Below, piece after piece: positions 1 through 64,000 of a stretch of 64,000 nt of DNA. The DNA is taken from contig NZ_CP041767.1 in the NCBI RefSeq assembly GCF_022026395.1, positions 2,264,501-2,328,500 of the forward strand, in the 5' to 3' direction. A program made the translations under genes and the position numbers. The DNA comes from Brevibacillus brevis (GTDB lineage: Bacteria > Bacillota > Bacilli > Brevibacillales > Brevibacillaceae). The notes below the pieces were generated by a model. It was not told where the DNA came from. It did no database searches and was given only the letters and a program-made list of their open reading frames with translations. How positions within the stretch are numbered: position 1 is the first letter of the stretch; every line of letters starts with the position of its first letter.

Positions 1-354
1 GCCGTTTGGATCGGATGTGATAAAATGCCGCTGACCGAAATCTTCGTTTTTAATGTCAAGATGGAGAGGAAGACCTGCTTTCACAATAAGTCTCTCGTAT
101 TCAGCGTCAACATCATCGACTTCGAAATTAAGGATAAGACCACCATCAACTGGCTTTCGGAAACCCTGTGGAATCGTGTTGTGTGAAGGATCCAAGATGG
201 CTAGCTCAAATGCCGGAGTACTGCTCTTATTTTGCAGGCTCACATACCAGTCTGCTTCGAATACAATTTCAAAACCAAAGTACTCTCGATAAAACTTCGA
301 GCTAGCCTCAACTTGTTTTGTCAAGATGACAGGATAAAAGCTGTTCACTTTCAT
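1..354 (-). CDS. Glyoxalase/bleomycin-resistance (VOC) fold protein, 3' end outside window
   Basis: The first 118 residues are in the window and the gene runs off the left edge. The protein begins [18 protein letters not shown] and continues with [13 protein letters not shown], the usual first beta-alpha-beta unit of a VOC domain, then a DVDAEYERL segment typical of the second half of the module. No metal ligands can be assigned safely because the domain is incomplete, so the substrate is unknown (glyoxalase-like, dioxygenase-like and antibiotic-binding members share this fold). The ATG at 354 is preceded by AAGGAGAG at good spacing. A strong palindrome covers its promoter, so a ligand-responsive repressor is likely. 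Confidence 0.8.
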
Positions 355-387
355 TACGGATCTCTCCTTCACGATTGGATGAGGTTA

Positions 388-416
388 ATTTTACATACAT
401 ACAGTATGTATGTAAA
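388..416 (-). promoter_or_regulatory. Promoter with 25-bp palindromic operator between -35 and -10
   Basis: On the minus strand TTTACA (411-416) and TAAAAT (388-393) are 17 bp apart, a good sigma-A promoter for the glyoxalase-fold gene. The spacer is filled by a perfect palindrome at 391-415 with 12-base arms TTACATACATAC around one central base. This is the size and position of a TetR-, PadR- or MarR-type operator; the regulator is not identifiable in the window. Confidence 0.7.
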
Positions 417-530
417 GTGTTTTCACAATTTTTTCAACAAAGCTTCCTACACTTTGCCACACGCAAATCGGCAACGGATAAACCCCGCTGTGGTATAATA
501 AGAACATCTTGGAATTAAAGGGGCTCAGAC

Positions 531-1268
531 ATGGCAGAAGAATGGTTTGAACGCAGCTTTCGCGAAGATTATGTGCTTGTGTATCGTCATAGGGACGATT
601 CGGCAGCAGATGGAGAGATCGCTAATCTGTTGGAAAGATTGCCGGTAAAGGACACAGGACGCGTACTTGATCTTTGCTGCGGGAGCGGGCGTCATTCGCG
701 TGCGCTGGCTCGCCGGGGGTATGAAGTAGTTGGTGTGGATTTGTCGCCTGTTCTTTTACAGTTGGCCGAGGAACAAAACACCTATCCACAGCTAAGTTTT
801 GCCCGCTGTGACATGCGCGACATTCCGTTTCGCGAAGAATTTGATATCGTGGTGAATTTGTTTACCAGCTTCGGTTATTTCTCCACAGATGAAGAAAATG
901 CTAACGTTATTCGTAACATGGCACAAGCACTCAAAAAAAATGGTGAAGTGGTCATCGATTTCTTAAATGCAGCGTACGTCATCGATAATCTCGTGCCTCA
1001 CTCTACCAAGGAAGTCAGTGGGATGTTGATTAAAGAAGAGCGCTGGATCCAGGATGGATTTGTGAAAAAGCGGATACTGATTTCCGACGAGTCATCGAAT
1101 GAACCGCGTGAGTATATGGAGCAGGTTCGCTTGTTTTCTGCCCAGCAAATGATTGCGATGCTGACAGAAGCGGGATTCGAAAAAATTCAAGTATTTGGAA
1201 ACTATCTGTTTGAAGAATATGTGGCGCATGAATCACCGCGTATGATTTTTTATGCTGTGAAGCAATAG
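531..1268 (+). CDS. Class I SAM-dependent methyltransferase
   Basis: A 245-residue cytoplasmic protein with a Rossmann methyltransferase core. Motif I is VLDLCCGSGRHSRALA at about residues 45-60, followed by the acidic residue of motif II in VVGVDLS. A CDMRDIPF segment fits the adenine-binding motif III and VVNLFTSFGYF fits motif IV. The substrate cannot be read from the sequence; the closest general type is the small-molecule or ubiquinone-like methyltransferase 11 group. The ATG at 531 has a weak GGGG-type ribosome site, and TATAAT at 494-499 is a likely -10 box. It stands just upstream of the pterin dehydratase-like gene. Confidence 0.85.
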   Translation: MAEEWFERSFREDYVLVYRHRDDSAADGEIANLLERLPVKDTGRVLDLCCGSGRHSRALARRGYEVVGVDLSPVLLQLAEEQNTYPQLSFARCDMRDIPFREEFDIVVNLFTSFGYFSTDEENANVIRNMAQALKKNGEVVIDFLNAAYVIDNLVPHSTKEVSGMLIKEERWIQDGFVKKRILISDESSNEPREYMEQVRLFSAQQMIAMLTEAGFEKIQVFGNYLFEEYVAHESPRMIFYAVKQ

Positions 1269-1344
1269 GGTGCGGATAACCTGTACGTCTCGTGAATATG
1301 ATGGTGTAACAACCATTTATCGGGTAAAAGGGGGCATTGCTACA

Positions 1345-1629
1345 ATGAGCAAGCTGTCTTTGGAACAGGTCAAATTGTATCTGAGCAAAGTACCTGGCTG
1401 GAAGCTGGTAGAAGACCGAATGGCACTATCACGCACGTACCACTGTCGTGACTTTTCCACTGCGGTCAGTTTCGTCAACCGTGTGGCGGAGATGCTTGAG
1501 CATGACAATCAGCATGTGGAAATTCATCTGGCAGGTGGGACAGTCACGTTTACGTTAGCCACCCGTGAGGCAAAAGGTTTAACCGGCAAAGATTTTGCAT
1601 TAGCCCAGACCATTAGCAAAGTAAGCTGA
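1345..1629 (+). CDS. Pterin-4a-carbinolamine dehydratase-like protein, altered active-site motif
   Basis: A 94-residue protein of the PCD/DCoH fold. The pattern at its end, REAKGLTGKDFALAQTI, closely matches the family's AKGLTKLDFEMA block. The ATG at 1345 is chosen because AAGGGGGC precedes it; an upstream in-frame extension from 1270 has no ribosome site. Family members normally carry an NHHP-type motif that forms the active site. Here the corresponding stretch reads EHDNQHVEI, so only the first histidine is clearly kept. It could be a divergent dehydratase or a non-catalytic relative. A terminator follows at once, so it is probably the last gene of its transcript. Confidence 0.75.
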   Translation: MSKLSLEQVKLYLSKVPGWKLVEDRMALSRTYHCRDFSTAVSFVNRVAEMLEHDNQHVEIHLAGGTVTFTLATREAKGLTGKDFALAQTISKVS

Positions 1630-1644
1630 AAGGCAGAAGAGAAA

Positions 1645-1680
1645 TAACCGCTTCCCATAGCGAAGCGGTGTTTCTTTTTG
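1645..1680 (+). terminator. Intrinsic terminator
   Basis: ACCGCTTC (1647-1654) pairs with GAAGCGGT (1662-1669), followed by a T-rich run to 1679. Confidence 0.8.
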
Positions 1681-1740
1681 GCTTTTTAAGAGTTACTTTG
1701 TTATGATGGGCAGTATGAACCATTTCGGAGGGATTACAAG

Positions 1741-2061
1741 ATGGACATTCAACAACATGAGCAATTGATTCAACTGTTGGCGGAGTATAAAAATCAAAAG
1801 GCTTCCGTGACTTTTACCCAATGGGATACCGATAGGGAAGAAGAGGAAGAGGTAACACAATTTCAAGCTCAGCTTTTGGAAACCAAGCTGACTGACAATG
1901 AATTTGAAGAAAAAGATCTCCTCCTTGTGTTTACGACAGCAGAGGGCGAAGAACTGGAAATCCTGATGGAGATTCCGGGTGATGAAGTAGATTTGGCTAG
2001 CTATGAGGAAGGGCATTTGCGTATTTTTGGAACAGAAGCGGAGATTGTTTTGCAAAAATGA
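1741..2061 (+). CDS. Small acidic protein of unknown function
   Basis: A 106-residue, Glu/Asp-rich protein with a DREEEEEV stretch and no signal peptide, membrane segment or cysteine. I do not recognise the family. The start at 1741 has a good CGGAGGG ribosome site. Its stop codon overlaps the next start in an ATGA arrangement, so it is translationally coupled to the cysteine-cluster protein downstream, and the two probably work together or are needed in equal amounts. A TATGAT at 1702-1707 could be its -10 box. Confidence 0.7.
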   Translation: MDIQQHEQLIQLLAEYKNQKASVTFTQWDTDREEEEEVTQFQAQLLETKLTDNEFEEKDLLLVFTTAEGEELEILMEIPGDEVDLASYEEGHLRIFGTEAEIVLQK

Positions 2062-2822
2062 AAACGAAGCGAGCTTTTCGTTATGTAGGCACGCCCGATC
2101 CTATGTCTGATAAAGAGGCGTACCACTGCGAAAAATATATAAAGAAAAACAAGCATTCGTTGGTGAGAGCGGGACAATATTTGGTTGATGTAACAGCCCT
2201 CCATGCTTTGTTTCACTTGGACTGTTGGAATTGCAGGACGGTTCATCGTGAGACCTGTTGTGAGGGTGGACAACCTTACGCCGTAGAAGAATGGCAGATT
2301 CCAATCATGGAGGGGGAAATCCCCTCTATCTCTGCTGGACTCGAGGATGAGGCTGAACGCAATCATTGGCTTCTTTATGGAGTTTGGGATCGCAATGAAC
2401 CTCAAGGAACTATTCGCATGCGGCATGGCAATTGCCTTTTTTATCAAGAAAACAATGGGCGTTACGGGTGTGCGATCCATGCTTATGCGGAGCAGGCTGG
2501 TCGTGAAGTAGAGCCTATTAAGCCATTTAGCTGTCAACTGTATCCAATCGATTTGATTGATACAGGGGAGGGGATTCTGTTAACAGCAGTTACCAATGAA
2601 ACGTCCTCCTTTTCCAGATGGGGTACGGATTATTTGGAGCAGTTTTATTGTGCCAGTCCGGCTCGCCGAAAGCTTGCCACGCACATAGATGACAAGCTGT
2701 TTGCATTAGAAGGCTATCGACCAGCCTATGAGTGGAATCTCCCTTTGTTACGTTATATCTTGCAAGATGATGCCGAGCGAATAGAAGGCATACTTGCGAG
2801 TAGCTATCAATTGGAACGTTGA
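2058..2822 (+). CDS. Cysteine-cluster protein, possibly metal-binding
   Basis: A 254-residue cytoplasmic protein. The notable feature is a cysteine cluster near residues 56-70 (CWNCRTVHRETCCEGG), followed by a second group with CLFY, CAIHAY and FSCQLYPI. Such spacing resembles the YkgJ/DUF3109 class of Fe-S or zinc cluster proteins of unknown function, where the final cysteine sits before a Y-P turn. This assignment rests on cysteine pattern only. The ATG overlaps the stop of the preceding acidic protein by four bases, which marks an operon of two. Confidence 0.6.
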   Translation: MKTKRAFRYVGTPDPMSDKEAYHCEKYIKKNKHSLVRAGQYLVDVTALHALFHLDCWNCRTVHRETCCEGGQPYAVEEWQIPIMEGEIPSISAGLEDEAERNHWLLYGVWDRNEPQGTIRMRHGNCLFYQENNGRYGCAIHAYAEQAGREVEPIKPFSCQLYPIDLIDTGEGILLTAVTNETSSFSRWGTDYLEQFYCASPARRKLATHIDDKLFALEGYRPAYEWNLPLLRYILQDDAERIEGILASSYQLER

Positions 2823-2878
2823 ATGCCTTGTGATATGATGATGTATGCATCAAGTAGATTGATAAAGGAGCAACAGCG

Positions 2879-3388
2879 ATGAACGTCAAGACAACTCAAG
2901 AATCTCGTACAATTCAGGCATCACTGGTTCAGCCATCCGATACGAATTACCATGGGACTATTTTTGGTGGTACGATGATGGCTTATATAGATGAGGTAGC
3001 TGCAATCGCTGCGATGCGACATTCGCGTCGCCCTGTTGTGACAGCATCGATTGACTCGATTGACTTTCTTGCTCCCGTCAAAATGGGACATTCCATTTGC
3101 CTCGAAGCGTTTGTTTCGTCAACGGGCAAAACGTCCATGGAAATTTTCGTAAAGGTTATCTCAGAAAATCTCCAGACTGGCAATCGCATTTTGACCGCGA
3201 CATCTTTTCTCACCTTTGTTGCCTTAGATGAAGATGGAAATCCGACTGAGGTGCCAGCCATTGTCCCTGAAACAGAGGAAGAAGAGCGATTGATGGCCAC
3301 TGCGGATGAGCGCAAAAAAATGCGCAAAGAACGAAAAGGGAATCTGCAAGATTTCGTGAGCCAATTGAACATCGAGAAAAACATATAA
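2879..3388 (+). CDS. Acyl-CoA thioesterase, hotdog fold (YkhA/YciA type)
   Basis: A 169-residue single-hotdog acyl-CoA hydrolase. HGTIFGGTMMAYIDEVAAIAA carries the family's N/H-G-x-x-FGG motif and the catalytic acidic residue on the central helix; SIDSIDFLAPVKMGH forms the strand-turn that follows. The C-terminal 40 residues are a charged tail (DERKKMRKERK) that members of this group also show. It would release free fatty acid from cytosolic acyl-CoA. The ATG at 2879 has AAGGAG upstream. The next element downstream is a palindrome similar in layout to fatty-acid-regulator sites. Confidence 0.88.
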   Translation: MNVKTTQESRTIQASLVQPSDTNYHGTIFGGTMMAYIDEVAAIAAMRHSRRPVVTASIDSIDFLAPVKMGHSICLEAFVSSTGKTSMEIFVKVISENLQTGNRILTATSFLTFVALDEDGNPTEVPAIVPETEEEERLMATADERKKMRKERKGNLQDFVSQLNIEKNI

Positions 3389-3404
3389 ATTCTTTTAGTC
3401 TTCA

Positions 3405-3428
3405 CCCTGAACGAACATTCGTTCAGGG
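3405..3428. promoter_or_regulatory. 24-bp palindrome, TetR/FadR-like operator candidate
   Basis: CCCTGAACGAA (3405-3415) and TTCGTTCAGGG (3418-3428) form 11-bp perfect arms around two bases. No T-run follows, so it is a poor terminator. The core TGAACGAACATTCGTTCA has the same layout as the Bacillus FadR site (TGAATGA..TCATTCA) and lies 36 bp before the aldo/keto reductase start. A role in that gene's control is inferred. Confidence 0.5.
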
Positions 3429-3464
3429 AATTCTCGTTTATTTATGAGGAGGAGGAATCGGGCA

Positions 3465-4385
3465 ATGAAGTACCGCAGACTAGGAAAAACGGATCTGAAC
3501 GTATCCGTGATCGGTGTAGGTACCTGGCAATTTGGCGGGGAGTGGGGCATGGATTTCTCCCAAGAAGCTGTTGACCAGATTCTCGACAAAGCAAAAGATC
3601 TCGGCATCAACTTGATTGATACAGCGGAATGCTACGGAGATCATCTGTCCGAACAGCTTATCGGAGGATATTTGAAAAAAAGCCGCCGGGAAGACTGGAT
3701 TGTGGCGACGAAATTCGGGCATCATTTTCATGACAAATTTTCTCGAACCAATCATTACGGTGCAGTTGAAGTACAGCAGCAGTTGGAAAAATCGCTGCAA
3801 GCCTTGCAGACCGACTATATTGACTTGTACCAATTCCACTCGGGACCTGACGAGGCTTTTGACAATGATGACTTGTGGACCTACCTCGACAAACAGGTGC
3901 AGGCAGGAACGATCCGTCATCTCGGTCTCTCCATAGCGAAAAACGACAACATGCATCAAACATCAGCTGCTTCTTCGGTACATGCAAAAGCAATCCAAGT
4001 AGTTTACAATCGTCTGGATCAAAAGCCGGAAGAAAGTGTTTTTGCTTCTTGCCAGCAGCAAGACCTGGGTGTATTGGCTCGCGTTCCGTTGGCGAGTGGT
4101 TATTTGAGTGGAAAGTATAAGCCGGGTTCTGTATTCAGTGGAAATGATGTTCGACATCGACACGATCAGGAGCATGTCAACAAGCTGTTGCTCCAGGTAG
4201 AAGAAATCAAGAAAAATGAAGTTCCAGAAGGAATGGATATGGCGCAGTGGGCATTGGCGTGGTGCCTCAAGCATCCGGCTGTCACGACCGTGATCCCGGG
4301 CAGCAAGAGCCCAGCACAAGTAGAGGCAAATGCCAAAGCGGCTGACTATGTAAGCGATGAGCATCCACAAGCGATGTCGAAATAA
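3465..4385 (+). CDS. Aldo/keto reductase
   Basis: A 306-residue NADPH-dependent oxidoreductase of the AKR TIM-barrel superfamily. It starts MKYRRLGKTDLNVSVIGVGTW; the catalytic tetrad is visible as Asp in LIDTAECYGDH (D and Y), Lys in WIVATKFGHH and His in YQFHSG. The end VTTVIPGSKSPAQVEANAKA is the cofactor-binding signature. The ATG at 3465 is chosen because AGGAGGAGG lies just before it; the upstream ATG at 3444 lies inside that ribosome site. The natural substrate is unknown. The preceding palindrome suggests inducible expression. Confidence 0.9.
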   Translation: MKYRRLGKTDLNVSVIGVGTWQFGGEWGMDFSQEAVDQILDKAKDLGINLIDTAECYGDHLSEQLIGGYLKKSRREDWIVATKFGHHFHDKFSRTNHYGAVEVQQQLEKSLQALQTDYIDLYQFHSGPDEAFDNDDLWTYLDKQVQAGTIRHLGLSIAKNDNMHQTSAASSVHAKAIQVVYNRLDQKPEESVFASCQQQDLGVLARVPLASGYLSGKYKPGSVFSGNDVRHRHDQEHVNKLLLQVEEIKKNEVPEGMDMAQWALAWCLKHPAVTTVIPGSKSPAQVEANAKAADYVSDEHPQAMSK

Positions 4386-4399
4386 AAAGGATACGTGCC

Positions 4400-4696
4400 A
4401 TGACAACTTCCAAAAAAACGGAAAGAACGTGCGCGAATGGTCATTCATACATGAAAAGCACAGATTGTCCGACTTGTCCAATCTGTGAGCAAGAACGCAA
4501 ACCGGACATGGGATTTCTTTCTCTGCTCTCGGCACCAGCAAGAAGGGAATTGGAACACAATGGAATCACTACCTTGGAACAGCTCGCAAGCTACAGCGAA
4601 AAAGAGGTTCTGAAATTTCATGGGATGGGGCCAGCATCTATGCCGAAACTTCGGACAGTATTGAAGGAAAAGGGATTGTCATTTAAGAACGAATGA
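4400..4696 (+). CDS. Small protein with Cys motif and RNA polymerase alpha-CTD-like HhH domain
   Basis: A 98-residue protein of two parts. The N-terminal part holds CANGHSYMKSTDCPTCPIC, which looks like a small zinc-binding knuckle. The C-terminal part (about residues 40-95) reads LSAPARRELEHNGITTLEQL then EVLKFHGMGPASMPKLRTVL, the helix-hairpin-helix pattern of the RNA polymerase alpha C-terminal domain. A role in nucleic-acid or protein contact is inferred; the precise function is unknown. It follows the aldo/keto reductase after 14 bp and shares its terminator. Confidence 0.75.
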   Translation: MTTSKKTERTCANGHSYMKSTDCPTCPICEQERKPDMGFLSLLSAPARRELEHNGITTLEQLASYSEKEVLKFHGMGPASMPKLRTVLKEKGLSFKNE

Positions 4697-4711
4697 TTGA
4701 ACACAGCGAAT

Positions 4712-4756
4712 AAAAAAGGAGGAGCCGCGAGAGGACAGCGGCTTCTCCTTTTTCAT
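4712..4756. terminator. Bidirectional intrinsic terminator between convergent genes
   Basis: AAAAAGGAGGAGCCGC and GCGGCTTCTCCTTTTT form a long stem with A-run and T-run on either side, serving both the gene ending at 4696 and the minus-strand gene ending at 4757. Confidence 0.85.
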
Positions 4757-5182
4757 TTAATCCAAAAAGCGGGATCTGATCTGCGGGGTAGGTAGCATGC
4801 ATTGCTCTGCTTTACCCATCCATCGATAGCGATTTCTCGCGACCCAATCATAAATCGGATTGCGGACAGGTCTAGGGATGAGTCGAGCTATGTTTGACAG
4901 CAGAGGCCATCCGCCTTGAAGCTTGCGGCCAACGTGCAAGATCGCATCCGATTTCGTATATAGCTGTCCGTTGGCGATAAAGACAACGGATGACATGTCT
5001 TTTTCCTGATAGTTGTAATGAGACAAAATTTCCTGCGCTCTCTGTGACTGCAAGGAAGCAAAATGAATGTGTCCATGCGGATCACGCTTCAAAATAAACT
5101 GCACAGCACCGTGGCACAGATGACAAACCCCATCAAACAGCAACAGATACGCAGGATGGTCCAGTTCTCTGCCTGCTTTCAT
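4757..5182 (-). CDS. DCC family thiol-disulfide oxidoreductase-like protein (YuxK type)
   Basis: A 141-residue protein with the family motif LLFDGVCHLCHGAVQF near its N-terminus, where the DGxCxxC gives the family its name, followed by FILKRDPHG, FASLQS and SDAILHVGRKLQGGWPLL. These are the standard DUF393 blocks. It is expected to be a thioredoxin-like redox protein, though activity is rarely proven for the family. The second ATG (5182) is preferred because GGAGGG lies eight bases before it; the ATG at 5197 has no ribosome site. It follows hutH on the same strand after a 94-bp gap. Confidence 0.85.
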   Translation of the reverse strand: MKAGRELDHPAYLLLFDGVCHLCHGAVQFILKRDPHGHIHFASLQSQRAQEILSHYNYQEKDMSSVVFIANGQLYTKSDAILHVGRKLQGGWPLLSNIARLIPRPVRNPIYDWVARNRYRWMGKAEQCMLPTPQIRSRFLD

Positions 5183-5276
5183 GAGACAGCCCTCCATACT
5201 TCAAGTGGTTTGTTCTACATGCTTATCCTTAGCTCCATCATAACAGAGAAAGACAATGGTTCCTATACACGAACAA

Positions 5277-6791
5277 TTATTCCGTCACAAACGCGAGTGT
5301 CCCTTGCTGGATCAACTCTTCTGCCTTTACGAGATCAGGATGCATTTCGCGGTCTTCATGCAGGCGGGGAATCACCCGGCGCAACTCTTCATAGGCTCGT
5401 GCTGTACCTGTTCCAAGATCTCCCGAACCAAAATCGATAGCTTGTGCTGCTGCCAAATATTCAATGGCAAGCACCTTGGTGACATTAGATACGATCGTGC
5501 GAAGCTTGCGAGCAGAAGTTGTACCCATGCTGACATGGTCCTCCTGATTGGCAGATGACGGGATCGAATCGACAGATGCCGGATGGCAGAGCACTTTGTT
5601 TTCAGAAACAATGGAAGCGGCTACATATTGCGTAATCATAAATCCAGAATGGAGTCCTCCATTTTCGGTTAGGAATCCGGGAAGACCGCTTAGCTGTGGA
5701 TTGACGAGACGTTCTGTCCTTCTTTCGGAAATATTTGCCAGTTCAGCTATGGCAATGGCAAGAAAATCTGCTGCGAATGCCATTGGCTGACCATGGAAAT
5801 TTCCGCCGGAGATGACGTCGCCAGTTTCCGTAAAAAGGATAGGGTTATCGGTGACGCTATTGCATTCACGAGTAACTGTGGTCCATACATACTCCAGTGT
5901 ATCACGAGTTGCACCGTGTACTTGCGGGAGGCAACGAAGGCTGTAAGGATCTTGTACACGCAGTTCACCCTGCGCAGTTGTACGTTTGCTGCCGGATAAG
6001 TGCTGGAGTAATCGCTTGGCCGATTCCTTCTGTCCTGGATGCGGGCGGACGAGATGGAGTTGAGGATCAAAGGCTTTTGGAATTCCACGTAGCGCTTCAA
6101 TCGTCATCGCCGCAATCAATTCCGCGCTTTCAAGCAGAACTCGCGAATCATACAAGGCCAGGCAAAGCTGTGCGGTCATCGCCTGTGTACCGTTAATCAG
6201 AGCCAGACCTTCTTTTGCCTCAAGTGGAATAGGGGAGAGACCCACTTCGTTCAGTGCTTCTTTGCCAGAAAGCCGCTTGCCATTGACGAGTGCTTCACCT
6301 TTGCCGAGCATGACCAGAACCATATGAGCGAGAGGGGCCAGGTCGCCACTGGCACCAAGGGAACCTTGTTGAGGTATAATCGGATGAACCCCTCGATTGC
6401 ATAGTTCTACTAGCTGAAGTAATGTTTCTTCTCGAATTCCTGAATACCCCTTTGCCAACGCATTGATGCGCAAAGCCATCATCGCACGAACAACTTCAAC
6501 GGCATAAGGGTCGCCCATCCCGCAAGCATGACTCATAATCAAATTTTCTTGCAGTTTGCTTACGTCCTCACCGTGGATCATGACATCAGAGAATTTTCCG
6601 AAGCCGGTGGTGATTCCGTATACGACTTCCTGTTGCGATACCATTCTCTCCACCATAGCCCGTGAAGCACGAACACGATGCAATGCTTCTTCGGTCAATT
6701 GGATGTAGGTGGCGCTCCTTGCAATGGAAACGACATCTTCGATACGCAATTGATCCCCGTCTACTTTTACAATGTTTGCTTGCTGATTCAT
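5277..6791 (-). CDS. hutH: Histidine ammonia-lyase
   Basis: A 504-residue cytoplasmic enzyme that deaminates L-histidine to trans-urocanate, the first step of histidine use. The self-processed MIO cofactor comes from Ala147-Ser148-Gly149 in QQGSLGASGDLAPLAHM, and the active-site loop YGITTGFGKFSDV is intact. Length is normal. SD AAAGGAGG precedes the ATG at 6791. No other hut gene is next to it, so histidine catabolism is split in this genome or continued elsewhere. Its 160-base leader contains a 39-bp perfect hairpin followed by TCTTTTCGTT just before the ribosome site, which suggests transcription attenuation. Confidence 0.95.
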   Translation of the reverse strand: MNQQANIVKVDGDQLRIEDVVSIARSATYIQLTEEALHRVRASRAMVERMVSQQEVVYGITTGFGKFSDVMIHGEDVSKLQENLIMSHACGMGDPYAVEVVRAMMALRINALAKGYSGIREETLLQLVELCNRGVHPIIPQQGSLGASGDLAPLAHMVLVMLGKGEALVNGKRLSGKEALNEVGLSPIPLEAKEGLALINGTQAMTAQLCLALYDSRVLLESAELIAAMTIEALRGIPKAFDPQLHLVRPHPGQKESAKRLLQHLSGSKRTTAQGELRVQDPYSLRCLPQVHGATRDTLEYVWTTVTRECNSVTDNPILFTETGDVISGGNFHGQPMAFAADFLAIAIAELANISERRTERLVNPQLSGLPGFLTENGGLHSGFMITQYVAASIVSENKVLCHPASVDSIPSSANQEDHVSMGTTSARKLRTIVSNVTKVLAIEYLAAAQAIDFGSGDLGTGTARAYEELRRVIPRLHEDREMHPDLVKAEELIQQGTLAFVTE

Positions 6792-6828
6792 CTGTAATTT
6801 CCTCCTTTAGCAGAGCAGAGAACGAAAA

Positions 6829-6867
6829 GAGCGAGGGGTTAGGATATCATATCCTAACCCCTCGCTC
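6829..6867 (-). terminator. Terminator-like hairpin in the hutH leader (attenuator candidate)
   Basis: A perfect inverted repeat with 19-base arms (GAGCGAGGGGTTAGGATAT at 6829-6847 and its complement at 6849-6867) around one base. Read on the minus strand it ends in CTC then TCTTTTCG, so it can act as an intrinsic terminator between promoter and ribosome site. In Bacillus subtilis HutP overcomes a comparable terminator; whether HutP acts here is not known. Confidence 0.65.
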
Positions 6868-6960
6868 GAGAGCATGTATGTGATTGGATGAAAACGTGTA
6901 AGCCTGCATTCGTCGCGGCATACGTTCTTCCTCACTTTCGTTCATGTGCAACTGTCTGAT

Positions 6961-6989
6961 TATTTAAGCTATTGCTATCATTGTATCAA
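6961..6989 (-). promoter_or_regulatory. Candidate hutH promoter
   Basis: TTGATA (minus strand, 6984-6989) and TAAATA (6961-6966) with a 17-bp spacer. The -35 is good and the -10 weak. It would give a leader of about 160 bases that includes the hairpin at 6829-6867. Confidence 0.45.
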
Positions 6990-7151
6990 ATGCCTACGTG
7001 CAGTCAAGATGATCTTGTCACGGCGACTTCCCTAAGGAGCAAAAAAAGGGCTTAGTCCATTTTTTGAAACTGGGCGAGAGTCGTCTCTCGAGTTGGATAA
7101 ATGTCATACCATGTACTGTGTTATTTCATCCGAAAGGACGTGTAGAATTCC

Positions 7152-8243
7152 GTGGAAAAGCGACGTAAGATGCCGCCAATGCCTACCGCACTCCCAAGGC
7201 GTCCTAAAGAAATGCCGAAACCGCCTTCTTCAGCTATGCCATTGCCCTCCCCATCGATGCCGTCACCTATGATGCCTTCTCCTGAAAAACCCAAGTCGGA
7301 AAGTCCGATCAATCCGAATCATTCTATCCCAGCGCGCCCAATGCCGCAAAAGCCGATTATGCCTGCTCCCAATTTGGCTAACCCGAACGTGCCAAACGTA
7401 ATGCCGCCAAATCGGATGCCAGCAAACCCAATGCCACCAAATAGTAAGCCGTCGAATCCAATGCCGCCAAATCTAATGCCACCGAACCGAATGCCGGCAA
7501 ACCCCATGCCTAACGCTTCACCGAATGTAAGGCCAAATGAGAGCCCAAACATAAGGCCAAATGTAAGACCCAATGTGCGGCCGAATGAAAGTCCAAACAT
7601 GAGACCAAACGTGCGACCAAATGAGAGTCCAAACATGCGGCCAAATGTAAGACCGAACGTAAGGCCAAACGAAAGTCCAAATATGCGGCCAAATGTTGGA
7701 CCGAATGTAAGGCCGAATGTAAGGCCGAATGTAAGGCCGAATGTAAGACCCAATGTGAGGCCGAATGAAAGTCCAAATATGATGCCAAATGTAAGACCGA
7801 ACATCAGACCGAACATCAGACCGAATATCAGACCGAATATCAGACCGAACATCAGACCGAATATCAGACCGAATATCAGACCGAACATCAGACCCAATAT
7901 AATCAGGCCGAATACGCGACCGAATGAGAACATAGGAAGGGAACTGGAGCTGTACCTGTTCAAATTCCAGTTCCATATGGATCGGATGGAATATTTCCGC
8001 CACAAATGCGAGGAGCATCGTGAAAATCGCCGCAAATACATGGATTACCGCAGACATTACAAGCATCATGAACGGAGAATGCATCATTATCATGACCGGT
8101 GCCAATTATGGAATGACGGTAGCAGTTCCTTTGGCCGAGGTTCATCATCTTCGGGTGGCAGTAGCTCCTCCTCCGGATACAATTATCAACATAGACGGGG
8201 TCATAGACGAGGGCGTGGGTGTGATTGCGGATGTTCATTTTGA
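7152..8243 (+). CDS. Pro/Asn/Arg tetrapeptide-repeat protein, probable spore surface or coat protein
   Basis: A 363-residue low-complexity protein with a GTG start (7152) preceded by AAAGGA at long spacing. Residues 1-120 are Met/Pro/Asn-rich. Residues about 123-258 are built on a four-residue unit P-N-x-R, with x being Val, Ile or Met, interrupted by PNESPNM segments. Residues 261-320 form a charged His/Arg/Tyr-rich helix-like segment ([20 protein letters not shown]), then a Ser/Gly-rich linker and a GCDCGCS ending. There is no signal peptide. Cys-rich ends with basic, low-complexity bodies are common in spore coat and exosporium proteins; this role is inferred. CATACCAT at 7105-7112 fits the -10 of a mother-cell sigma factor, but no matching -35 is evident. 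Confidence 0.65.
7518..7925 (+). repeat. 12-bp tandem coding repeats
   Basis: The stretch encodes the P-N-x-R units. The cleanest part, about 7795-7900, is a run of near-identical 12-base units such as AACATCAGACCG and AATATCAGACCG. Copy-number change would keep the reading frame. Confidence 0.9.
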
Positions 8244-8292
8244 AGCGCATGAGGAAGGACGCCAGCTAATTAAGCGGCGTCCTTTTCCATAT

Positions 8293-9219
8293 TCATTTCG
8301 TAAATGCCTCAACAGCGACTCCTTTTTTCTTTAATTCGCGTCTTAAAGTAAGGAGGGCATCATCTTTGTTTTTACATTCCAATATGATGTCCACATTGTA
8401 ATTCGCGAGTGCACTGACAAAAGTTAGGAACGCCTCAGGGTCAATATTGTCTGCATGAGCGCGAAAGTCTTTTTCTGACTTTGGCGAGGACATGTGCATC
8501 TTCGGAGTGCGCTCTCCCCAGGTTTGAATAATCCTTGGAAGGTATTCCGTCCAATCTTCGCCTTCAGAATGGCAGTTGTGGTGGTGAATATCGAGCACCA
8601 TCGGCACACCGATCCGTTCGCACAGCTCCAGTACCTCGCGCATGGTAAAAGACATGTCATCGTTTTCCACGACTAAACGACGTTTGACGTTTTCAGGAAG
8701 CAGCTCGAAGTTGGATGCAAAACGGTCGAGAGAAGAGGCTTTATCTTCGTATACGCCTCCCACATGTGTCACCAAGACGGAATTATCGTCTAGCCCCAGT
8801 AAATCAAACACTTTTGCATGGTAGGAGAAATCGGCAATCGTCGATTCCAGCACAGAAGGCTTGTCGCTGTTCAATATGCTGTAATGGCCAGGATGAGCTG
8901 TCAAACGAATGCCATGATTGCGGATATAATTCCCTGCCTTTTGGAAGTCCCATGCGAATTCTTTTGCCCAATCCCATTCAGCTGCTACTGGATGGGTCGC
9001 CAGTGGAACAAATTCAGAAGGAAGTCGATACAAAAAGATCTGATTTTCTACATTATAAGCAAGCAAATCCATTAAATTGAAAAAGTTTGCCTGCATAACT
9101 TGCCGCAGCTTTTTTAACCGGGCTTGGGGATCTAATTTATTTACTTGGGCAACCGTCGTTTTTTTGTTTGGATTGTTTTTGGTCTTGACACTGATGCAGG
9201 CATAGCCCATACGGATCAA
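8293..9219 (-). CDS. uvsE: UV damage endonuclease UvsE (UVDE)
   Basis: A 308-residue TIM-barrel DNA repair enzyme that nicks 5' to UV photoproducts. Family blocks are present: MGYACISV at the start, LTAHPGHYSILNS, THVGGVYEDK, VVENDD, VLDIHHHNCH and PKMHMSSPKSEKDFRAH, which supply the His, Glu and Asp ligands of the metal cluster. The TTG at 9219 is chosen as start because AAAGGAGGGA lies eight bases upstream; the reading frame stays open further upstream but has no ribosome site. It is divergent from the GGDEF/EAL gene. In sporeformers the enzyme is often tied to spore UV resistance. Confidence 0.93.
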   Translation of the reverse strand: MIRMGYACISVKTKNNPNKKTTVAQVNKLDPQARLKKLRQVMQANFFNLMDLLAYNVENQIFLYRLPSEFVPLATHPVAAEWDWAKEFAWDFQKAGNYIRNHGIRLTAHPGHYSILNSDKPSVLESTIADFSYHAKVFDLLGLDDNSVLVTHVGGVYEDKASSLDRFASNFELLPENVKRRLVVENDDMSFTMREVLELCERIGVPMVLDIHHHNCHSEGEDWTEYLPRIIQTWGERTPKMHMSSPKSEKDFRAHADNIDPEAFLTFVSALANYNVDIILECKNKDDALLTLRRELKKKGVAVEAFTK

Positions 9220-9410
9220 AGATAATCTCCCTCCTTTGCAACAGCATTCCTTTGTAGTATCTCCAAAACGGGAACGTCGTCGGCTTCTTGCCAGGGAATT
9301 ATAAAACGGATAAGATGGGAGAATGTCACAGGTATGCCGATAAACTTTCCTTGAAAACGCCGGCGTTCCTTGTGAGTAGACTTCGGTAAAGGTTTTTGAA
9401 GGAGAATGCA

Positions 9411-11828
9411 ATGAATAGTCTTGACCAATCCTATAGTATGACTCTGGTTTTTCTCTCCTATTTTATTTCAGCAATGGTGTCATACACAGCATTAGATCTA
9501 GGCGCACGTCTCCATTATGCGAAAGGCAGGGGACGTGTGTTTTGGTTATGTGCTGGAGCCGTCTCCATGGGGCTTGGTATTTGGGCTATGCATTTTGTTG
9601 CCATGCTTGCCTTGCATCTGCCGATTGCTGTTCAGTATGATAACTTGATTGTATTTTTCTCGATTGTTTTGGCCGTGTTATCATCGGCGCTTACATTATG
9701 GATCGTGAGCGAGCAGTCCATGTCCAATACGAGGGTAGCAATAGGATCAGTTGCCATTGGAGCTGGTATCGCAGGAATGCATTATACAGGGATGGCAGCG
9801 ATGATGATGAACGCCATTATTCGATACGATTGGCTATGGTTTATCGTATCCATTTTCGTGGCCATCCTGGTTTCGATGGTTGCATTGATTCTTACGTTTC
9901 AATTGCGTTCGGTGGACCCAGTAAAAGGTCTCCGGCGTAAAATTTTTGCAGGGCTGTTGATGGGGGCAGCCATTACGGGTATGCATTACACTGGTATGTA
10001 CGCCACCACATTTATCGCGCATGAGTACATGACGATCGCAGCGATCTCGTATGATGATTCTGGGCTGATCGCTACGATGATTGGCATAGTCATCGTGTTG
10101 ATCCTGGTCGTGACCTTGGCTTCTGTATACGTGGACAAGCAATTCGCAGGGAAGACCTTGCGCGTGCTAGAAAGTGATCAACGCTATAAATCGCTATTTG
10201 AGCACAATTACGACGGGGTGATTTTTTACTCGATCGATGGTAGCCAAAGCGTTATGAATCCTGCGGCAATGCGATTGACAAAGGAGCAGAGCCTGCCTCT
10301 TAAAAAACTAATGACGATGTGTGCTTCTGCGGATGCAGAGCTCATATCGACACATTTTTCAAATGCAGTACATGGTGAGGCGCGCAGCTACGAGATTACC
10401 TTGACCACGAGAGAGGGGCTTCAGCTTCATCTGAACATGACCCATACCCCCGTATTTGTCGATCAGCAGATTACGGGTGTCTTTATGATTATGAGAGACA
10501 TTACCAATAAGAAGGAATACGAGGCAAAAATCAATTATCTCGCTTTTCATGATTCGTTGACGGGTTTGCCGAATCGCCGTTTTGTCGAGCAGAAACTGGA
10601 TCAGGTGATCATGGAGGCACAAAAAACGCACCAGCAAGTATATGTGTTGTTTTTGGATCTCGACCATTTCAAGCTGGTAAACGATTCCTTGGGGCATGAT
10701 TTTGGTGACCTGTTACTACAGGAAGCTTCCTTGCGTTTGCAGGAATGTGTGGGTGAAAAAGGAACGGTGAGCAGGCTTGGCGGAGACGAATTCATGGTGA
10801 TTCTTACAGATGTCACGGAAAGAGAAGTATCTTCTGTGGCGAATAAGATCAACCAGAGGATTGAACAGGCATTTTTTATCCATGGGCATGAGCTTTACAT
10901 AACAACGAGTATCGGGATTTCTCGCTATCCAGAGGATGGGCAAGACAGAAGTGTCTTGATGCGTAACGCAGATGCGGCGATGTATGCAGCCAAAGAAAAA
11001 GGGAAGAACAGCTTCCACCTGTACGTACAGAATCTGGAGCAAGCAGTGAATGACAAAATGAATATTCAAAATGAATTGAATCGCGCTTTGGCCAGACAAG
11101 AATTTTTATTGCATTACCAGCCACAGGTATGTGCGAAATCAGGCGCAATCGTTGGCGTAGAAGCGTTAATTCGTTGGGATCATCCTGAACGAGGCTTACT
11201 TTTGCCAGACCAGTTCATCTCGGTAGCAGAAGAAACAGGGTTAATTGTACCGATTGGAGAATGGGTGCTGCGGACGGCATGCAAGCAGAACAAGCAATGG
11301 CAAGAACAGGGACTCATACCACTTCGGGTAGCCGTCAATCTATCTGCACGTCAATTTCTCAAACAAGACTTTACCCAGATGGTCACTGAGATTCTGGACC
11401 AGACAGGACTGGCGCCAGATTACTTGGAGCTGGAAATCACAGAAAGCAGCATGATCGACGTCCAGCGCGCCACACAAGTACTTAAGGAACTGAAGCAATT
11501 AGGGGTGTGCGTTACGATTGACGATTTTGGAACGGGCTACAGCTCTCTCTACTATCTAAAAGAATTTCCGTTGAATCGTTTGAAAATAGATCGCTCATTT
11601 GTGCGTGACATGATCGAACAGCCTTCGAATCAGGCCATCGTGTCCACGATTATTTCCATGGCGCATCATTTACAACTGCGTGTGATTGCAGAAGGGGTCG
11701 AGACAAAAGAGGAGCTTGCGTTTTTGCAGGACCATCTGTGTGAGGAAGTGCAAGGCTATTTATTCAGCAGGCCGCTACCAAGTGAAGACGTAGCATTTTA
11801 TTTGCAAGCACAAAAAGGCGCTAGTTAA
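9411..11828 (+). CDS. MHYT-PAS-GGDEF-EAL c-di-GMP signalling protein
   Basis: An 805-residue membrane protein. Residues 1-245 hold the seven-helix MHYT sensor with three characteristic repeats (AMHFVAML, GMHYTGMAAM, GMHYTGMYA), whose His/Met are thought to bind copper. A PAS-like segment follows (250-365), then GGDEF with intact RLGGDEF near residue 457 and EAL with VGVEALIRW near 583 and DDFGTGYSS near 703. The usual RxxD inhibitory site before GGDEF is replaced (VGEKGTVSRLGGDEF), so product inhibition at that site is probably lost. The EAL residues look catalytic. The ATG at 9411 has AAGGAG seven bases before it. Confidence 0.93.
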   Translation: MNSLDQSYSMTLVFLSYFISAMVSYTALDLGARLHYAKGRGRVFWLCAGAVSMGLGIWAMHFVAMLALHLPIAVQYDNLIVFFSIVLAVLSSALTLWIVSEQSMSNTRVAIGSVAIGAGIAGMHYTGMAAMMMNAIIRYDWLWFIVSIFVAILVSMVALILTFQLRSVDPVKGLRRKIFAGLLMGAAITGMHYTGMYATTFIAHEYMTIAAISYDDSGLIATMIGIVIVLILVVTLASVYVDKQFAGKTLRVLESDQRYKSLFEHNYDGVIFYSIDGSQSVMNPAAMRLTKEQSLPLKKLMTMCASADAELISTHFSNAVHGEARSYEITLTTREGLQLHLNMTHTPVFVDQQITGVFMIMRDITNKKEYEAKINYLAFHDSLTGLPNRRFVEQKLDQVIMEAQKTHQQVYVLFLDLDHFKLVNDSLGHDFGDLLLQEASLRLQECVGEKGTVSRLGGDEFMVILTDVTEREVSSVANKINQRIEQAFFIHGHELYITTSIGISRYPEDGQDRSVLMRNADAAMYAAKEKGKNSFHLYVQNLEQAVNDKMNIQNELNRALARQEFLLHYQPQVCAKSGAIVGVEALIRWDHPERGLLLPDQFISVAEETGLIVPIGEWVLRTACKQNKQWQEQGLIPLRVAVNLSARQFLKQDFTQMVTEILDQTGLAPDYLELEITESSMIDVQRATQVLKELKQLGVCVTIDDFGTGYSSLYYLKEFPLNRLKIDRSFVRDMIEQPSNQAIVSTIISMAHHLQLRVIAEGVETKEELAFLQDHLCEEVQGYLFSRPLPSEDVAFYLQAQKGAS

Positions 11829-11829
11829 A

Positions 11830-11866
11830 CAAGAGGAGCAGCTCTCATGAGTTGCTCTTTTGTTTT
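11830..11866 (+). terminator. Intrinsic terminator
   Basis: AAGAGGAGCAGCTC pairs imperfectly with GAGTTGCTCTTTT around a short loop, followed by TTTTGTTTTG. Confidence 0.7.
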
Positions 11867-11973
11867 GCATCTGCTAGCCAAATGAGATGGTATAGCTGTC
11901 AAAATGGCACGTAAAATGTACTATTCCTGCTAACTTGTCAAGGAATTGCATGAGGGACGAAAGGAGGGAGAGA

Positions 11974-12117
11974 ATGCTGGCTCTAGGTGTCATCTTATTG
12001 CTGTTTACCATTGGAGTTGCGATTGCCATTGGGTATCGGGCAAACGAAAGCGTCCGGCAATTTGATGAAAGCGCGCATGAGAGCTTTATCGGTTCCCAAG
12101 CAGAGAGGGAGGGATAA
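11974..12117 (+). CDS. 47-residue single-pass membrane protein upstream of APC permease
   Basis: The short reading frame begins MLALGVILLLFTIGVAIAIG, a single transmembrane helix, followed by a soluble tail rich in Glu and Ser (YRANESVRQFDESAHESF). It has a very good AAAGGAGGGAGAGA ribosome site before the ATG at 11974. It ends five bases before the permease start, and the permease's GGGAGGG site lies within its last codons, so translation of the two is coupled. A small accessory or stabilising subunit of the transporter is the simplest idea. I do not recognise a named family. Confidence 0.65.
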   Translation: MLALGVILLLFTIGVAIAIGYRANESVRQFDESAHESFIGSQAEREG

Positions 12118-12121
12118 CGAA

Positions 12122-13654
12122 ATGCAGCAGGAAAAAGAACAGCAATTGCTCGAGGACAAGAGAGACCTGAACAAGTTTGGTTATGCGCAGGAATTACTGA
12201 GGGATATGGGTGGCTTTTCGAACTTTGCGATCTCATTTTCGATTATCTCTATTTTGACTGGTGCAGTTTCCTTGTACGGGCATGGTTTACTGTATGGCGG
12301 TTCTGGCATGATGGGCTTCGGATGGACCTTGGTTGCGTTATTCGTCATCTTGATTGCAGCATCGATGTCTGAACTCGCATCTGCGATCCCTACAGCCGGA
12401 GCGTTGTATCACTGGGCAGCTATTTTAGGTAGCAAACGGTGGGGCTGGTACACAGCGTGGATCAATCTCATCGGCCAAATCGGGATTGTCGCGGGCATTG
12501 ACTATTCGTTCTCTTTGTTCGCGGACCCGCTGCTCGCGAGTGCATTTGGTTATACCTCAACAGAAACGACCACATTAATTCTATTCGGGATTACACTCCT
12601 TTTACACGGTACGTTTAACCACATTGGAATTCGACTCGTTGCCCGGTTAAATGACTTCTCCGCTTGGTACCATATTGGCGTCGTCGTCATACTCGTCGGA
12701 AGCCTCGTCTTTTTCTCCCGTCATGATTTGCAACCGCTTGATTACCTCTTTCAAGTCGGTCAAACCTTTTCAGAAAAACCGTACGTGATTGCTTTTTTAA
12801 TTGGGTTGTTACAGGCGCAGTGGACGTTTACTGGCTATGATGCATCGGCGCATACGATTGAAGAAACAATTAACCCCCGCGTTCGTGCTGCTTGGGGGAT
12901 TTATACGTCTGTGGCCTTTTCCTTTATTTTTGGATTTATCATGCTTGCATTTGTCACCTTATCTATCAAAAACGCAGCGGCTGCGAGTGAAGCGGAAAAT
13001 GCATTTATTTATGTGATTAGCGAGGCATTAGGCGGCGCATTTGGTTCGGTGGTGCTGTGGCTGGTTACCTTTGCGATGTGGTTTTGTGGCTTGGCGTCGA
13101 TTACTTCCTTTTCGCGAATGTTGTATGCGTTTTCACGTGATAAAGGAATGCCGTGGAGCCATCAGTGGGCAGAAATTTCGACCAAATACAGAACGCCGGC
13201 AAAAGCAATTTGGCTGGTTATCATTCTTTCCTTTGCGCTTGCCTTGTTCGATTACATCGTGAAAAGCATCAATCCGAACACGTCGTATACCACCTTGGCA
13301 TTTCTTACAGCGGTAAGTGTCGTTGGGTTATATGTCGCTTACGGGATTCCGTTGTACCTCAAGCTCCGGGCGGAATCGAGAGGACTTTTTCAGCGGAAGC
13401 ATTACGGTCCCTGGCATCTGGGGAACTGGAGTAAACCCATTAATGTGTTGAGCTTGATTTGGATCGTCTTCATCTCGATTATGATGGTGATTCCACCCAA
13501 TCAGACAGCGGGGTATGCCTTGATAGTTATGTTTTTAGTGCTTCTCATCATGGATTTGGCTTATTACCGGAAGCATTTCAGGGGCCCGCAAGCTGCGCTG
13601 GGCAATTCGGAGGAAGACATTAAACGTCAGGAAGCAAAATTTCGGGACTCCTAA
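12122..13654 (+). CDS. APC superfamily amino acid permease
   Basis: A 510-residue integral membrane protein of about 12 helices. MGGFSNFAISFSIISILTG and the consensus ASAIPTAGALYHWAA block mark the amino acid-polyamine-organocation superfamily, closest in pattern to the amino acid/choline transporter (ACT) branch that includes GABA and choline permeases. Substrate is not certain. The ATG at 12122 is chosen by the GGGAGGG site inside the upstream small gene; the frame is open further upstream but overlaps that gene. A terminator follows. Confidence 0.9.
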   Translation: MQQEKEQQLLEDKRDLNKFGYAQELLRDMGGFSNFAISFSIISILTGAVSLYGHGLLYGGSGMMGFGWTLVALFVILIAASMSELASAIPTAGALYHWAAILGSKRWGWYTAWINLIGQIGIVAGIDYSFSLFADPLLASAFGYTSTETTTLILFGITLLLHGTFNHIGIRLVARLNDFSAWYHIGVVVILVGSLVFFSRHDLQPLDYLFQVGQTFSEKPYVIAFLIGLLQAQWTFTGYDASAHTIEETINPRVRAAWGIYTSVAFSFIFGFIMLAFVTLSIKNAAAASEAENAFIYVISEALGGAFGSVVLWLVTFAMWFCGLASITSFSRMLYAFSRDKGMPWSHQWAEISTKYRTPAKAIWLVIILSFALALFDYIVKSINPNTSYTTLAFLTAVSVVGLYVAYGIPLYLKLRAESRGLFQRKHYGPWHLGNWSKPINVLSLIWIVFISIMMVIPPNQTAGYALIVMFLVLLIMDLAYYRKHFRGPQAALGNSEEDIKRQEAKFRDS

Positions 13655-13687
13655 TAGAAAAGAATTTCCGGTGCACGGAATGCGAAG

Positions 13688-13727
13688 AGCCTCCCTTATG
13701 TCAGTAATGGCATAGGGGCTTTTTTTC
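13688..13727 (+). terminator. Intrinsic terminator
   Basis: AGCCTCCCTTATG pairs with CATAGGGGCT and runs into seven T. Confidence 0.75.
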
Positions 13728-14036
13728 GCGAAGAACGGTTTTGCATAACGAATAAGGGCAATTTTCGAATTGCTTTCAAAAAAGCTCCCAATTTAGCAGT
13801 ATAAATGTTTTTATGGTTCCAAATAGTATATTTTACATGGACATTGTCGATGGAAAATTCTAAAATAACAAATAAATAGACAGCAACAGATGTAGATTCG
13901 ACAACTTTGTCCTTGTGGAATGGACATTTGTTATTTTCATCGTTCCGTGATAGAATTCACAAAACGATATTTTTTTTAGTTAAACTTAACTGACTCGGAA
14001 AATGTTGAGGAAGAAAGCAAAAAAAGGAGTGATTGT
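13728..14036 (+). promoter_or_regulatory. 309-bp AT-rich regulatory gap before the M20 operon
   Basis: No gene is supported here. The stretch is AT-rich and contains a short dyad AGTTAAACTTAACT at 13978-13991 and partial matches to the CodY half-site (AATTTTC near 13761; GAAAATT near 13853). A -35/-10 pair could not be chosen confidently. It presumably carries the promoter of the downstream three-gene cluster. Confidence 0.4.
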
Positions 14037-15212
14037 GTGAGTTTGGAAACGAAGAAATGGGCGGATGAGGTAGCTGAGCAGGTAATTTCATGGCGACGAT
14101 ATCTCCATCAGCATCCAGAATTGTCGTTTGAAGAGGAGAAGACGTCCCAATTTATTTACGAAACGTTGCAATCTTTCGGGAATTTAGAGCTTTCGCGGCC
14201 AACCAAAACGAGTGTGGTCGCTCGACTGATCGGATCACAGCCAGGAAAAGTTCTTGGCATTCGCGCTGACATTGATGCTCTCCCTATCCATGAAGAAAAT
14301 GATGTGCCATATGCATCAGGCAAAGCTGGTGTGATGCACGCGTGCGGACATGACGGCCATACAGCAATGCTGTTGGGAGCCGCAAAAATTTTGTCCCAGT
14401 ACAAGGATCAAATAAAAGGTGAGGTTCGTTTCTTCTTCCAGCATGCCGAGGAGTTGCCGCCGGGTGGGGCTGCTGAAATCGTAAGAGCTGGTGCAGCGGA
14501 CGGTCTGGATTCGATTATCGGCATTCATTTGGCATCATACATGCCTGTCGGGAAATTTGGTGTTCTTTACGGGGCACTTACTTCATCGACAGATCGCTTT
14601 GATATCAAGATTCAAGGAAAAGGCGGGCACTCCTCGCAACCGGAAGCATCTGTTGACCCGATCGTCATTGGGGCACAGGTTATTACTGGCCTACAACAAA
14701 TTGTATCCCGCAATGTGAGTGCGTTGGACAAGGTCGTTATTTCGGTGACGATGCTGAATGCTGGGACTGCTTATAACATCATTCCAGATTCGATGACACT
14801 GACGGGCTCCACACGCTGCTTCGATGCGGAGATTCGCAAAAATATACCGATGTGGATTGAACGAATTGTCAAAGGAATTACGGAAGCGCATGGCGCAAGT
14901 TATGAATTCACGTTCTCACATGGCTACACGTCCGTTGTCAACGACAAGCAGGTGACGAAGCTGATGGAGGATACCATCCGCGAGCGTTGGGGAGAAGAAG
15001 AGATTATTTACATTGATCCTTTGATGCCGGGTGAAGATTTCTCTGAGTATTTGAAAAAAGCTCCGGGCTGTTTTATTCAATTGGGTGCTGGCAATCCGGA
15101 CAAGGGCTTTACGTATCCGCATCACCATCCACGCTTTGATTTTGATGAGGATGCAATGGTACGCGGTGTGGAGTTGTTTGTTCGGGCAGCTCAAAAAGTC
15201 GTCATGGAGTAG
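14037..15212 (+). CDS. M20 family amidohydrolase (N-acyl amino acid hydrolase type)
   Basis: A 391-residue zinc hydrolase. Metal-binding motifs are clear: HACGHDGHTAMLLGAAKIL, then FFQHAEELPPGGA, and the last ligand near HHHPRFDFDEDA. The dimerisation lid begins around residue 185. This subgroup removes N-acyl or aromatic acyl groups from amino acids or cleaves similar amides; the exact substrate is unknown. The GTG at 14037 follows AAAAGGAGT. It is followed after 27 bp by two membrane genes, an arrangement that suggests uptake of the substrate or export of the product. Confidence 0.88.
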   Translation: MSLETKKWADEVAEQVISWRRYLHQHPELSFEEEKTSQFIYETLQSFGNLELSRPTKTSVVARLIGSQPGKVLGIRADIDALPIHEENDVPYASGKAGVMHACGHDGHTAMLLGAAKILSQYKDQIKGEVRFFFQHAEELPPGGAAEIVRAGAADGLDSIIGIHLASYMPVGKFGVLYGALTSSTDRFDIKIQGKGGHSSQPEASVDPIVIGAQVITGLQQIVSRNVSALDKVVISVTMLNAGTAYNIIPDSMTLTGSTRCFDAEIRKNIPMWIERIVKGITEAHGASYEFTFSHGYTSVVNDKQVTKLMEDTIRERWGEEEIIYIDPLMPGEDFSEYLKKAPGCFIQLGAGNPDKGFTYPHHHPRFDFDEDAMVRGVELFVRAAQKVVME

Positions 15213-15239
15213 AGCGAGATAGAATGAGGGGGATGTCGT

Positions 15240-16070
15240 ATGGCAGAGGCACGCGTCAATGAGTACAAGCTGCATTTTCTCGTACTGATTCTCGTCGCAT
15301 TGACAGAATTTATCGGGACAAAAAAAATCAGTATTGGCATCGGGGTTATCGCTCTGTTTCCGATGCTTTACGCGCTCGTTTTAGGCGGGGCAATTAGTTG
15401 GCCCAAGTTCAAATTATTGAGTGAAAAAGAAATGAACGTCGCAGCCAATATTTTGGGCGTTTCGTTTTTAATCTTTATTGCGAAGCTGGGAGCCAATATC
15501 GGTCCTGAGCTGCCTAAGCTACTCGGCTCTGGTGTATCCTTGATTGTTCAAGAAATGGGACACATTGTAGGGACAATCGCGCTTGGTCTGCCAATCGCAT
15601 TGTGGCTGGGTCTGAAGCGCGAAGCAATTGGGGCGACTTATTCTCTCGACCGCGAACCAAACTTGGCGATTATTGTAGATAAGTTTGGAGCAAACTCTGC
15701 CGAAGCTCGCGGCGCGCTGGGCGTATATATTTGCGGAACTTTGTTTGGTGCCATTTATATGTCGATTCTTGCAAGTATTTTAGGAAGCAGCGGGTTGTTT
15801 CACCCGATTTCTCTGGCGATGGGAGCAGCAGTTGGTTCCGGTAGTATGATGGCTGCAGCAACAGGTTCATTGGCTGTTATTTTCCCGGAAGCGCAAAAAG
15901 ACATTGCCTTTTATTCCGGAGCGGCAAACTTGATGATGAGTATCGTCGGAACGTACGTATGTATCTTCTTCTCCTTGCCGGTTACACAAAAGCTGTACGC
16001 ATGGCTTGAGCCAATCATTGGACGCAAAGGCGCTTCTTCTGAAGCAGAAGGGGGGAGAAAAAGCGCATGA
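15240..16070 (+). CDS. DUF3100 membrane protein, putative transporter subunit
   Basis: A 276-residue protein with about eight hydrophobic helices, matching the DUF3100 type as I remember it (FIGTKKISIGIGVIALFPML at the start; MGAAVGSGSMMAAATGSLAV late). The glycine- and serine-rich loops between helices look like substrate or ion paths. Its function is not established in the literature known to me. The last four bases overlap the start of the next membrane gene, and the M20 hydrolase lies just upstream, so a transport role in the same pathway is inferred. Confidence 0.75.
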   Translation: MAEARVNEYKLHFLVLILVALTEFIGTKKISIGIGVIALFPMLYALVLGGAISWPKFKLLSEKEMNVAANILGVSFLIFIAKLGANIGPELPKLLGSGVSLIVQEMGHIVGTIALGLPIALWLGLKREAIGATYSLDREPNLAIIVDKFGANSAEARGALGVYICGTLFGAIYMSILASILGSSGLFHPISLAMGAAVGSGSMMAAATGSLAVIFPEAQKDIAFYSGAANLMMSIVGTYVCIFFSLPVTQKLYAWLEPIIGRKGASSEAEGGRKSA

Positions 16071-16504
16071 ATCAAATCTTGACGATTTTTATCATTGGCT
16101 TCATTGCTCTTATCGGTAACTGGATCGGTTATAAAGTACCATTCATGGAATCTTTGCCAGGTATTTTGCTCTTGGCGGTCATTACGTTGATCGGAATGGG
16201 CTTTACTCGCATTCTGCCGTTCAAATCCCCCGTCATTGTTTGGATTTCTTTGTTTGCGATGCTTGCGACATCCCCGTTTTTTCCTGGGAATGAATATACG
16301 GCTGCTGCGATTGCCAAGATCAATCTGCTCGCACTGGCCACTCCGATTCTCGCCTATGCGGGTCTGTCTCTTGGAAAAGACGTTCATCTATTCAAACAGC
16401 TTAGCTGGCGTATCGTAGTGGTGTCTCTCGTCGTCTTTACCGGCACGTTCCTATTCGCTACGTTGTTTGCGGAGATTGTATTCAAGATTCAAGGCAAATT
16501 TTAA
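16067..16504 (+). CDS. Small membrane partner of the DUF3100 protein
   Basis: A 145-residue hydrophobic protein with four or five predicted helices, for example ILTIFIIGFIALIGNWIGYK and IVVVSLVVFTGTFLFATLFA. The ATG overlaps the stop of the DUF3100 gene (ATGA), so the two are translated together and probably form one complex. Together the pair has about twelve helices, the size of a single-chain carrier. No enzymatic motif is visible. Confidence 0.7.
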   Translation: MNQILTIFIIGFIALIGNWIGYKVPFMESLPGILLLAVITLIGMGFTRILPFKSPVIVWISLFAMLATSPFFPGNEYTAAAIAKINLLALATPILAYAGLSLGKDVHLFKQLSWRIVVVSLVVFTGTFLFATLFAEIVFKIQGKF

Positions 16505-16526
16505 CGAAACTGTTTTTGTGTTAGGG

Positions 16527-16561
16527 CCTCCGTGTGCTTCCATATGCCATGGAGGTTCTTT
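16527..16561 (+). terminator. Weak intrinsic terminator
   Basis: CCTCCGTG (16527-16534) pairs with CATGGAGG (16548-16555) allowing one wobble, followed by TTCTTTG. Confidence 0.45.
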
Positions 16562-16597
16562 GCACATACAACTGTTAAATTTAGGAGTGGAGAGAGT

Positions 16598-17386
16598 ATG
16601 ATCATTGATGTAAGAAAGGTTACCTGGCAAAGAGATGAAACAACCATTTTGCGAGACATTGTCTGGCAAGTGCAAGACAAGGAGCATTGGTGTTTAGTCG
16701 GTTTAAACGGCTCTGGTAAAACCAGTCTGCTGAATATCATTTGTGGCTATGTATGGCCGACAAAGGGGGAGGTCAGTGTATTAGGCAATCTTTACGGAAC
16801 AGTCGATTTGCGCGAGGTACGTAAATCAATCGGCTGGGTAAGCACAGCGCTGATGGCACAGCTTCACGAGCATGAAACCGCACTCCGTGTCGTCTTGAGT
16901 GGTCGAGAGGCAACCATCGGCTTGTATTCCGTTCCAGAGGAGGCAGACGTAGAGAAAGCGTCGGATTTACTTGATACATTTGGATGCCATGCATTGAAAA
17001 ACAGACGTTTTGCCGCTTTATCGCAAGGGGAGAGACAAAAAGTACTGATTGCGCGTGCGTTGATGGCTTCCCCTCAATTACTCATTCTGGACGAGCCTTG
17101 CACTGGACTGGACTTGCTTTCAAGAGAGCAGCTGTTGGCCATGATTGAACAAATCGCCAAACAGCCAAATGGGCCCACGCTCATTTATGTCACCCATCAC
17201 ATCGAAGAGATTTTGCCTTGCTTCACGCATACCTTGTTGTTAAAAGCGGGAGAAGTAGACCAAGCTGGAAAAACAGATGAGGTCCTGACGGCTGAACGTC
17301 TGACAAGCTTTTTCGGCGTACCGGTTCACATTCAACGCTCGCAAGGAAGATCTTGGGTCAGCTTAGGGGAAGAGGCGAAAGTTTGA
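16598..17386 (+). CDS. Stand-alone ABC transporter ATP-binding protein (YlmA/ModF-like)
   Basis: A 262-residue ATPase with Walker A GLNGSGKTSLL, signature LSQGERQKVLIARAL, Walker B LLILDEPCTGLDLL and the switch histidine in VTHHIEE. No permease gene is adjacent. The layout and the EEILPCFTH segment resemble the YlmA/ModF group of orphan ATPases linked with molybdate-type systems; this is a family impression. The ATG at 16598 is preceded by AGGAGTGGAGAG, and the upstream in-frame extension has no ribosome site. Confidence 0.85.
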   Translation: MIIDVRKVTWQRDETTILRDIVWQVQDKEHWCLVGLNGSGKTSLLNIICGYVWPTKGEVSVLGNLYGTVDLREVRKSIGWVSTALMAQLHEHETALRVVLSGREATIGLYSVPEEADVEKASDLLDTFGCHALKNRRFAALSQGERQKVLIARALMASPQLLILDEPCTGLDLLSREQLLAMIEQIAKQPNGPTLIYVTHHIEEILPCFTHTLLLKAGEVDQAGKTDEVLTAERLTSFFGVPVHIQRSQGRSWVSLGEEAKV

Positions 17387-17485
17387 TCGTGTAGGATAAG
17401 TTTGGGCACGAGTCAGCACGGTTGTGCATGATTGTGTATAATAGCAATAAGAAATTGTATCTGGGAGGAGAGGAGAGATGGAGGC

Positions 17486-18175
17486 ATGAACAATGTGATT
17501 GCACCAATCACAGACTCCACCTGGGCGATCATCACCTATGAGGAAGCGTGGAATAGCTACGTGAACAGCTATGTGATCAAACAAGGGAATGCCTTTGTAT
17601 TGATTGATTCTCACCAGCGCAAGCAACGCTCATTTTTTCAACAGGCGTTGGAAGAGATCGGGGTCAAGCCAGATCGAACGGAATATGTCTACTTCACTCA
17701 TCGACATGCTGATCATATTGGAAATGCCGATATGTTCCCTTCTCGAAACAATTGGATTCACCTCGACGATTATTACGAACTGGACGATTTTTCACAGACG
17801 CTATTCGGCCATACGTTTACAGGTAGTGGGGGAGATCTGCCTTCTCTGCGTTTCCGACAGCTTTCCTTTCATACAGAAGGCTCCGTTGCCTTCTTTGATC
17901 CCCAGTCGAAAATATGCTTTGTTGGCGATCATTTATGCTTTGAAAACACAGAACTCGGCCAAATCGTTGGAGGAGAAGTGGACTGTCGGACAGCTTATCA
18001 AGAACACTTGAAGCAATGGGTAGCACGTGAACCAGAGCGAGCAGCGGAGTTTACGGAGGGCTTGGAGATTTTGCAGGATTGGCCCATTGAGTATTTAGCC
18101 ACTGGTCATGGCCCTATTCTTCAAGGCGAAATCAAGGAGTTTTTGCAAGAGTTGATTGCGATTGCTCGTCCGTAA
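17486..18175 (+). CDS. MBL-fold metallo-hydrolase
   Basis: A 229-residue protein with the metallo-beta-lactamase motif HRHADHIGN, a later HTEGSVAFFD, VGDHLCFEN and the terminal ATGHGPI histidine that completes a dinuclear metal site. Substrate is unknown. Start 17486 follows AGGAGAG; TATAAT at 17437-17442 is a likely -10. It is transcribed alone, ending at a strong bidirectional terminator. Confidence 0.88.
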   Translation: MNNVIAPITDSTWAIITYEEAWNSYVNSYVIKQGNAFVLIDSHQRKQRSFFQQALEEIGVKPDRTEYVYFTHRHADHIGNADMFPSRNNWIHLDDYYELDDFSQTLFGHTFTGSGGDLPSLRFRQLSFHTEGSVAFFDPQSKICFVGDHLCFENTELGQIVGGEVDCRTAYQEHLKQWVAREPERAAEFTEGLEILQDWPIEYLATGHGPILQGEIKEFLQELIAIARP

Positions 18176-18177
18176 CG

Positions 18178-18226
18178 AAAAAAGACTTGTGTGCCGCGCA
18201 TTGCCGGCTTGCACAAGTCTTTTTGC
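18178..18226. terminator. Bidirectional intrinsic terminator
   Basis: AAAAAGACTTGTG pairs with CACAAGTCTTTTT, with additional G/C pairs inside the loop region, between convergent genes ending at 18175 and 18228. Confidence 0.85.
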
Positions 18227-18227
18227 A

Positions 18228-18875
18228 TTACTTGCTGGAAGTTGTTGTTTCTTCTTCTTCCACTGATTTTTCTTTTTCTAAATCTTTATCCATGATTTGG
18301 ACGTTATGCTTTTTATACAATTCATCGATCCATTTATCCATATTATTTCGTTTGTTTCTGGATTTTACTTTTTCGATCACTTTCGGGCGAGCTTGTTCAA
18401 ATGTTCCCTCGAACTTATCTTTGTTTTTCTCATAGTATTCTTTGATTTGTTCTTCGGTGATCGGGTTATCCTTCTCGAACAGCTTGTCCCGCAGCATAAC
18501 AGCGCGGACGCCTTCACGGAGCTCTTGCTCAGTCATTTGCTTTTCCTTCAAATACTCTTGGAATCTTTCTGGTGATCCCATTTTTTCTTTGACTGGGTTC
18601 ACACGCGCATCGAGTTCTTGATCGGTTACAGTAACTCCTCGTGCAGCGCCTTCCTGTTTGTACAGCTCCAAGGTGATGATATCAGCCATGATACGCTTGC
18701 CAGCATCTTTTTTCATTTTGTCGTACAGTTGCTCTTGCGTGATCGTCACATTACCAATTTTGGCAACAGGGTTATCCGCAGAGAATGCAGAATCTTTTCC
18801 AGGTGTACAGCCCGCTACAGCGAGACCGAGTACAAGTGCTGAGGCAGCAAGTATAGATACATTGAATTTTTTCAT
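18228..18875 (-). CDS. PrsA/SurA-like lipoprotein lacking a PPIase domain
   Basis: A 215-residue exported lipoprotein. The signal peptide ends at LAVAGC, with Cys23 as lipid anchor. The mature part holds a SurA-N-like helical chaperone region (VTITQEQLYDKMKKDAGKR and TEQELREGVRAVMLRDKLF), as in the N-terminal half of PrsA foldases. The parvulin-type isomerase domain that normally follows is absent; the protein instead ends in a charged tail with EEEETTTSSK. It may help extracytoplasmic folding or anchor another factor. Start 18875 has GAGGT upstream. Confidence 0.8.
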   Translation of the reverse strand: MKKFNVSILAASALVLGLAVAGCTPGKDSAFSADNPVAKIGNVTITQEQLYDKMKKDAGKRIMADIITLELYKQEGAARGVTVTDQELDARVNPVKEKMGSPERFQEYLKEKQMTEQELREGVRAVMLRDKLFEKDNPITEEQIKEYYEKNKDKFEGTFEQARPKVIEKVKSRNKRNNMDKWIDELYKKHNVQIMDKDLEKEKSVEEEETTTSSK

Positions 18876-18940
18876 GAAAAATACCTCGCTTTCTTGATAG
18901 TAATACGACTGTGCATAGAGCAGCGTTACGGGAAGCGGAA

Positions 18941-18973
18941 AATAAAAACCGCACACATAAAGCAATGTGCGGT
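18941..18973 (-). terminator. Intrinsic terminator of the minus-strand TPR gene
   Basis: On the minus strand ACCGCACA pairs with TGTGCGGT and is followed by TTTTATTTT. Confidence 0.85.
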
Positions 18974-18983
18974 CGTCAATCGA

Positions 18984-19670
18984 TTAGCTGGCTTGTGTAG
19001 AGGCTTTTTTCCACTCTTCCAAGCGTTTTTCCAGTACGGTTTGATTCAGATCCAAAAGACTGGCCGATTTGTCCATCAATTGCTTCAGATGGGAAAGGGC
19101 TCGCTCATAATTTCCTTTGGCAGCTTCAATCTCTGCCAAGCAGAAGAGCTTCCAGTCTTTTGCCGATCGTTTGCTTGCGATCAGCTGGTAAGCTTCTATC
19201 GCACTCTCTACTTCACCCAGGCGGGCGTGCGAGCAGGCAATAAGAGCTAAGGAATCAATCATTCCCTGATCACGCTGGTAAATACGAAACGCCACTTCCA
19301 ATGATTCGTTGTATCGTTCGGAGGAATAGTAGACGATCGCCAAGTTGTAAAACAAGTAGTGAATCATCGCTTGATTGAATAACGTTGGTCGTTCTTTGCA
19401 GACGTTGATTCCTTGAACGATATATTTTTCGGCCATTTCATAGTTGCCAAGCATGATTTCATGGGTTGATTTATCCAGCATAGCGACAGCACGGGAACGG
19501 TTCTTCCGATAGGAAGCCTCCAGCCAGCGCAATCGAATATTCAAACGACGTTTGAAAAGATTGGCCATGTACTGAAAGCGGAAGGGCCAGTGCAGGCGAA
19601 TAAACATAACCAACAGCACAGCCGCAATCCCTGCCAGCGTCGATGTCAAATTAAAACTCAAATACTCCAC
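18984..19670 (-). CDS. Membrane-anchored TPR protein
   Basis: A 228-residue protein with one N-terminal transmembrane helix (LAGIAAVLLVMFIRLHWPF) followed by a basic stretch and tetratricopeptide-like helix pairs (AMIHYLFYNLAIVYYSSERY; LALIACSHARLGEVESAIEA; AEIEAAKGNYERALSHL). It is probably a cytoplasm-facing scaffold at the membrane; no enzymatic residues are visible. The start is GTG at 19670 with GAGAGGG upstream. It has its own terminator before the lipoprotein gene. Confidence 0.75.
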   Translation of the reverse strand: MEYLSFNLTSTLAGIAAVLLVMFIRLHWPFRFQYMANLFKRRLNIRLRWLEASYRKNRSRAVAMLDKSTHEIMLGNYEMAEKYIVQGINVCKERPTLFNQAMIHYLFYNLAIVYYSSERYNESLEVAFRIYQRDQGMIDSLALIACSHARLGEVESAIEAYQLIASKRSAKDWKLFCLAEIEAAKGNYERALSHLKQLMDKSASLLDLNQTVLEKRLEEWKKASTQAS

Positions 19671-19750
19671 GTAGTGACACCCTCTCTATTTACGCTGCAT
19701 CTATTACCCCATCTTAGCACAGAACCTGTCCGCATGACAGAGCATTACCG

Positions 19751-21715
19751 CTATTTCGCCAATGGCAAGATATTCTCTTTTTTGGGGGTAGAGAGCTGCT
19801 GCGTTTTGACGTAATCGTCAGAAACGGTATAGAGCGTGTCGCCAATCGTAAGTATCCGTTTAATGTTACTGGAGCTGTCGTACCAGCCTTCGCCTGCTTT
19901 CGCAACATCTTCCTTCGACAGATGGGTGATCTGATCTTTCAGTTGAAATCCTTTTTGCAGATCAAGCCGATATACGTAGGCACCTTGGAAAGTAAAGTGG
20001 CCGTACTCGCGCATATCGTTTTTGGCTTTTTGTTCAGCTGTACGTTCGTGGACGGATACAGGGAAGGCTAGCAGATTTTTTTCTTTGGAGAACAGCAGAG
20101 CCTTGTGATTGTGCAATAGCTCGGAGTCCGTCCCCCTGTCCCCGATAACCGTCTTGAACTTTTCCTTCGGTTTGGTTACATCACTGACGTCAAAGAGGGC
20201 AATTTTCATCCCTTGGTAGTACGCCCAGTCTTTATCAGATTCTGCCTCTTTGCCAAAACCGATGATATGGTTTTCATCATACGGGTGTAAATAGTCGCTG
20301 TAACCTGGAATTTTCAGAGCACCCAGTACGCTTGGCGCAGAAGGCTTCTTCAGATCGAGAACGAACAGCGGATCGACTTTTTTGAAGGTGACCATGTAGG
20401 CGCGATCTCCCATGAAACGGACAGAGTAAATGCGTTCTCCAGGAGCGATGCCTTCCAGCTTGCCGAATATCTCGAGTTTGTTGTTCAGTACATACAAATT
20501 GTTTTTGGACGTAAGCTCATCGTCTCGCCACATGTTCCCGCTCGTGGTGGCGATTCGGAAATAACCGTCGTTTTCATCCATAGAAAACTGATTCAGAATG
20601 CGTCCAGGCACCGACCCTTTTCCCGTATACTGAATGTCTCCCTTGTTCATGGCAAAACGATAAATGGTTGTATCAGACTCAATGGGAGGTGCAACGAAAG
20701 GAGTTGGTACTCCTTTTTGCTTAACGGCTACTGGCTGGGCGGCATTGTTCTGAGTGACGGCTACATACAGATTTTTGGTGGATGCATAGATGTTCTCGCC
20801 AGCGCCGAGATACGTATGCAGTGACATCTTTTCTTTCGAATCATCCAGATTCACGCCAGTGACGATCAAATACTCGGGACGAAAATGATCCGGGAAGTAA
20901 CGAATCTCGCTGTAGGGAATGGTTTGGTATTGATTATCATGGGCGCTGTCTTTATACGTTGGGCCTGGCACTTCCGCTTTCTCTTGCAGAATACGATACG
21001 TATCCATGTAATGATTGGCTGTCACGTACAGGCTCGCGCCGATTTTGCGGGACGACATGTACTGGCCTTCCAGCTCCAGTTGACGAATGAGCCGAGGTTG
21101 TTTTTTGTCCGAAATATCGTAGATCATGGTTTTCACGGACTGCATGCTTTGGAAACGGGGGATGCCTCTTTTGGAAGCAGAACCAGGAGGATAAGAGATG
21201 TTCTCATCCGCTTGCCCGATGACGATGAGTCTCCGATCGTCTACGTACATTTCTTGCGGTACGAATTTTCCATTGTCATAGCTGATACGGCTTGCGACCT
21301 TCATCTCGGTGGCTGGATATGCTTTGATGATGCGTACCTCATCCTGCGTGGATTGATAAAGATAAGTTCCGTCTGATTTGACGATATCTGCTTCATCTAC
21401 GCCCTGCACTTGTGTATTCGTTGTGGAAAAATCACCGCGAGCAGCGCCGCCGGAAGTGTCCGCTACTTTGTTGGCTGTGTTAGGTGCGGCTGCTGGCATA
21501 GCGGCAGTCGTTTCCAAGGTGCCGTAATGATAGCTGTCCAAGTCTGATGATTGGATGAGCTTTTTTAGCTCCGCATAGGAACCGACTACTGGCAACTCTT
21601 CTGTAGTTGCTGCGGCTTGAACGGCTGGCTCCGCAATTGTACCTGTTGTGAACAGGAAGGGTATAGCGGTCACCACCATCACGGAGGCGAGAAGCCCGGC
21701 AAATGTTCTTTTCAT
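19751..21715 (-). CDS. Secreted beta-propeller domain protein
   Basis: A 654-residue exported protein. A signal peptide with hydrophobic core LLASVMVVTAIPFLF is followed by a likely cleavage around AVQAAA. The rest is rich in repeating WD-like strands (TQVQGVDEADIVKSDGTYLY is the hallmark block; ERIYSVRFMGDRAYMVTF; DVTKPKEKFKTVIGDRG), as in the Beta_propel family of cell-surface proteins of unknown function. Start 21715 follows GAGGGGGA. The frame runs further upstream without a ribosome site. Confidence 0.87.
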   Translation of the reverse strand: MKRTFAGLLASVMVVTAIPFLFTTGTIAEPAVQAAATTEELPVVGSYAELKKLIQSSDLDSYHYGTLETTAAMPAAAPNTANKVADTSGGAARGDFSTTNTQVQGVDEADIVKSDGTYLYQSTQDEVRIIKAYPATEMKVASRISYDNGKFVPQEMYVDDRRLIVIGQADENISYPPGSASKRGIPRFQSMQSVKTMIYDISDKKQPRLIRQLELEGQYMSSRKIGASLYVTANHYMDTYRILQEKAEVPGPTYKDSAHDNQYQTIPYSEIRYFPDHFRPEYLIVTGVNLDDSKEKMSLHTYLGAGENIYASTKNLYVAVTQNNAAQPVAVKQKGVPTPFVAPPIESDTTIYRFAMNKGDIQYTGKGSVPGRILNQFSMDENDGYFRIATTSGNMWRDDELTSKNNLYVLNNKLEIFGKLEGIAPGERIYSVRFMGDRAYMVTFKKVDPLFVLDLKKPSAPSVLGALKIPGYSDYLHPYDENHIIGFGKEAESDKDWAYYQGMKIALFDVSDVTKPKEKFKTVIGDRGTDSELLHNHKALLFSKEKNLLAFPVSVHERTAEQKAKNDMREYGHFTFQGAYVYRLDLQKGFQLKDQITHLSKEDVAKAGEGWYDSSSNIKRILTIGDTLYTVSDDYVKTQQLSTPKKENILPLAK

Positions 21716-21897
21716 TTTAATCCCCCTCGTATCTGCTTCTTGCCAAAATTTGCTGTCGGTAATAAGACGACGCACGTTTACGGAATGTTTCACACACTCT
21801 TTGGGCAGCAATCTACGGACAGGTGGGGGAGCGTGTGCTATAATAATAGGCGGTTTATGCTACCATTTACACCACTACGTCAAAAGGGGCGTCATAG

Positions 21898-23433
21898 ATG
21901 GAAAACTTGAAGCAAAGCATTCTGGAACTCATCACGGATACTTCTACGAATCTACCACCAGACGTGCGTCGTGCCGTCAATGCAGCTAAAGTGAAAGAGG
22001 ATCTTGGCACTCGTGCAGCGCTGTCTTTGTCTACGATTGCGCAAAACGTCGTCATGGCAGAAGAAAATGTTTCTCCGATCTGTCAAGATACGGGGATGCC
22101 TACATTCGAAGTGAAAACTCCGGTTGGAGTCAACCAGCTGATCATTAAACAAGCGATCAAAGAAATGATTGCAGAAGCAACCAAAACAGGTAAGCTGCGT
22201 TCCAACTCCGTAGATTCCTTGACGGGTGCAAACACAGGGGACAACCTCGGACCAGGTACGCCTGTCATTCACTTCGAGCAATGGGAAGAGAATGAAATCG
22301 AGATCAAGCTGATTCTCAAAGGCGGCGGCTGTGAGAACAAGAACATCCAGTACTCCCTGCCCTGTGAGCTCGAAGGCCTGGGCAAAGTGGGCCGCAACCT
22401 GGATGGTATCCGCAAGTGCATTTTGCATGCCGTCTACCAAGCGCAAGGACAAGGCTGTAGTGCCGGCTTCATCGGCGTAGGAATCGGTGGGGATCGCACC
22501 TCCGGTTATGCACTGGCGAAGCATCAATTGTTCCGCAAAGTGGACGATGTGAATCCAATTGCTGAACTTGCTGCTTTGGAAGACTACATCATGGAAACAG
22601 CGAACCAACTCGGAATCGGAACCATGGGCTTTGGTGGTAACTCGACTTTGCTCGGCTGTAAAATCGGCGTGGAAAACCGCCTGCCAGCAAGCTTTTTCGT
22701 ATCCGTTGCGTACAACTGCTGGGCATTCCGCCGTCAAGGTGTTCGCCTGAATCCGGAGACTGGCGAAATTCTCCGTTATCTGTATAAAGATGAAGAAGTG
22801 GCGATGGACTTGTCCCCGGTAGCAGCTACGGACGATGCGGGCGAAAAACGCCGCGAGGTTGTTCTGGAAGCGCCAATCTCTGAAGAACAAATCCGCAGCC
22901 TGCGAGTGGGCGATGTGGTCATTATCAATGGTGAAATGCACACAGGACGCGACGCCCTGCATAGCTACCTGATGGATCATGACTGCCCAGTGGACCTGAA
23001 CGGTGGCATCATCTACCATTGCGGTCCGGTCATGCTGAAGGACGAAGCAGGCGAGTGGCATGTAAAAGCGGCTGGCCCGACTACCTCCATTCGCGAGGAG
23101 CCTTACCAAGGCGAAATCATCAAGAAATTCGGAATCCGTGCCGTTATCGGAAAAGGCGGAATGGGTGCGAAAACCCTGAAAGCATTGAACGAGCATGGCG
23201 CTGTGTACTTAAATGCGATTGGTGGAGCGGCCCAGTATTATGCAGAATGCTTGGAAAAAGTAGAAGGTGTCGACTTCATGGAATTCGGTATTCCAGAAGC
23301 GATGTGGCACCTGCGCGTAAAAGGCTTCGCAGCAATCGTCACCATGGATGCTCATGGCAACAGCTTGCACGCGGATGTGGAAAAGTCTTCCGCAGAGAAA
23401 TTGGCTCAGTTTGCAGCACCTGTATTTAAATAA
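21898..23433 (+). CDS. fumA: Fumarate hydratase, class I (iron-sulfur)
   Basis: A 511-residue enzyme of the oxygen-sensitive [4Fe-4S] class, interconverting fumarate and malate in the TCA cycle. The alpha part (residues 1 to about 275) and beta part (about 290 to 510) are fused. Candidate cluster ligands are Cys62 in SPICQDTGMP, Cys187 in GQGCSAGF and Cys274 in AYNCWAF. LRVGDVVIINGEMHTGRD begins the beta domain. TATAAT at 21839-21844 is a likely -10. A strong terminator follows, so it is monocistronic. Confidence 0.93.
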   Translation: MENLKQSILELITDTSTNLPPDVRRAVNAAKVKEDLGTRAALSLSTIAQNVVMAEENVSPICQDTGMPTFEVKTPVGVNQLIIKQAIKEMIAEATKTGKLRSNSVDSLTGANTGDNLGPGTPVIHFEQWEENEIEIKLILKGGGCENKNIQYSLPCELEGLGKVGRNLDGIRKCILHAVYQAQGQGCSAGFIGVGIGGDRTSGYALAKHQLFRKVDDVNPIAELAALEDYIMETANQLGIGTMGFGGNSTLLGCKIGVENRLPASFFVSVAYNCWAFRRQGVRLNPETGEILRYLYKDEEVAMDLSPVAATDDAGEKRREVVLEAPISEEQIRSLRVGDVVIINGEMHTGRDALHSYLMDHDCPVDLNGGIIYHCGPVMLKDEAGEWHVKAAGPTTSIREEPYQGEIIKKFGIRAVIGKGGMGAKTLKALNEHGAVYLNAIGGAAQYYAECLEKVEGVDFMEFGIPEAMWHLRVKGFAAIVTMDAHGNSLHADVEKSSAEKLAQFAAPVFK

Positions 23434-23448
23434 GAAATGTAAAACACG

Positions 23449-23492
23449 AAAGCCTCTGGCGCACTTCACGTGCTCCCAGAGGCTTTTTTTTC
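23449..23492 (+). terminator. Intrinsic terminator
   Basis: AAAGCCTCTGG pairs with CCAGAGGCTTT, followed by a long T-run. Confidence 0.9.
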
Positions 23493-23600
23493 AAACTAGG
23501 CGGAAGAGGAGAAGGAAATAGTCGGATAAATGATGAACTTTCGAGGAACTAACAACGATTGCGGACAGATGAATTTTCATTTTTGACAGGGGGGACAGGA

Positions 23601-24821
23601 ATGAAATGGTTGATTGCTGATCGCGTCATTATCGGAGATGGAGAGCATGTAATCGAACAAGGCGCTGTCGGGATTGATGAGCGAGGAAAGATTGTAGCAG
23701 TAGGGGCAGAAGCGGAGCTTACAGATTCCATTTCAGGAGGAGAAGTAAAGCGGTACAGCGGATGTTCCATTTTACCGGGTTTGATCGATTTACATGTTCA
23801 CATCGGGTATTGGTGGAGCAAACCAGATTCCGCTGAGTATCGCAACAACGATGGACTCGTGGCGTTACTTGCGACAGCGAACTTGAAAGAAGCACTTTCT
23901 TTGGGGGTCACGACGATCCGCGATGTAGCAGCACCGGATGGATTGTGCAGTACACTGAAACTGGCAGCCAAGAATAAGTTCATTGTGTCCCCTCGTCTTT
24001 TTCAGGTTAACCAAGGGATTATTATGACCGGGGGGCACGGCTGGCAATTAGAGGGTGCCCTCAGAGAAGCAAACGGTCCGTGGGAAGTTCGGACAGCCGT
24101 GCGTGAACAAGTGCGAGCAGGTGCAGACTGGATCAAGCTCATGACGAGTCATCGTACACCAACGCCGGAGTTCACACAAGAGGAGTTGGATGCGGCGGTT
24201 GATGAATCTCATCGCTTGGGACGAAAGTGTTGTGTGCATGCCTCGCTCCAACCGGCGATCCAAATGGCGATTGATGCGGGATTTGATACGATCGAGCATG
24301 CAACGTTTATGACTGTCGAACAGGCGGAACAGATGAAAGAAAAAGGACTCGTATGGGTACCGACCATGGTCACCTTCTTCCAGATTGCTGATTATTACAA
24401 GCATATTTGGAATGAGCAGCAACAGGCAAATCAAGGCATATTGAGCGAAGGGCTTATTGAGCAGGGAGCTTTTTTCATCGAATCGGAAAAGGCGTACCGG
24501 GAGAACTTCGCACGATTGATAAATACAGGTGTAAAGATCGCTACGGGTACGGATATTGTATTGGAAGGCTATCCGATTACACCTGTGGCAGAAGAGATTA
24601 AACTGATGGTGGAGCTGGGGATGGAGCCAATTCGGGCGATCCAGGCTGCTACTCAAAACGCTGCCGAGGTGCTGGATCAAGGAAGTAAGATTGGTACGTT
24701 AGCGCCAGGTTATTTTGCAGATTTGCTTGTGGTAAAAGGTGATCCATTACAAGAGATAGAGGTATTGAAGCAAGTAGAAGAAGTGTTACTTGAGGGTGCG
24801 ACAGTCTATTCAAAGTGTTAA
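23601..24821 (+). CDS. Metal-dependent amidohydrolase
   Basis: A 406-residue protein of the imidazolonepropionase-like amidohydrolase group. It has LPGLIDLHVHIGY with the HxH metal ligands, the bridging-lysine region DWIKLMTSH, later histidines in CCVHASLQ and TIEHATFM, and the catalytic Asp in ATGTDIVLEG. The terminal GTLAPGYFADLLVVKGDPL closes the small beta domain. Substrate is unknown; relatives act on dipeptides or N-acyl amino acids. ATG 23601 has AGGGGGGACAGGA upstream. Confidence 0.88.
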   Translation: MKWLIADRVIIGDGEHVIEQGAVGIDERGKIVAVGAEAELTDSISGGEVKRYSGCSILPGLIDLHVHIGYWWSKPDSAEYRNNDGLVALLATANLKEALSLGVTTIRDVAAPDGLCSTLKLAAKNKFIVSPRLFQVNQGIIMTGGHGWQLEGALREANGPWEVRTAVREQVRAGADWIKLMTSHRTPTPEFTQEELDAAVDESHRLGRKCCVHASLQPAIQMAIDAGFDTIEHATFMTVEQAEQMKEKGLVWVPTMVTFFQIADYYKHIWNEQQQANQGILSEGLIEQGAFFIESEKAYRENFARLINTGVKIATGTDIVLEGYPITPVAEEIKLMVELGMEPIRAIQAATQNAAEVLDQGSKIGTLAPGYFADLLVVKGDPLQEIEVLKQVEEVLLEGATVYSKC

Positions 24822-24971
24822 TGGGGCTAAGCCTTGCACTTCCAGGTTTGTAACGGCGTTTGTACTGGGTGTTTGACTATTTTAAGCCAAAATGGGTATT
24901 GGTTTATTGCGCGTGTACCAGGGCGGGCATAGGTTAATAACGAATGATCACAGAAAAAAGGAGTGAGATTC

Positions 24972-25313
24972 GTGAACTATGTAGTCCGTTCGGGAGATAC
25001 GCTGAACAGCATTGCGGCTCGTTTTGGTGTATCCGTTCAGGAATTGATCCGCGTGAATAATATCGCCTATCCTTACTACATTTACGTGGGGCAAAATTTG
25101 TACATCCCAATTACTCCGACACCAACTCCTGGTGGGGATGTCGAGCGTCGTTTGAATCGACTGGAGAACCGAGTAGATGCGCTGCGCGAAGACTATCGTA
25201 GGCTGGATAATCGAGTAGATCGATTGGAGAACCGTGTCACTCGTCTGGAGCGGGCCATTACGCCAACACAACCTCCGCGCCCACGTCCGACCGGCACGCC
25301 TCGTCCACGCTAA
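24972..25313 (+). CDS. LysM-domain protein with coiled coil
   Basis: A 113-residue protein. Residues 1-46 are one LysM module (VVRSGDTLNSIAARFGVSVQ), which binds peptidoglycan. Residues 57-95 form heptad repeats of the form LENRVDxL and LDNRVDRL, a short coiled coil likely to oligomerise. The end is Pro/Arg-rich (PTQPPRPRPTGTPRPR). There is no signal peptide, so it may reach the spore coat or cortex boundary rather than be secreted. GTG at 24972 is preferred since AAGGAGTGAG precedes it. CATAGGTTA at 24928-24936 fits a mother-cell sigma -10. Confidence 0.75.
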   Translation: MNYVVRSGDTLNSIAARFGVSVQELIRVNNIAYPYYIYVGQNLYIPITPTPTPGGDVERRLNRLENRVDALREDYRRLDNRVDRLENRVTRLERAITPTQPPRPRPTGTPRPR

Positions 25314-25413
25314 GCAGCTGGATAGAGGGACGAATAATTTTCCGCATTTCGCAATTTCCCCTTCGCCTGATCCTGCATAAAGTAATACGAGAGGATTAAG
25401 AGGAGGTGCGGCC

Positions 25414-25602
25414 ATGCTAGGGTTAAATGGAAAAAACGTCCGACACCATTTCATGGGCGTCTATGGAAAAGTAGTGCAGATTCGAGAGCTGGTGGATGTG
25501 ATCGACCAAGTTTTTGACTCTGTAAACAAAGTGGGCAATATAGGTAAGGCGATGCTTGGACCTCGTAAGGCAAGTGCCAAAAAGCTCGACAAGCTGAGAT
25601 GA
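25414..25602 (+). CDS. 62-residue hypothetical protein
   Basis: A small basic protein starting MLGLNGKNVRHHFMGVYGKV, with no membrane segment. It has a very strong AGAGGAGGTG ribosome site and ends just before a terminator, so it is probably expressed. The centre (VQIRELVDVIDQVFDSV) is amphipathic. I do not recognise it. Confidence 0.6.
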   Translation: MLGLNGKNVRHHFMGVYGKVVQIRELVDVIDQVFDSVNKVGNIGKAMLGPRKASAKKLDKLR

Positions 25603-25615
25603 ATGGCAAAACAAA

Positions 25616-25650
25616 AAAACCGCGTCCATCATGGAGGCGGTTTTTATTTT
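25616..25650 (+). terminator. Intrinsic terminator
   Basis: AAACCGC and GCGGTTT enclose TCCAT/ATGGA, giving a long stem, followed by TTATTTTT. Confidence 0.85.
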
Positions 25651-25785
25651 TAATTTCATCCGTTGTTCCTAGGGGCATACTCTATCATCAGAATAACTCA
25701 ACTGAAAGAAAAAGTCTACTCTTTTTTTGGGAAATCCCTTATATTTTTGGAGCTGTTATCAACTGACTTCAAAAAGGGGAGTGCG

Positions 25786-27195
25786 ATGGAGATGGAAAAG
25801 GAAAAGCGTCGCGTAGACTTAGTCACGGGTGGAGTGCTGATGGGGTTAGTCTTGTCATCGTTGGATCAGACGATTGTCTCAACAGCCATGCCGACAATTA
25901 CGAAAGAGCTGGGAGGTCTGTCTCTTTATAGCTGGGTGTTCGCCATTTATATGCTCACATCGACCACGAGCATGCCCATCTATGGGAAAATGGCAGACTT
26001 GTTTGGGCCGAGAAAAATGTATTTGATCGGGTTGTTTCTGTTTCTCTCAGGATCTCTTCTGTGCGGCATGGCGAATTCCATGACGGGTCTTATTGCAGCG
26101 AGAGGAATCCAAGGCTTGGGCGCCGGGGCATTAATGCCGGTTGCGTTCATTATTGTGGGTGAGCTGTATCCACCCGAAAAGAGGGGCAAATTTCAAGGGC
26201 TTTTCGGAGCTGTCTTTGCGATAACGAGTATACTCGGTCCCACCATTGGAGGAATTATCGTGGAGCATCTGTCATGGGGATGGATCTTCTTTATCAACCT
26301 TCCCATCGGTATCGCTTCCATTTTGATCATTGCCCTAGCCTTTCGAGATCAGCGGCAATATGATAAGAAGCCTGTCATCGACTGGTATGGGGCGACTAGC
26401 TTAAGTGCAGCCATCATTCTCATCTTGTTGTCCCTTGTCATGGAGAGCAGGGAATACAAGATCGGGTTAGGGGGTGCGGGCATCTTATTTCTCGGTCTGT
26501 TCATCTGGATTGAAACCAAAGCAAAGGAGCCCCTGCTTCCGTTGTCCCTATTCCGCATTCCGGCCATTGGATATGGCAACCTCGCAGGATTCTTTGTGAG
26601 TGCCGCTTTGTTTGGGGCAATCGCATACATCCCTTTGTTCGTCCAAGAGGTACGCGGTGCGAGTCCGTCAGAGGCTGGTTTCCTTTTAGTGCCACTCATG
26701 CTGTCCGCAGCGATTTCTTCGACGCTTGGGGGAAGATGGATGGCAAAAGCTTCATTTCGGGCGATTCTGATTCCCAGCTTGCTCATCATGGCGACAGGCT
26801 TTTTCCTTCTGAGCACGATGGATGTAGGGATAACCAACACACAGCTCGTCAGCTACCTGATTGTCACAGGTCTAGGCATGGGGACGATCTATCCGGCACT
26901 CGGTACAGCAGCACATAGCGCTGTAAAACCGCAAGATCGAGGTGTTGCCATGTCGACATCGCAATTATTTCGTTCCATCGGGGGGACGATTGGAGTTAGC
27001 GTGTTGGGGAGCATCGTAGAATGGCGGATGCGGGAAGGTCTGGTGTTTAGCGAAGCTTTGCACGACGTCTTTATCACTGGCTTGTTTCTGATTGGAATCA
27101 GTTTGATAGCCAGTATCCGACTTGGTAATACTCGCTTGCTCGACAAAGAACCCCGCCATTCGCATTCATCAAATAGCGGGGTTCCCAAACAATAG
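25786..27195 (+). CDS. MFS multidrug transporter, DHA2/EmrB-QacA type
   Basis: A 469-residue transporter with about 14 helices. Motif SSLDQTIVSTAMPTI near the start is the LDxTIVNVALP signature of drug:H+ antiporters. The loop motif A appears as GKMADLFGPRK, and antiporter motif C as AITSILGPTIGG. Substrate is unknown. ATG 25786 follows AAAGGGGAG; the upstream extension lacks a ribosome site and overlaps a presumed promoter region. No regulator gene is adjacent. Confidence 0.9.
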   Translation: MEMEKEKRRVDLVTGGVLMGLVLSSLDQTIVSTAMPTITKELGGLSLYSWVFAIYMLTSTTSMPIYGKMADLFGPRKMYLIGLFLFLSGSLLCGMANSMTGLIAARGIQGLGAGALMPVAFIIVGELYPPEKRGKFQGLFGAVFAITSILGPTIGGIIVEHLSWGWIFFINLPIGIASILIIALAFRDQRQYDKKPVIDWYGATSLSAAIILILLSLVMESREYKIGLGGAGILFLGLFIWIETKAKEPLLPLSLFRIPAIGYGNLAGFFVSAALFGAIAYIPLFVQEVRGASPSEAGFLLVPLMLSAAISSTLGGRWMAKASFRAILIPSLLIMATGFFLLSTMDVGITNTQLVSYLIVTGLGMGTIYPALGTAAHSAVKPQDRGVAMSTSQLFRSIGGTIGVSVLGSIVEWRMREGLVFSEALHDVFITGLFLIGISLIASIRLGNTRLLDKEPRHSHSSNSGVPKQ

Positions 27196-27197
27196 GA

Positions 27198-27452
27198 TTA
27201 CGGTTTTTTATTCATACCTTCCATTGCCATCCGAACCATCTCTCTGACCATACTGCCGCCCAAGCGTCCTCCGATTCGACCGGCATCGTGAGAGGTTAAC
27301 TGTCCATTGTAGCCGGGATGCAATGGAACATGAATTTCTTCTGCAACCTCGAATTTGGCCTGCGCGGGATCAGCAACGTCTGCAACCTGCGCTTTTAGGG
27401 CGTCCAGCCCTTTTCTCGCCTCGGGTACGAGAGGGCGTTTGCGTCTGCTCAT
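27198..27452 (-). CDS. Alpha/beta-type small acid-soluble spore protein, divergent
   Basis: An 84-residue protein of the SASP alpha/beta family, which coats DNA in dormant spores. RKGLDALKAQVA and GGRLGGSMVREMVRMAMEG match the two conserved helices, and KFEVAEEI fits the germination-protease cleavage region (E-[I/V/F]-A). The linker HVPLHPGYNGQLTSHDAGRI is longer and different from classical members. ATG at 27452 has GAGGTGA upstream. It lies tail-to-tail with the MFS gene. Confidence 0.82.
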   Translation of the reverse strand: MSRRKRPLVPEARKGLDALKAQVADVADPAQAKFEVAEEIHVPLHPGYNGQLTSHDAGRIGGRLGGSMVREMVRMAMEGMNKKP

Positions 27453-27483
27453 GGTAGATCACCTCACGCCCTAGTGTGCCCCA

Positions 27484-28599
27484 TTAAACGAGTGCTTTGC
27501 GCAGAGTAAAATCAGTCTCCTGATAGTAAGTATTAGCAACGAGCAGGTTCGGTCCTGCACATCCAGCGGCAGGGCAGAAGCAATTGATCTTCTGATTCAG
27601 CGTGTGTTCTTGCCATTTTTCAAACATCGACTGGAGCTGATGGGTTTGAATATTGCCCAATGGCTCTACATCCCCGAAATCGGTCACGATGACATCGCCG
27701 GTGAAAATGTTGATGTTTAGACGATTGCGACCATCTGGATCATTTCGAGTCGTCACATTTTTCGCAGAGCGCAGTCTGCTGATCAACTCCCTGTCTGCTG
27801 CTTCGGGGCTACAAGCGAAAAACGGAAGTGTCCCGAAAAGCATCCACAAATCTTCATTGCGCACATCGAGCATCCGGTGAATGGCTTGACGGAGCTCATC
27901 GAGTGAAAGGACATCCAGATCACGGGCAAAATCACTCGCGTACATCGGGTGTACCTCATGTCGTTTGCTGCCCATCTCCTGAATTTGACGATGGAGGGTA
28001 TCGAGCTTTGTCCATGTGCGATGATTCAGCATCGTTTCAGCTGAGACAAAAACACCTGCTTCCGAGAGTTTGCGGGCATTTTCCATCATCTCATGAAATT
28101 GTGCTTCCGCTCTTTTGATTGAAACCGGCTGCTGTGCTTTTGCGTAAACAATATCATGGAATTCTTCGGGAGTAGACCAATTCCACGAAATATGCATGAC
28201 ATCGATGTAAGGCAGGATCAATTCATAGCGAGAATAAGGCATAGACATGTTGGAGTTGATTTGCGTCCGCAGCCCGCGATCTGCTGCATATTGTAGAATA
28301 GGCGCGATCACAGTTTTCACGGTGCGCTCGCTGTACATCGGTTCTCCGCCTGTTATACTGATAGTAAGCAGATCTTTTGCTTCATCGAGACGACGGAGTA
28401 TGAGATCAACTGGGAGAGCGGGATCGTCTTTGTATCGCAATGTATCACCAACCGCGCAATGCTCACAGCGGAGATTGCACAGATTCGTTACAGTAAACTC
28501 GACGCTGGTAAGTTTATAGGCGGGGGGTGTCGCATTGAACAACGGCTCCCATGGATCGTGTAAAGGTGTTAATGGTGTATTTGGAACCATGCGGATCAA
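27484..28599 (-). CDS. yfkAB: Radical SAM protein YfkAB
   Basis: An enzyme of about 371 residues with the radical-SAM motif CNLRCEHC, a glycine-rich TGGEP, and a C-terminal CFCPAAGCAGPN motif that marks the CxCxxxxC YfkAB group. Its substrate is unknown. The TTG at 28599 is preferred because AAGGAGG lies eight bases before it; the upstream ATG at 28617 is part of that ribosome site. Divergent from the DUF1385 gene with a very short gap. Confidence 0.85.
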   Translation of the reverse strand: MIRMVPNTPLTPLHDPWEPLFNATPPAYKLTSVEFTVTNLCNLRCEHCAVGDTLRYKDDPALPVDLILRRLDEAKDLLTISITGGEPMYSERTVKTVIAPILQYAADRGLRTQINSNMSMPYSRYELILPYIDVMHISWNWSTPEEFHDIVYAKAQQPVSIKRAEAQFHEMMENARKLSEAGVFVSAETMLNHRTWTKLDTLHRQIQEMGSKRHEVHPMYASDFARDLDVLSLDELRQAIHRMLDVRNEDLWMLFGTLPFFACSPEAADRELISRLRSAKNVTTRNDPDGRNRLNINIFTGDVIVTDFGDVEPLGNIQTHQLQSMFEKWQEHTLNQKINCFCPAAGCAGPNLLVANTYYQETDFTLRKALV

Positions 28600-28676
28600 T
28601 TGTGAAACCTCCTTCATTCTGCGTACAACTCAACCTATTATAACGACATTAGGGCGGAAGGAGAATAGCTAACGAC

Positions 28677-29360
28677 ATGATTATGGGGATGTCTTTTGGA
28701 CGCGGTGTGCTTTTTCATGATCGAAATGTGCTGGCTTGCGCGGAAGTAAAAGACGGCGTGATTCACATGTGGGCGGAAAAAATCACATTGAAAACGATAG
28801 GGAAGCTCTGGTATCGAATCTTCTTCTCCTTTCCTTGGTACTATCAATTGTTTCACTTCCTTCTTGCTGGTTATGTACTGGCGGCGATCATAAAGCCTGA
28901 CTGGGTCATCATCGATCCAATGTGGGTAGCTGTATACATCGCAGGCTTTCACTTCGTTTTTCCGAAAATGATGAAAAAATTTCACGGTGCAGAACATAAA
29001 GTGTTTAGCTATGGAGGGAAGAAATCGTTAGCAGCACTGAAAGAGATTCAACGGGCAAATATCGTGAATGACGGTTGCTCGACGAATCTGGTCGTGTGGT
29101 TTTTTACGGGGTTCATTTTGTCTGTATTCTTCTTACCCTTGGAATGGAGCGTCGCATGCGGGGGAGCAGGACTGCTTGTTGGTATGCTTGGGGATCGCTA
29201 CGTGCGTAAATATTTCGGTTTTCTTTACAAGCTGTCGGCTTTCTTTCAAAAATACAGCACGACCAAAGAACCGGATCGGATTCATTTAGAGACAGCGATT
29301 CGCTCGTATATGCTATTTGAGCACATTCGCGAGGTGGATCGATTGCAGAATGCTTCGTAA
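28677..29360 (+). CDS. DUF1385 membrane protein (YqhQ-like)
   Basis: A 227-residue protein with the DUF1385 hallmark KFHGAEHKVFSYG. It has at least four hydrophobic helices (for example LFHFLLAGYVLAAIIKP and FFTGFILSVFFLPLEW). The HGAEHK motif looks like a metal or nucleotide site, but its function is unknown. ATG 28677 has GGAG upstream at a rather long spacing. A terminator follows. Confidence 0.82.
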   Translation: MIMGMSFGRGVLFHDRNVLACAEVKDGVIHMWAEKITLKTIGKLWYRIFFSFPWYYQLFHFLLAGYVLAAIIKPDWVIIDPMWVAVYIAGFHFVFPKMMKKFHGAEHKVFSYGGKKSLAALKEIQRANIVNDGCSTNLVVWFFTGFILSVFFLPLEWSVACGGAGLLVGMLGDRYVRKYFGFLYKLSAFFQKYSTTKEPDRIHLETAIRSYMLFEHIREVDRLQNAS

Positions 29361-29361
29361 G

Positions 29362-29402
29362 GAAAAAGCGGTGTTTCCACTATGGATACGCCGCTTTTTT
29401 TG
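29362..29402 (+). terminator. Intrinsic terminator
   Basis: AAAAGCGG and CCGCTTTT with GTG..ACG inner pairs, followed by a T-run. It marks the left edge of the AT-rich islet. Confidence 0.8.
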
Positions 29403-29605
29403 TTATATGTATCTTGTGGTTGTTGGTTTTCAACTACAAGAAGATGAGAGTTGCACTTCGTTAAGATGCAATTAATTATGGGGATAGAGAGTTCGATTAT
29501 ATTCAAACCACTAATCCAGTATGGTTCAAAAGTATTGTGTTCCTACGTTATCTGTGAAGTCAAAAAAGAACGTGTCGGAGTGTACAAATCACTACGGAAA
29601 TTTTG

Positions 29606-29622
29606 TATAATAATACTATTAT
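29606..29622 (+). promoter_or_regulatory. -10 box with overlapping small palindrome before the Roco gene
   Basis: TATAAT at 29606-29611 overlaps ATAATACTATTAT (29610-29622), a perfect 13-bp palindrome. No clear -35 was found. The position just before the ribosome site suits a repressor-controlled promoter, but this is an inference. Confidence 0.45.
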
Positions 29623-29645
29623 CGGAATTCGGAGGTAAATTATAA

Positions 29646-32441
29646 ATGCAAAACAAAAAAAGCAGTATTAATGATGACGAAGAAAGATTTGAAAATAATT
29701 TTGATATAGAAAATTTCGAAGATTATTATGAGGAATATGACGAATATGACGAAGATGACGAAGATGACGAGAATTACGAAGTAGATGACTTTGATATAGT
29801 TCAAAATATACATTCAATTTTGCCATATGAGCGTCATTATAGCACTTTAACCACTAGTCAAGTGATAGATTTAATAAATGAAGCAAAAGAAAAAAGGTGG
29901 AAAGTACTAGATCTTTCTGAATGTGGTCTAAGAGAGCTACCAACAGCGATTGGAATGCTTACAGATCTAGAAATTTTAGATTTGGGAAATCATGGAATGT
30001 TGGATGGGAAAATAAAATCTTCAATAAATATATTTACAACTTTACCACCTGAGTTTGGAAAATTAGTGAATCTCAAGATTCTAAGTCTATATGGTACCAA
30101 AATTAAGTTTCTACCAAAAGAATTTTCAAATCTTAATAATTTGGCTACGATAAACTTAAATGGTGCTGACTTCGAAGAATTTCCAGAAGAATTATGTCAA
30201 TTGAAGAACTTATGTAACATAGCTATAAATGATTCTTTTACTTACTTACCAGAGAGTATTAGTGATTTGAAGAACTTAGAAAGACTGTACATGCCAGGCG
30301 CTCAAATTACAACCCTTCCTGAGTCAATTGGAGAACTTACCCAACTAAAAGAACTATATTTGGCAAGAAGTAAATTATCATACATTCCATCATCGCTTGC
30401 AAAATTAAAAAACCTTATTAAATTTGAACTTGGAGACTCAATTATTACGAAAAATATCCCCCCTGAAATTTTTACTCAGACTCCTAGTCAAATTATTGAC
30501 TACATACTGCATTATCAAAAAGATGAAGCCAAAATAATTTTAAATGAGTCCAAAATGATCATAGTTGGACAAGGGGGAGTTGGTAAAACCTGTTTATTGA
30601 ATAGAATAATAAACGATAAATTTGTGGAAGGGGCTTCAACAGAAGGAATTGATATTGCTCAATGGTGTTTTGAGTCTGAAGGAAAAGAAATTCGACTCAA
30701 TACTTGGGATTTCGGTGGTCAAGAGATCTACCATTCCACACATCAATTTTTTCTAACAAAGAGATCACTTTATATTTTTGTCTGGGATGCTCGACAAGAA
30801 GAAGAATATGGTCGTATTGATTATTGGCTGAATACGATACAGTCTTTTGCAAACGACAGTCCAATTATCATAGTAATAAATAAATGCGATGAAACAAGAA
30901 AAAATATTAAAATGATTGACATTACTAATTTGTGTACAAGGTTTCCCCAAATAGTTGATTGTTTTTATGTGAGCTGTCTTGATAACACTAATATTGACAT
31001 TTTGAGGGAGCAAATTATTAACGAGGCTAAGAAACTGCCACTGATGGAAACTATGTGGTTTTCATCTTGGGTGAATGTTAGACTTGAATTGGAAGGATTA
31101 TCAAAATCTAAAAATATTATCGACTATCAGGCGTATATTGAAATTTGTTCGGAACATTCTATAGAAAGAGATGAAGCAGATAGCTTAATAAAATATCTTC
31201 ACGATTTAGGCGTGGTTCTACATTTTCATGAGGATAATATTCTTAAAAATATAATTATTCTTAGTCCAGATTGGGGTACCGATGCAGTATATAAAATATT
31301 AGACGCCCAGACGAATATTTTGAAAGATCGTAATGGACTATTGTATTACAAAGATCTCCCGAAGATATGGAACGACAGGAGTAAATATCCTGAGAATACT
31401 TATCCGTACATACTTAAACTTATGGAGAATTTTCAGTTATCGTTCGTTGTTGAAAATACAAACACATATTTGGTGGCAGAACTATTAGATAATACAGAAA
31501 AGAATACTGAGTTAATTTTTCAAAAAGAAACCACTTTGAATTTTAGGTACGATTATAATTTTCTGCCAGCAGGAATAATGACTCGTTTTATTGTAAAGGC
31601 ACATACATATTTAATTGATGTAAATGGTGTTAAAATGTGCTGGAGGAAAGGAGCATACCTTCAGTATAAAGATGCATATTGCTTAGTCGTGTTAAGAGAT
31701 GGAATTACAGAAAGGTATGTAGATATCAAGGTAAGCGGTAAAAATCAAAGGAATCGTCGAGAACTTTTAGCTATTGTGAGAAGCACTTTTGAGCAAATAC
31801 ATTTAAGCATACCAAAGATAACATTTACCGAAAAAGTTATGTGTAATTGTAGTACAAACTGCAACTACCTTCACGATTTTCAATATTTAATAAAACTAGA
31901 GTCAAACGGAATATTAGAAGAGAGATGTAAAGATTCCTTAAATTTAGTACAAATTATCATGTTACTTGACGGGATACATATTAAGCATGAAAGGAAGTTT
32001 GGAATGACAGAAATTAATATTAGTCCAATATTTAATAACTCACCTATAATAAATACAAGTTCCAGCGCTTCAAATATTAACAATATAACAATAGAAGTTA
32101 AAAATACGATAAATGAGTTACAAGGTTTCGTTAATGAATTAAAAGATGAATTAAAAGAAATTGACCCAAACTGCGCTCAAGAGTTAAATAAAATTGACTC
32201 AAGCATACAAAAGCTTGATCAGGCACAAACAAAAGAAGACATCGTTAAATCTGGAGCATTAAATAAAATAAAAAGATTTTTTGAGGAAATTAGCGATTCA
32301 GAATCTTCAACAGGAAAAATAATAAGTGGTGTCAAAAATGGTTACTCAATACTACAAGATATAGCAGAAAAATACAATTCCATAGCAGAGTGGTGTGGCA
32401 GTCCGGTCATTCCAAAGGTCTTTTTAAAAACTAAAAAATGA
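29646..32441 (+). CDS. Roco protein: acidic head, leucine-rich repeats, Roc GTPase, COR, helical tail
   Basis: A 931-residue cytoplasmic protein. Residues 9-52 are very acidic. Leucine-rich repeats cover about 85-285 (LTDLEILDLG, LVNLKILSLYGTKI, LTQLKELYLA). The Roc GTPase follows with P-loop VGQGGVGKTCLL (about 305-316), switch-II DFGGQE (about 354-359) and NKCD (about 411). The COR region spans about 445-760. The last 150 residues are helical, ending YNSIAEWCGSPVIPKVF. All nucleotide-binding motifs are intact, so the GTPase should work. Base composition is far more AT-rich than its neighbours, which suggests acquisition. Its role in bacteria is unknown. ATG 29646 has CGGAGGT upstream. Confidence 0.9.
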   Translation: MQNKKSSINDDEERFENNFDIENFEDYYEEYDEYDEDDEDDENYEVDDFDIVQNIHSILPYERHYSTLTTSQVIDLINEAKEKRWKVLDLSECGLRELPTAIGMLTDLEILDLGNHGMLDGKIKSSINIFTTLPPEFGKLVNLKILSLYGTKIKFLPKEFSNLNNLATINLNGADFEEFPEELCQLKNLCNIAINDSFTYLPESISDLKNLERLYMPGAQITTLPESIGELTQLKELYLARSKLSYIPSSLAKLKNLIKFELGDSIITKNIPPEIFTQTPSQIIDYILHYQKDEAKIILNESKMIIVGQGGVGKTCLLNRIINDKFVEGASTEGIDIAQWCFESEGKEIRLNTWDFGGQEIYHSTHQFFLTKRSLYIFVWDARQEEEYGRIDYWLNTIQSFANDSPIIIVINKCDETRKNIKMIDITNLCTRFPQIVDCFYVSCLDNTNIDILREQIINEAKKLPLMETMWFSSWVNVRLELEGLSKSKNIIDYQAYIEICSEHSIERDEADSLIKYLHDLGVVLHFHEDNILKNIIILSPDWGTDAVYKILDAQTNILKDRNGLLYYKDLPKIWNDRSKYPENTYPYILKLMENFQLSFVVENTNTYLVAELLDNTEKNTELIFQKETTLNFRYDYNFLPAGIMTRFIVKAHTYLIDVNGVKMCWRKGAYLQYKDAYCLVVLRDGITERYVDIKVSGKNQRNRRELLAIVRSTFEQIHLSIPKITFTEKVMCNCSTNCNYLHDFQYLIKLESNGILEERCKDSLNLVQIIMLLDGIHIKHERKFGMTEINISPIFNNSPIINTSSSASNINNITIEVKNTINELQGFVNELKDELKEIDPNCAQELNKIDSSIQKLDQAQTKEDIVKSGALNKIKRFFEEISDSESSTGKIISGVKNGYSILQDIAEKYNSIAEWCGSPVIPKVFLKTKK

Positions 32442-32574
32442 TTGTTACATTATCCATTGGGGTGTTTCCCACTAAAGTATATTAGACGATTTTTGAGAGT
32501 AATAGAGTTTGTCAACTATAGTTAAGTGTTTTATTAACTGGGATGGAGAACGAGATGAGGAGAGCTGAGTCGAG

Positions 32575-32775
32575 ATGAGAAACGAACAGGATGAAATTTT
32601 GGCAATGGGACCGATCTTGGATGTCGGGGCAAGAGCGTCCTCCTTTACAGCTGAGGCATGTCAACAGGGACGAGAAGCAATCGTAGTCGATCTGCTTTAT
32701 CAAATGATTTTTACGAAGGGGAAGGTAGAGATCGAGGAGGGCGCTAAGCATTATTCGGAGATTCGCAAATCTTAG
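32575..32775 (+). pseudogene. Truncated SAM-dependent methyltransferase remnant
   Basis: A 66-residue reading frame with GPILDVGARASSFTAEA, a motif-I-like start of a class I methyltransferase, followed by VVDLLYQ. It then breaks off into a short tail and meets a terminator. The full fold needs over 180 residues, so this is a remnant, perhaps cut when the adjacent Roco islet entered. The ribosome site (GAGGAGAGC) and ATG at 32575 are intact, so a small product may still be made. Confidence 0.55.
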
Positions 32776-32779
32776 AAAC

Positions 32780-32824
32780 AGGGAGGATAGAAGGTGCATA
32801 TGCGCCCTCGACCTCCCTTTTTTC
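32780..32824 (+). terminator. Intrinsic terminator
   Basis: AGGGAGG (about 32780-32786) pairs with CCTCCCT (about 32812-32818) and runs into six T. Confidence 0.8.
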
Positions 32825-32830
32825 ATTTTC

Positions 32831-33364
32831 CTACTCCCGTTCGAGCGGGCTTTCTTCCAGTTGGCGATACATCTTGCCTTTATCCACATATGATTGGCGA
32901 ATGCGCACGAATTCTTTTAAGTCTTCCTCGTTGAGTTCACGTTTTACTTTTGCTGGGTTGCCAACAACAAGCGAGCGAGGTGGCACCTTCATGCCTGGAG
33001 GAACGAGTGCACCCGCAGCAACCATCGCTTCTTCTCCGATTTCCGCACGATCCAGCACGATCGCGCCCATTCCAATCAATGCGCCGCGACGTACCACGCA
33101 GCTATGTAAAACAGCGTTATGTCCTACAGTCACCTCGTCTTCAAGGATCAACGGGTTGTTTGGGCTTTGATGCAGGGTGCTGTTGTCTTGGACACTGACG
33201 CGTTTTCCAATGACGGTCGGAGCGATGTCCCCGCGGATGACGGTGTTGTACCAAATAGAAGAATCCTCGCCAATTTCGACATCGCCAGAAACGACGGAGC
33301 CTTTTGCAAGAAAAACCGTAGGGTGAATCTTCGGTTGGATGTTTTCAAATGATAAGAGCAGCAT
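32831..33364 (-). CDS. Gamma-carbonic-anhydrase-like hexapeptide-repeat protein (YtoA type)
   Basis: A 177-residue left-handed beta-helix protein with repeated hexapeptides (VFLAKGSVVSGDVEIGEDSS; YNTVIRGDIAPTVIG). Metal-binding histidines fit NSTLHQSPNNP and TVGHNAVLHSCVV, as in CamH/YrdA-type proteins. It ends with a helix that packs on the trimer. Carbonic anhydrase activity is not guaranteed for this group. ATG 33364 has TAGGAGGT upstream. Confidence 0.88.
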   Translation of the reverse strand: MLLLSFENIQPKIHPTVFLAKGSVVSGDVEIGEDSSIWYNTVIRGDIAPTVIGKRVSVQDNSTLHQSPNNPLILEDEVTVGHNAVLHSCVVRRGALIGMGAIVLDRAEIGEEAMVAAGALVPPGMKVPPRSLVVGNPAKVKRELNEEDLKEFVRIRQSYVDKGKMYRQLEESPLERE

Positions 33365-33377
33365 AGTTACCTCCTAA

Positions 33378-33686
33378 TCAATGAGTAAGCGAGCAATCTG
33401 TTTGCATTGGGCGCGGATGGAAAATGGAGAAGCGGCCAGTTGCAGGATCGCAGTCGATGACCGTCCCGGAGAGCTTGTCAATCTCATGTGTTTGATAAAA
33501 GAAACGAATCCCACTTATTTCTTGGTCGAGATCATGTTTGTCCGCTTCCGTAATGGCGATGCTATATGTATAGCTGCCACAACCCGTCGTAGTCGGGACG
33601 AGTCTGATTCCGAGCTGTTCAGCATCCGATTCCTCCGCGATCATTTGTGCAAGACGTACTGCCGCAGTTGGAGTAATGGTTATCAT
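33378..33686 (-). CDS. HesB/IscA-like protein, reduced cysteine set
   Basis: A 102-residue protein with the HesB fold: MITITPTAAVRLAQMIAEE, then LGIRLVPTTTGCGSYTYSI and EIDKLSGTVIDCDPATGRF. Scaffold proteins of this family usually end with a CGCG pair; here that end is FSIFHPRP without it, so an Fe-S carrier role is uncertain. This fits the YneR-like subgroup of unknown function. ATG 33686 follows AAGGAGGT. It overlaps no other gene and precedes the gamma-CA-like gene by 14 bp, likely in one transcript. Confidence 0.75.
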   Translation of the reverse strand: MITITPTAAVRLAQMIAEESDAEQLGIRLVPTTTGCGSYTYSIAITEADKHDLDQEISGIRFFYQTHEIDKLSGTVIDCDPATGRFSIFHPRPMQTDCSLTH

Positions 33687-33746
33687 CGTCCTACCTCCTT
33701 GTACCATTTCTATTGTACTACAAATGACCCTTCCAAATCCTGCTTG

Positions 33747-33775
33747 TTGACCATGTAGGAGGCATGTGATAGAGT
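33747..33775 (+). promoter_or_regulatory. rnpB promoter
   Basis: TTGACC (33747-33752) and TAGAGT (33770-33775) with a 17-bp spacer, ending about 20 bases before the P1 stem of RNase P RNA. Confidence 0.7.
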
Positions 33776-33796
33776 AAATGTTACTGATTCTGATGT

Positions 33797-34203
33797 GCAG
33801 GAAATGTGGGTAGTCGCTGCCGCAATCGTTTCGATGATTGGCGGTAGAGGAAAGTCCAGGCTCGCCCAGGCTGAGATGCCTGGAGTGTTCGTACCTGGTG
33901 CAAGCCAGGGCAGTGAGGTGCTGAGCCTTGCTGACGGCGTGGAAAGGGCTCTCTCTGAGGCCCGAGTACGCTGAAAGTGCCACAGAAACGTAGCTTTTCT
34001 GGCGACAGAAAAGATGGAACGCGGTAAACCCTGCGAGCGAGAAACCCAAATTAGGTAGGGGAACCGTCCTGAAGGAATCAAACGGAAAGGACGGATGGTA
34101 TCTTCGGATGCCATAGATAGATGGCTACCGCTCTTGGTGCGAGGGATTGCCCCGCTTGAAGCACGGGAGAGACAGAACCTGGCTTATAGCATTTCCTGCT
34201 GGA
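33797..34203 (+). ncRNA. rnpB: RNase P RNA, type B
   Basis: The catalytic RNA of RNase P, which removes 5' leaders from tRNA precursors. Conserved blocks are GAGGAAAGTCCAGGCTCGCC near 33846, GAAAGTGCCACAGAAACG near 33972, GGAACGCGGTAAACCC near 34016, the GAGAAACCCAAATT segment near 34040, and ACAGAACCTGGCTTATAG near 34173. The ends pair as GCAGGAAATG (33797-33806) with CATTTCCTGC (34190-34199), forming P1. The layout follows Bacillus subtilis (type B). Ends are approximate. A strong terminator follows. Confidence 0.95.
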
Positions 34204-34213
34204 ATGAAACGTA

Positions 34214-34241
34214 AAACCACCTGATCTCAGGTGGTTTTTTT
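34214..34241 (+). terminator. Intrinsic terminator of rnpB
   Basis: AACCACCTGA and TCAGGTGGTT form a tight 10-bp stem with a two-base loop, followed by a T-run. Confidence 0.92.
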
Positions 34242-34468
34242 ACGTTCTGCGAAATATCGTGAACCCGCTACCTATCAATGTTTGAGGAACAGTGGAATGA
34301 TTTACCGTAAACAAGCTCTGAAACTTTTTCGGAAATCGTGTCGTCTAAAAAGAGCGTTCAGCCGAAGAAAACAGTTCTACTGTGGACTATTCCATCATTT
34401 CTTCAAATGGGAGTGTCTGCTGGAGAGAATGAACTGATATCACTGTTATATTGATGGAGGGGTTTATT

Positions 34469-36805
34469 TTGCAAAAAGAAAAGAATCGAGCAAGCAAGGA
34501 TCTCAAAAAATTATTGGCGACAGCGGTTCTGGCAGGCTCGCTTGCATTGCCGGGTACCGGATGGGCTGCTACGGCACTGCCATTCTCCGACATCGGGGGA
34601 AATGTGAACAAAGACGCGATTCTGAAATTGAATTATGCGGGTGTTCTGAAAGGTTATACCGATGGCACATTCAAACCGTATAAAGAAGTGACGAGAGCAG
34701 AGTTCGCCAAAGTTGCGGTCCTGGCACTCGGATACACAGATGCGCAAGCAAAGCTTCTGCAAGGAAAGACTGTATTTAAAGATCTGCCAGCAGATCATTG
34801 GGCAACAGGATACATTAATCTTGCGGTATCCCAAGGCATCATCAAGGGATATCCAGATGGAACCTTCAAACCGAACAACAATGTAAAAATTGCGGAAGCG
34901 TTGACTGTTTACGTTCAAGGCTTGAAGATTGACGTTCGTCCATCAGCCTCTAGCGAGTGGTACATCCCGTACTTGCTGGAAGCGGACAGAGCAGGTATTT
35001 ACGATGCAAAGGAAACGCCGACAGCAGCAGCTCCGCGTGATATCGTCGCGAAGTACACGGATCGTTTTATGGAGACGCCTGTATACGCAAACGGCGCATA
35101 CTACGACAAAGATGGCAATGCAAAAGGAACCAATCAGAAGCTGCAAGTAGTGAAGGGCGCAGTCGCTTCTTATGACAAGTCTGGCAAAAAGCTGAAACTA
35201 GTCGGACAAAACAAAGAAATCGAATTGGCTGATTCCGCGCAAGTATACGGCAATCTGGTCGTAGGCGCGCAAGTGGAATACATCACGAAAAACGGGCGAG
35301 TGGCTTTCCTCACTGTTGTTACTTCTGACTCCGAAATCGTGGAAGGAATCGTGAAGACTGGCCTTAATTTTACAACGGCTGTAGGCGATGAGAAGAAATT
35401 CAAGGCAATCGTCAATGGTAGAGAAGTCGTATTGGAAGTAGAAGATGGCGTGAATGTAAGCCGTTCTCACATCGGTCAAAAGTTTGTGGCAGTCGTTGGA
35501 GACAATGGCAAGATCAAGTCCATCACGATCAGCGATAACACGACAAAAGGAATTGTGGAAAAAGTATCTTCCGTGAGCGGTTCCAACTCGAAGAAAGAGC
35601 TGAGAGTAGACGGCACGACCTACACGCTGGATTCCAAAGCAACGATCAAAGGTAAGGCACATCCAGAGGCAAAAGCAACAAGTGCTTCGTTCTCTGACAT
35701 CGAAAAAGATGACTTGGTTGAGCTGACACTCAATGTGGACGGCAAGGTATCTGAGCTTGTTTACACGAAGCTGAGCTACACAGATACGATCACCGTTGAT
35801 ACAGACAAAAATCTGATTCGCGTTGGCGGCGTCAATTACGAGGTGCATGAAGATACAGAGTTGTTCGTAGACGAAGACGAAGTAGATGAGCTGGATGAGT
35901 TGACGAGTGGTCAAATTGCAGTGCTTTCGTTTGACAAAAATGGAAATTTGGTAAAAGTAGAGCAGGGCGTAGGGGCAGCTACGAACAAGCTGGTCTCAGA
36001 CACAACTGCGTATGCACCTGGTAAACTGGCAACAGTGAAAATCGACGGGAAAATCTATGACATCTTGACCAATGCGAAGCTGACTGTCGATGGCAGCTCC
36101 GTATCTCCAACAACGATTAAAACCGATCAGTTCAATGACCACCGTATTCTTACGTGGAAATACAACGTCGGCACGAATGACATTGTGGAGCTGGCTTTGG
36201 AAAAGCAAACCGTAAAAGGATACGTGACGAAAAAATCCGGTTCCAAAATTACCGTGAACGGGAAAGTGTATGAGCTCTTGTCCGGTGTAACGATTGACAG
36301 CGATGCAGCATCCAACGACAAAGAGTACACGCTGACACTCAACAACGCTGGCAAAGTAAAAGCAGTTACAGGTGCGCCTAGAAAAGTAAGCGGCGTGGTT
36401 GACTCTGTTGAAGTCCGTAACGATGACGGCAAGGTGACCTCCGCAAAGGTAGAGGTTAATGGTAAGACGTACGATGTAACGGATGAGGATGCGATTGAAG
36501 ACGTCGATCAATTTGAGTACGTAACATTGACCCTTGATCGTGATGGCGATGTCATTGCTGCTTCCGTCAGTGGAAAGCTGGCGAAGGAAAACGTGCGTTT
36601 CGTCGGAATTGAATCCCGTGTGAACAAAGACAAATACGTATTCTTCGATGACGTATCGACGAGCTTGAAGATGACAGAAGATGCAAAGATCAAATACTAC
36701 AACGGTAATGACTTGAAAGAAAGCGATCTTTCCTCCAAGGACAAAGTGGATTTGTGGACAAATGATCAAGGTCATGTCTATGCCATTGTCGTAGCAAAAC
36801 GATAA
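34469..36805 (+). CDS. Secreted S-layer-homology (SLH) cell wall protein
   Basis: A 778-residue exported protein. The signal peptide (KKLLATAVLAGSLALPGTG) ends near GWAATA. Two SLH modules follow: FSDI..LKGYTDGTFKPYKEVTRAEFAK and FKDL..IIKGYPDGTFKPNNNVKIAE, with a weaker third segment ending near ATPRDI-like AAPRDIVAK. These bind pyruvylated wall polymers. The rest is a series of beta-rich repeats with GKxYxV strands such as VDGTTYTL and INGKVYELL-like VNGKVYELL. It probably forms or decorates the outer wall layer. TTG at 34469 is preferred because GGAGGGG lies just before it. Confidence 0.85.
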   Translation: MQKEKNRASKDLKKLLATAVLAGSLALPGTGWAATALPFSDIGGNVNKDAILKLNYAGVLKGYTDGTFKPYKEVTRAEFAKVAVLALGYTDAQAKLLQGKTVFKDLPADHWATGYINLAVSQGIIKGYPDGTFKPNNNVKIAEALTVYVQGLKIDVRPSASSEWYIPYLLEADRAGIYDAKETPTAAAPRDIVAKYTDRFMETPVYANGAYYDKDGNAKGTNQKLQVVKGAVASYDKSGKKLKLVGQNKEIELADSAQVYGNLVVGAQVEYITKNGRVAFLTVVTSDSEIVEGIVKTGLNFTTAVGDEKKFKAIVNGREVVLEVEDGVNVSRSHIGQKFVAVVGDNGKIKSITISDNTTKGIVEKVSSVSGSNSKKELRVDGTTYTLDSKATIKGKAHPEAKATSASFSDIEKDDLVELTLNVDGKVSELVYTKLSYTDTITVDTDKNLIRVGGVNYEVHEDTELFVDEDEVDELDELTSGQIAVLSFDKNGNLVKVEQGVGAATNKLVSDTTAYAPGKLATVKIDGKIYDILTNAKLTVDGSSVSPTTIKTDQFNDHRILTWKYNVGTNDIVELALEKQTVKGYVTKKSGSKITVNGKVYELLSGVTIDSDAASNDKEYTLTLNNAGKVKAVTGAPRKVSGVVDSVEVRNDDGKVTSAKVEVNGKTYDVTDEDAIEDVDQFEYVTLTLDRDGDVIAASVSGKLAKENVRFVGIESRVNKDKYVFFDDVSTSLKMTEDAKIKYYNGNDLKESDLSSKDKVDLWTNDQGHVYAIVVAKR

Positions 36806-36814
36806 GAAAATAGA

Positions 36815-36857
36815 AAAAGGCGATCTCTTGCTCGATTCGAGAAGGGGTCGCCTTTTC
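36815..36857 (+). terminator. Intrinsic terminator
   Basis: AAAAGGCGA pairs with TCGCCTTTT around a larger loop that itself contains CTCGATTCGAG. Confidence 0.75.
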
Positions 36858-36888
36858 ATTTGCTGGCATCGTCTTTCAAACGTATTTC

Positions 36889-36950
36889 ATTGAAAATGGT
36901 TTTCAATTAAAAGAAGGTGTGATATATTCATATTGTTTCGTGCAAAACAA
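36889..36950 (+). promoter_or_regulatory. Promoter with MarR-type operator before the monooxygenase
   Basis: An inverted repeat ATTGAAAA-TGG-TTTTCAAT lies at 36889-36907. TTTTCA (36900-36905) and TATATT (36923-36928) are 17 bp apart and form the likely promoter. Immediately downstream is TTGTTTCGTGCAAAACAA (36933-36950), an 18-bp near-palindrome that also occurs twice before the MarR gene at 38585. Confidence 0.7.
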
Positions 36951-36969
36951 AAAAAGAGGAGTGGTTTCC

Positions 36970-38481
36970 ATGCATGTCGATTACGAAGTGATTATTGTTG
37001 GTGGCGGACCAGTTGGCATGATGGTGGCTGGAGAGCTGGCGTTGGCTAAAGTGAAGGTTTGCGTACTTGAGCGTTTAAAGGAAACGACCCCGTACTCACG
37101 GGCGCTCACTGTCCATCCGCGCACACTGGAAATCCTGGATATACGCGGGTTGAAAGCGAAATTACTTGATAGAGGAAAGCCGATTTCGACGGGGCATTTT
37201 GCTGCGCTTGATACACGCTTGGATTTTTCGGTCTTGGACTCTTCTTCCAACTACACCCTGATTATTCCTCAACATGACACGGAGAAGGTGCTTGAGGAGT
37301 GGGCGAAAAGTCTAGGGGTGGAAATACGCAGAGAAGTGGAGGTAATGGCCGTACACCAAGATCAGCACATGGTTGAGGTTGAGACTTCCGGGCCGAATGG
37401 AAAAGCTGTGCTGACGGCACTTTTTGTGGTCGGCGCAGATGGCGCTGCCAGCATTGTCCGCAAGCAGGCAGGCATTCCGTTTGTCGGTAAGAATGCGACT
37501 TTTACGGCTATGCAAGGGGATGTTGTTTTAAAAAATCCGCCGGAATCAGGAGCTCCTTCCTACTTTAATGAACGAGGATTAGTCATGATTGTACCCTTGC
37601 CAAAAGGGATGCATCGGGTGGTGCTGATCGATTCGGAGCGAATGGCTGTGCCAAAGGAAGAACCAGTTACACTGCACGAACTGCGAGCAAGTTTGTTGCG
37701 TATTCTTGGAGACGATTTCGGGATTTCCGATCCGTTTTGGATGACTCGTTTTGGCAATGCGACCTTGCAAGCTCAGCGTTATCGAGAAGGACGGATTTTC
37801 CTGGCGGGAGATGCAGCGCATATTCATTTTCCAGCCGGAGGACAGGGGATGAACGTTGGCTTGCAAGAGGCAATCAACCTGGGGTGGAAGCTGGCAGGCC
37901 ATTTAAAAGGCTGGGCACCGGATTGGCTGTTGGACAGCTATCATACGGAGCGTTTCCCCATCAATACCGCATTGCTAACGAATACACTGGTGCAATCACT
38001 GCTGTTCGGTAGTTCGGAATTCTCCCCATCTGTTATCGCTTTGAGGAATATGGTGTCCGACCTGCTGCAAATACCCGAGGCAAATTATCGGCTGGCTACC
38101 CAAATTTCTGCGTTCAATGTCCAGTATGAATCGGTTGGGGAGATGCCGCCGCATGTATTGAATGGTCGACGTTTTACAGAGTTGAATCTGCGTCTGGAGA
38201 ACGGTGAGTGCCAGAATGCATACGAGCTTTTTCATTCTGGTTCCTTCCTCTTGCTGCATTTCGGCTCGGATGAACGATTGGACGATGCACTCGATTGGTC
38301 GAAATACAAGCATGTCCATGCAGTTCACGCTTCGCTTGCTAATGGAGCTGCTGACTGGCATGACGTGCATACAGCGTTGATTCGACCGGATGGATATGTC
38401 GCATGGGCGGTTCCCCAAGAGGAGTCTAATCCGATAGAAGCTATTCGGAAAGGAATCACCCACTGGTGCGGACATGATTGA
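36970..38481 (+). CDS. FAD-dependent aromatic monooxygenase (PHBH/MhpA type)
   Basis: A 503-residue flavoprotein hydroxylase. The FAD-binding GGGPVGMMVAGELA is at the N-terminus; the GD motif appears as GRIFLAGDAAHIHFPAGGQG and the central DG motif as VVGADGAASIVRKQAG. This group hydroxylates phenolic or polyketide aromatics with NAD(P)H and oxygen, usually as detoxification. Substrate is unknown. ATG 36970 follows AGAGGAGTG. Its promoter carries the same operator as the MarR gene directly downstream, so it is the likely target of that regulator. Confidence 0.88.
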   Translation: MHVDYEVIIVGGGPVGMMVAGELALAKVKVCVLERLKETTPYSRALTVHPRTLEILDIRGLKAKLLDRGKPISTGHFAALDTRLDFSVLDSSSNYTLIIPQHDTEKVLEEWAKSLGVEIRREVEVMAVHQDQHMVEVETSGPNGKAVLTALFVVGADGAASIVRKQAGIPFVGKNATFTAMQGDVVLKNPPESGAPSYFNERGLVMIVPLPKGMHRVVLIDSERMAVPKEEPVTLHELRASLLRILGDDFGISDPFWMTRFGNATLQAQRYREGRIFLAGDAAHIHFPAGGQGMNVGLQEAINLGWKLAGHLKGWAPDWLLDSYHTERFPINTALLTNTLVQSLLFGSSEFSPSVIALRNMVSDLLQIPEANYRLATQISAFNVQYESVGEMPPHVLNGRRFTELNLRLENGECQNAYELFHSGSFLLLHFGSDERLDDALDWSKYKHVHAVHASLANGAADWHDVHTALIRPDGYVAWAVPQEESNPIEAIRKGITHWCGHD

Positions 38482-38493
38482 TTATAAGTACGA

Positions 38494-38536
38494 TTGTTTC
38501 GCACAAAACAAAATGAAATTGTTTTTCTCGAAACAA
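38494..38536 (+). promoter_or_regulatory. Two MarR-type operators before the regulator gene
   Basis: TTGTTTCGCACAAAACAA (38494-38511) and TTGTTTTTCTCGAAACAA (38519-38536) share TTGTTT-N6-AAACAA, with centres 25 bp apart. The second covers the -35 of a promoter whose TATAAT is at 38543-38548. This suits autorepression. Confidence 0.75.
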
Positions 38537-38584
38537 TCAGTATATAATGGAGAGGAGATTAGATAGTAATGTAGGAGACATGAT

Positions 38585-39070
38585 ATGCAAAGCACAGAAC
38601 TTTCCAAGCAGCGGATCATACAGCTTTACATACAGCTAGTCACGCAGCAAGAGCTGCGAGAAAGCAAATTGACTGCCCGAATGGCAGAAGAGATGCAGAA
38701 GCTGGAAGCCGAGATGGGGATGAAGCTAAACCTTACCCTATCGGAAATTCATTTCATTGCCTGTATCGGGGATCATGGTCCCATAAATGTCACGACGATT
38801 TCGGAAAAAGTCAATTTAACGAAAGGGTCCATAACACGGATCAGCAAAAAGTTATGGAAGCTTGATTTAATTAAAAGGCAACAGCTGGTTGATAATAAGA
38901 AGGAAGTGTACTATCGGCTAACCGCAAAGGGACAAAAGCTGTATAAGATTCATCACCAGTTGCATCAGGACATTGAACAGCGATTTAAGAGCTTTCTGGA
39001 TAAATACACACCGGAGCAATTAGCATTTTCCCGGGAACTGCTGGAGGATTTGCTGGATTGGGATTTCTAA
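38585..39070 (+). CDS. MarR family transcriptional regulator
   Basis: A 161-residue winged-helix regulator. The recognition region reads NVTTISEKVNLTKGSITRIS, and the wing KRQQLVDNKKEVYYRLTAKG is typical of MarR proteins. Flanking helices at both ends form the dimer interface. It probably represses itself and the upstream monooxygenase through the shared 18-bp sites and is released by an aromatic ligand. ATG 38585 has AGGAGA upstream. A strong terminator follows. Confidence 0.88.
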   Translation: MQSTELSKQRIIQLYIQLVTQQELRESKLTARMAEEMQKLEAEMGMKLNLTLSEIHFIACIGDHGPINVTTISEKVNLTKGSITRISKKLWKLDLIKRQQLVDNKKEVYYRLTAKGQKLYKIHHQLHQDIEQRFKSFLDKYTPEQLAFSRELLEDLLDWDF

Positions 39071-39138
39071 GTACGGAAACAAAGGGGCGCCATCACACTG
39101 ATGGTGTCCTATGTCTGTGAACAGTACTCTCGATAAGT

Positions 39139-39176
39139 AAAAAGCCGGATTACCCCACGGTAATCCGGCTTTTTTG
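39139..39176 (+). terminator. Intrinsic terminator
   Basis: AAAGCCGGATTACC pairs with GGTAATCCGGCTTT around CCAC, followed by a T-run. Confidence 0.92.
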
Positions 39177-39309
39177 CTTATTTAATCTTAGGGTTGAATT
39201 TTGCATTTCTCATAGGAAACCGCTCTTAGTTAGGTATACGTCTGTCTTTCCACTCGTCAACTTCTCTTGGATCGATGTCGAGAACTTCGCAAATATGTAT
39301 CGCAATCAA

Positions 39310-39346
39310 GGGCGTTCCACCCCTTGGCCAGGTTAAAGGAACGCCC
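39310..39346. other. Unexplained stem-loop
   Basis: GGGCGTTCC (39310-39318) and GGAACGCCC (39338-39346) form a perfect 9-bp stem with a 19-base loop, upstream of the Spo0E-like gene. No T-run follows in either direction. The surrounding stretch 39177-39404 holds no gene I can support. Confidence 0.5.
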
Positions 39347-39433
39347 GCAGGAGGAGCAGATACAGCTCCTATAAGTAAATGTACCACGCTAGCGTTAGAT
39401 CAGGAAGGAGGAACTTATCACGATGTAGATCAT

Positions 39434-39580
39434 TTGAAAAACATTGTGGAACAATTACGCGAGCAACTGGTGCAATTGTTTTTGGAGAAGAATGATTTGT
39501 TGGATGATGCAGTCGTGGAATTAAGTCAGCAATTGGATCAGTACATCCTGGTAATTCAATCAAAAATGATGCAAAAATAA
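39434..39580 (+). CDS. Spo0E-like aspartyl-phosphate phosphatase, start codon apparently damaged
   Basis: A short helical protein with LREQLVQLFLEKNDLLDDA and the family hallmark SQQLDQYI (S-Q-x-L-D), as in Spo0E-type phosphatases that dephosphorylate Spo0A. A strong AAGGAGG (39405-39411) is followed at 11 bases by ATG (39423), but that ATG is directly followed by TAG in its frame. One added base after this ATG would give MVDHLKNIVEQLREQ, a normal start. As it stands, translation must start at TTG 39434 or GTG 39446, far from the ribosome site. It may be a one-base frameshift mutant or a sequence error. Confidence 0.55.
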   Translation: MKNIVEQLREQLVQLFLEKNDLLDDAVVELSQQLDQYILVIQSKMMQK

Positions 39581-39691
39581 GAAAAAAGTAGATAAGGTTT
39601 TATTTGAATTAAGGTTATAGCAACTCAATTTGGAAATATATGTTATAATTCCCTTGAATTTAAAATTTCTAAAAATATACAGGAGGGTAAA

Positions 39692-40321
39692 ATGAATATT
39701 AAGAAAATTTCTTTCGCAACTCTCTTACTTAGCAGTTTAGTTGTATCTGGAGCTGGCTCTGCTTTCGCAGTATCTCAAGGTGAGACTATTAAAATAGGTA
39801 ACCTAAAAATCGTTGAACGTGTATATGAGAACCCAGTAGAGTATGATTTTACAGATGACCTTACAAAGAGTGATTCATCTAAGATTGGTCCCTTTGGCAA
39901 TGATATGACTGGCAAAGTATATGAAATGTCTAAGAAGGACCTATACAAAGCAAAATCTTATGAAGCTGATATTGAGAACGATAGTAGCGAAAACGATACC
40001 TTTTCAAGGAAGGTTACAAGAAAAACATTTCTAACCGGAAAAATAGGCGTGGAAGCCGAGACGAAAGTCAACTGGAGGATCATAGAGGGAAAAGTGGGGA
40101 TTAATGCAGAAGTCTCCTTTGGAGATGAAGACATTGTAGAAACAACCCACAGTTGGGTCATACCAAAGCGTACGATTACAACCGTTGAATACGGATCAAA
40201 AGCCGTAAAAACAACTGGAAGCTTAAACGAATATTTTCAAGGCAGAGTAGTAGATTCTAACTACGTTAACGTCAAATACTCGTACAAAGAGTATTCTAGT
40301 AAAAAATCAAAAGATCTATGA
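39692..40321 (+). CDS. Secreted protein of unknown function
   Basis: A 209-residue protein with a clear signal peptide (KKISFATLLLSSLVVSGAG, cut near AFA-VSQ). The mature part is beta-rich with no cysteine; the stretch VNWRIIEGKVGINAEVSFGD and then THSWVIPKRTITTVEYGSKA alternates polar and hydrophobic residues as in amphipathic hairpins of surface or pore-forming proteins. That similarity is only an impression. TATAAT at 39644-39649 is preceded by TGT, an extended -10; CAGGAGGG precedes the ATG. Its stop overlaps the next start (ATGA). Confidence 0.7.
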   Translation: MNIKKISFATLLLSSLVVSGAGSAFAVSQGETIKIGNLKIVERVYENPVEYDFTDDLTKSDSSKIGPFGNDMTGKVYEMSKKDLYKAKSYEADIENDSSENDTFSRKVTRKTFLTGKIGVEAETKVNWRIIEGKVGINAEVSFGDEDIVETTHSWVIPKRTITTVEYGSKAVKTTGSLNEYFQGRVVDSNYVNVKYSYKEYSSKKSKDL

Positions 40322-40839
40322 TCCGACCTCTCCATATACTTCTCCTTCTGTTCATAGTTCTTCTTAGTGGCTGTAGCGAGGCAGTAACAGTCCCTAAAGA
40401 GAAGTCATATGTAACTGTCTACGATTATTTCGAAGAAATTACAGGGGAGAATCTAAAAACATCCGTGCTTCAAATAACAAAAAACGGTAATTCGGCAGAA
40501 CTCACGTTACGAATCTTAATTTCGGACGATTTAAGAGAAAAAATGATGCATACTGAAAAACCCATTTACTTTACGTTTGCAGATATGCCAGGCAACGAGA
40601 CCATTAAAAATTTGCTTGCTGAGACTCCTTCACACGTTCAAATTGAGTTCAACAGTAAAGAGAATCGGTATACGATTTCGCAACAGCTAAAGCTAAAAGA
40701 AAATTTATCGGAAGATGATGAAAAGGCGCTATTGTCTCCTGCTAATTACCGATTTCAGGTCAGCAACGAAGAAAAGCTCTCCGTAGCTAGTTTTATGGGT
40801 TTAGAATATTCGCTACTTCCTGAAGATAATCAGAAGTAG
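40318..40839 (+). CDS. Lipoprotein of unknown function
   Basis: A 173-residue protein whose signal peptide ends with lipobox VLLSGC (Cys19). The mature domain has no recognised motif. It overlaps the stop of the secreted-protein gene by four bases, so the two are translated as a pair. An anchored partner or protective protein for the upstream exported protein would fit, but nothing in the sequence proves it. Confidence 0.7.
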   Translation: MIRPLHILLLLFIVLLSGCSEAVTVPKEKSYVTVYDYFEEITGENLKTSVLQITKNGNSAELTLRILISDDLREKMMHTEKPIYFTFADMPGNETIKNLLAETPSHVQIEFNSKENRYTISQQLKLKENLSEDDEKALLSPANYRFQVSNEEKLSVASFMGLEYSLLPEDNQK

Positions 40840-40941
40840 CAAATCGCTTGTTACGAATTGTACCTCTTGTGGCAAACGTGGCCACAGCCTACATGGTATT
40901 TTTGGGGGGGTACCGCCAACAAAATGTGACTTGGATGTAAT

Positions 40942-40983
40942 AAAAAACTCGTATTCCTGTACGCTAAGGAACACGAGTTTTTC
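40942..40983. terminator. Bidirectional intrinsic terminator
   Basis: AAAAACTCGTATTCC and GGAACACGAGTTTTT form a long stem with one mismatch. It sits inside a larger, weaker repeat GGGGTACCG / CGGTACCC. Confidence 0.8.
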
Positions 40984-42197
40984 ATATTGCCGGTACCCTT
41001 TATTTTTCGAGTCTAATACATTATTTTCAGTGAACACCTAGGCTTACTAGCAACTTCTTGTTGTATCTCTCAGCGTGTTATAACGTAAAGAGTGCGCCTA
41101 CAAAGAGGTTTAAATGATTCTCATTTTAAAGATTCGGACCACTTTAAGCCTAACTGAAATGCTGATGTGGAATAGTTTACCTAATCATGTGATCATAAAG
41201 ACATGTCAATTAAGTTGAAACGGAGTTTACAGTTTAGCGTGGTTATTTATTTGCTTGGGCGCTTGGACTATAGTGCTACAAAGTATGACAGAATCTAAAG
41301 TGGCATCAAAGTCATTGGAAAAAATAGTCATCATCAACAGAAAACGATTGTCGTTAATAACCATATTACTACTAATGGAGGGGTGACAAATGATTTGTTT
41401 CGGAAATAACAAATTCAAAACTCCTTTTACTGTCATTAGGATCTATTAACTTAGCGCCACTCTACGCCTTAACCGGCGTAGGGTGGTTCTTTTTGAGCAA
41501 AATGAACACTACCCAGTGCCGAAAAAATTGGGCGGAACGTACTGAATGAACTTAACCCTAATTATCCCCGTATGTGTTCCTTTAATATGCCTGTACGCAC
41601 AAAAATGTTTGAATTTTAACCCATTAGCGTTACATATTACAGGTTCGAACAAAGGGAGCTTTGACAATGGCAAAGATTCGGCTGAATATCATTTCAAAAA
41701 AACGGCCCATCATCGCTACAAAAAGAATGGGAAATGTATTGATATTGCCAATGACGGTACAATTGTTTTATTCGATCTGGTGAAAAGAATGGACGCGAAT
41801 TCAAAGACGATGCACGTTTGGCGAAATCTAAAATTTTGAAAGAAACCGTGCTTTTCGAATTATATTTGGCAGGCAAAGATCTCGATTGATCGAGTGGATA
41901 TTGTGACGGTAGAATATGATTTGATTGTGCAGCATTCCAAGCTGTATGGCAAAGAACAAAAATCAGTGATTTGGCAGCCATATTTGACGCTGATGGCATA
42001 GCAGCCAACTGCCATTAAATAAGTTTTGGAGGTACGATTGAATGGTTGAATTATGAAAAAAGTGTTGAATATCTAGGCGATTATGCAGAGAAATTACTCC
42101 AAGTCTTTACTGATGCAGAGAAAAATGGAAGAGGATTTAAAGTGATAGTAAAATGAAAACTGGTTTGAGTGATTTTAAGTATATAGAAAGCACCAGA
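40984..42197. other. 1.2-kb AT-rich stretch without an intact gene
   Basis: No complete gene can be supported. There are short coding-like fragments in changing frames, for example GAWTIVLQSMTESKVASKSL (about 41249-41308) and EFKDDARLAKSKILKETVLF (about 41800-41860), each soon stopped. A terminator-like hairpin CTACGCC-TTAACC-GGCGTAG lies at about 41457-41494 with a following T-run. The pattern is that of decayed mobile or toxin-locus DNA. Confidence 0.5.
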
Positions 42198-42349
42198 GTA
42201 GCCCTTCCAATGTAATTTTAAAAAAAGCTATTCATTCTTTCCAAAAAGATGTAATCGATCTTAACTAATATAACCCAACTCACTTTCAATATATTGATCC
42301 AAACACAGGGAGAACTAGATCAGACCAACATTTCTACTTTAACGATTAG
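42198..42349 (+). pseudogene. C-terminal remnant of a polymorphic toxin
   Basis: In one frame the stretch reads VILKKAIHSFQKDVIDLN, an in-frame stop, then THFQYIDPNTGRTRSDQHFY and FND before its stop at 42347-42349. Short endings of the IDPNTGK-RSxQH type are common in contact-dependent or secreted toxin tips. Its stop lies within the ribosome site of the next gene, the usual toxin-immunity layout. The toxin body is gone. Confidence 0.55.
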
Positions 42350-42358
42350 GAGAATAGC

Positions 42359-42871
42359 ATGGAACTTAACTTTATAAAATTAATTGGAATGTTAAAACAT
42401 AATGTGTCAACTGAGGAAGTTGCTCAAATTCTTAGTTTTCTAATAGAAAACGATTCCTTGCTGTTATTCTCCTTCTATGAGAGAAATCTTCATTTATTCG
42501 AGTCGGAGATTCAAGATTTCATCAATGAAAGACGTCTATTTACTAATTCCGAATGGGTATTGCCGTGGGAAGAGACAAGTCCTCACTGGGACAAACCAAA
42601 TAATACTCCACCAAATATTATTTGGTTCTCAGTAAAGACAACGGACGAGATTATAAAAGCGATAGATATCGACAGTTTGTTTCGATGTGTTGTTGTGAAG
42701 GATGGCGACGACTTTTCGAAATACTCGAATATGATATTCCAACAAGAATATTATGCAACTTTTGACGAAGAAAATTTTAAGCATTATATTGGGTTTACGA
42801 ACAAGGTTGAATTTCTTAACGCCACATGGTCAAAATTAAAGAACCGATTTCATGTAAACTTAGTTGAATAG
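42359..42871 (+). CDS. Probable immunity protein of the decayed toxin
   Basis: A 170-residue cytoplasmic protein, acidic, without signal peptide. The start ATG 42359 has TTAGGAG directly from the preceding stop. The middle WVLPWEETSPHWDKPNNTPP is distinctive; the end NKVEFLNATWSKLKNRF looks helical. I do not recognise a family. The immunity role rests on position immediately after a toxin tail. Confidence 0.6.
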   Translation: MELNFIKLIGMLKHNVSTEEVAQILSFLIENDSLLLFSFYERNLHLFESEIQDFINERRLFTNSEWVLPWEETSPHWDKPNNTPPNIIWFSVKTTDEIIKAIDIDSLFRCVVVKDGDDFSKYSNMIFQQEYYATFDEENFKHYIGFTNKVEFLNATWSKLKNRFHVNLVE

Positions 42872-43044
42872 AGTTGGAGGACCTTATTTGATAAATTCTA
42901 ACAAGGCCTCGGGTCTGTAAGGGTTTTGTGTAAACTCAATCAACCGATATTAAAAAGGTTTCATCCCCTAATTGGGACATCTTTCATGGAACCAACAAGG
43001 TGAAGGGCGTAAGGCGAAGCGAACCCTTGACACGTTGGTGTAGA

Positions 43045-43088
43045 GAAAGACAATCCCTTAGGGGTTGAAGCCTTTCTTTATTTTTTAA
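43045..43088 (+). terminator. Terminator-like hairpin
   Basis: AGAAAG..AATCCC pairs with GGGGTT..CTTTCTTT around TTAG and runs into TTATTTTTT. Confidence 0.6.
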
Positions 43089-43213
43089 CGGATGTGTGGA
43101 TGTAGGAGATCCTAGAATCATTGATGCCATTGAACCAAGCATAGCAATAAAGCCGGTTACACCCTTAGCGTGGTGAAAACAAAATGTTTTTGCTTTCTGA
43201 ATCGCTTAGGTTA

Positions 43214-43333
43214 ATAACGGATGAACATCCTTTCTGGATTGTTGGAAAATATTGTTGGAAAAGAGTGGCTCAAAGCTAAAGACCTTCTAGCGGAGACGTA
43301 TTGATTACTTTGGATGATAAGAAACTAGTGTAA
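43214..43333 (+). pseudogene. PT-HINT pretoxin domain fragment, frameshifted
   Basis: The stretch encodes TDEHPFWIVGK, then in a new frame VGKEWLKAKDLLA, then in a third frame DVLITLDDKKLV. Together this is the end of a HINT (intein-like) processing domain, which precedes toxin tips in many polymorphic toxins. The first frameshift is explained by a 13-bp tandem duplication (43238-43250 and 43251-43263). The second fits loss of one G after GCG near 43292. Confidence 0.7.
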
Positions 43334-43348
43334 CTACCTTTTCTACAG

Positions 43349-43586
43349 GATCATTTCGAGAGACATGGATCAGACTTTGGTCTCAACCCCCAGTGGAATA
43401 TGCAAAATGGCAAATGACTTCTTTAAAAATAGAAGTAATTCTCAGGTTAAGGTTGATTGCGAGGGAAAGATTAGAGAGTATGACCAAAATACCAACATTT
43501 TTGGTTCCTATAATTCTCGTGGTTATACTAGAACCTTCTTTAAACCTACATCACCTACTTATTGGAGTAGGCAACCAGGGAGATGA
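43349..43586 (+). pseudogene. Toxin tip remnant with HFERHGSDFG motif, frameshifted
   Basis: Frame one gives DHFERHGSDFGLN, frame two PVEYAK, frame three MANDFFKNRSNSQVKVDC, then GKIREYDQNTNIFGSYNSRG and RTFFKPTSPTYW to the stop. This HFxxHGxDF..EYxxxAxxFF..FG....TxFKP pattern is that of a family of secreted nuclease tips, likely of the BECR ribonuclease fold (fold name is an inference). At least two frameshifts make it inactive. Its stop overlaps the next gene. Confidence 0.65.
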
Positions 43587-43594
43587 TGATCAAT

Positions 43595-43849
43595 ATGAAC
43601 AGGTGCTTTGTTTGCAATTATAATGAACTTTTGGAGGCCCCATACAATGAAAGGGGAATACCTTCAGACGAAATATGCCCGTGTTGTGGGATTCACTATG
43701 GTTATGATGACGATGATGTACCTGATAAAGAGGCGGTTTACAAAAAATGGAGAGATAATTGGGTTAGCAATGGATGCGTTTGGTTTTCAAAAGGGAGACG
43801 CCCTCCTGTAGGTTGGAATTCAATCGAACAATTAAACAGAAGTAAATAA
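43595..43849 (+). CDS. CPCC cysteine-rich protein, probable immunity protein
   Basis: An 84-residue protein beginning MNRCFVCNYNELLEAP, with a CxxC pair and the CPCCGIHYGYDDDD motif that names the Cys_rich_CPCC family, then KKWRDNWVSNGCVWFSKGR. These four cysteines probably bind zinc. Genes of this type are often placed directly after toxin tips. Alternative ATGs at 43583 and 43586 overlap the toxin stop; 43595 was chosen for spacing from AGGGAG. The gene appears intact although its toxin is broken. Confidence 0.78.
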   Translation: MNRCFVCNYNELLEAPYNERGIPSDEICPCCGIHYGYDDDDVPDKEAVYKKWRDNWVSNGCVWFSKGRRPPVGWNSIEQLNRSK

Positions 43850-44381
43850 ATCATATCTAGGGCAGCACCATTTGTTGAAATATCTACTTAGAGGCACAGC
43901 CTTCTTGATTAGCCAACTCACATCAATTAAACTAATCCGCTAGATATGCTCAAGTTCAACGAGTTAAATTTTCTTCCAACTATTTGTCTATTAACAGGAA
44001 GAAAAACTCATTTAAAGTACGGCTCTTGAACCTCATTGCACACCAAGTGTGCGCCTCTTTATCTGAGGAGAGAGGACGGTGTCAGCTTAATCGTAACACT
44101 ATTTGAAAGCTTGGTTGTATCGCGGAATGGTAGAATCTTTGTGTCGTCAGATAATAGGATTAACTGGGTACCTTCTTTACTTCAACAACGCCTCTCTAAA
44201 CTAATCCGAAAAGGTAACTTTTCGGATTAGTTGGTTATTACTTCTAAAGATCCATGGTATTGGGGCCAGGCCGTCGTACAGCATACAAGGATAGCGGGAT
44301 GATTCATTGTGTTACACAACAACCTTGATTCAAGATAATGGTTTCATCTGAACGGGTAGGATAGAGAAATACCGGCAGGAC
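43850..44381. other. 530-bp stretch with no supported gene
   Basis: No reading frame with a ribosome site or family pattern was found. The only marked structure is the long stem-loop at 44199-44232. Confidence 0.5.
44199..44232. other. Perfect 15-bp stem-loop
   Basis: AACTAATCCGAAAAG (44199-44213) and CTTTTCGGATTAGTT (44218-44232) with loop GTAA. It may be a terminator, but the T-run after it is poor. A single half (AAACTAATCCG) also occurs near 43928. Confidence 0.6.
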
Positions 44382-44972
44382 CTATCCCAGCAGTTCTTTG
44401 GCTCCGTTCATCACTAAGGGCATTGTCTGTTTAACGAATGATTCCGCACTAATTAGACGCCCCTCATTGTTCCAAACGTAAGCCGCCCCATACATCCCCC
44501 AACTTAACATGATAGAAGCTGTATTTATTAAGAATTGCGCGTTTGGACTCGATAGCATCTTGTCTTCGTCTATAAAGGAAAGAAGAATCGTTTGAATTTT
44601 TTCCTTTATTTGAATTTCGAATACAGGTCCAAGCGATTCATACCTTCTTTTACACATAGTGCTTAGACCCTTGTGAAAATCGCATACACCCAGAAAAATA
44701 CTCTGAATTGTTTCTTCATTTAATACTTCATGACCGCTTATTCTACGATTTATGATAGTCATAAATGATTCCATTAGTTTGGCCTCAAGAATTTCGAACT
44801 TATCTACAAAGTGCGCATAAAAAGTCGTTCTGTTAACAGTAGCCCGCTCTGCAATATCCCTAACGGTTATCGATTCAAAATCTTTCTCTTGAATTAGTGA
44901 ATCGAAAGCGTCTTGAAGGAGTCGCCGTGTACGTACCACACGAGGATCAGCTTCATTCTTTTTCATTGTCAT
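44382..44972 (-). CDS. TetR family transcriptional regulator
   Basis: A 196-residue repressor-type protein. The helix-turn-helix reads SITVRDIAERATVNRTTFYAH, with the preceding RTRRLLQDAFDSLI typical of TetR regulators. The C-terminal part would bind ligand and dimerise (TetR_C type of the YxaF/DhaS group is possible). Start 44972 has GGGGGAGAT upstream; the in-frame extension to 45026 lacks a ribosome site. It is divergent from the nitroreductase, and the space between is dense in GTTG/CAAC repeats, so it probably controls both genes. Confidence 0.87.
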   Translation of the reverse strand: MTMKKNEADPRVVRTRRLLQDAFDSLIQEKDFESITVRDIAERATVNRTTFYAHFVDKFEILEAKLMESFMTIINRRISGHEVLNEETIQSIFLGVCDFHKGLSTMCKRRYESLGPVFEIQIKEKIQTILLSFIDEDKMLSSPNAQFLINTASIMLSWGMYGAAYVWNNEGRLISAESFVKQTMPLVMNGAKELLG

Positions 44973-45013
44973 GGTTAGGATCTCCCCCATAAAAACGACA
45001 TTATAGAGATGGT

Positions 45014-45119
45014 GTTGTCTATACAACGGTTTAGGGTTATTGATGATTGCGCATCAATCAGTTGTTATTATAACCTACAAATACAACAAGTGTTGTTCAA
45101 ACAACCAGTGTTGTATTTG
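45014..45119. promoter_or_regulatory. TetR-type operator cluster between the divergent genes
   Basis: GTTGTCTATACAAC at 45014-45027, CAACAAGTGTTG at 45084-45095 and CAACCAGTGTTG at 45102-45113. The last two lie inside a larger dyad with arms CAAATACAACA (45078-45088) and TGTTGTATTTG (45109-45119). Confidence 0.65.
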
Positions 45120-45167
45120 AACGAAAAACTGCATGCAGCTTTTCCAAACCAAAAGGAGGAGAGAACC

Positions 45168-45830
45168 ATGTCAATTTCACAACCATCGCAAACGATGGAG
45201 TACCAACCTTTTTTCGATGTTATTCAAGAACGCCGGTCGGTTCGTAGTTATAATCCCGAGGTCAAAATTTCGCGGGAGGAACTGGCCGAAATACTGCGGC
45301 AAGCCACGCTGGCTCCTTCAGCCGCTAACCTGCAGCCGTGGCGGTTTCTCGTTATCGACGCGCCGGAGCTGAAGCAGAAGCTGCTTCCGATCGCATTCAA
45401 TCAACAGCAAGTGGTCGAAGCTTCGGCTGTCGTCGCCGTTCTTGGAGACCTCAAGAACATCCGGATGGCCGAGAAGATTTACGGTCAAGCTGTCGATGCG
45501 GGCTTCATGCCTGCGGATACGGCAAAATCGATGGTTAAACACTATACCGGCATGTATTCGAGCATGCCACTCGAGGACATCCGCCAAATCGCTTATACCG
45601 ACGGCGGGCTAGTATCGATGCAACTCATGCTTGTCGCCCGCGCTAAAGGATACGACACGGTACCGATTGGCGGCTACGACAAACAAAAGTTCATGGAAGC
45701 TTTCCGCATATCAGAACGCTACATTCCGATTATGCTGATCGCCATCGGCAAGGCGGCGAAGCCCGGTCATCCGACTGTGAGGCTGGCAGTCGATGAGGTA
45801 GCTTTCTTTAACGAAATGCCTAAGGAATAA
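45168..45830 (+). CDS. Nitroreductase family FMN oxidoreductase
   Basis: A 220-residue flavoprotein. RRSVRSYNPEVKISREELAE and ATLAPSAANLQPWRFLVID are the FMN-binding blocks of the family; MGGYDK-type loop appears as VPIGGYDKQKFMEAF. It would reduce nitroaromatics or quinones with NAD(P)H. ATG 45168 follows AAAAGGAGGAGAG. The gene is richer in GC than the surrounding AT-rich DNA, which suggests a separate origin. It has its own terminator. Confidence 0.88.
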   Translation: MSISQPSQTMEYQPFFDVIQERRSVRSYNPEVKISREELAEILRQATLAPSAANLQPWRFLVIDAPELKQKLLPIAFNQQQVVEASAVVAVLGDLKNIRMAEKIYGQAVDAGFMPADTAKSMVKHYTGMYSSMPLEDIRQIAYTDGGLVSMQLMLVARAKGYDTVPIGGYDKQKFMEAFRISERYIPIMLIAIGKAAKPGHPTVRLAVDEVAFFNEMPKE

Positions 45831-45881
45831 CAAACTGTAAAAGGGGGACCGCCAGCATTTTAACGAAAATATGCGCTAAGC

Positions 45882-45912
45882 CGCCAACCATTACCGGATT
45901 GGCGTTTTTTAT
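45882..45912 (+). terminator. Intrinsic terminator of the nitroreductase gene
   Basis: CGCCAA (45882-45887) pairs with TTGGCG (45899-45904), with inner CCxTTACCGG, followed by six T. Confidence 0.7.
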
Positions 45913-45916
45913 TACT

Positions 45917-46098
45917 TTAAGGATAATCCGGCACTTTGCAAAGAACCCAACCAAATAAAACAAGAGCAAGAAGAGATATGAGTCCGAATACGGCACGCCA
46001 ACCGATAAGGTCACCAAGCAAGTGCCGACCGGCACCCCGAACGTAAGTGCAATCGGCGTTCCTACCATCACGACAGCCAAGGTGCTCAAATTGGTTTG
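45917..46098 (-). pseudogene. MFS transporter fragment with frameshift
   Basis: On the minus strand one frame gives STLAVVMVGTPIALTFGVPV, continuing GT, and the next frame gives LGDLIGWRAVFGLISLLALV and ends VPDYP. Together this is helices 4-6 of an AraJ/YdhP-like MFS efflux protein, broken by one base and lacking both ends. It may be the leftover of an efflux gene once paired with the nitroreductase. Confidence 0.65.
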
Positions 46099-46205
46099 TA
46101 AAGAATGCTAGTTTTACAAAATAGCAGCTATTCAATTTGGAACCACATGGACTACGCAGTGTTTGTAACAAAAGCACCTTTAAAACGTAATCCGTTCATG
46201 TCTGA

Positions 46206-46343
46206 TGACACAAACATGTATACCAACGGGGCGGTTTCATAATCACTATTTACTTGTAATTGCTGATTATAATTCAAGGGTGAATACGTTCCAGATGAAC
46301 GGTATACATGTTTGTGTCATTTTGGTACCTATATTTGTGTCAC
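46206..46343. repeat. IS-end-like inverted repeats
   Basis: TGACACAAACATGTATACC (46206-46224) occurs inverted at 46301-46319. A third, related copy GGTACCTATATTTGTGTCAC lies at 46324-46343, direct to the second. Repeated copies of the terminal sequence near an end are known for IS21-like elements, and the transposase is absent. A deletion derivative or MITE is possible. Confidence 0.55.
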
Positions 46344-46942
46344 TCGACAGTTCACAGTAGGGGTTTACTCAGTCATTATCATGGGATCCAGATAATTATA
46401 CATAATATCAATTATGTATAAATAACGAAAGTACTCACAAGCCACTTGACAATCCATAGATGGAGGTTTATCAAACAATATCGGAACATGCAAAATACGT
46501 CTAAAAAAATCCTCAACGTGCGATACTGCGATGTAAAGTAATAGTATGTTTGAGTTGCAAAATCGATTGGCAGTATGCTTGTGTCGGCAGACATGTACTA
46601 TTATGGAGAGGGGCTACTTAGTTGTTTTAGACAATATGAAGATCGTGGTATAAAAAGTCTACACATTCCTTACATACAAAAGTGTTTTGTAAATTAACCT
46701 TCTTTGTATGGAATGAAGCAATGCTTGTTCTTTTCTTGTCACCAGTAGCACTTGATTTAGGGGAACATGCTAGGAACGGGATAGCGGCTTTGATTGCCGT
46801 GGCTATTTGGAGCCTTTCTCTGCTATTGACCGCGATTTAAAACTCATGAACTTCTCATTCAGCAGGGGTAGTGCCTTCTTTTTTCAATCGATTATAATAG
46901 CGTATAAAAGCCATTTATGGTTAGGAGAAAGAGGGAACCTCC
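46344..46942. other. 600-bp stretch with fragments only
   Basis: No intact gene is supported. An 11-bp inverted repeat TTATACATAAT-ATCA-ATTATGTATAA lies at 46396-46421. At 46721-46840 a 39-codon frame (MLVLFLSPVALDLGEHARNG and further) looks like the end of a membrane protein without a ribosome site. TATAAT at 46893-46898 may be the -10 box of the next gene. Confidence 0.5.
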
Positions 46943-48985
46943 ATGACTTATACGACACAGGAAAACGGTGTTTTTCCAGCAGTCTGTTCACTTGATTGCC
47001 CGGACCAATGTGGATTGCTCCTTCATAAAAAAGAGGGGAAAATCGTCAAAATCGAAGGGGACCCGAACCATCCGGTGACGAAGGGGAATATTTGCAACAA
47101 AGTCCGCAACATGACAGAGCGCATTTACGATCCCAAGCGACTCACGCATCCATTGAAGCGTGTTGGCAAAAAAGGGAGCGGGGAGTTTGTTCGAATCAGT
47201 TGGGAGGAAGCGGTCACTACCATAGCCGAACGCTGGCGTGCCTTGATCGACTCAGACGGTCCCGAGAGCGTTTTGCCTTACAGCTTTTACGGGAACATGG
47301 GGCGAATTAGTGTCGAAGGAATGGATCGCCGTTTTTTCCATCGTATGGGGGCCAGTCAACTTGACCGTACGATATGCAACAGTGCAGGGGCTGTAGGGTA
47401 CAGCTACACGATGGGCGGAGCTTTTGGAACAGATCCGGAAGACACCGTTCATTCCAAGCTGTTCATCATGTGGGGAATCAATACGGTCAGCACCAACATG
47501 CATCAAGTGGTATTTGCAGAACAGGCTCGAAAAAATGGGGCGAAGATCGTCGTGATCGATGTCCATAAAAATCAGACGGGTCGATGGGCTGATTGGTTTA
47601 TCCCGATTTTACCCGGAACAGATACAGCTTTGGCTTTGGGTATCATGCATGTGCTTTTTGCAGAAAACTTGGTGGATTCAGCCTTTATGGAAAAGTATAC
47701 GGTAGGACATGAAGAGCTCAGGGAGCATGTTCGTACCTACGATCCTGCTACCGTATCAGCCATAACGGGAGTCCCTGTCGACGATATTTACAAATTGGCG
47801 AGAATGTATGGCACCACTTCGCCGTCCTTTATTCGCATTGGAAACGGCATTCAGCATCACGACAATGGTGGAATGTGTGTAAGGACGATTGCTTGTCTTC
47901 CGGCCCTGACAGGGCAGTGGCTCGTCAAAGGTGGTGGGGCCAATAAAGGAAATAAAGGTTTCTTGGAGCACAACAAGCTTGCCGTGCAGCGACCAGATTT
48001 GCTGGCCAATAAACAGACGAGAGTCATTAACATGAATGAGCTTGGAAAAGCGTTGCTCAATACAGAGCCGCCGGTGAAATCGCTCTTCGTCTATACGAGC
48101 AACCCAGCCATTGTTGCACCGGATGGAAACAAAGTACGGCAAGGCTTGGCGAGAGAGGATTTATTCACCGTTGTGCATGATTTATTTTTGACGGAGACGG
48201 CTCTTTATGCCGATATCGTTTTGCCAGCGACGTCTTCTTATGAAAATACGGATTTTTACACGTCGTATTGGCATCATTACATTCAACTTCAGCAACCGGT
48301 GATCGCCCCGTTTGGAGAGAGCAAGTCCAACACGGATGTTTTCCGCTTGCTGGCTGCCGCCATGGGGTATGACGAACCTGTTTTTCAAGACAGTGATGCA
48401 GAGATGGTCAGACAGGCGTTGGAGGGGCACGGCAATCCTCATTTGGAAGGAATCACGTATGAAACTTTGGTCGAAAAACAATATGCCAAAGCAAATTTGG
48501 AACCTTTCTTTTTGGAACATCTCCCCACACCAAGTGGCAAAATTGAGCTTTACTCGCAGGCAATGGAAAAACGAGGGCTGCCCCCATTACCGACGTACAC
48601 GCCATTGGTAAATGATGGGAATTTCCCGTATTTATTTGTGCCGGGACCGAATCACAACTATTTGAACTCCACGTTCTCGAATAATGAGAAGCATAAGAAA
48701 ATGGAGAAAATACCACGTTTGCATATGAATGAGGCAGATGCGTCTGTATCAGGCATAAGTGACGGAGATACGGTCCGCATATGGAATGAGCGGGGAGAAT
48801 GCGAGCTGGTTGTATCGATAGGAGAAAATGTTTTACCGGGAGTGGTGGTTAGTCAAGGCTTGTGGGCTGATGCTCCTCACTCAAAGCATTATGTAAATGC
48901 GCTGACCCCGGATCGCATCGCGGACATGGGGGGAGGAGCTACCTTTTTTTCCGGGCGTGTCGATGTGGAGAAGGTCATACGATAA
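46943..48985 (+). CDS. Molybdopterin oxidoreductase (YyaE-like)
   Basis: A 680-residue protein of the DMSO reductase superfamily. The N-terminal CSLDCPDQCG plus the later ICNK supply four cysteines for a [4Fe-4S] cluster. TIERWRALIDSDGPESVLPY-like text and GNMGRISVEGMDRRFFHRMG belong to the bis-MGD domain, and PGPNHNYLNSTF and GVVVSQGLWAD to the C-terminal cofactor-binding barrel. There is no twin-arginine signal, so it is cytoplasmic. Substrate is unknown; it matches Bacillus YyaE in pattern. ATG 46943 has AGAGGGA upstream. Confidence 0.87.
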   Translation: MTYTTQENGVFPAVCSLDCPDQCGLLLHKKEGKIVKIEGDPNHPVTKGNICNKVRNMTERIYDPKRLTHPLKRVGKKGSGEFVRISWEEAVTTIAERWRALIDSDGPESVLPYSFYGNMGRISVEGMDRRFFHRMGASQLDRTICNSAGAVGYSYTMGGAFGTDPEDTVHSKLFIMWGINTVSTNMHQVVFAEQARKNGAKIVVIDVHKNQTGRWADWFIPILPGTDTALALGIMHVLFAENLVDSAFMEKYTVGHEELREHVRTYDPATVSAITGVPVDDIYKLARMYGTTSPSFIRIGNGIQHHDNGGMCVRTIACLPALTGQWLVKGGGANKGNKGFLEHNKLAVQRPDLLANKQTRVINMNELGKALLNTEPPVKSLFVYTSNPAIVAPDGNKVRQGLAREDLFTVVHDLFLTETALYADIVLPATSSYENTDFYTSYWHHYIQLQQPVIAPFGESKSNTDVFRLLAAAMGYDEPVFQDSDAEMVRQALEGHGNPHLEGITYETLVEKQYAKANLEPFFLEHLPTPSGKIELYSQAMEKRGLPPLPTYTPLVNDGNFPYLFVPGPNHNYLNSTFSNNEKHKKMEKIPRLHMNEADASVSGISDGDTVRIWNERGECELVVSIGENVLPGVVVSQGLWADAPHSKHYVNALTPDRIADMGGGATFFSGRVDVEKVIR

Positions 48986-48990
48986 AAATC

Positions 48991-49026
48991 AGCGAGTGTC
49001 TCGATTGTAGCCGGACACTCGCTGGT
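48991..49026 (+). terminator. Intrinsic terminator
   Basis: CAGCGAGTGTC pairs with GACACTCGCTG, followed by GTTACTTTTATT. Confidence 0.8.
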
Positions 49027-49112
49027 TACTTTTATTACCCGAAAGGATAGCAAGGGTTATAGTGAGGGAGTTGCCCAATGATCATAGTTGCTGTAAAACC
49101 AATTCATCTTAA

Positions 49113-49868
49113 TTATTTTTGAGCTTTACACAAAAACAGCATGTCTTTAATGATATCTACGACAACATTTGGCTGATCAATATGAATGGCATGTCCAGCA
49201 TTTTCAACGATGATATGCTTGCTGCGGGTTGATAATTTCGTAAGCTCTTTATGTAAGTGGACCCAAGCAGCCATAGATTCGGGATTATGATGAGGTTGTA
49301 ATGTACCCGATACGACAATGAGTGACTTGTTGCCAAGTGATTTAGAATTCCGAGCTTGTTCAAAGCTTTCTTCTATCTCTTGAATAGAACCTTCAAGAAC
49401 AAACTGACTATAGTACGCTGCTTGAACTTCATCAGAGAACAAAGGAACCATGACTTTATTTTGATCTTCATGACATGGATCTAATAAAATCACTCCGGCA
49501 ACCTCTTCTGGGAATGTACTTGCATATAGTCGAACATTCAATCCCCCAAAAGAGTGCCCGACCAAAACGTAAGGGGGAGACACGTTTGCTTTCTGAAGCA
49601 AGCTTCTAAGATTCTCAATGATTTGCTGACTATGACGAGGTCTTTTATCACTTTCACTTTCCCCTATACCTGCTCGGTCATAAATGAACATCCTAGTATG
49701 CTTAGAAATGTCACCACCAATCGAACTCCAGTAGTTCAATGTACACCCATAACCAGAATCAAAAACCACCGTCGGAAAATCACTTATTTCACCAAAATAT
49801 TTGAAACATAGTCTAACTCCACCGATGTCGAGCTTTTGACTCGGTTCATTTATTCCAATGTCACTCAT
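49113..49868 (-). CDS. Alpha/beta hydrolase
   Basis: A 251-residue hydrolase. The nucleophile elbow is LVGHSFGGLNVRL, the oxyanion strand VVFDSGYG, and the catalytic histidine lies in ENAGHAIHIDQP; the acid is probably in the VSGTL region. YDRAGIGESESDKRPR is the usual second-helix turn. Substrate is unknown. ATG 49868 has TGGAGGAGAT upstream; the in-frame extension to 49988 includes two further Met codons without a ribosome site. The gene is more AT-rich than the flanks. Confidence 0.87.
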   Translation of the reverse strand: MSDIGINEPSQKLDIGGVRLCFKYFGEISDFPTVVFDSGYGCTLNYWSSIGGDISKHTRMFIYDRAGIGESESDKRPRHSQQIIENLRSLLQKANVSPPYVLVGHSFGGLNVRLYASTFPEEVAGVILLDPCHEDQNKVMVPLFSDEVQAAYYSQFVLEGSIQEIEESFEQARNSKSLGNKSLIVVSGTLQPHHNPESMAAWVHLHKELTKLSTRSKHIIVENAGHAIHIDQPNVVVDIIKDMLFLCKAQK

Positions 49869-49965
49869 TTTATCTCCTCCAAATATTTTTTTATTTGGTT
49901 CATTTCCACAAATCATGCAATCATCCTTTTTTTGTAAGAGAACTTTAGCTATACCCTTTGCATAC

Positions 49966-50008
49966 AAAAAAGTGTCCCTACTGCACATGGCAGAGGGACA
50001 CTTTTTTA
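49966..50008 (-). terminator. Intrinsic terminator of nupC
   Basis: AAAAAAGTGTCCCT and AGGGACACTTTTTT form a 14-bp stem around a 15-base loop (bidirectional in form). Confidence 0.88.
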
Positions 50009-50014
50009 TGTCAC

Positions 50015-51196
50015 TTACAAAACAAAGCTGACGACGATACCAGACAAAAGACTAACCAGCGTGGCACCGAACAACAGCTTCAACCCAAAGCGAGCAACCA
50101 CATTGGATTGTTTCTCATTCAGCCCTTTCACCGCACCAGCGATAATGCCGATAGAGGAGAAGTTCGCGAACGAAACGAGGAAGACGGAGAGAATTCCTAC
50201 TGTACGTGGGCTCAGTTCAGATACGACTTTTCCCAGCTCGATCATCGCTACAAACTCGTTCGTTACGAGCTTCGTCGCCATGATACTACCAGCCGTCATC
50301 GCTTCCCCAAAAGGAATGCCCATCAGGACGGCAAAAGGAGCGAAGACGAATCCGAGCATTTCTTGGAACGTCCAGCCGAAAATCATGCCGAACAAGCTAT
50401 TCACAGCTGCGATCAAAGCAACAAAACCGAGCAGCATGGCTCCCACGACTACCGCTACCTTGAATCCGTCCATGATGTACTCGACGAGCATTTCGAAAAA
50501 GGACTGCTTTTCATTACTTTGAATCTCCAGTAAATCTTCTTCTTCGTTCACTGTATAAGGGTTGATAATCGAAGCGATAATAAAGCCGCCAAACAGATTC
50601 AAGAACAGGGCCGTGACAACGTATTTTGGCTCAATCATCGTCATGTACGCACCGACAATCGACATCGAAACTGTTGACATGGCTGACGCGCACAGCGTAT
50701 ACAGACGGTGCTCCGGCAAGGAACCGAGCTGTTTTTTCACCGTGATGAATACTTCATTTTGGCCGACAATAGCAGAAGCAACAGCGTTGTAAGACTCCAG
50801 CTTACCCATGCCGTTAATTTTGCTCAGAACAAAGCCAATTGCTTTCATGATCATCGGCAAAATCTTGAAGTGACGCAAAATACCGATGAGGACGGAAATG
50901 AAGACGATTGGGAGCAAAACACCAAGGAAAAAGGACATTTGTCCGTCGTTTGCCAGATTGCCAAATACGAAATTGATTCCTTCCGCAGCAAAAGCAAGAA
51001 GCTTTTCAAACGATTTGGAAATGGCTGAAACGAATATAAACCCAAACTTGGTATGCAGAAGAAGAAAGGCGAGCAAAAATTGCAGAGCAATCATGACGAT
51101 GATCGGTCTGTATTTGACCTGTTTTCGACTATTGCTCCCTAACAATGCTAACCCGATCACGATGAGTATGCCAGCGATGGGAATGATAAAATTCAT
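50015..51196 (-). CDS. nupC: Concentrative nucleoside transporter NupC
   Basis: A 393-residue CNT family carrier that imports nucleosides with protons or sodium. It has helices with the typical [31 protein letters not shown], and [13 protein letters not shown]-like [14 protein letters not shown] blocks, and the end [22 protein letters not shown] 51196 has TTGGAGGTTGTA upstream. A sigma-A promoter at 51280-51308 is followed almost at once by an intrinsic terminator (51238-51267), so full-length transcription probably needs an antitermination signal. Confidence 0.92.
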
Positions 51197-51237
51197 TACA
51201 ACCTCCAAGAAATTAAATAGTACTAAACTTAAAAGGC

Positions 51238-51267
51238 AAAAAAACGCACTTCCCGACAAGAGAAGTG
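51238..51267 (-). terminator. Terminator in the nupC leader, a few bases after the start of transcription
   Basis: On the minus strand CACTTCTC pairs with GGGAAGTG (8 bp with one wobble) around TTGTC, followed by CG and seven T. It lies only about 5-10 bases after the expected transcription start and 42 bases before the ATG. Confidence 0.75.
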
Positions 51268-51279
51268 AAAGCGGTTTAT

Positions 51280-51308
51280 ATTCTATCATCCCGATAATAT
51301 GATTGCAA
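51280..51308 (-). promoter_or_regulatory. nupC promoter
   Basis: TTGCAA (51303-51308) and TAGAAT (51280-51285) on the minus strand with a 17-bp spacer. Confidence 0.7.
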
Positions 51309-51414
51309 TTTATATGTATGTTCAGAATTGTTGTCTGTTTGCGTTTGGAGCGCTGAAATCGGGCGTACTAGCATAAGCCCACCACCATACGGTTTATGGA
51401 GGAGGTGAAATCCC

Positions 51415-51942
51415 TTGGATGAGTTGCAGAGGCTCAAACAGTTTATCACTTCAGCAGAGCATGTCTGGACTCAGATCGCGAATTCGCCGAGAGGAAAGCC
51501 TGTTTATACCGTAAACGGTGTGGATTACACGCCATTGCCCGAAAAATACAACACCAAACGAAAAATCTCCCGTATTTTCCGCCGGTATTGGGGGAAGCAA
51601 TTGACGGAAGTGATGATTCGGAATCTCCATTTGCGGATGCTGAAAGGTAAGCTCTGTGTTCCTTACCGTGACATCCCGCCTTTTCCAGCAACCGTGCTGT
51701 CGTTGCAGATAAAAGTGAATCTGCCGGATCATCGGACCGTGGCTGCGATCCTGAGCGGGGGAGGGAAAAAAACAAGAGTGGACTACCGTTTGATCCGAGT
51801 CGGCGCAACCAAAACGTTCACGATCATGAAACGCTCAGGCGAGCAGTTTGATCTGAGATATCAATCTCTGGCTACCATACCCCTCAACCCGAAGGCACAA
51901 CCCGTACGTAGAACCAAGCAACGGGGAAGAACCAAAAAGTAA
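51415..51942 (+). CDS. Hypothetical basic protein, faint IseA-like pattern
   Basis: A 175-residue basic protein without signal peptide or membrane helix. YTPLPEKYNTKRKISRIFRR and the later MLKGKLCVPYRDIPPFPATV are distantly similar in order to the IseA-type inhibitors of DL-endopeptidases (YNT..KI..L / G-K-L), but IseA is exported and this protein is not. The end is Arg/Lys-rich (TKQRGRTKK). TTG at 51415 follows GGAGGAGGTGAAA. I would keep the function as unknown. Confidence 0.55.
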   Translation: MDELQRLKQFITSAEHVWTQIANSPRGKPVYTVNGVDYTPLPEKYNTKRKISRIFRRYWGKQLTEVMIRNLHLRMLKGKLCVPYRDIPPFPATVLSLQIKVNLPDHRTVAAILSGGGKKTRVDYRLIRVGATKTFTIMKRSGEQFDLRYQSLATIPLNPKAQPVRRTKQRGRTKK

Positions 51943-51951
51943 CGAAAAGCT

Positions 51952-51992
51952 CCTCAATTCCCCCGAAACATAAGGGGCGAGGAGCTTTTGTT
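51952..51992. terminator. Bidirectional intrinsic terminator
   Basis: AAAAGCTCCTC and GAGGAGCTTTT with inner CCCC/GGGG pairs, between convergent genes. Confidence 0.88.
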
Positions 51993-51998
51993 ATACCG

Positions 51999-53846
51999 TT
52001 ACGTACGAATGGAAACACGGTACTCCCGCAGCCAATAATCCAGCTGACCGAGATAGGCGAACAACTGAGGTGTACTCATGAGCTGACCGAAAAACGGAAT
52101 GCTCGAAGCCTGTGCATCTGACTCAGCAATTTTTCGAATCGTTGGAACATCTACCAGTTGAAGCAGTGGAGAGGAAGAGTCGTTTATGATATCCAGCAGC
52201 CAAGAGCGAACGGCTTCCGTATAGGCTGGATTGTGTGTTTTTGGGTACGGGCTTTTCTTGCGGTACAAAACCTCATCAGGCAAGATTCCTTCCATGGCTT
52301 TTCGCAAAATTCCTTTTTCCCGATGCCCGTACGTCTTCATATCCCATGGGATGTTCCAAACGTATTCCACGATACGGTGGTCACAGAACGGGACACGCGC
52401 TTCCAGACTGGCCGCCATACTCATTCGGTCTTTGCGATCCAATAATGTGTTCATGAACCACGTTATATTCAAATAAAACATTTCCCGTCGGCGAGCTTCA
52501 ATCGGATCTTCCCCTGGAAGATGTGGGACTTCATTGAGAGATTCCTCATATCGCATGGCAACGTATTCCTCTGGTTTGACCCAATCACGAAGATCAGGGG
52601 ATAGCCAGGTGGCACGTTCTTTTGTCGCTCTCGACCAAGGAAAGGTTCCGGCATTTAACAGCTCCTCACGATGAAACCACGGATACCCGCCAAATACTTC
52701 ATCTGCACATTCTCCAGAGAGGACGACGGTTGTCTCTTTTTTTATTTCGCGGCAAAACAGGTAAAGGGACGCATCTACATCAGCCATCCCCGGCAAGTCG
52801 CGGGCGAGTGTCGCTGTTTTCAAGGATTCGATCAAATCTTCAGTGTCGAACTCAATCGTGTGGTGCTCGGTTCCGAGAAACTTTGTAACGAGTTGCACAA
52901 AAGGTTCATCCTCATTCGGTTGAAAAGCACTCGCCTTGAAATGTTTTCGGTTGTCGACGTAATCGATGGAGTAGCTGTGCAGGGTGCCGCGGCCTGTTTT
53001 TTGAAAATGATTTGCCGCAACGGCTGTAATAATGCTCGAGTCCAACCCACCTGACAAGAGGGTCGAAACGGGCACATCCGCAACCAATTGGCGTTCAATC
53101 GAATCCGTGACTAACTCCCTGACACGTTCCGCTGTTGTCTCCAGGTCATCTGTATGTGGGTGGCTTTCGAGCTGCCAGTAGCGTTTTTGCTTGACGCCAT
53201 CCCGCGTCACTAACAGATAAGCGCCGGGCCGAACCTCGTGTACGTTGTGAAAAACACCATGGCCAGGCGTACGGGCGGGACTGATTCCGAAAACCTCCGC
53301 CAAGCCTTCACGAGAGAGCTCTGGTTTGACTTCGGGGTGAGCGAGCAAGGCTTTCAGCTCAGAGGCAAGCAGAAATGAACTGCCTCTTTGCGCATAAAAC
53401 AGCGGCTTAACCCCCATACGGTCACGACCGACAAACAATCTTTGTTCGCGTTCGTCCCAGATCGCAAAAGCAAAGATTCCGTTTAGCTTTGACAGACATT
53501 CTGGGCCCCACTCCAAATACGTGTGCAAAAGCACCTCCGTGTCCGAGTGAGATTGAAAAGTATGTCCGCAAGCAAGCAGCTCTGCTCGCAAATCCTCAGT
53601 ATTATACAATTCACCATTGTAAATCATGGTGCAGGCATGTTCGTTTTTGAGAGCCGACATGGGCTGCTGTCCGCCAGCAGGGTCTACGACCACAAGGCGA
53701 CGATGACCGAGGGCTGCGCGAGGAGTCAGCCAAAAGCCTTCTGCATCAGGGCCTCGATCCTTGAGGCATTGGGTCATTTTTTGCAACACATTACGTTCAC
53801 CAGATAAGTCCTTTTCCCAATCAATCCATCCTACAATTCCACACAT
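51999..53846 (-). CDS. asnB: Asparagine synthase (glutamine-hydrolysing)
   Basis: A 615-residue two-domain enzyme. The N-terminal glutaminase begins MCGIVGWIDW, so Cys2 is the nucleophile after Met removal, with CLKDRGPDAEGFW and YNGELYN blocks. The synthetase domain has the PPi loop STLLSGGLDSSIITA and SGECADEVFGGYPW. It makes asparagine from aspartate, ATP and glutamine. ATG 53846 is preferred so that Cys is residue 2; AAGGGTGAT lies upstream. Length is typical for the AsnO/AsnB type of sporeformers. Divergent from lytS. Confidence 0.93.
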   Translation of the reverse strand: MCGIVGWIDWEKDLSGERNVLQKMTQCLKDRGPDAEGFWLTPRAALGHRRLVVVDPAGGQQPMSALKNEHACTMIYNGELYNTEDLRAELLACGHTFQSHSDTEVLLHTYLEWGPECLSKLNGIFAFAIWDEREQRLFVGRDRMGVKPLFYAQRGSSFLLASELKALLAHPEVKPELSREGLAEVFGISPARTPGHGVFHNVHEVRPGAYLLVTRDGVKQKRYWQLESHPHTDDLETTAERVRELVTDSIERQLVADVPVSTLLSGGLDSSIITAVAANHFQKTGRGTLHSYSIDYVDNRKHFKASAFQPNEDEPFVQLVTKFLGTEHHTIEFDTEDLIESLKTATLARDLPGMADVDASLYLFCREIKKETTVVLSGECADEVFGGYPWFHREELLNAGTFPWSRATKERATWLSPDLRDWVKPEEYVAMRYEESLNEVPHLPGEDPIEARRREMFYLNITWFMNTLLDRKDRMSMAASLEARVPFCDHRIVEYVWNIPWDMKTYGHREKGILRKAMEGILPDEVLYRKKSPYPKTHNPAYTEAVRSWLLDIINDSSSPLLQLVDVPTIRKIAESDAQASSIPFFGQLMSTPQLFAYLGQLDYWLREYRVSIRT

Positions 53847-53977
53847 GGCATGATCACCCTTCTCCTGAAGCATTGCACACACAGCGTATGCAATTAGCCC
53901 AACGAGGTTGTCTGTCCAGCAGGGAATTGTGGGTAATATGCGGAATTTATAGAAGATTTAAACTAAGGGAGGCTACG

Positions 53978-55729
53978 GTGGACAATCTCACGTTATTGCT
54001 CATTGAAAGAATGGGCATTCTTTTGACGCTGGCATTTATTTTGACAAGGACACCGTTGTTTCGCCAGCTTTTAGACCGCGAATTGCACGTAGGGACGTCA
54101 ATTGCATTTTCCGTGATGTTCGGGTTGTTTGGGATTGCAGGTACATATGCAGGAGTGGTCGTGCAAGGGGAGAGCTATCTTCCTGCGTTTTGGATATTTC
54201 GTTTGTCCCATGATGAAATAATTGCCAATTCTACTTTGGTAGGGGTCGTTATTGGAGGTTTGCTAGGGGGACCTCTCGTTGGCTTGGGGGCAGGTGTCAT
54301 GGCTGGACTTCATGTCTTTCAATTGGGAGGATTCGCCGCAGTACCGATGGGCTTGTCGATCCCGATCACGGGGTTGCTGGCAGGATATGTAGCGCGTTTT
54401 TTCTCACAGGAGCGGGTTATTTCTCCGTCCAAAGCCATGTTCATCGGCATGTTCGCGCCCATTATTCAGATGTCGCTTTTATTGATCATGGCAGCTCCAC
54501 CCGAGCTGGCGCGAACCATGGTCAACGTAATTGGAATCCCGATGGTGCTGACGAACAGCGTTTCGATTGCGATTTTTACGACGATGATACGGGTTGCCTT
54601 GCAAGAGGCAGAACGTTCGGCTGCCATTGAGGCGGAGCGTTCCTTTACGATAGCGGAAAGAATTTTGCCACACCTGAAAAGGGGGCTTACACCGCAAACG
54701 GCTCAGTCCGCAGCCCTCGTTTTACAAAAAGAAACGAAAGCAGCAGCCGTTGCGGTAACCGATCGAGAACGGCTTCTTGCGCACGTTGGAGTGGGGGCAG
54801 ATCATCATCATCCGGGAGAAGCGCTCCATAGCGAGCTCGATAAGCGGGCTCTGTATAGCGGTGGAATCGACAAGGGATTGTCGCGAGAGAGTGTCGGGTG
54901 CAAGCGGAAAAATTGTAGCCTGCATGCCGCGATTCTCGTGCCGATTAAAGAGGGGGACAGCGTCGTTGGTCTGATCAAACTCTATTATCGGAGGCCGCAA
55001 CAAATAGGAAGGGTCCAGGAAGCATTGGCAAAAGGGCTTGGCAACCTGATCTCCAATCAATTGACCCTATCTCTCACGGAGCAAATGAAAGGTTTGATGA
55101 AGGATGCAGAGTTGCGGATGCTACAGGCACAGATTCATCCTCACTTTTTGTTTAACACATTAAATTCAATTGTGACCTTGATACGAATTGATCCGCAGCT
55201 GGCCCGGCATATGACCATTCAGCTTGGCGTGTTCATGCGTTTTAACCTGAAGCTAACAGCGAGTCCGCTTGTCACCGTGAGACAGGAGTTGGATCACCTG
55301 CATGCTTATTTGGAAATTATCAAAATCAGATTTTCCGAGCAATTCGCCGTTCGCACTATCATTGATGCGGGGGTAGAGGAAGCTCTTATTCCCCCTGGCA
55401 CGTTGCAGCCGTTATTTGAGAACTGCATTCAGCATGGTGTTCGCGACATCACGAACGGCGGTGAGATCATTCTCCATGTGAAACGGGAGGATGTGCATGT
55501 TGTTTTTCAAATCGAAGATAATGGACAAGGCTTTCCAGACAACTTGCTGCCAGTTCTAGGAAAGGTGCCCATGGAGAGTAAGGAGGGCAACGGAATTGGC
55601 ATCCATAATGTCAACCAACGTCTGATCAGCTTGTGCGGACAAGATGCCCAACTTCATTTTGCCAATAAACCAGAAGGCGGCAGTACGATTACCTTTACGA
55701 TTCCGATTACAAAAGAGGTGAGTGCCTGA
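53978..55729 (+). CDS. LytS-type sensor histidine kinase
   Basis: A 583-residue membrane kinase. Residues 1-195 form the 5TM-5TMR_LYT sensor (GVVIGGLLGGPLVGLGAGVM). A GAF-like segment with GCKRKNCSLHAAILVPIKEG follows (about 290-370). The His_kinase domain has the phosphorylation motif IHPHFLFNTLNS, and HATPase has ENCIQHGVRD and DNGQGF. GTG 53978 has AGGGAGG upstream. It is followed by its response regulator with one base of overlap and by a DUF485-symporter operon, as in pyruvate- or acetate-sensing LytS-type systems. Confidence 0.9.
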   Translation: MDNLTLLLIERMGILLTLAFILTRTPLFRQLLDRELHVGTSIAFSVMFGLFGIAGTYAGVVVQGESYLPAFWIFRLSHDEIIANSTLVGVVIGGLLGGPLVGLGAGVMAGLHVFQLGGFAAVPMGLSIPITGLLAGYVARFFSQERVISPSKAMFIGMFAPIIQMSLLLIMAAPPELARTMVNVIGIPMVLTNSVSIAIFTTMIRVALQEAERSAAIEAERSFTIAERILPHLKRGLTPQTAQSAALVLQKETKAAAVAVTDRERLLAHVGVGADHHHPGEALHSELDKRALYSGGIDKGLSRESVGCKRKNCSLHAAILVPIKEGDSVVGLIKLYYRRPQQIGRVQEALAKGLGNLISNQLTLSLTEQMKGLMKDAELRMLQAQIHPHFLFNTLNSIVTLIRIDPQLARHMTIQLGVFMRFNLKLTASPLVTVRQELDHLHAYLEIIKIRFSEQFAVRTIIDAGVEEALIPPGTLQPLFENCIQHGVRDITNGGEIILHVKREDVHVVFQIEDNGQGFPDNLLPVLGKVPMESKEGNGIGIHNVNQRLISLCGQDAQLHFANKPEGGSTITFTIPITKEVSA

Positions 55730-56457
55730 TGCCAATACGCGTCATGATTGCAGAAGACGAGCGACTAGCACGCGAAGAACTGAGTTATTTACTGCTACAG
55801 GAAGGAGACGTAGAACTGCTGCCCTATGCTACTAACGGGCGAGAGCTTTTGGAATTGGTCGATGTGCACGAGCCGGATGTCGTCTTCCTCGATATGAAAA
55901 TGCCTGAGCTGGAAGGAGCGCAGGCAGCGAGAATGCTCGCTTCACGCAAGCAGCATCCCCTCATCGTTTTTTGTACCGCGTATGAGGAATTTGCCATCGA
56001 TGCATTTAAGCTGTACGCCGTCGACTATTTGTTGAAGCCTACGGAGCCCAAGCGGTTGGTAGAAACGATGCAAAGAATACGAGAGCGTCTGGTCAAGCCA
56101 AAAGTAGAGCCTGTCCAGACCAAACGAACCAAGCTGTTGGTAGAAGACAACAGCAGATTAGTGGTTATTGATCCAGCGACGATTGTCTATGCAGTGCGGG
56201 AGGAGCGATATGTGCAAATCGTCACCCAAACGGCTACCTACTCGACGAGAATGACCCTGACACAACTGGCGGATAAGCTTTTCGCATACGACTTTTTCCG
56301 TACCCACAAAAGCTATTTGGTCAATCTTCAATACATAAGCGAGCTCGAACCCTGGTTCAACGGTGCCTACAACCTGATTTTGAAGGGAGAAGGTAGACCA
56401 CGTATCCCCGTGTCTCGGACCTCCGCTAAGGATTTGCTCAAACGGCTCGAGGAGTAA
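55729..56457 (+). CDS. LytTR-type response regulator
   Basis: A 242-residue regulator. The receiver domain holds the acidic pair AEDERLAREEL, the phospho-acceptor Asp in VVFLDMKMPELEG, and Lys in DYLLKPTEPKR. The LytTR DNA-binding domain covers residues 135-240 (YAVREERYVQIVT; FFRTHKSYLVNL). It overlaps the kinase stop by one base. It probably activates the downstream carrier genes. Confidence 0.92.
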   Translation: MPIRVMIAEDERLAREELSYLLLQEGDVELLPYATNGRELLELVDVHEPDVVFLDMKMPELEGAQAARMLASRKQHPLIVFCTAYEEFAIDAFKLYAVDYLLKPTEPKRLVETMQRIRERLVKPKVEPVQTKRTKLLVEDNSRLVVIDPATIVYAVREERYVQIVTQTATYSTRMTLTQLADKLFAYDFFRTHKSYLVNLQYISELEPWFNGAYNLILKGEGRPRIPVSRTSAKDLLKRLEE

Positions 56458-56560
56458 GCCTGGTGATCCATTGGTTTGCAGATCGTGGTTAAAAATCTGC
56501 CACTGACACACGCTCCCCGACATCTTGCGCAGAAAAATACACGGTTAGAAAAGGATTCTC

Positions 56561-56583
56561 TACAATGTAGGAAGCGCTTACAT
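56561..56583 (+). promoter_or_regulatory. -10 box with cre-like site before the DUF485-symporter operon
   Basis: TACAAT at 56561-56566 is followed at once by TAGGAAGCGCTTACAT (56568-56583), which differs at one position from the CcpA consensus WTGNAANCGNWNNCWW. Position overlapping the transcription start suits repression. No good -35 is present, which fits an activator-dependent promoter. Confidence 0.65.
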
Positions 56584-56608
56584 TTTTGTAGATGAGGGGG
56601 AGGTTCCC

Positions 56609-56956
56609 ATGGGCAAATCCGCTTCGGCAAAAAAAGCCGAGGATCAGAAGAAGGATGCTGTTGATTATGCAAAAGTGATTCAGTCAGCCACTTTCAAAGA
56701 GCTTTTAAGAAGAAAAAAAGCATTTATTTTGCCATCTTCTATTTTTTTCTTCGTGTTTTACTTTACCCTTCCGATTTTAACCTCCTACTTCACCGTACTG
56801 AATCAACCAGCGTTTGGAGCCATTTCGTGGGCGTGGGTATTTGCCTTTGCTCAGTTCGTCATGACATGGGGTCTCTGTATCCTGTACACGAGGCGGGCAG
56901 AGCAGTTTGATCAGCTCGTTGAGAAAATCAAACAAGAGGCAGGTGGAAGGGGCTAA
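56609..56956 (+). CDS. DUF485 membrane protein (YjcH-like)
   Basis: A 115-residue protein with two helices, SIFFFVFYFTLPILTSYFTV and WAWVFAFAQFVMTWGLCILY, and charged ends, the standard DUF485 form. DUF485 genes are commonly found directly before acetate/pyruvate symporters, as here. It may be an auxiliary subunit. Its stop overlaps the next start by one base. The start has GAGGGGGAGG upstream. Confidence 0.9.
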   Translation: MGKSASAKKAEDQKKDAVDYAKVIQSATFKELLRRKKAFILPSSIFFFVFYFTLPILTSYFTVLNQPAFGAISWAWVFAFAQFVMTWGLCILYTRRAEQFDQLVEKIKQEAGGRG

Positions 56957-58482
56957 TGAACGTTACTGCATTTTTACTCTTTCTCGTCATTGTTCTATTG
57001 ACGCTTGTCATCACTTTTTACGCTTCGAAAAAGACGAATACGACTAGTGAGTTTTATACCGCTGGAGGAGGCTTGACGGGTTGGCAAAACGGCCTCGCGA
57101 TTGCGGGAGATTACATGTCCGCTGCTTCCTTCCTGGGAATTGCCGGAATGATTGCGTTGAGCGGGTTTGATGGATTCTTCTACAGTATCGGTTTTCTTGT
57201 CGCGTATCTCGTTGTGCTCTATTTGGTAGCAGAGCCTTTGCGTAATTTAGGAAAATACACGATGGCTGATATGATAGCCGCGCGTTTTGACAATAAAAAG
57301 GTTCGTGGTGTCGCCGCTCTCAATTCGATTGCCATCTCGATTTTTTACATGATCGCGCAATTGGTTGGAGCAGGGGCCTTGATCAAGCTGCTCTTGGGGC
57401 TGGATTACACGACCTCCGTATTGATCGTAGGGGCATTGATGACGATCTACGTCGTCTTCGGAGGGATGACGGCGACCTCGTGGGTGCAGATCGTAAAGGC
57501 AGTTTTGTTGATGGTCGGGACATTCATCATCTCTATGATGGTTTTCGCCAAATTCGATTTTAATCTATTGAAAATGTTCGAGCAAATGAAGACGGCGACA
57601 CCATTGGGAGAACAATTCCTCAATCCTGGCAACAAGTTTAAAGTAGGGCTCGATACGATTTCACTGAATCTCGCGCTTGTGCTCGGAACAGCTGGATTGC
57701 CGCATATTTTGATTCGTTTCTTCACCGTAAAAGATGCCACAACAGCTCGCAAGTCGGTCGTGTACGCGACGTGGATCATTGGTGTCTTCTATGTCATGAC
57801 GATCTTCCTCGGCTTTGGGGCGGCAGCGTTTGTCGGAGCGGGAAATATGGACCCGGCAGGTAATATGGGAGCTCCTCTGCTTGCGCAAGCACTCGGCGGA
57901 AATTTCTTGTTCGCCTTCGTGTCCGCGGTTGCCTTCGCTACCATTCTCGCGGTAGTGGCTGGGCTGGTGCTGACTGCGGCTTCTGCGTTTGCGCACGACT
58001 TTTATGGACACGTATTACGTCAAGGAAAAGCAACGGAAAAGGAGCAGATGAAGATGGCCAAATGGGCGTCTGTCGGAGTCTCGATTGTCTCTATCTTGCT
58101 CGCCTTGTTTGCGCAAAATCTGAACGTGGCTTTCCTTGTTGCCTTGGCTTTCGCAGTAGCGGCGAGTGCAAATCTACCAGTGATTTTGTTCACGATCTTC
58201 TGGAAAAGGTTCAATACGGCGGGAGCAATCAGCGGGATGCTCGTCGGATTGTTCAGCGCTCTCATTCTGGTTGCGTTGAGTCCGAACGTTTGGAATCCTG
58301 TGGCTGGAAAAGCTATTTTGGTCGGCGAAGCGCTGTTCCCGTTACCGAACCCGGGTATTGTCTCGATCCCGTTAGGGTTTTTGGCAGCATGGATCGGAAC
58401 CTTGTTGTCCAGCTCCCGTGATGATAAGAAGTACGATGAAATTTTGGTGAAAGCGAATACAGGAATGAAAGATTCAGCGTAG
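56956..58482 (+). CDS. Sodium:solute symporter, ActP/monocarboxylate type
   Basis: A 508-residue carrier of the SSS family with about 13 helices. TTSEFYTAGGGLTGWQNGLA and AIAGDYMSAASFLGIAGMIA are the first conserved blocks; the sodium-site region is in ATILAVVAGLVLTAASAFAHD. It probably imports acetate or pyruvate. It is coupled to DUF485 and preceded by LytS/LytR, supporting a role in monocarboxylate uptake. A weak terminator follows before a paralogue. Confidence 0.92.
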   Translation: MNVTAFLLFLVIVLLTLVITFYASKKTNTTSEFYTAGGGLTGWQNGLAIAGDYMSAASFLGIAGMIALSGFDGFFYSIGFLVAYLVVLYLVAEPLRNLGKYTMADMIAARFDNKKVRGVAALNSIAISIFYMIAQLVGAGALIKLLLGLDYTTSVLIVGALMTIYVVFGGMTATSWVQIVKAVLLMVGTFIISMMVFAKFDFNLLKMFEQMKTATPLGEQFLNPGNKFKVGLDTISLNLALVLGTAGLPHILIRFFTVKDATTARKSVVYATWIIGVFYVMTIFLGFGAAAFVGAGNMDPAGNMGAPLLAQALGGNFLFAFVSAVAFATILAVVAGLVLTAASAFAHDFYGHVLRQGKATEKEQMKMAKWASVGVSIVSILLALFAQNLNVAFLVALAFAVAASANLPVILFTIFWKRFNTAGAISGMLVGLFSALILVALSPNVWNPVAGKAILVGEALFPLPNPGIVSIPLGFLAAWIGTLLSSSRDDKKYDEILVKANTGMKDSA

Positions 58483-58529
58483 AAACAGTAAACATAGGAA
58501 GCTCATGCCACGAAGAGAAGGCTGGGGTT

Positions 58530-58553
58530 AGCCCCTGGTCTTTTTTTCATTTT
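58530..58553 (+). terminator. Weak terminator
   Basis: GGGGTTAGCCCC gives a short G/C stem followed by TGGTC and a T-run. It may only lower read-through into the second symporter gene. Confidence 0.5.
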
Positions 58554-58577
58554 TGCAAGAAGGGAGAGGTATTGTCC

Positions 58578-60134
58578 GTGACGACGATCATCTTTTTCCT
58601 TGCCGTCATTATCGGGACGATGGCCATCACTTATTCGGCTGCCCAACAGACAGGAACGACGAGAGATTTCTATGCAGCTGGAAATCGCTTGAATGGGTTA
58701 CAAAATGGCATTGCCATTGCAGGAGATTACATGAGTGCTGCTTCGTTTTTGGGGATTGCGGGAACGATTGCGATGTACGGCTTTGACGGGTTCGTGTATG
58801 CGATTGGCTTTTTTGTCTCTTATCTGATTATTTTGTTTTTAGTAGCGGAGCCGTTGCATAATTTGGGGCGATATACGTTGGCAGACGCGATTGCCGTCAG
58901 GTTTGACAGTCTTTGGCTGCGTGGCGTTGTTGCCTGTACGACACTATTAATTACGATTTTTTACATGCTGGCGCAATTAGTTGGGGCAGGTGCCCTCATT
59001 CATTATTTATTGGGAGTCCGTTACGATACGGCGGTCCTGATTGTCGGGAGCCTGATGACATTTTACGTCGTGTTCGGCGGGATGGTTGCGACCTCATGGG
59101 TTCAGATTATTAAAGCGATTTTGCTCCTGACGGGGACGTTGATCTTAAGTCTGATCGTGTTTGCACGTTTTGATTGGAGCTTCTCCGAAATGTTTTCCCA
59201 TGTGAGTACGATTACACCTCTTCAGGAACAGTTCTTGCAGCCGGGTAATCAGCTTCATGATCCGCTTGAAACGATCTCCCTGCATTTGGCCTTGATTCTC
59301 GGTACCGCGGGACTGCCCCATATTATCTCCCGGTTGTTCACAGTCAAGGACGCAAAGACGACGCGTAATTCGATTTACACCGCTACCTGGGTCATCGGCG
59401 CTTTTTACTTGATGACGATCTTCCTCGGTTTCGGGGCGAGCACGTTTGTAGGCTACGAGGCATTGAAAAATGTGGGCTTCGGGGGGAATTTGACTGTCAC
59501 ACTCTTGGCGGATGCTCTCGGCGGAGAGTTTTTGATGGCGTATATTGCTGCCGTTGCCTTCGCGACGATATTGGCGGTCGTGACAGGACTCGTGCTCTCC
59601 GCCTCTTCTGCATTCGCGCATGATGTCTACAGTCATCTGATCAGGCGAGGGGTGGCATCAGAAAAAGAACAAGTCACCATGGCAAAGCTTTCGTCAGTTG
59701 CGGTGGGCGTGATCTCCATTTGGCTGGCGATCGGTGCAGAAAAAATGAACGTGGCGATTCTGGTTGCGCTGACGTTTGCGGTCGCAGCATCATCCAATTT
59801 GCCACTGCTGTTGTTTACCTTGTATTGGAAGCGGTTTACTGTAAGAGGAGCGATTTGTGGTGTCCTGACAGGGTTAACGGCATCAGTAGTCCTTGTCTTC
59901 TTGGGACCGACTGTTATGCATCCCGTAACCGGACTTATTCGTGCGGAGCCACTATTTCCACTGACGAATCCTGGATTGGTCTCTATACCCCTCGGCTTTC
60001 TAGGGGCAGTGCTCGGAACACTACTGGATCGACCTGATCCGGATGCCGAGAGGAAGTACCAACGCGTACTGTTTCAGGCGTTGACGGGAATCCGAGTTCC
60101 ACCTGCGAAGAAATCGGAACAAGAATCTGCATAA
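58578..60134 (+). CDS. Second sodium:solute symporter, paralogue of the preceding gene
   Basis: A 518-residue SSS carrier, clearly related to the preceding gene (TTRDFYAAGNRLNGLQNGIA; AIAGDYMSAASFLGIAGTIA; TILAVVTGLVLSASSAFAHD). GTG 58578 is preferred, eight bases after AGGGAGAGG; TTG 58572 is too close to that site. The two carriers may differ in affinity or substrate. Tandem duplication followed by divergence is likely. Confidence 0.9.
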   Translation: MTTIIFFLAVIIGTMAITYSAAQQTGTTRDFYAAGNRLNGLQNGIAIAGDYMSAASFLGIAGTIAMYGFDGFVYAIGFFVSYLIILFLVAEPLHNLGRYTLADAIAVRFDSLWLRGVVACTTLLITIFYMLAQLVGAGALIHYLLGVRYDTAVLIVGSLMTFYVVFGGMVATSWVQIIKAILLLTGTLILSLIVFARFDWSFSEMFSHVSTITPLQEQFLQPGNQLHDPLETISLHLALILGTAGLPHIISRLFTVKDAKTTRNSIYTATWVIGAFYLMTIFLGFGASTFVGYEALKNVGFGGNLTVTLLADALGGEFLMAYIAAVAFATILAVVTGLVLSASSAFAHDVYSHLIRRGVASEKEQVTMAKLSSVAVGVISIWLAIGAEKMNVAILVALTFAVAASSNLPLLLFTLYWKRFTVRGAICGVLTGLTASVVLVFLGPTVMHPVTGLIRAEPLFPLTNPGLVSIPLGFLGAVLGTLLDRPDPDAERKYQRVLFQALTGIRVPPAKKSEQESA

Positions 60135-60179
60135 AGCCCAGCCGCGTGCCCCACTCTAGGAATAAAGGAGGAGGGGTAA

Positions 60180-60491
60180 GTGGGGACGACGAAAGAGTCA
60201 GACGCTTTATCACATGACCAGCCAGATGTTTATGAGCGCGCAAGGCTGGCACTGGATGATCTGATTGGCGAGCTATGTGAAGCACTGGAAGAGGAAGATA
60301 CCACATCCTATAAGCGAAAAGGCTATGAAATGATCGGAAGCTACTTTCGTGAGCCGGTCAACACCGGGGAGTTAACGTTGATCTATGCAGCGGTGCTTGC
60401 CGATATCCTCTATAAGCTGGAGTTGTCACAGCATGAGGAAAACGTAACGATGATCCGTGATGAGTACAGCATGATGAAAAAAGACGATTGA
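60180..60491 (+). CDS. Small acidic protein of unknown function
   Basis: A 103-residue, mostly helical protein with DLIGELCEALEEEDTTSYKR. No family recognised. GTG 60180 follows a strong AAGGAGGAGGGG. It comes 45 bp after the second symporter gene and may belong to the same transcript. A terminator follows. Confidence 0.6.
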   Translation: MGTTKESDALSHDQPDVYERARLALDDLIGELCEALEEEDTTSYKRKGYEMIGSYFREPVNTGELTLIYAAVLADILYKLELSQHEENVTMIRDEYSMMKKDD

Positions 60492-60493
60492 GT

Positions 60494-60521
60494 GGCGACC
60501 CCGTTTGAGGGTCGTTTTTTG
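60494..60521 (+). terminator. Intrinsic terminator
   Basis: CGACCC (60496-60501) pairs with GGGTCG (60509-60514), followed by six T. Confidence 0.8.
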
Positions 60522-60601
60522 ATTGGCACGATCTCACCCTGCATGTTTCGTTGGGCACTCATTCATACTACGGGTAAACGACATCAAAATGGGTGATTGG
60601 T

Positions 60602-61459
60602 ATGGAAAAGGTCGGGCTCGTTTTGCAGGGAGGGGGTAGCCGTGGAATTTATACTGCTGGCGTTTTGGATTACTTCATGGAGCAGGAGCTATACATTCCG
60701 TATGTGATTGCTGTATCAGCAGGTGCATGCAATGGGGCGGCATACCTGGCGAGACAGCACGGATTGGGCAAGATTTATCATACGAAATACATTCGTGATC
60801 CCCGATACTTTCACTACAAAAATTTGATCAAGAAGCGCTCGCTGTTTGGCATGGATTTTATTTTCAATGAGATGCCTAACAAACTGGAGCCGTTCGCCTT
60901 TGATCGGTTTCGTGAAGCCAAGGAACAGTTTGTTGTTGTCACGACGGATTGCGCGACAGGGGATGCCGTTTACTTTACGAAAGACGACTGTGAGGATATT
61001 TTTCATGTGATTCGGGCTTCGTGCAGTCTTCCGTTTCTATCACCCAAAGTTGCGTTCAACGGACGTAAACTATGGGATGGAGGCATCGTGCATCCGGTAC
61101 CTTTCGTGAAGTCCATGCTTGATGGCAATCAAAAACATATTATTGTGCTTACTTCTTCTTGTCCGCCAAGTGAGTGGATGCGCAAGCTTTCGCGTGTCGA
61201 GCGTCTCTTTCCCAAAAGTAAGCGCTTGTGTCAAGCATTCATTCGTCATTTTCGTATCTATTGTGAGGCTATTGAGCAGGTCAAAGAGATGCAAAAGGAA
61301 GGCAAAGCGTTTGTCATCGCACCTCCCGTCGGTACCTTTCTACGAGGTTTTGAACGTCAAGAGGAGAAGCTGGAGCATTATTACTCACAAGGCTACCAGG
61401 ATGCACGTACCCAATTTTCTGGGCTTTGTACATGGCTTGGTCTTGGAAGGCACAGATGA
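60602..61459 (+). CDS. Patatin-like phospholipase (YjjU type)
   Basis: A 285-residue esterase. The oxyanion loop is LVLQGGGSRGIYTAGVLDY, the nucleophile Ser lies in AVSAGACNGAAY (GxSxG form with Ala at the first place), and the catalytic Asp is in LWDGGIVHPVP. It would hydrolyse phospholipids or other acyl esters. The ATG at 60602 was chosen because GGGTGATT precedes it; GTG at 60593 is in frame but lies within that site. Confidence 0.9.
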   Translation: MEKVGLVLQGGGSRGIYTAGVLDYFMEQELYIPYVIAVSAGACNGAAYLARQHGLGKIYHTKYIRDPRYFHYKNLIKKRSLFGMDFIFNEMPNKLEPFAFDRFREAKEQFVVVTTDCATGDAVYFTKDDCEDIFHVIRASCSLPFLSPKVAFNGRKLWDGGIVHPVPFVKSMLDGNQKHIIVLTSSCPPSEWMRKLSRVERLFPKSKRLCQAFIRHFRIYCEAIEQVKEMQKEGKAFVIAPPVGTFLRGFERQEEKLEHYYSQGYQDARTQFSGLCTWLGLGRHR

Positions 61460-61579
61460 AAAACGAGGAGGAATCTGTTCCGGGGATGTTTTTTCGGCAA
61501 AATCCTGCGAAACAGGTTTTTTCAAAGCAAAGATAGGGAAGAAGCATCAGGGGAGGACGGAATCAGGAGGAAAGACCCC

Positions 61580-62641
61580 ATGAAATATGTGAATGTAGAC
61601 CTAGTAGAGCCAGGAGACATTTTGGCTCGAAGCATTTATACAAGCGAGGGTTTGACGCTCTTGCATGCAGGTGTCCAACTGACTGTCGGAATGATTAATA
61701 AATTGCGCCGGTTTGGCGTCACGATGCTAAGCATCAAAGACCCGCTGCTCGACGAAGTGAAAGAGCAGGAGGTCGTCACGGAGACCACTCGGAAGGACGC
61801 AATCCGCAATCTGTCACAAGCGATTTCGTGTGTGCAGTCCGGAAAAAACTTCGATGTCCGCGGCATTCAAAAATCAGTGGGAAGTATCATCGATGAAACC
61901 TTGAGAAATCGTCGTGTGCTCTTGAATCTGGGAGAAATTCGCACGACCGACAACGCTATGTACATTCATTCCTTGAATGTGTGCATGATGGCGACAGTAA
62001 TGGGCGTTGGATTAGGTTATAATACGGCTCAACTAAAAGAGCTCGCCATCGGCGCCCTCTTGCATGACATTGGAAAGCTGTCAGTCGACAAGGAAGCACC
62101 AGCATACAAAAAGAACAGCAAAACGAATCATCATACCTGGCTGGGCTTTGATCTGTTGCGTAAAAAACATGAGATGAGTATTGTGTCCGCACATGTCCCT
62201 TTGCAGCATCATGAATGGGTGGATGGTAGTGGGCAGCCACGAGGACTGACTGGCGATGAGATTCATGATTTCGCCAAGATTGTGGCGATTTGTAACTACT
62301 ATGACAATCTCATCTCGCCTTTTTCGGGGGAAGAAGAGACGTTGCCAGCGTATGAGGCTTGCGAAAAAGTCATGGGGCTTGCGGAGAAACGCTTCGATCA
62401 TAAAATGGTCATTCACTTTTTGCGCTCGATTGCCATGTACCCGACAGGAACCTCGCTTAAGCTGTCAACAGGCGAAATTGGTGTGATCATTGATCAAAAT
62501 AAAGGCTTGCCTTCGCGCCCAGTCGTTCGGGTTATTCGAAGAGACCAACAGGCGACTCGGCGGATGGTGGATGATCATGAGATTACGGACATTGATTTAA
62601 GTGAAAAGCCTACTATTTTTATCACGGCTGTCATGGACTAG
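61580..62641 (+). CDS. HD-GYP domain protein, GYP changed to GQP
   Basis: A 353-residue protein with an N-terminal region of about 100 residues (PilZ-adapter-like, beta-rich: GDILARSIYTSEGLTLLHAG) and a HD-GYP phosphodiesterase domain. HDIGK is intact near residue 161, and the second motif reads LQHHEWVDGSGQPRGLTGDE near 207-226, so the usual GYP is GQP. Metal ligands appear kept, so c-di-GMP hydrolysis is still likely. ATG 61580 has AGGAGGAAAG upstream. Confidence 0.9.
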   Translation: MKYVNVDLVEPGDILARSIYTSEGLTLLHAGVQLTVGMINKLRRFGVTMLSIKDPLLDEVKEQEVVTETTRKDAIRNLSQAISCVQSGKNFDVRGIQKSVGSIIDETLRNRRVLLNLGEIRTTDNAMYIHSLNVCMMATVMGVGLGYNTAQLKELAIGALLHDIGKLSVDKEAPAYKKNSKTNHHTWLGFDLLRKKHEMSIVSAHVPLQHHEWVDGSGQPRGLTGDEIHDFAKIVAICNYYDNLISPFSGEEETLPAYEACEKVMGLAEKRFDHKMVIHFLRSIAMYPTGTSLKLSTGEIGVIIDQNKGLPSRPVVRVIRRDQQATRRMVDDHEITDIDLSEKPTIFITAVMD

Positions 62642-62660
62642 CGCATTGAAAGATTAGGAC

Positions 62661-62733
62661 TCCCTATCAGGGAATATCCCTACCAAGATCAGGGAATACC
62701 CCTACATACACGTAGGGCCCACAGGGCTACAAT
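62661..62733 (+). promoter_or_regulatory. Phased palindromes and -10 box before the stress-protein gene
   Basis: ATCAGGGAATATCCCTAC (62666-62683) and ATCAGGGAATACCCCTAC (62688-62705) are 22 bp apart, two helical turns. A degraded third copy (GTAGGGCCCAC) follows. TACAAT at 62728-62733 is a likely -10 with no -35, so an activator is expected. The core GGG-N4-CCC with TA at the ends resembles the NreC-type nitrate/oxygen response site. Confidence 0.6.
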
Positions 62734-62804
62734 GAAATCAAGGCAGATGGATACATAGAGCTACACCGCATTTGCCAGATGAAAAAGAGGAAGGACGTGT
62801 CATT

Positions 62805-63671
62805 ATGTCCCGCATTCTAGTTCCTGTTGATTTCTCAGCGCAGTCCATTCAGGCTGTCCGCTTCGCGCTGGCCTACGCCAAAAATAAGCATGATATCACA
62901 TTGCTTCATGCCATCTCTCCGTTCCCTTCACGCAATGTTGTCAGAAGGTTGGGACGAGATGTCGTAGAAGATTATCAATTGGATGAAGCAAGAGAAGATC
63001 TGAAGAAATTTCTGGCGATCGTAGAAGAAGCAGGTATCACGTATGAATTGGAGATTGAATTCGGAGAGCCGCATGAAGTCATTGCCAAGCACGCTGCGAA
63101 TGACTATGCCGCCATCGTAATGGGAACACACGGCTACGGCCGCATTACAGGCTTCCTGTTGCAAAGCGTCAGCTATCCGACACTCCATGATGTCAAAGTT
63201 CCGGTTTTCCTCATTGCAGAGGAGACAGATGAGAGCCGCTTCCCTTGGAACAAAGTACTCATTGCAGTAGATGGTTCCGATCATTCGATGGAAGCTGCGA
63301 AAAAAGCCATTGAGATGAGTCAGCACCTCCCAGATGTATCGTATACGCTTTTGTCCGTTGTCATCCCACCAGTCACATATGCAGGTGTATATGGCGTAGG
63401 CTGGGATAACATGAATACACTCGAAGGTTGGGGACGTGAATCGTTAAAACCTTGCGAGGAGATGCTTGAAGCTGCATCGCTTCCTTTTGAAAGCAAGGTC
63501 GTGGTCGGAGATCCAGCGACTGTGATCCGCCAGACCGCTGAAGAAATCGATGCTGGACTGGTTGTGCTTGGTCATCATGGCCAAGGTGCAGTCGCAGGTA
63601 CGCTGCTCGGCAGTGTGACATTTAAAACGATTCATCGTACGAAAACACCACTCCTCATTGTGAAAACATAG
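62805..63671 (+). CDS. Tandem universal stress protein
   Basis: A 288-residue protein with two UspA domains. The first has SRILVPVDFSAQSIQAVRFA and VMGTHGYGRITGFLLQSVSY; the second has NKVLIAVDGSDHSMEAAKKA and VLGHHGQGAVAGTLLGSVTF. The G-x2-G-x9-G(S/T) pattern for ATP binding is clearest in the second domain. ATG 62805 has AGAGGAAGGA upstream. Its promoter carries the phased palindromes, so expression is likely linked to respiration or oxygen state. Monocistronic, with a terminator. Confidence 0.92.
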   Translation: MSRILVPVDFSAQSIQAVRFALAYAKNKHDITLLHAISPFPSRNVVRRLGRDVVEDYQLDEAREDLKKFLAIVEEAGITYELEIEFGEPHEVIAKHAANDYAAIVMGTHGYGRITGFLLQSVSYPTLHDVKVPVFLIAEETDESRFPWNKVLIAVDGSDHSMEAAKKAIEMSQHLPDVSYTLLSVVIPPVTYAGVYGVGWDNMNTLEGWGRESLKPCEEMLEAASLPFESKVVVGDPATVIRQTAEEIDAGLVVLGHHGQGAVAGTLLGSVTFKTIHRTKTPLLIVKT

Positions 63672-63683
63672 CATTTTACTAGA

Positions 63684-63717
63684 AAAAGCTGTCCGTTTGG
63701 TGGACAGCTTTTTTGCT
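63684..63717 (+). terminator. Intrinsic terminator
   Basis: AAAAAGCTGTCC pairs with GGACAGCTTTTTT around GTTTGGT. Confidence 0.9.
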
Positions 63718-63731
63718 TGGTCGTATGTCTC

Positions 63732-64000
63732 TTACGATAGCGTTTGCGCCTGCTTGTGTTCGAGAAGTTGGTTAGCTCCATCTTGTGTTACTTCCGCCGA
63801 ATCCCACTTGATTTGCTTACATCCCCATGCAGCGAGCAGAAGGATGACAGATGCAATCAGAAATACCGTAATCAACGAAGTCATCTGCATGAGCGGACCT
63901 GCTGCAAAGGAACCGACCATCATGAGTCCGACCATGAGCGGTGAGATCGTTCCATTCACCCTTCCGATATATGCTTCATCCACGAGCTTGATCATGAACA
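63732..64000 (-). CDS. MFS transporter, C-terminal part only
   Basis: The last 89 codons are in the window; the gene begins beyond 64000. YIGRVNGTISPLMVGLMMVG and SFAAGPLMQMTSLITVFLIA are the closing helices of a DHA3-like (macrolide-efflux-type) major facilitator. The end is a charged tail (QLLEHKQAQTLS). Substrate is unknown. Confidence 0.8.
   Translation of the reverse strand, partial: FMIKLVDEAYIGRVNGTISPLMVGLMMVGSFAAGPLMQMTSLITVFLIASVILLLAAWGCKQIKWDSAEVTQDGANQLLEHKQAQTLS

What the first reader, a model, noticed from the sequence alone, without database searches (positions are those of the whole stretch)
29403..32824. Roco GTPase in an AT-rich islet beside a cut methyltransferase
An intact LRR-Roc-COR protein with an acidic head and an unassigned helical tail sits alone between housekeeping genes, with an abrupt change in base composition and a truncated gene at the right edge. 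Large STAND- or GTPase-type proteins with LRRs in such positions can be immune receptors; a defence role is a reasonable but unproven idea.
Basis: partly seen in the sequence, partly recalled or inferred. Interest (0 to 1): 0.65.

Follow-up and report, generated by a model that had tools for sequence, protein, structure and literature searches.

The report
Bacterial LRRK2-like switch gene in islet
A bacterium has acquired, in a small foreign-looking patch of DNA, an intact relative of the Parkinson's-disease protein LRRK2 that is probably a one-gene alarm switch against invaders such as phages, and its unexplained tail turns out to be a reusable part also found on proteins of mobile DNA.

Summary
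ORF 29646-32441 (931 aa) is an intact LRR-Roc-COR (Roco) protein with an acidic head, 31% G+C in a window of 46%. The 25 other genomes held of the genus keep the flanking genes and lack it; 13 have under 150 bp between them. Three have an intact methyltransferase there; the window keeps an internally deleted remnant. The nearest relative (70% identical, Paenibacillus psychroresistens) lies beside Lamassu genes, two other near relatives beside FRG/NsnA and type I restriction genes.
The unassigned tail matches the last 150 residues of Chlorobium tepidum Roco (CtRoco), described in print as of unknown structure and function, and also caps non-Roco proteins on a phage-like contig and a Polaromonas plasmid. 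Roco tails are widely exchanged (TIR, CHAT, cyclase, membrane helices), even between cores 95% identical.
Best reading: a horizontally acquired GTP-switched receptor with a helical output module, probably immune. A 2021 paper (PMC8195603) already predicted such a role for bacterial LRR-GTPase-COR proteins. Against: no clear excess of defence genes around 32 Roco loci over matched controls, and nothing was tested on phage.

The parts
29413..32539 (.). AT-rich islet absent from the 25 other genomes held of the genus (edges good to a few bases)
   Evidence: flank homology to L013 ends at 29412 and resumes at 32540; G+C 31.4%
29631..29636 (+). ribosome-binding-site-like GGAGGT before the start codon
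   Evidence: read from the sequence
29646..32441 (+). Roco gene, 931 aa
29646..29825 (+). acidic head, residues 1-60, mostly predicted disordered
   Evidence: 25 D/E of 60; pLDDT under 50 for residues 1-48
29898..30470 (+). leucine-rich repeats, about residues 85-275 (likely sensor)
   Evidence: Pfam LRR families; regular strand/helix pattern in the model; 60% identity to L068 over 65-290, versus 86% for Roc
30552..30890 (+). Roc GTPase domain; GQGGVGKT at 308, DFGGQE at 355, NKCD at 412
   Evidence: Pfam Roc 303-415; motifs
31065..31487 (+). COR-A
   Evidence: Pfam 474-614
31530..31973 (+). COR-B
   Evidence: Pfam 629-776
31974..32438 (+). C-terminal module, residues 777-931: flexible linker, then helical bundle from about residue 816
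   Evidence: homologous to CtRoco 952-1104; helices; also in L184 and L185
32575..32775 (+). remnant of a methyltransferase gene, internally deleted
28677..29360 (+). left flanking gene, DUF1385; conserved neighbour of the site
   Evidence: match in 26 of 26 genomes of the genus, own included
32831..33364 (-). right flanking gene, gamma carbonic anhydrase; conserved neighbour of the site
   Evidence: NF050158 above cut-off; 47 to 4812 bp from DUF1385 in 25 of 25 congeners

Best explanation
A horizontally acquired single-gene intracellular receptor of the LRR-Roc-COR class, of CtRoco type, most likely used against invaders (phage or other mobile DNA). Shown: intact domains and GTPase motifs, purifying selection, absence from congeners, homology of the tail to that of CtRoco, and the same tail on unrelated proteins of mobile elements. 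Inferred: the LRR binds a ligand in the cytoplasm; without it the protein rests as a dimer with the LRR folded on Roc-COR, as reported for CtRoco; ligand plus GTP opens and monomerises it, freeing the C-terminal helical bundle; the bundle, by itself or by self-assembly, stops growth or kills the infected cell; GTP hydrolysis resets the switch.
For: Domains and motifs. Absent from 25 of 25 congeners at a conserved site; 3 of 398 genomes of the class, own included, have a match at 1e-20. dN 0.21 with silent sites saturated against L068, LRR the least conserved folded part. Of 81 Roco tails, TIR_2 17, CHAT 4, cyclase 2 (matching Pycsar PycC models), EAD7 2, phosphorylase 1, calcineurin-like 1. 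Ten tail classes need 33 changes on the Roc-COR tree of 84 rows, and cores 94.7% identical over 469 aa carry TIR or a helical tail: the COR end is an output socket. Tail homologous to CtRoco (profile 1.5e-11; single sequence 5.1e-5), to L184 and the Polaromonas plasmid protein (hhalign 99.6%, E 6.7e-24; tblastn 2e-16 for the plasmid). Neighbours of near relatives: LmuA/LmuB, FRG and NsnA, HsdM/HsdR. A Roco on a lambda-like phage contig beside a Ppl-like ATPase. CtRoco opening and monomerisation on GTP: passages of PMC11052575 and PMC5714945.
Against: No clear excess of PADLOC matches in 124 neighbours of 32 Roco loci over 128 proteins of matched regions. The window's own gene has housekeeping neighbours, and so, read by eye, has L069. 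Mobile links are few: in 50,697 phage records the protein finds LRR-only matches in 3 and the tail none; in 72,556 plasmid records no place covers 80% of the protein and one holds the tail; the two viral-contig scans gave one relative each. The tail matches no PADLOC model and no Pfam family above its cut-off; its fold is a plain helical bundle without an informative structural match. By hydropathy it has no membrane-spanning helix, so a pore would have to assemble from soluble helices. No function has been measured.
Confidence: 0.55

Rival explanations
1. The tail is an adaptor, not an effector: like the effector-associated domains of other conflict systems, it binds a matching tail on a separately encoded effector.
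For: The same tail caps a different, mobile-element-borne protein family in L184 and L185. PMC8195603 (passages) describes adaptor domains that bring effectors together by homotypic contacts.
Against: The profile finds one copy in the window's genome; in the six genomes with a full tail the only other matches are a 61-aa frame in G403 and a weak one (3e-4) in G402. An adaptor of this kind would need a partner.
Confidence: 0.15
2. An acquired but non-immune signalling GTPase, for example in stress or development, that relays a cellular cue through the tail to an unknown partner.
For: No clear defence enrichment around the wider set; housekeeping neighbours here; tail without a Pfam family above cut-off.
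Against: Patchy distribution, exchanged tails of the kinds that act in immunity, phage and plasmid links.
Confidence: 0.22
3. A recent passenger without function in this host, on the way to decay like the methyltransferase next to it.
For: Genes at this site come and go: 13 of 25 congeners have under 150 bp there, others hold other or broken genes.
Against: Full-length frame, all motifs, ribosome-binding-site-like sequence, and saturated silent change with dN 0.21 against L068. That comparison spans both lineages, so recent relaxation in this one is not excluded.
Confidence: 0.08

Closest known systems
CtRoco, Chlorobium tepidum Roco (PDB 8r4b, 6hlu, 3dpu)
   Same: LRR-Roc-COR plus the same ~150-residue C-terminal module; the model's Roc-COR aligns with 3dpu at Z 32.8, rmsd 3.0, 461 residues
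   Different: Acidic head; shorter LRR part; far host. CtRoco's own role is not known, its tail (947-1102) is called of unknown structure and function (PMC5714945, passage), and the last 150 residues show no density in the cryo-EM map (PMC11052575, passage)
AP-GTPase-centred counter-invader systems (PMC8195603; section 15 read, other passages seen)
   Same: LRR, Roc-type GTPase and COR, with the C-terminal position open to many domains
   Different: The text names GT4, TIR, DRHyd, caspase, trypsin, FGS and EADs in that position; this tail is not named there (figures and data files not seen)
STAND immune receptors (Avs, plant and animal NLRs; recalled)
   Same: Sensor repeats, nucleotide switch, exchangeable effector
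   Different: Ras-like Roc GTPase with COR, not a STAND ATPase; effector at the C-end
Human LRRK2
   Same: LRR-Roc-COR core (phmmer about 1e-43, residues 142-682)
   Different: No match here to its kinase, ARM, ANK or WD40 parts (Pfam list; the part names of LRRK2 are recalled)

Membership tests
Roco (LRR-Roc-COR) family | Roc GTPase followed directly by COR-A and COR-B | tested here: met
   all three above Pfam cut-offs
Roco (LRR-Roc-COR) family | intact G1, G3 and G4 motifs | tested here: met
   GQGGVGKT, DFGGQE, NKCD
Roco (LRR-Roc-COR) family | dimer to monomer cycle on GTP | not testable with these tools
   needs protein
CtRoco subtype | CtRoco-type C-terminal module | tested here: met
   profile E 1.5e-11, residues 952-1104 of 8r4b; single sequence 5.1e-5
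AP-GTPase counter-invader systems (PMC8195603) | LRR + Roc-type GTPase + COR with variable C-terminal domain | tested here: met
   architecture; tails vary among relatives
AP-GTPase counter-invader systems (PMC8195603) | C-terminal domain is one of the listed effectors or EADs | tested here: inconclusive
   no Pfam family above cut-off and no PADLOC model match the tail; the paper's full list was not seen
AP-GTPase counter-invader systems (PMC8195603) | acts against invaders | not testable with these tools
   needs a phage assay
STAND NTPase receptors | STAND ATPase domain (NB-ARC, NACHT or similar) | tested here: not met
   NB-ARC 16.9 bits, below its 23.5 cut-off, residues 303-346 only; Roc 107 bits
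Catalogued anti-phage systems (PADLOC-DB 2.0.0) | match to a system's protein model | tested here: not met
   one match up to E 1: PtuA, 19 bits over residues 284-326 around the P-loop

The most novel reading that the evidence does not exclude
The C-terminal module shared by this protein and CtRoco is a portable immune output domain: mobile elements carry it on a second protein family too, and in Roco proteins the GTP-driven opening described for CtRoco serves to unleash it. The standard bacterial model for LRRK2 would then be an anti-phage (abortive infection) receptor, and the GTP switch of the LRRK2 line would have bacterial immunity as one of its early uses.
Probability: 0.35. Interest if true: 0.85.

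Novelty: new member of a known kind. Interest (0 to 1): 0.55.

Why it matters
Bacterial Roco proteins are studied as stand-ins for LRRK2, yet very little is known of what they do in bacteria (PMC6337361, passage). This case gives a compact member with a clean empty-site comparison, ties it to the structurally studied CtRoco by the very tail that structures leave out, and shows that tail on proteins of a phage-like contig and a plasmid. That turns two open questions, the job of bacterial Roco proteins and of the CtRoco tail, into simple plating and toxicity tests.

Tried and rejected
Tail family drift. An iterative search first joined ten cyanobacterial tails (label helixB) to the window's tail family. 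Rejected: in the genomes of 5 of those 10 loci the six-row profile finds none of these tails (one weak match elsewhere in G419), and hhalign of the two alignments gives probability 0.4%. The tail model was made from A3, which held those ten rows; the full-length model from A5, which held one of them (L109), gives the same helices.

Defence-island enrichment. The two nearest called genes on each side (124 proteins) of 32 Roco loci, against 128 proteins of 32 regions about half a contig away on the same contigs (E up to 1e-20). The 32 are those of the 80 loci on contigs over 100 kb, except L122, which I left out. Printed case families: Lamassu, type I restriction, dGTPase, PDC-S70, PDC-M37B. Printed control families: kinase-type PD-T4-6 and others in two members, MTase_I and NsnA in one each. 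Only 25 of 79 and 25 of 63 families are printed, so proteins could not be counted; no clear excess.

Structural neighbours of the tail: Foldseek best E 0.18; VIA best Z 12.1 (rmsd 2.2, 96 aligned, a designed protein), within what the tool calls common for helical bundles. Not used as evidence of function. The Pfam ING match to the tail (2.8e-4, below cut-off) is treated as a helix resemblance. A profile search of 398 genomes of the phylum found the tail in the window's genome and two weak partial matches.

A first genome-contig scan with the single protein found nothing. Papers: the printed top rows show no experimental report of phage defence by a bacterial Roco; several of those lists are far longer than the rows shown, and subscription journals and bioRxiv are not held. 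No tRNA lies in the window, and I saw no repeat pair at the islet's two edges that would tell how it came in; the promoter scan lists no forward site between 29300 and the start codon.

Rows dropped: L066 (same protein as L069) was left out of tail and tree counts; tails under 30 residues were not scanned. Tree labels were set by my own rules; model LG+G4, quick search; the tool flags the join of L070 and L067 as two long branches. Names of authors of PMC8195603 and PMC5714945 are not given because they were not shown.

Full report
What is there. ORF 29646-32441 encodes 931 residues without interruption. Pfam gives LRRs, Roc (303-415), COR-A (474-614) and COR-B (629-776), all above cut-off, and the GTPase motifs GQGGVGKT, DFGGQE and NKCD are intact. 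The first 60 residues hold 25 acidic ones. The AlphaFold model (mean pLDDT 80.7) shows the LRR, Roc and COR parts and aligns with Methanosarcina Roco2 RocCORdC (4wnr, Z 33.1, rmsd 3.6, 317 residues), the CtRoco RocCOR tandem (3dpu, Z 32.8, rmsd 3.0, 461 residues) and LRRK2 (8vh5, Z 31.5, rmsd 7.9, 658 residues).

The islet is acquired. The gene is 31.3% G+C in a window of 45.7%. The flanking genes, DUF1385 and gamma carbonic anhydrase, stand 47 to 4812 bp apart in 25 of 25 other genomes held of the genus, and none of the 25 has a Roco match: the two same-genus rows (G004, G020) cover only the GTPase region at about 3e-4. The gap is under 150 bp in 13 of 25, 313 bp in one, and 674 to 4812 bp in 11; the longer ones hold other genes. 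L041, L042 and L045 have an intact methyltransferase of 237-239 aa; the window keeps its start and last codons, lacks two inner stretches, and reads DVGAR where the three read DVGAG. So the site is changeable in general, and the methyltransferase's decay is internal rather than a clean cut by the islet. In the class, 3 of 398 genomes, own included, match at 1e-20, and the window's genome has a single COR protein.

It is kept by selection. Against the nearest relative L068 (Paenibacillus psychroresistens, 70% over the length), dN is 0.21 while silent sites are saturated; identity is 86% in Roc, 73-76% in COR, 66% in the tail bundle, 60% in the LRR and 45% in the acidic head. This suits a conserved switch with a drifting sensor, but rests on one pair.

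Neighbourhoods of near relatives. In L068 the Roco gene is followed by LmuA (1.3e-132) and LmuB (1.7e-231) of Lamassu; in L067 by an FRG protein (PDC-S15, 5.5e-58) and NsnA (1.7e-49). In L070 it is followed by a type I restriction cluster with HsdM and HsdR. L069 has, read by eye, housekeeping neighbours. In both L067 and L068 the gene before it reads as rlmH, the attachment gene of staphylococcal cassettes; both the naming and the cassette link are recalled and come from no call. On the IMG/VR contig L183, which has a lambda-type portal and a GpA terminase, a Roco gene stands beside a 991-aa ATPase that matches Ppl (3.2e-29, best over its last 150 residues). Against this, the matched test of 32 loci showed no clear excess, so residence beside defence genes is not shown to be a general mark of Roco genes.

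Tails are exchanged. Of these, 81 tails of 30 or more residues were scanned: TIR_2 17, CHAT 4, guanylate cyclase 2, EAD7 2, and single cases of phosphorylase, calcineurin-like, FGE and others; PADLOC models of Thoeris ThsB (14 members for the commonest) and Pycsar PycC (2) match too. With my labels, ten tail classes on the Roc-COR tree of 84 rows need 33 changes, against 56 on average if shuffled. L079 and L122 share 94.7% of 469 core residues, yet one ends in TIR and the other in a helical tail of another family. The window's own clade of five (99% SH-aLRT) mixes the window's tail type (window, L068, L069), a membrane tail (L070) and a third kind (L067) that resembles restriction endonucleases by eye only, without a Pfam match. 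The general fact is not new: PMC8195603 (2021, section 15 read) reports at least 24 domains in this position and calls the class counter-invader systems.

What the window's tail is. Residues 777-931 match no Pfam family above its cut-off. A profile of six Roco tails finds CtRoco residues 952-1104 at 1.5e-11, the next PDB match being a designed coiled coil at 3e-4; the window tail alone finds CtRoco at 5.1e-5, the next being 0.11. [quoted passage not shown] PMC11052575 (2024) sees no density for it (passage). The model is a helical bundle after a floppy linker, with pLDDT about 80-90 in its core and no membrane helix by hydropathy. The end, YNSIAEWCGSPVIPKVFL in the window, is the most conserved part: 8 of the 15 columns invariant among the six tails fall in it.

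The tail travels. It caps a 467-residue stop-to-stop frame in L184, an IMG/VR contig, beside a phage integrase, and a 453-aa protein of the mobilizable plasmid pH1NP1 of Polaromonas. These two share an N-terminal part with each other and with a protein of Vibrio phage 1F53_PE003 that ends differently. hhalign of the two tails against the six Roco tails gives 99.6%, E 6.7e-24. These are few cases: the tail finds nothing in 50,697 phage records, one record in 72,556 plasmids and one of 75 candidate stretches in the viral contigs. In the window's genome the tail occurs once, which speaks for an output that acts alone or with itself rather than an adaptor with a second, matching protein.

How it most likely works. 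By analogy with CtRoco, where GTP opens and monomerises the protein and the LRR turns by about 135 degrees (PMC11052575, passages), ligand binding to the LRR would favour the GTP state and free the tail; the tail would then harm the cell or the invader. The switch is reported for CtRoco, the tail homology is shown here, the ligand and the harm are inference. Overall this is a well-supported new member of a class already predicted to be immune, with one link that I found in none of the passages read: the CtRoco tail is a portable module that also sits on mobile-element proteins.

Noticed in passing
L184:1183-2586; L185:4933-6294; L186:1457-2833: A protein family without a name here, on a phage-like contig, a Polaromonas plasmid and a Vibrio phage, shares an N-terminal part; two of the three end in the CtRoco-type tail, the phage one does not.
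   Followed up: partly
L183:7929-13126: Roco gene beside a Ppl-like ATPase on a contig with lambda-type portal and terminase genes; neighbouring lysis-type genes were named by eye only.
   Followed up: partly
L079, L122, L098, L085, L091, L109: Roc-COR cores over 90% identical to one another in many pairs carry TIR, helical or very short tails: natural tail exchange at close range.
   Followed up: partly
L072:6473-13168 and L073:703-7728: Two Roco genes in tandem in each; in L072 both tails read as class III cyclase domains, and two of 81 tails match Pfam Guanylate_cyc and Pycsar PycC.
   Followed up: no
L193 (G403:C103:109284-109454): A 61-aa frame with the end of a second CtRoco-type tail about 6 kb from the full Roco gene in the genome of the ANME-2 archaeon of L071.
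   Followed up: no
window 39000-45000: A second AT-rich stretch (36-40% G+C) with ORFs 39692-40321 and 40318-40839, exported-looking by eye, that match no Pfam or PADLOC model at 0.001.
   Followed up: partly
window 33802-34191: RNase P RNA gene, class B (Rfam RF00011).
   Followed up: yes
L049-L055, L057 and L059, between the DUF1385 and carbonic anhydrase genes: The same gap holds other genes in relatives (by eye: acetyltransferases, a transporter with an aminotransferase-type regulator, the methyltransferase, some broken): a changeable site.
   Followed up: partly
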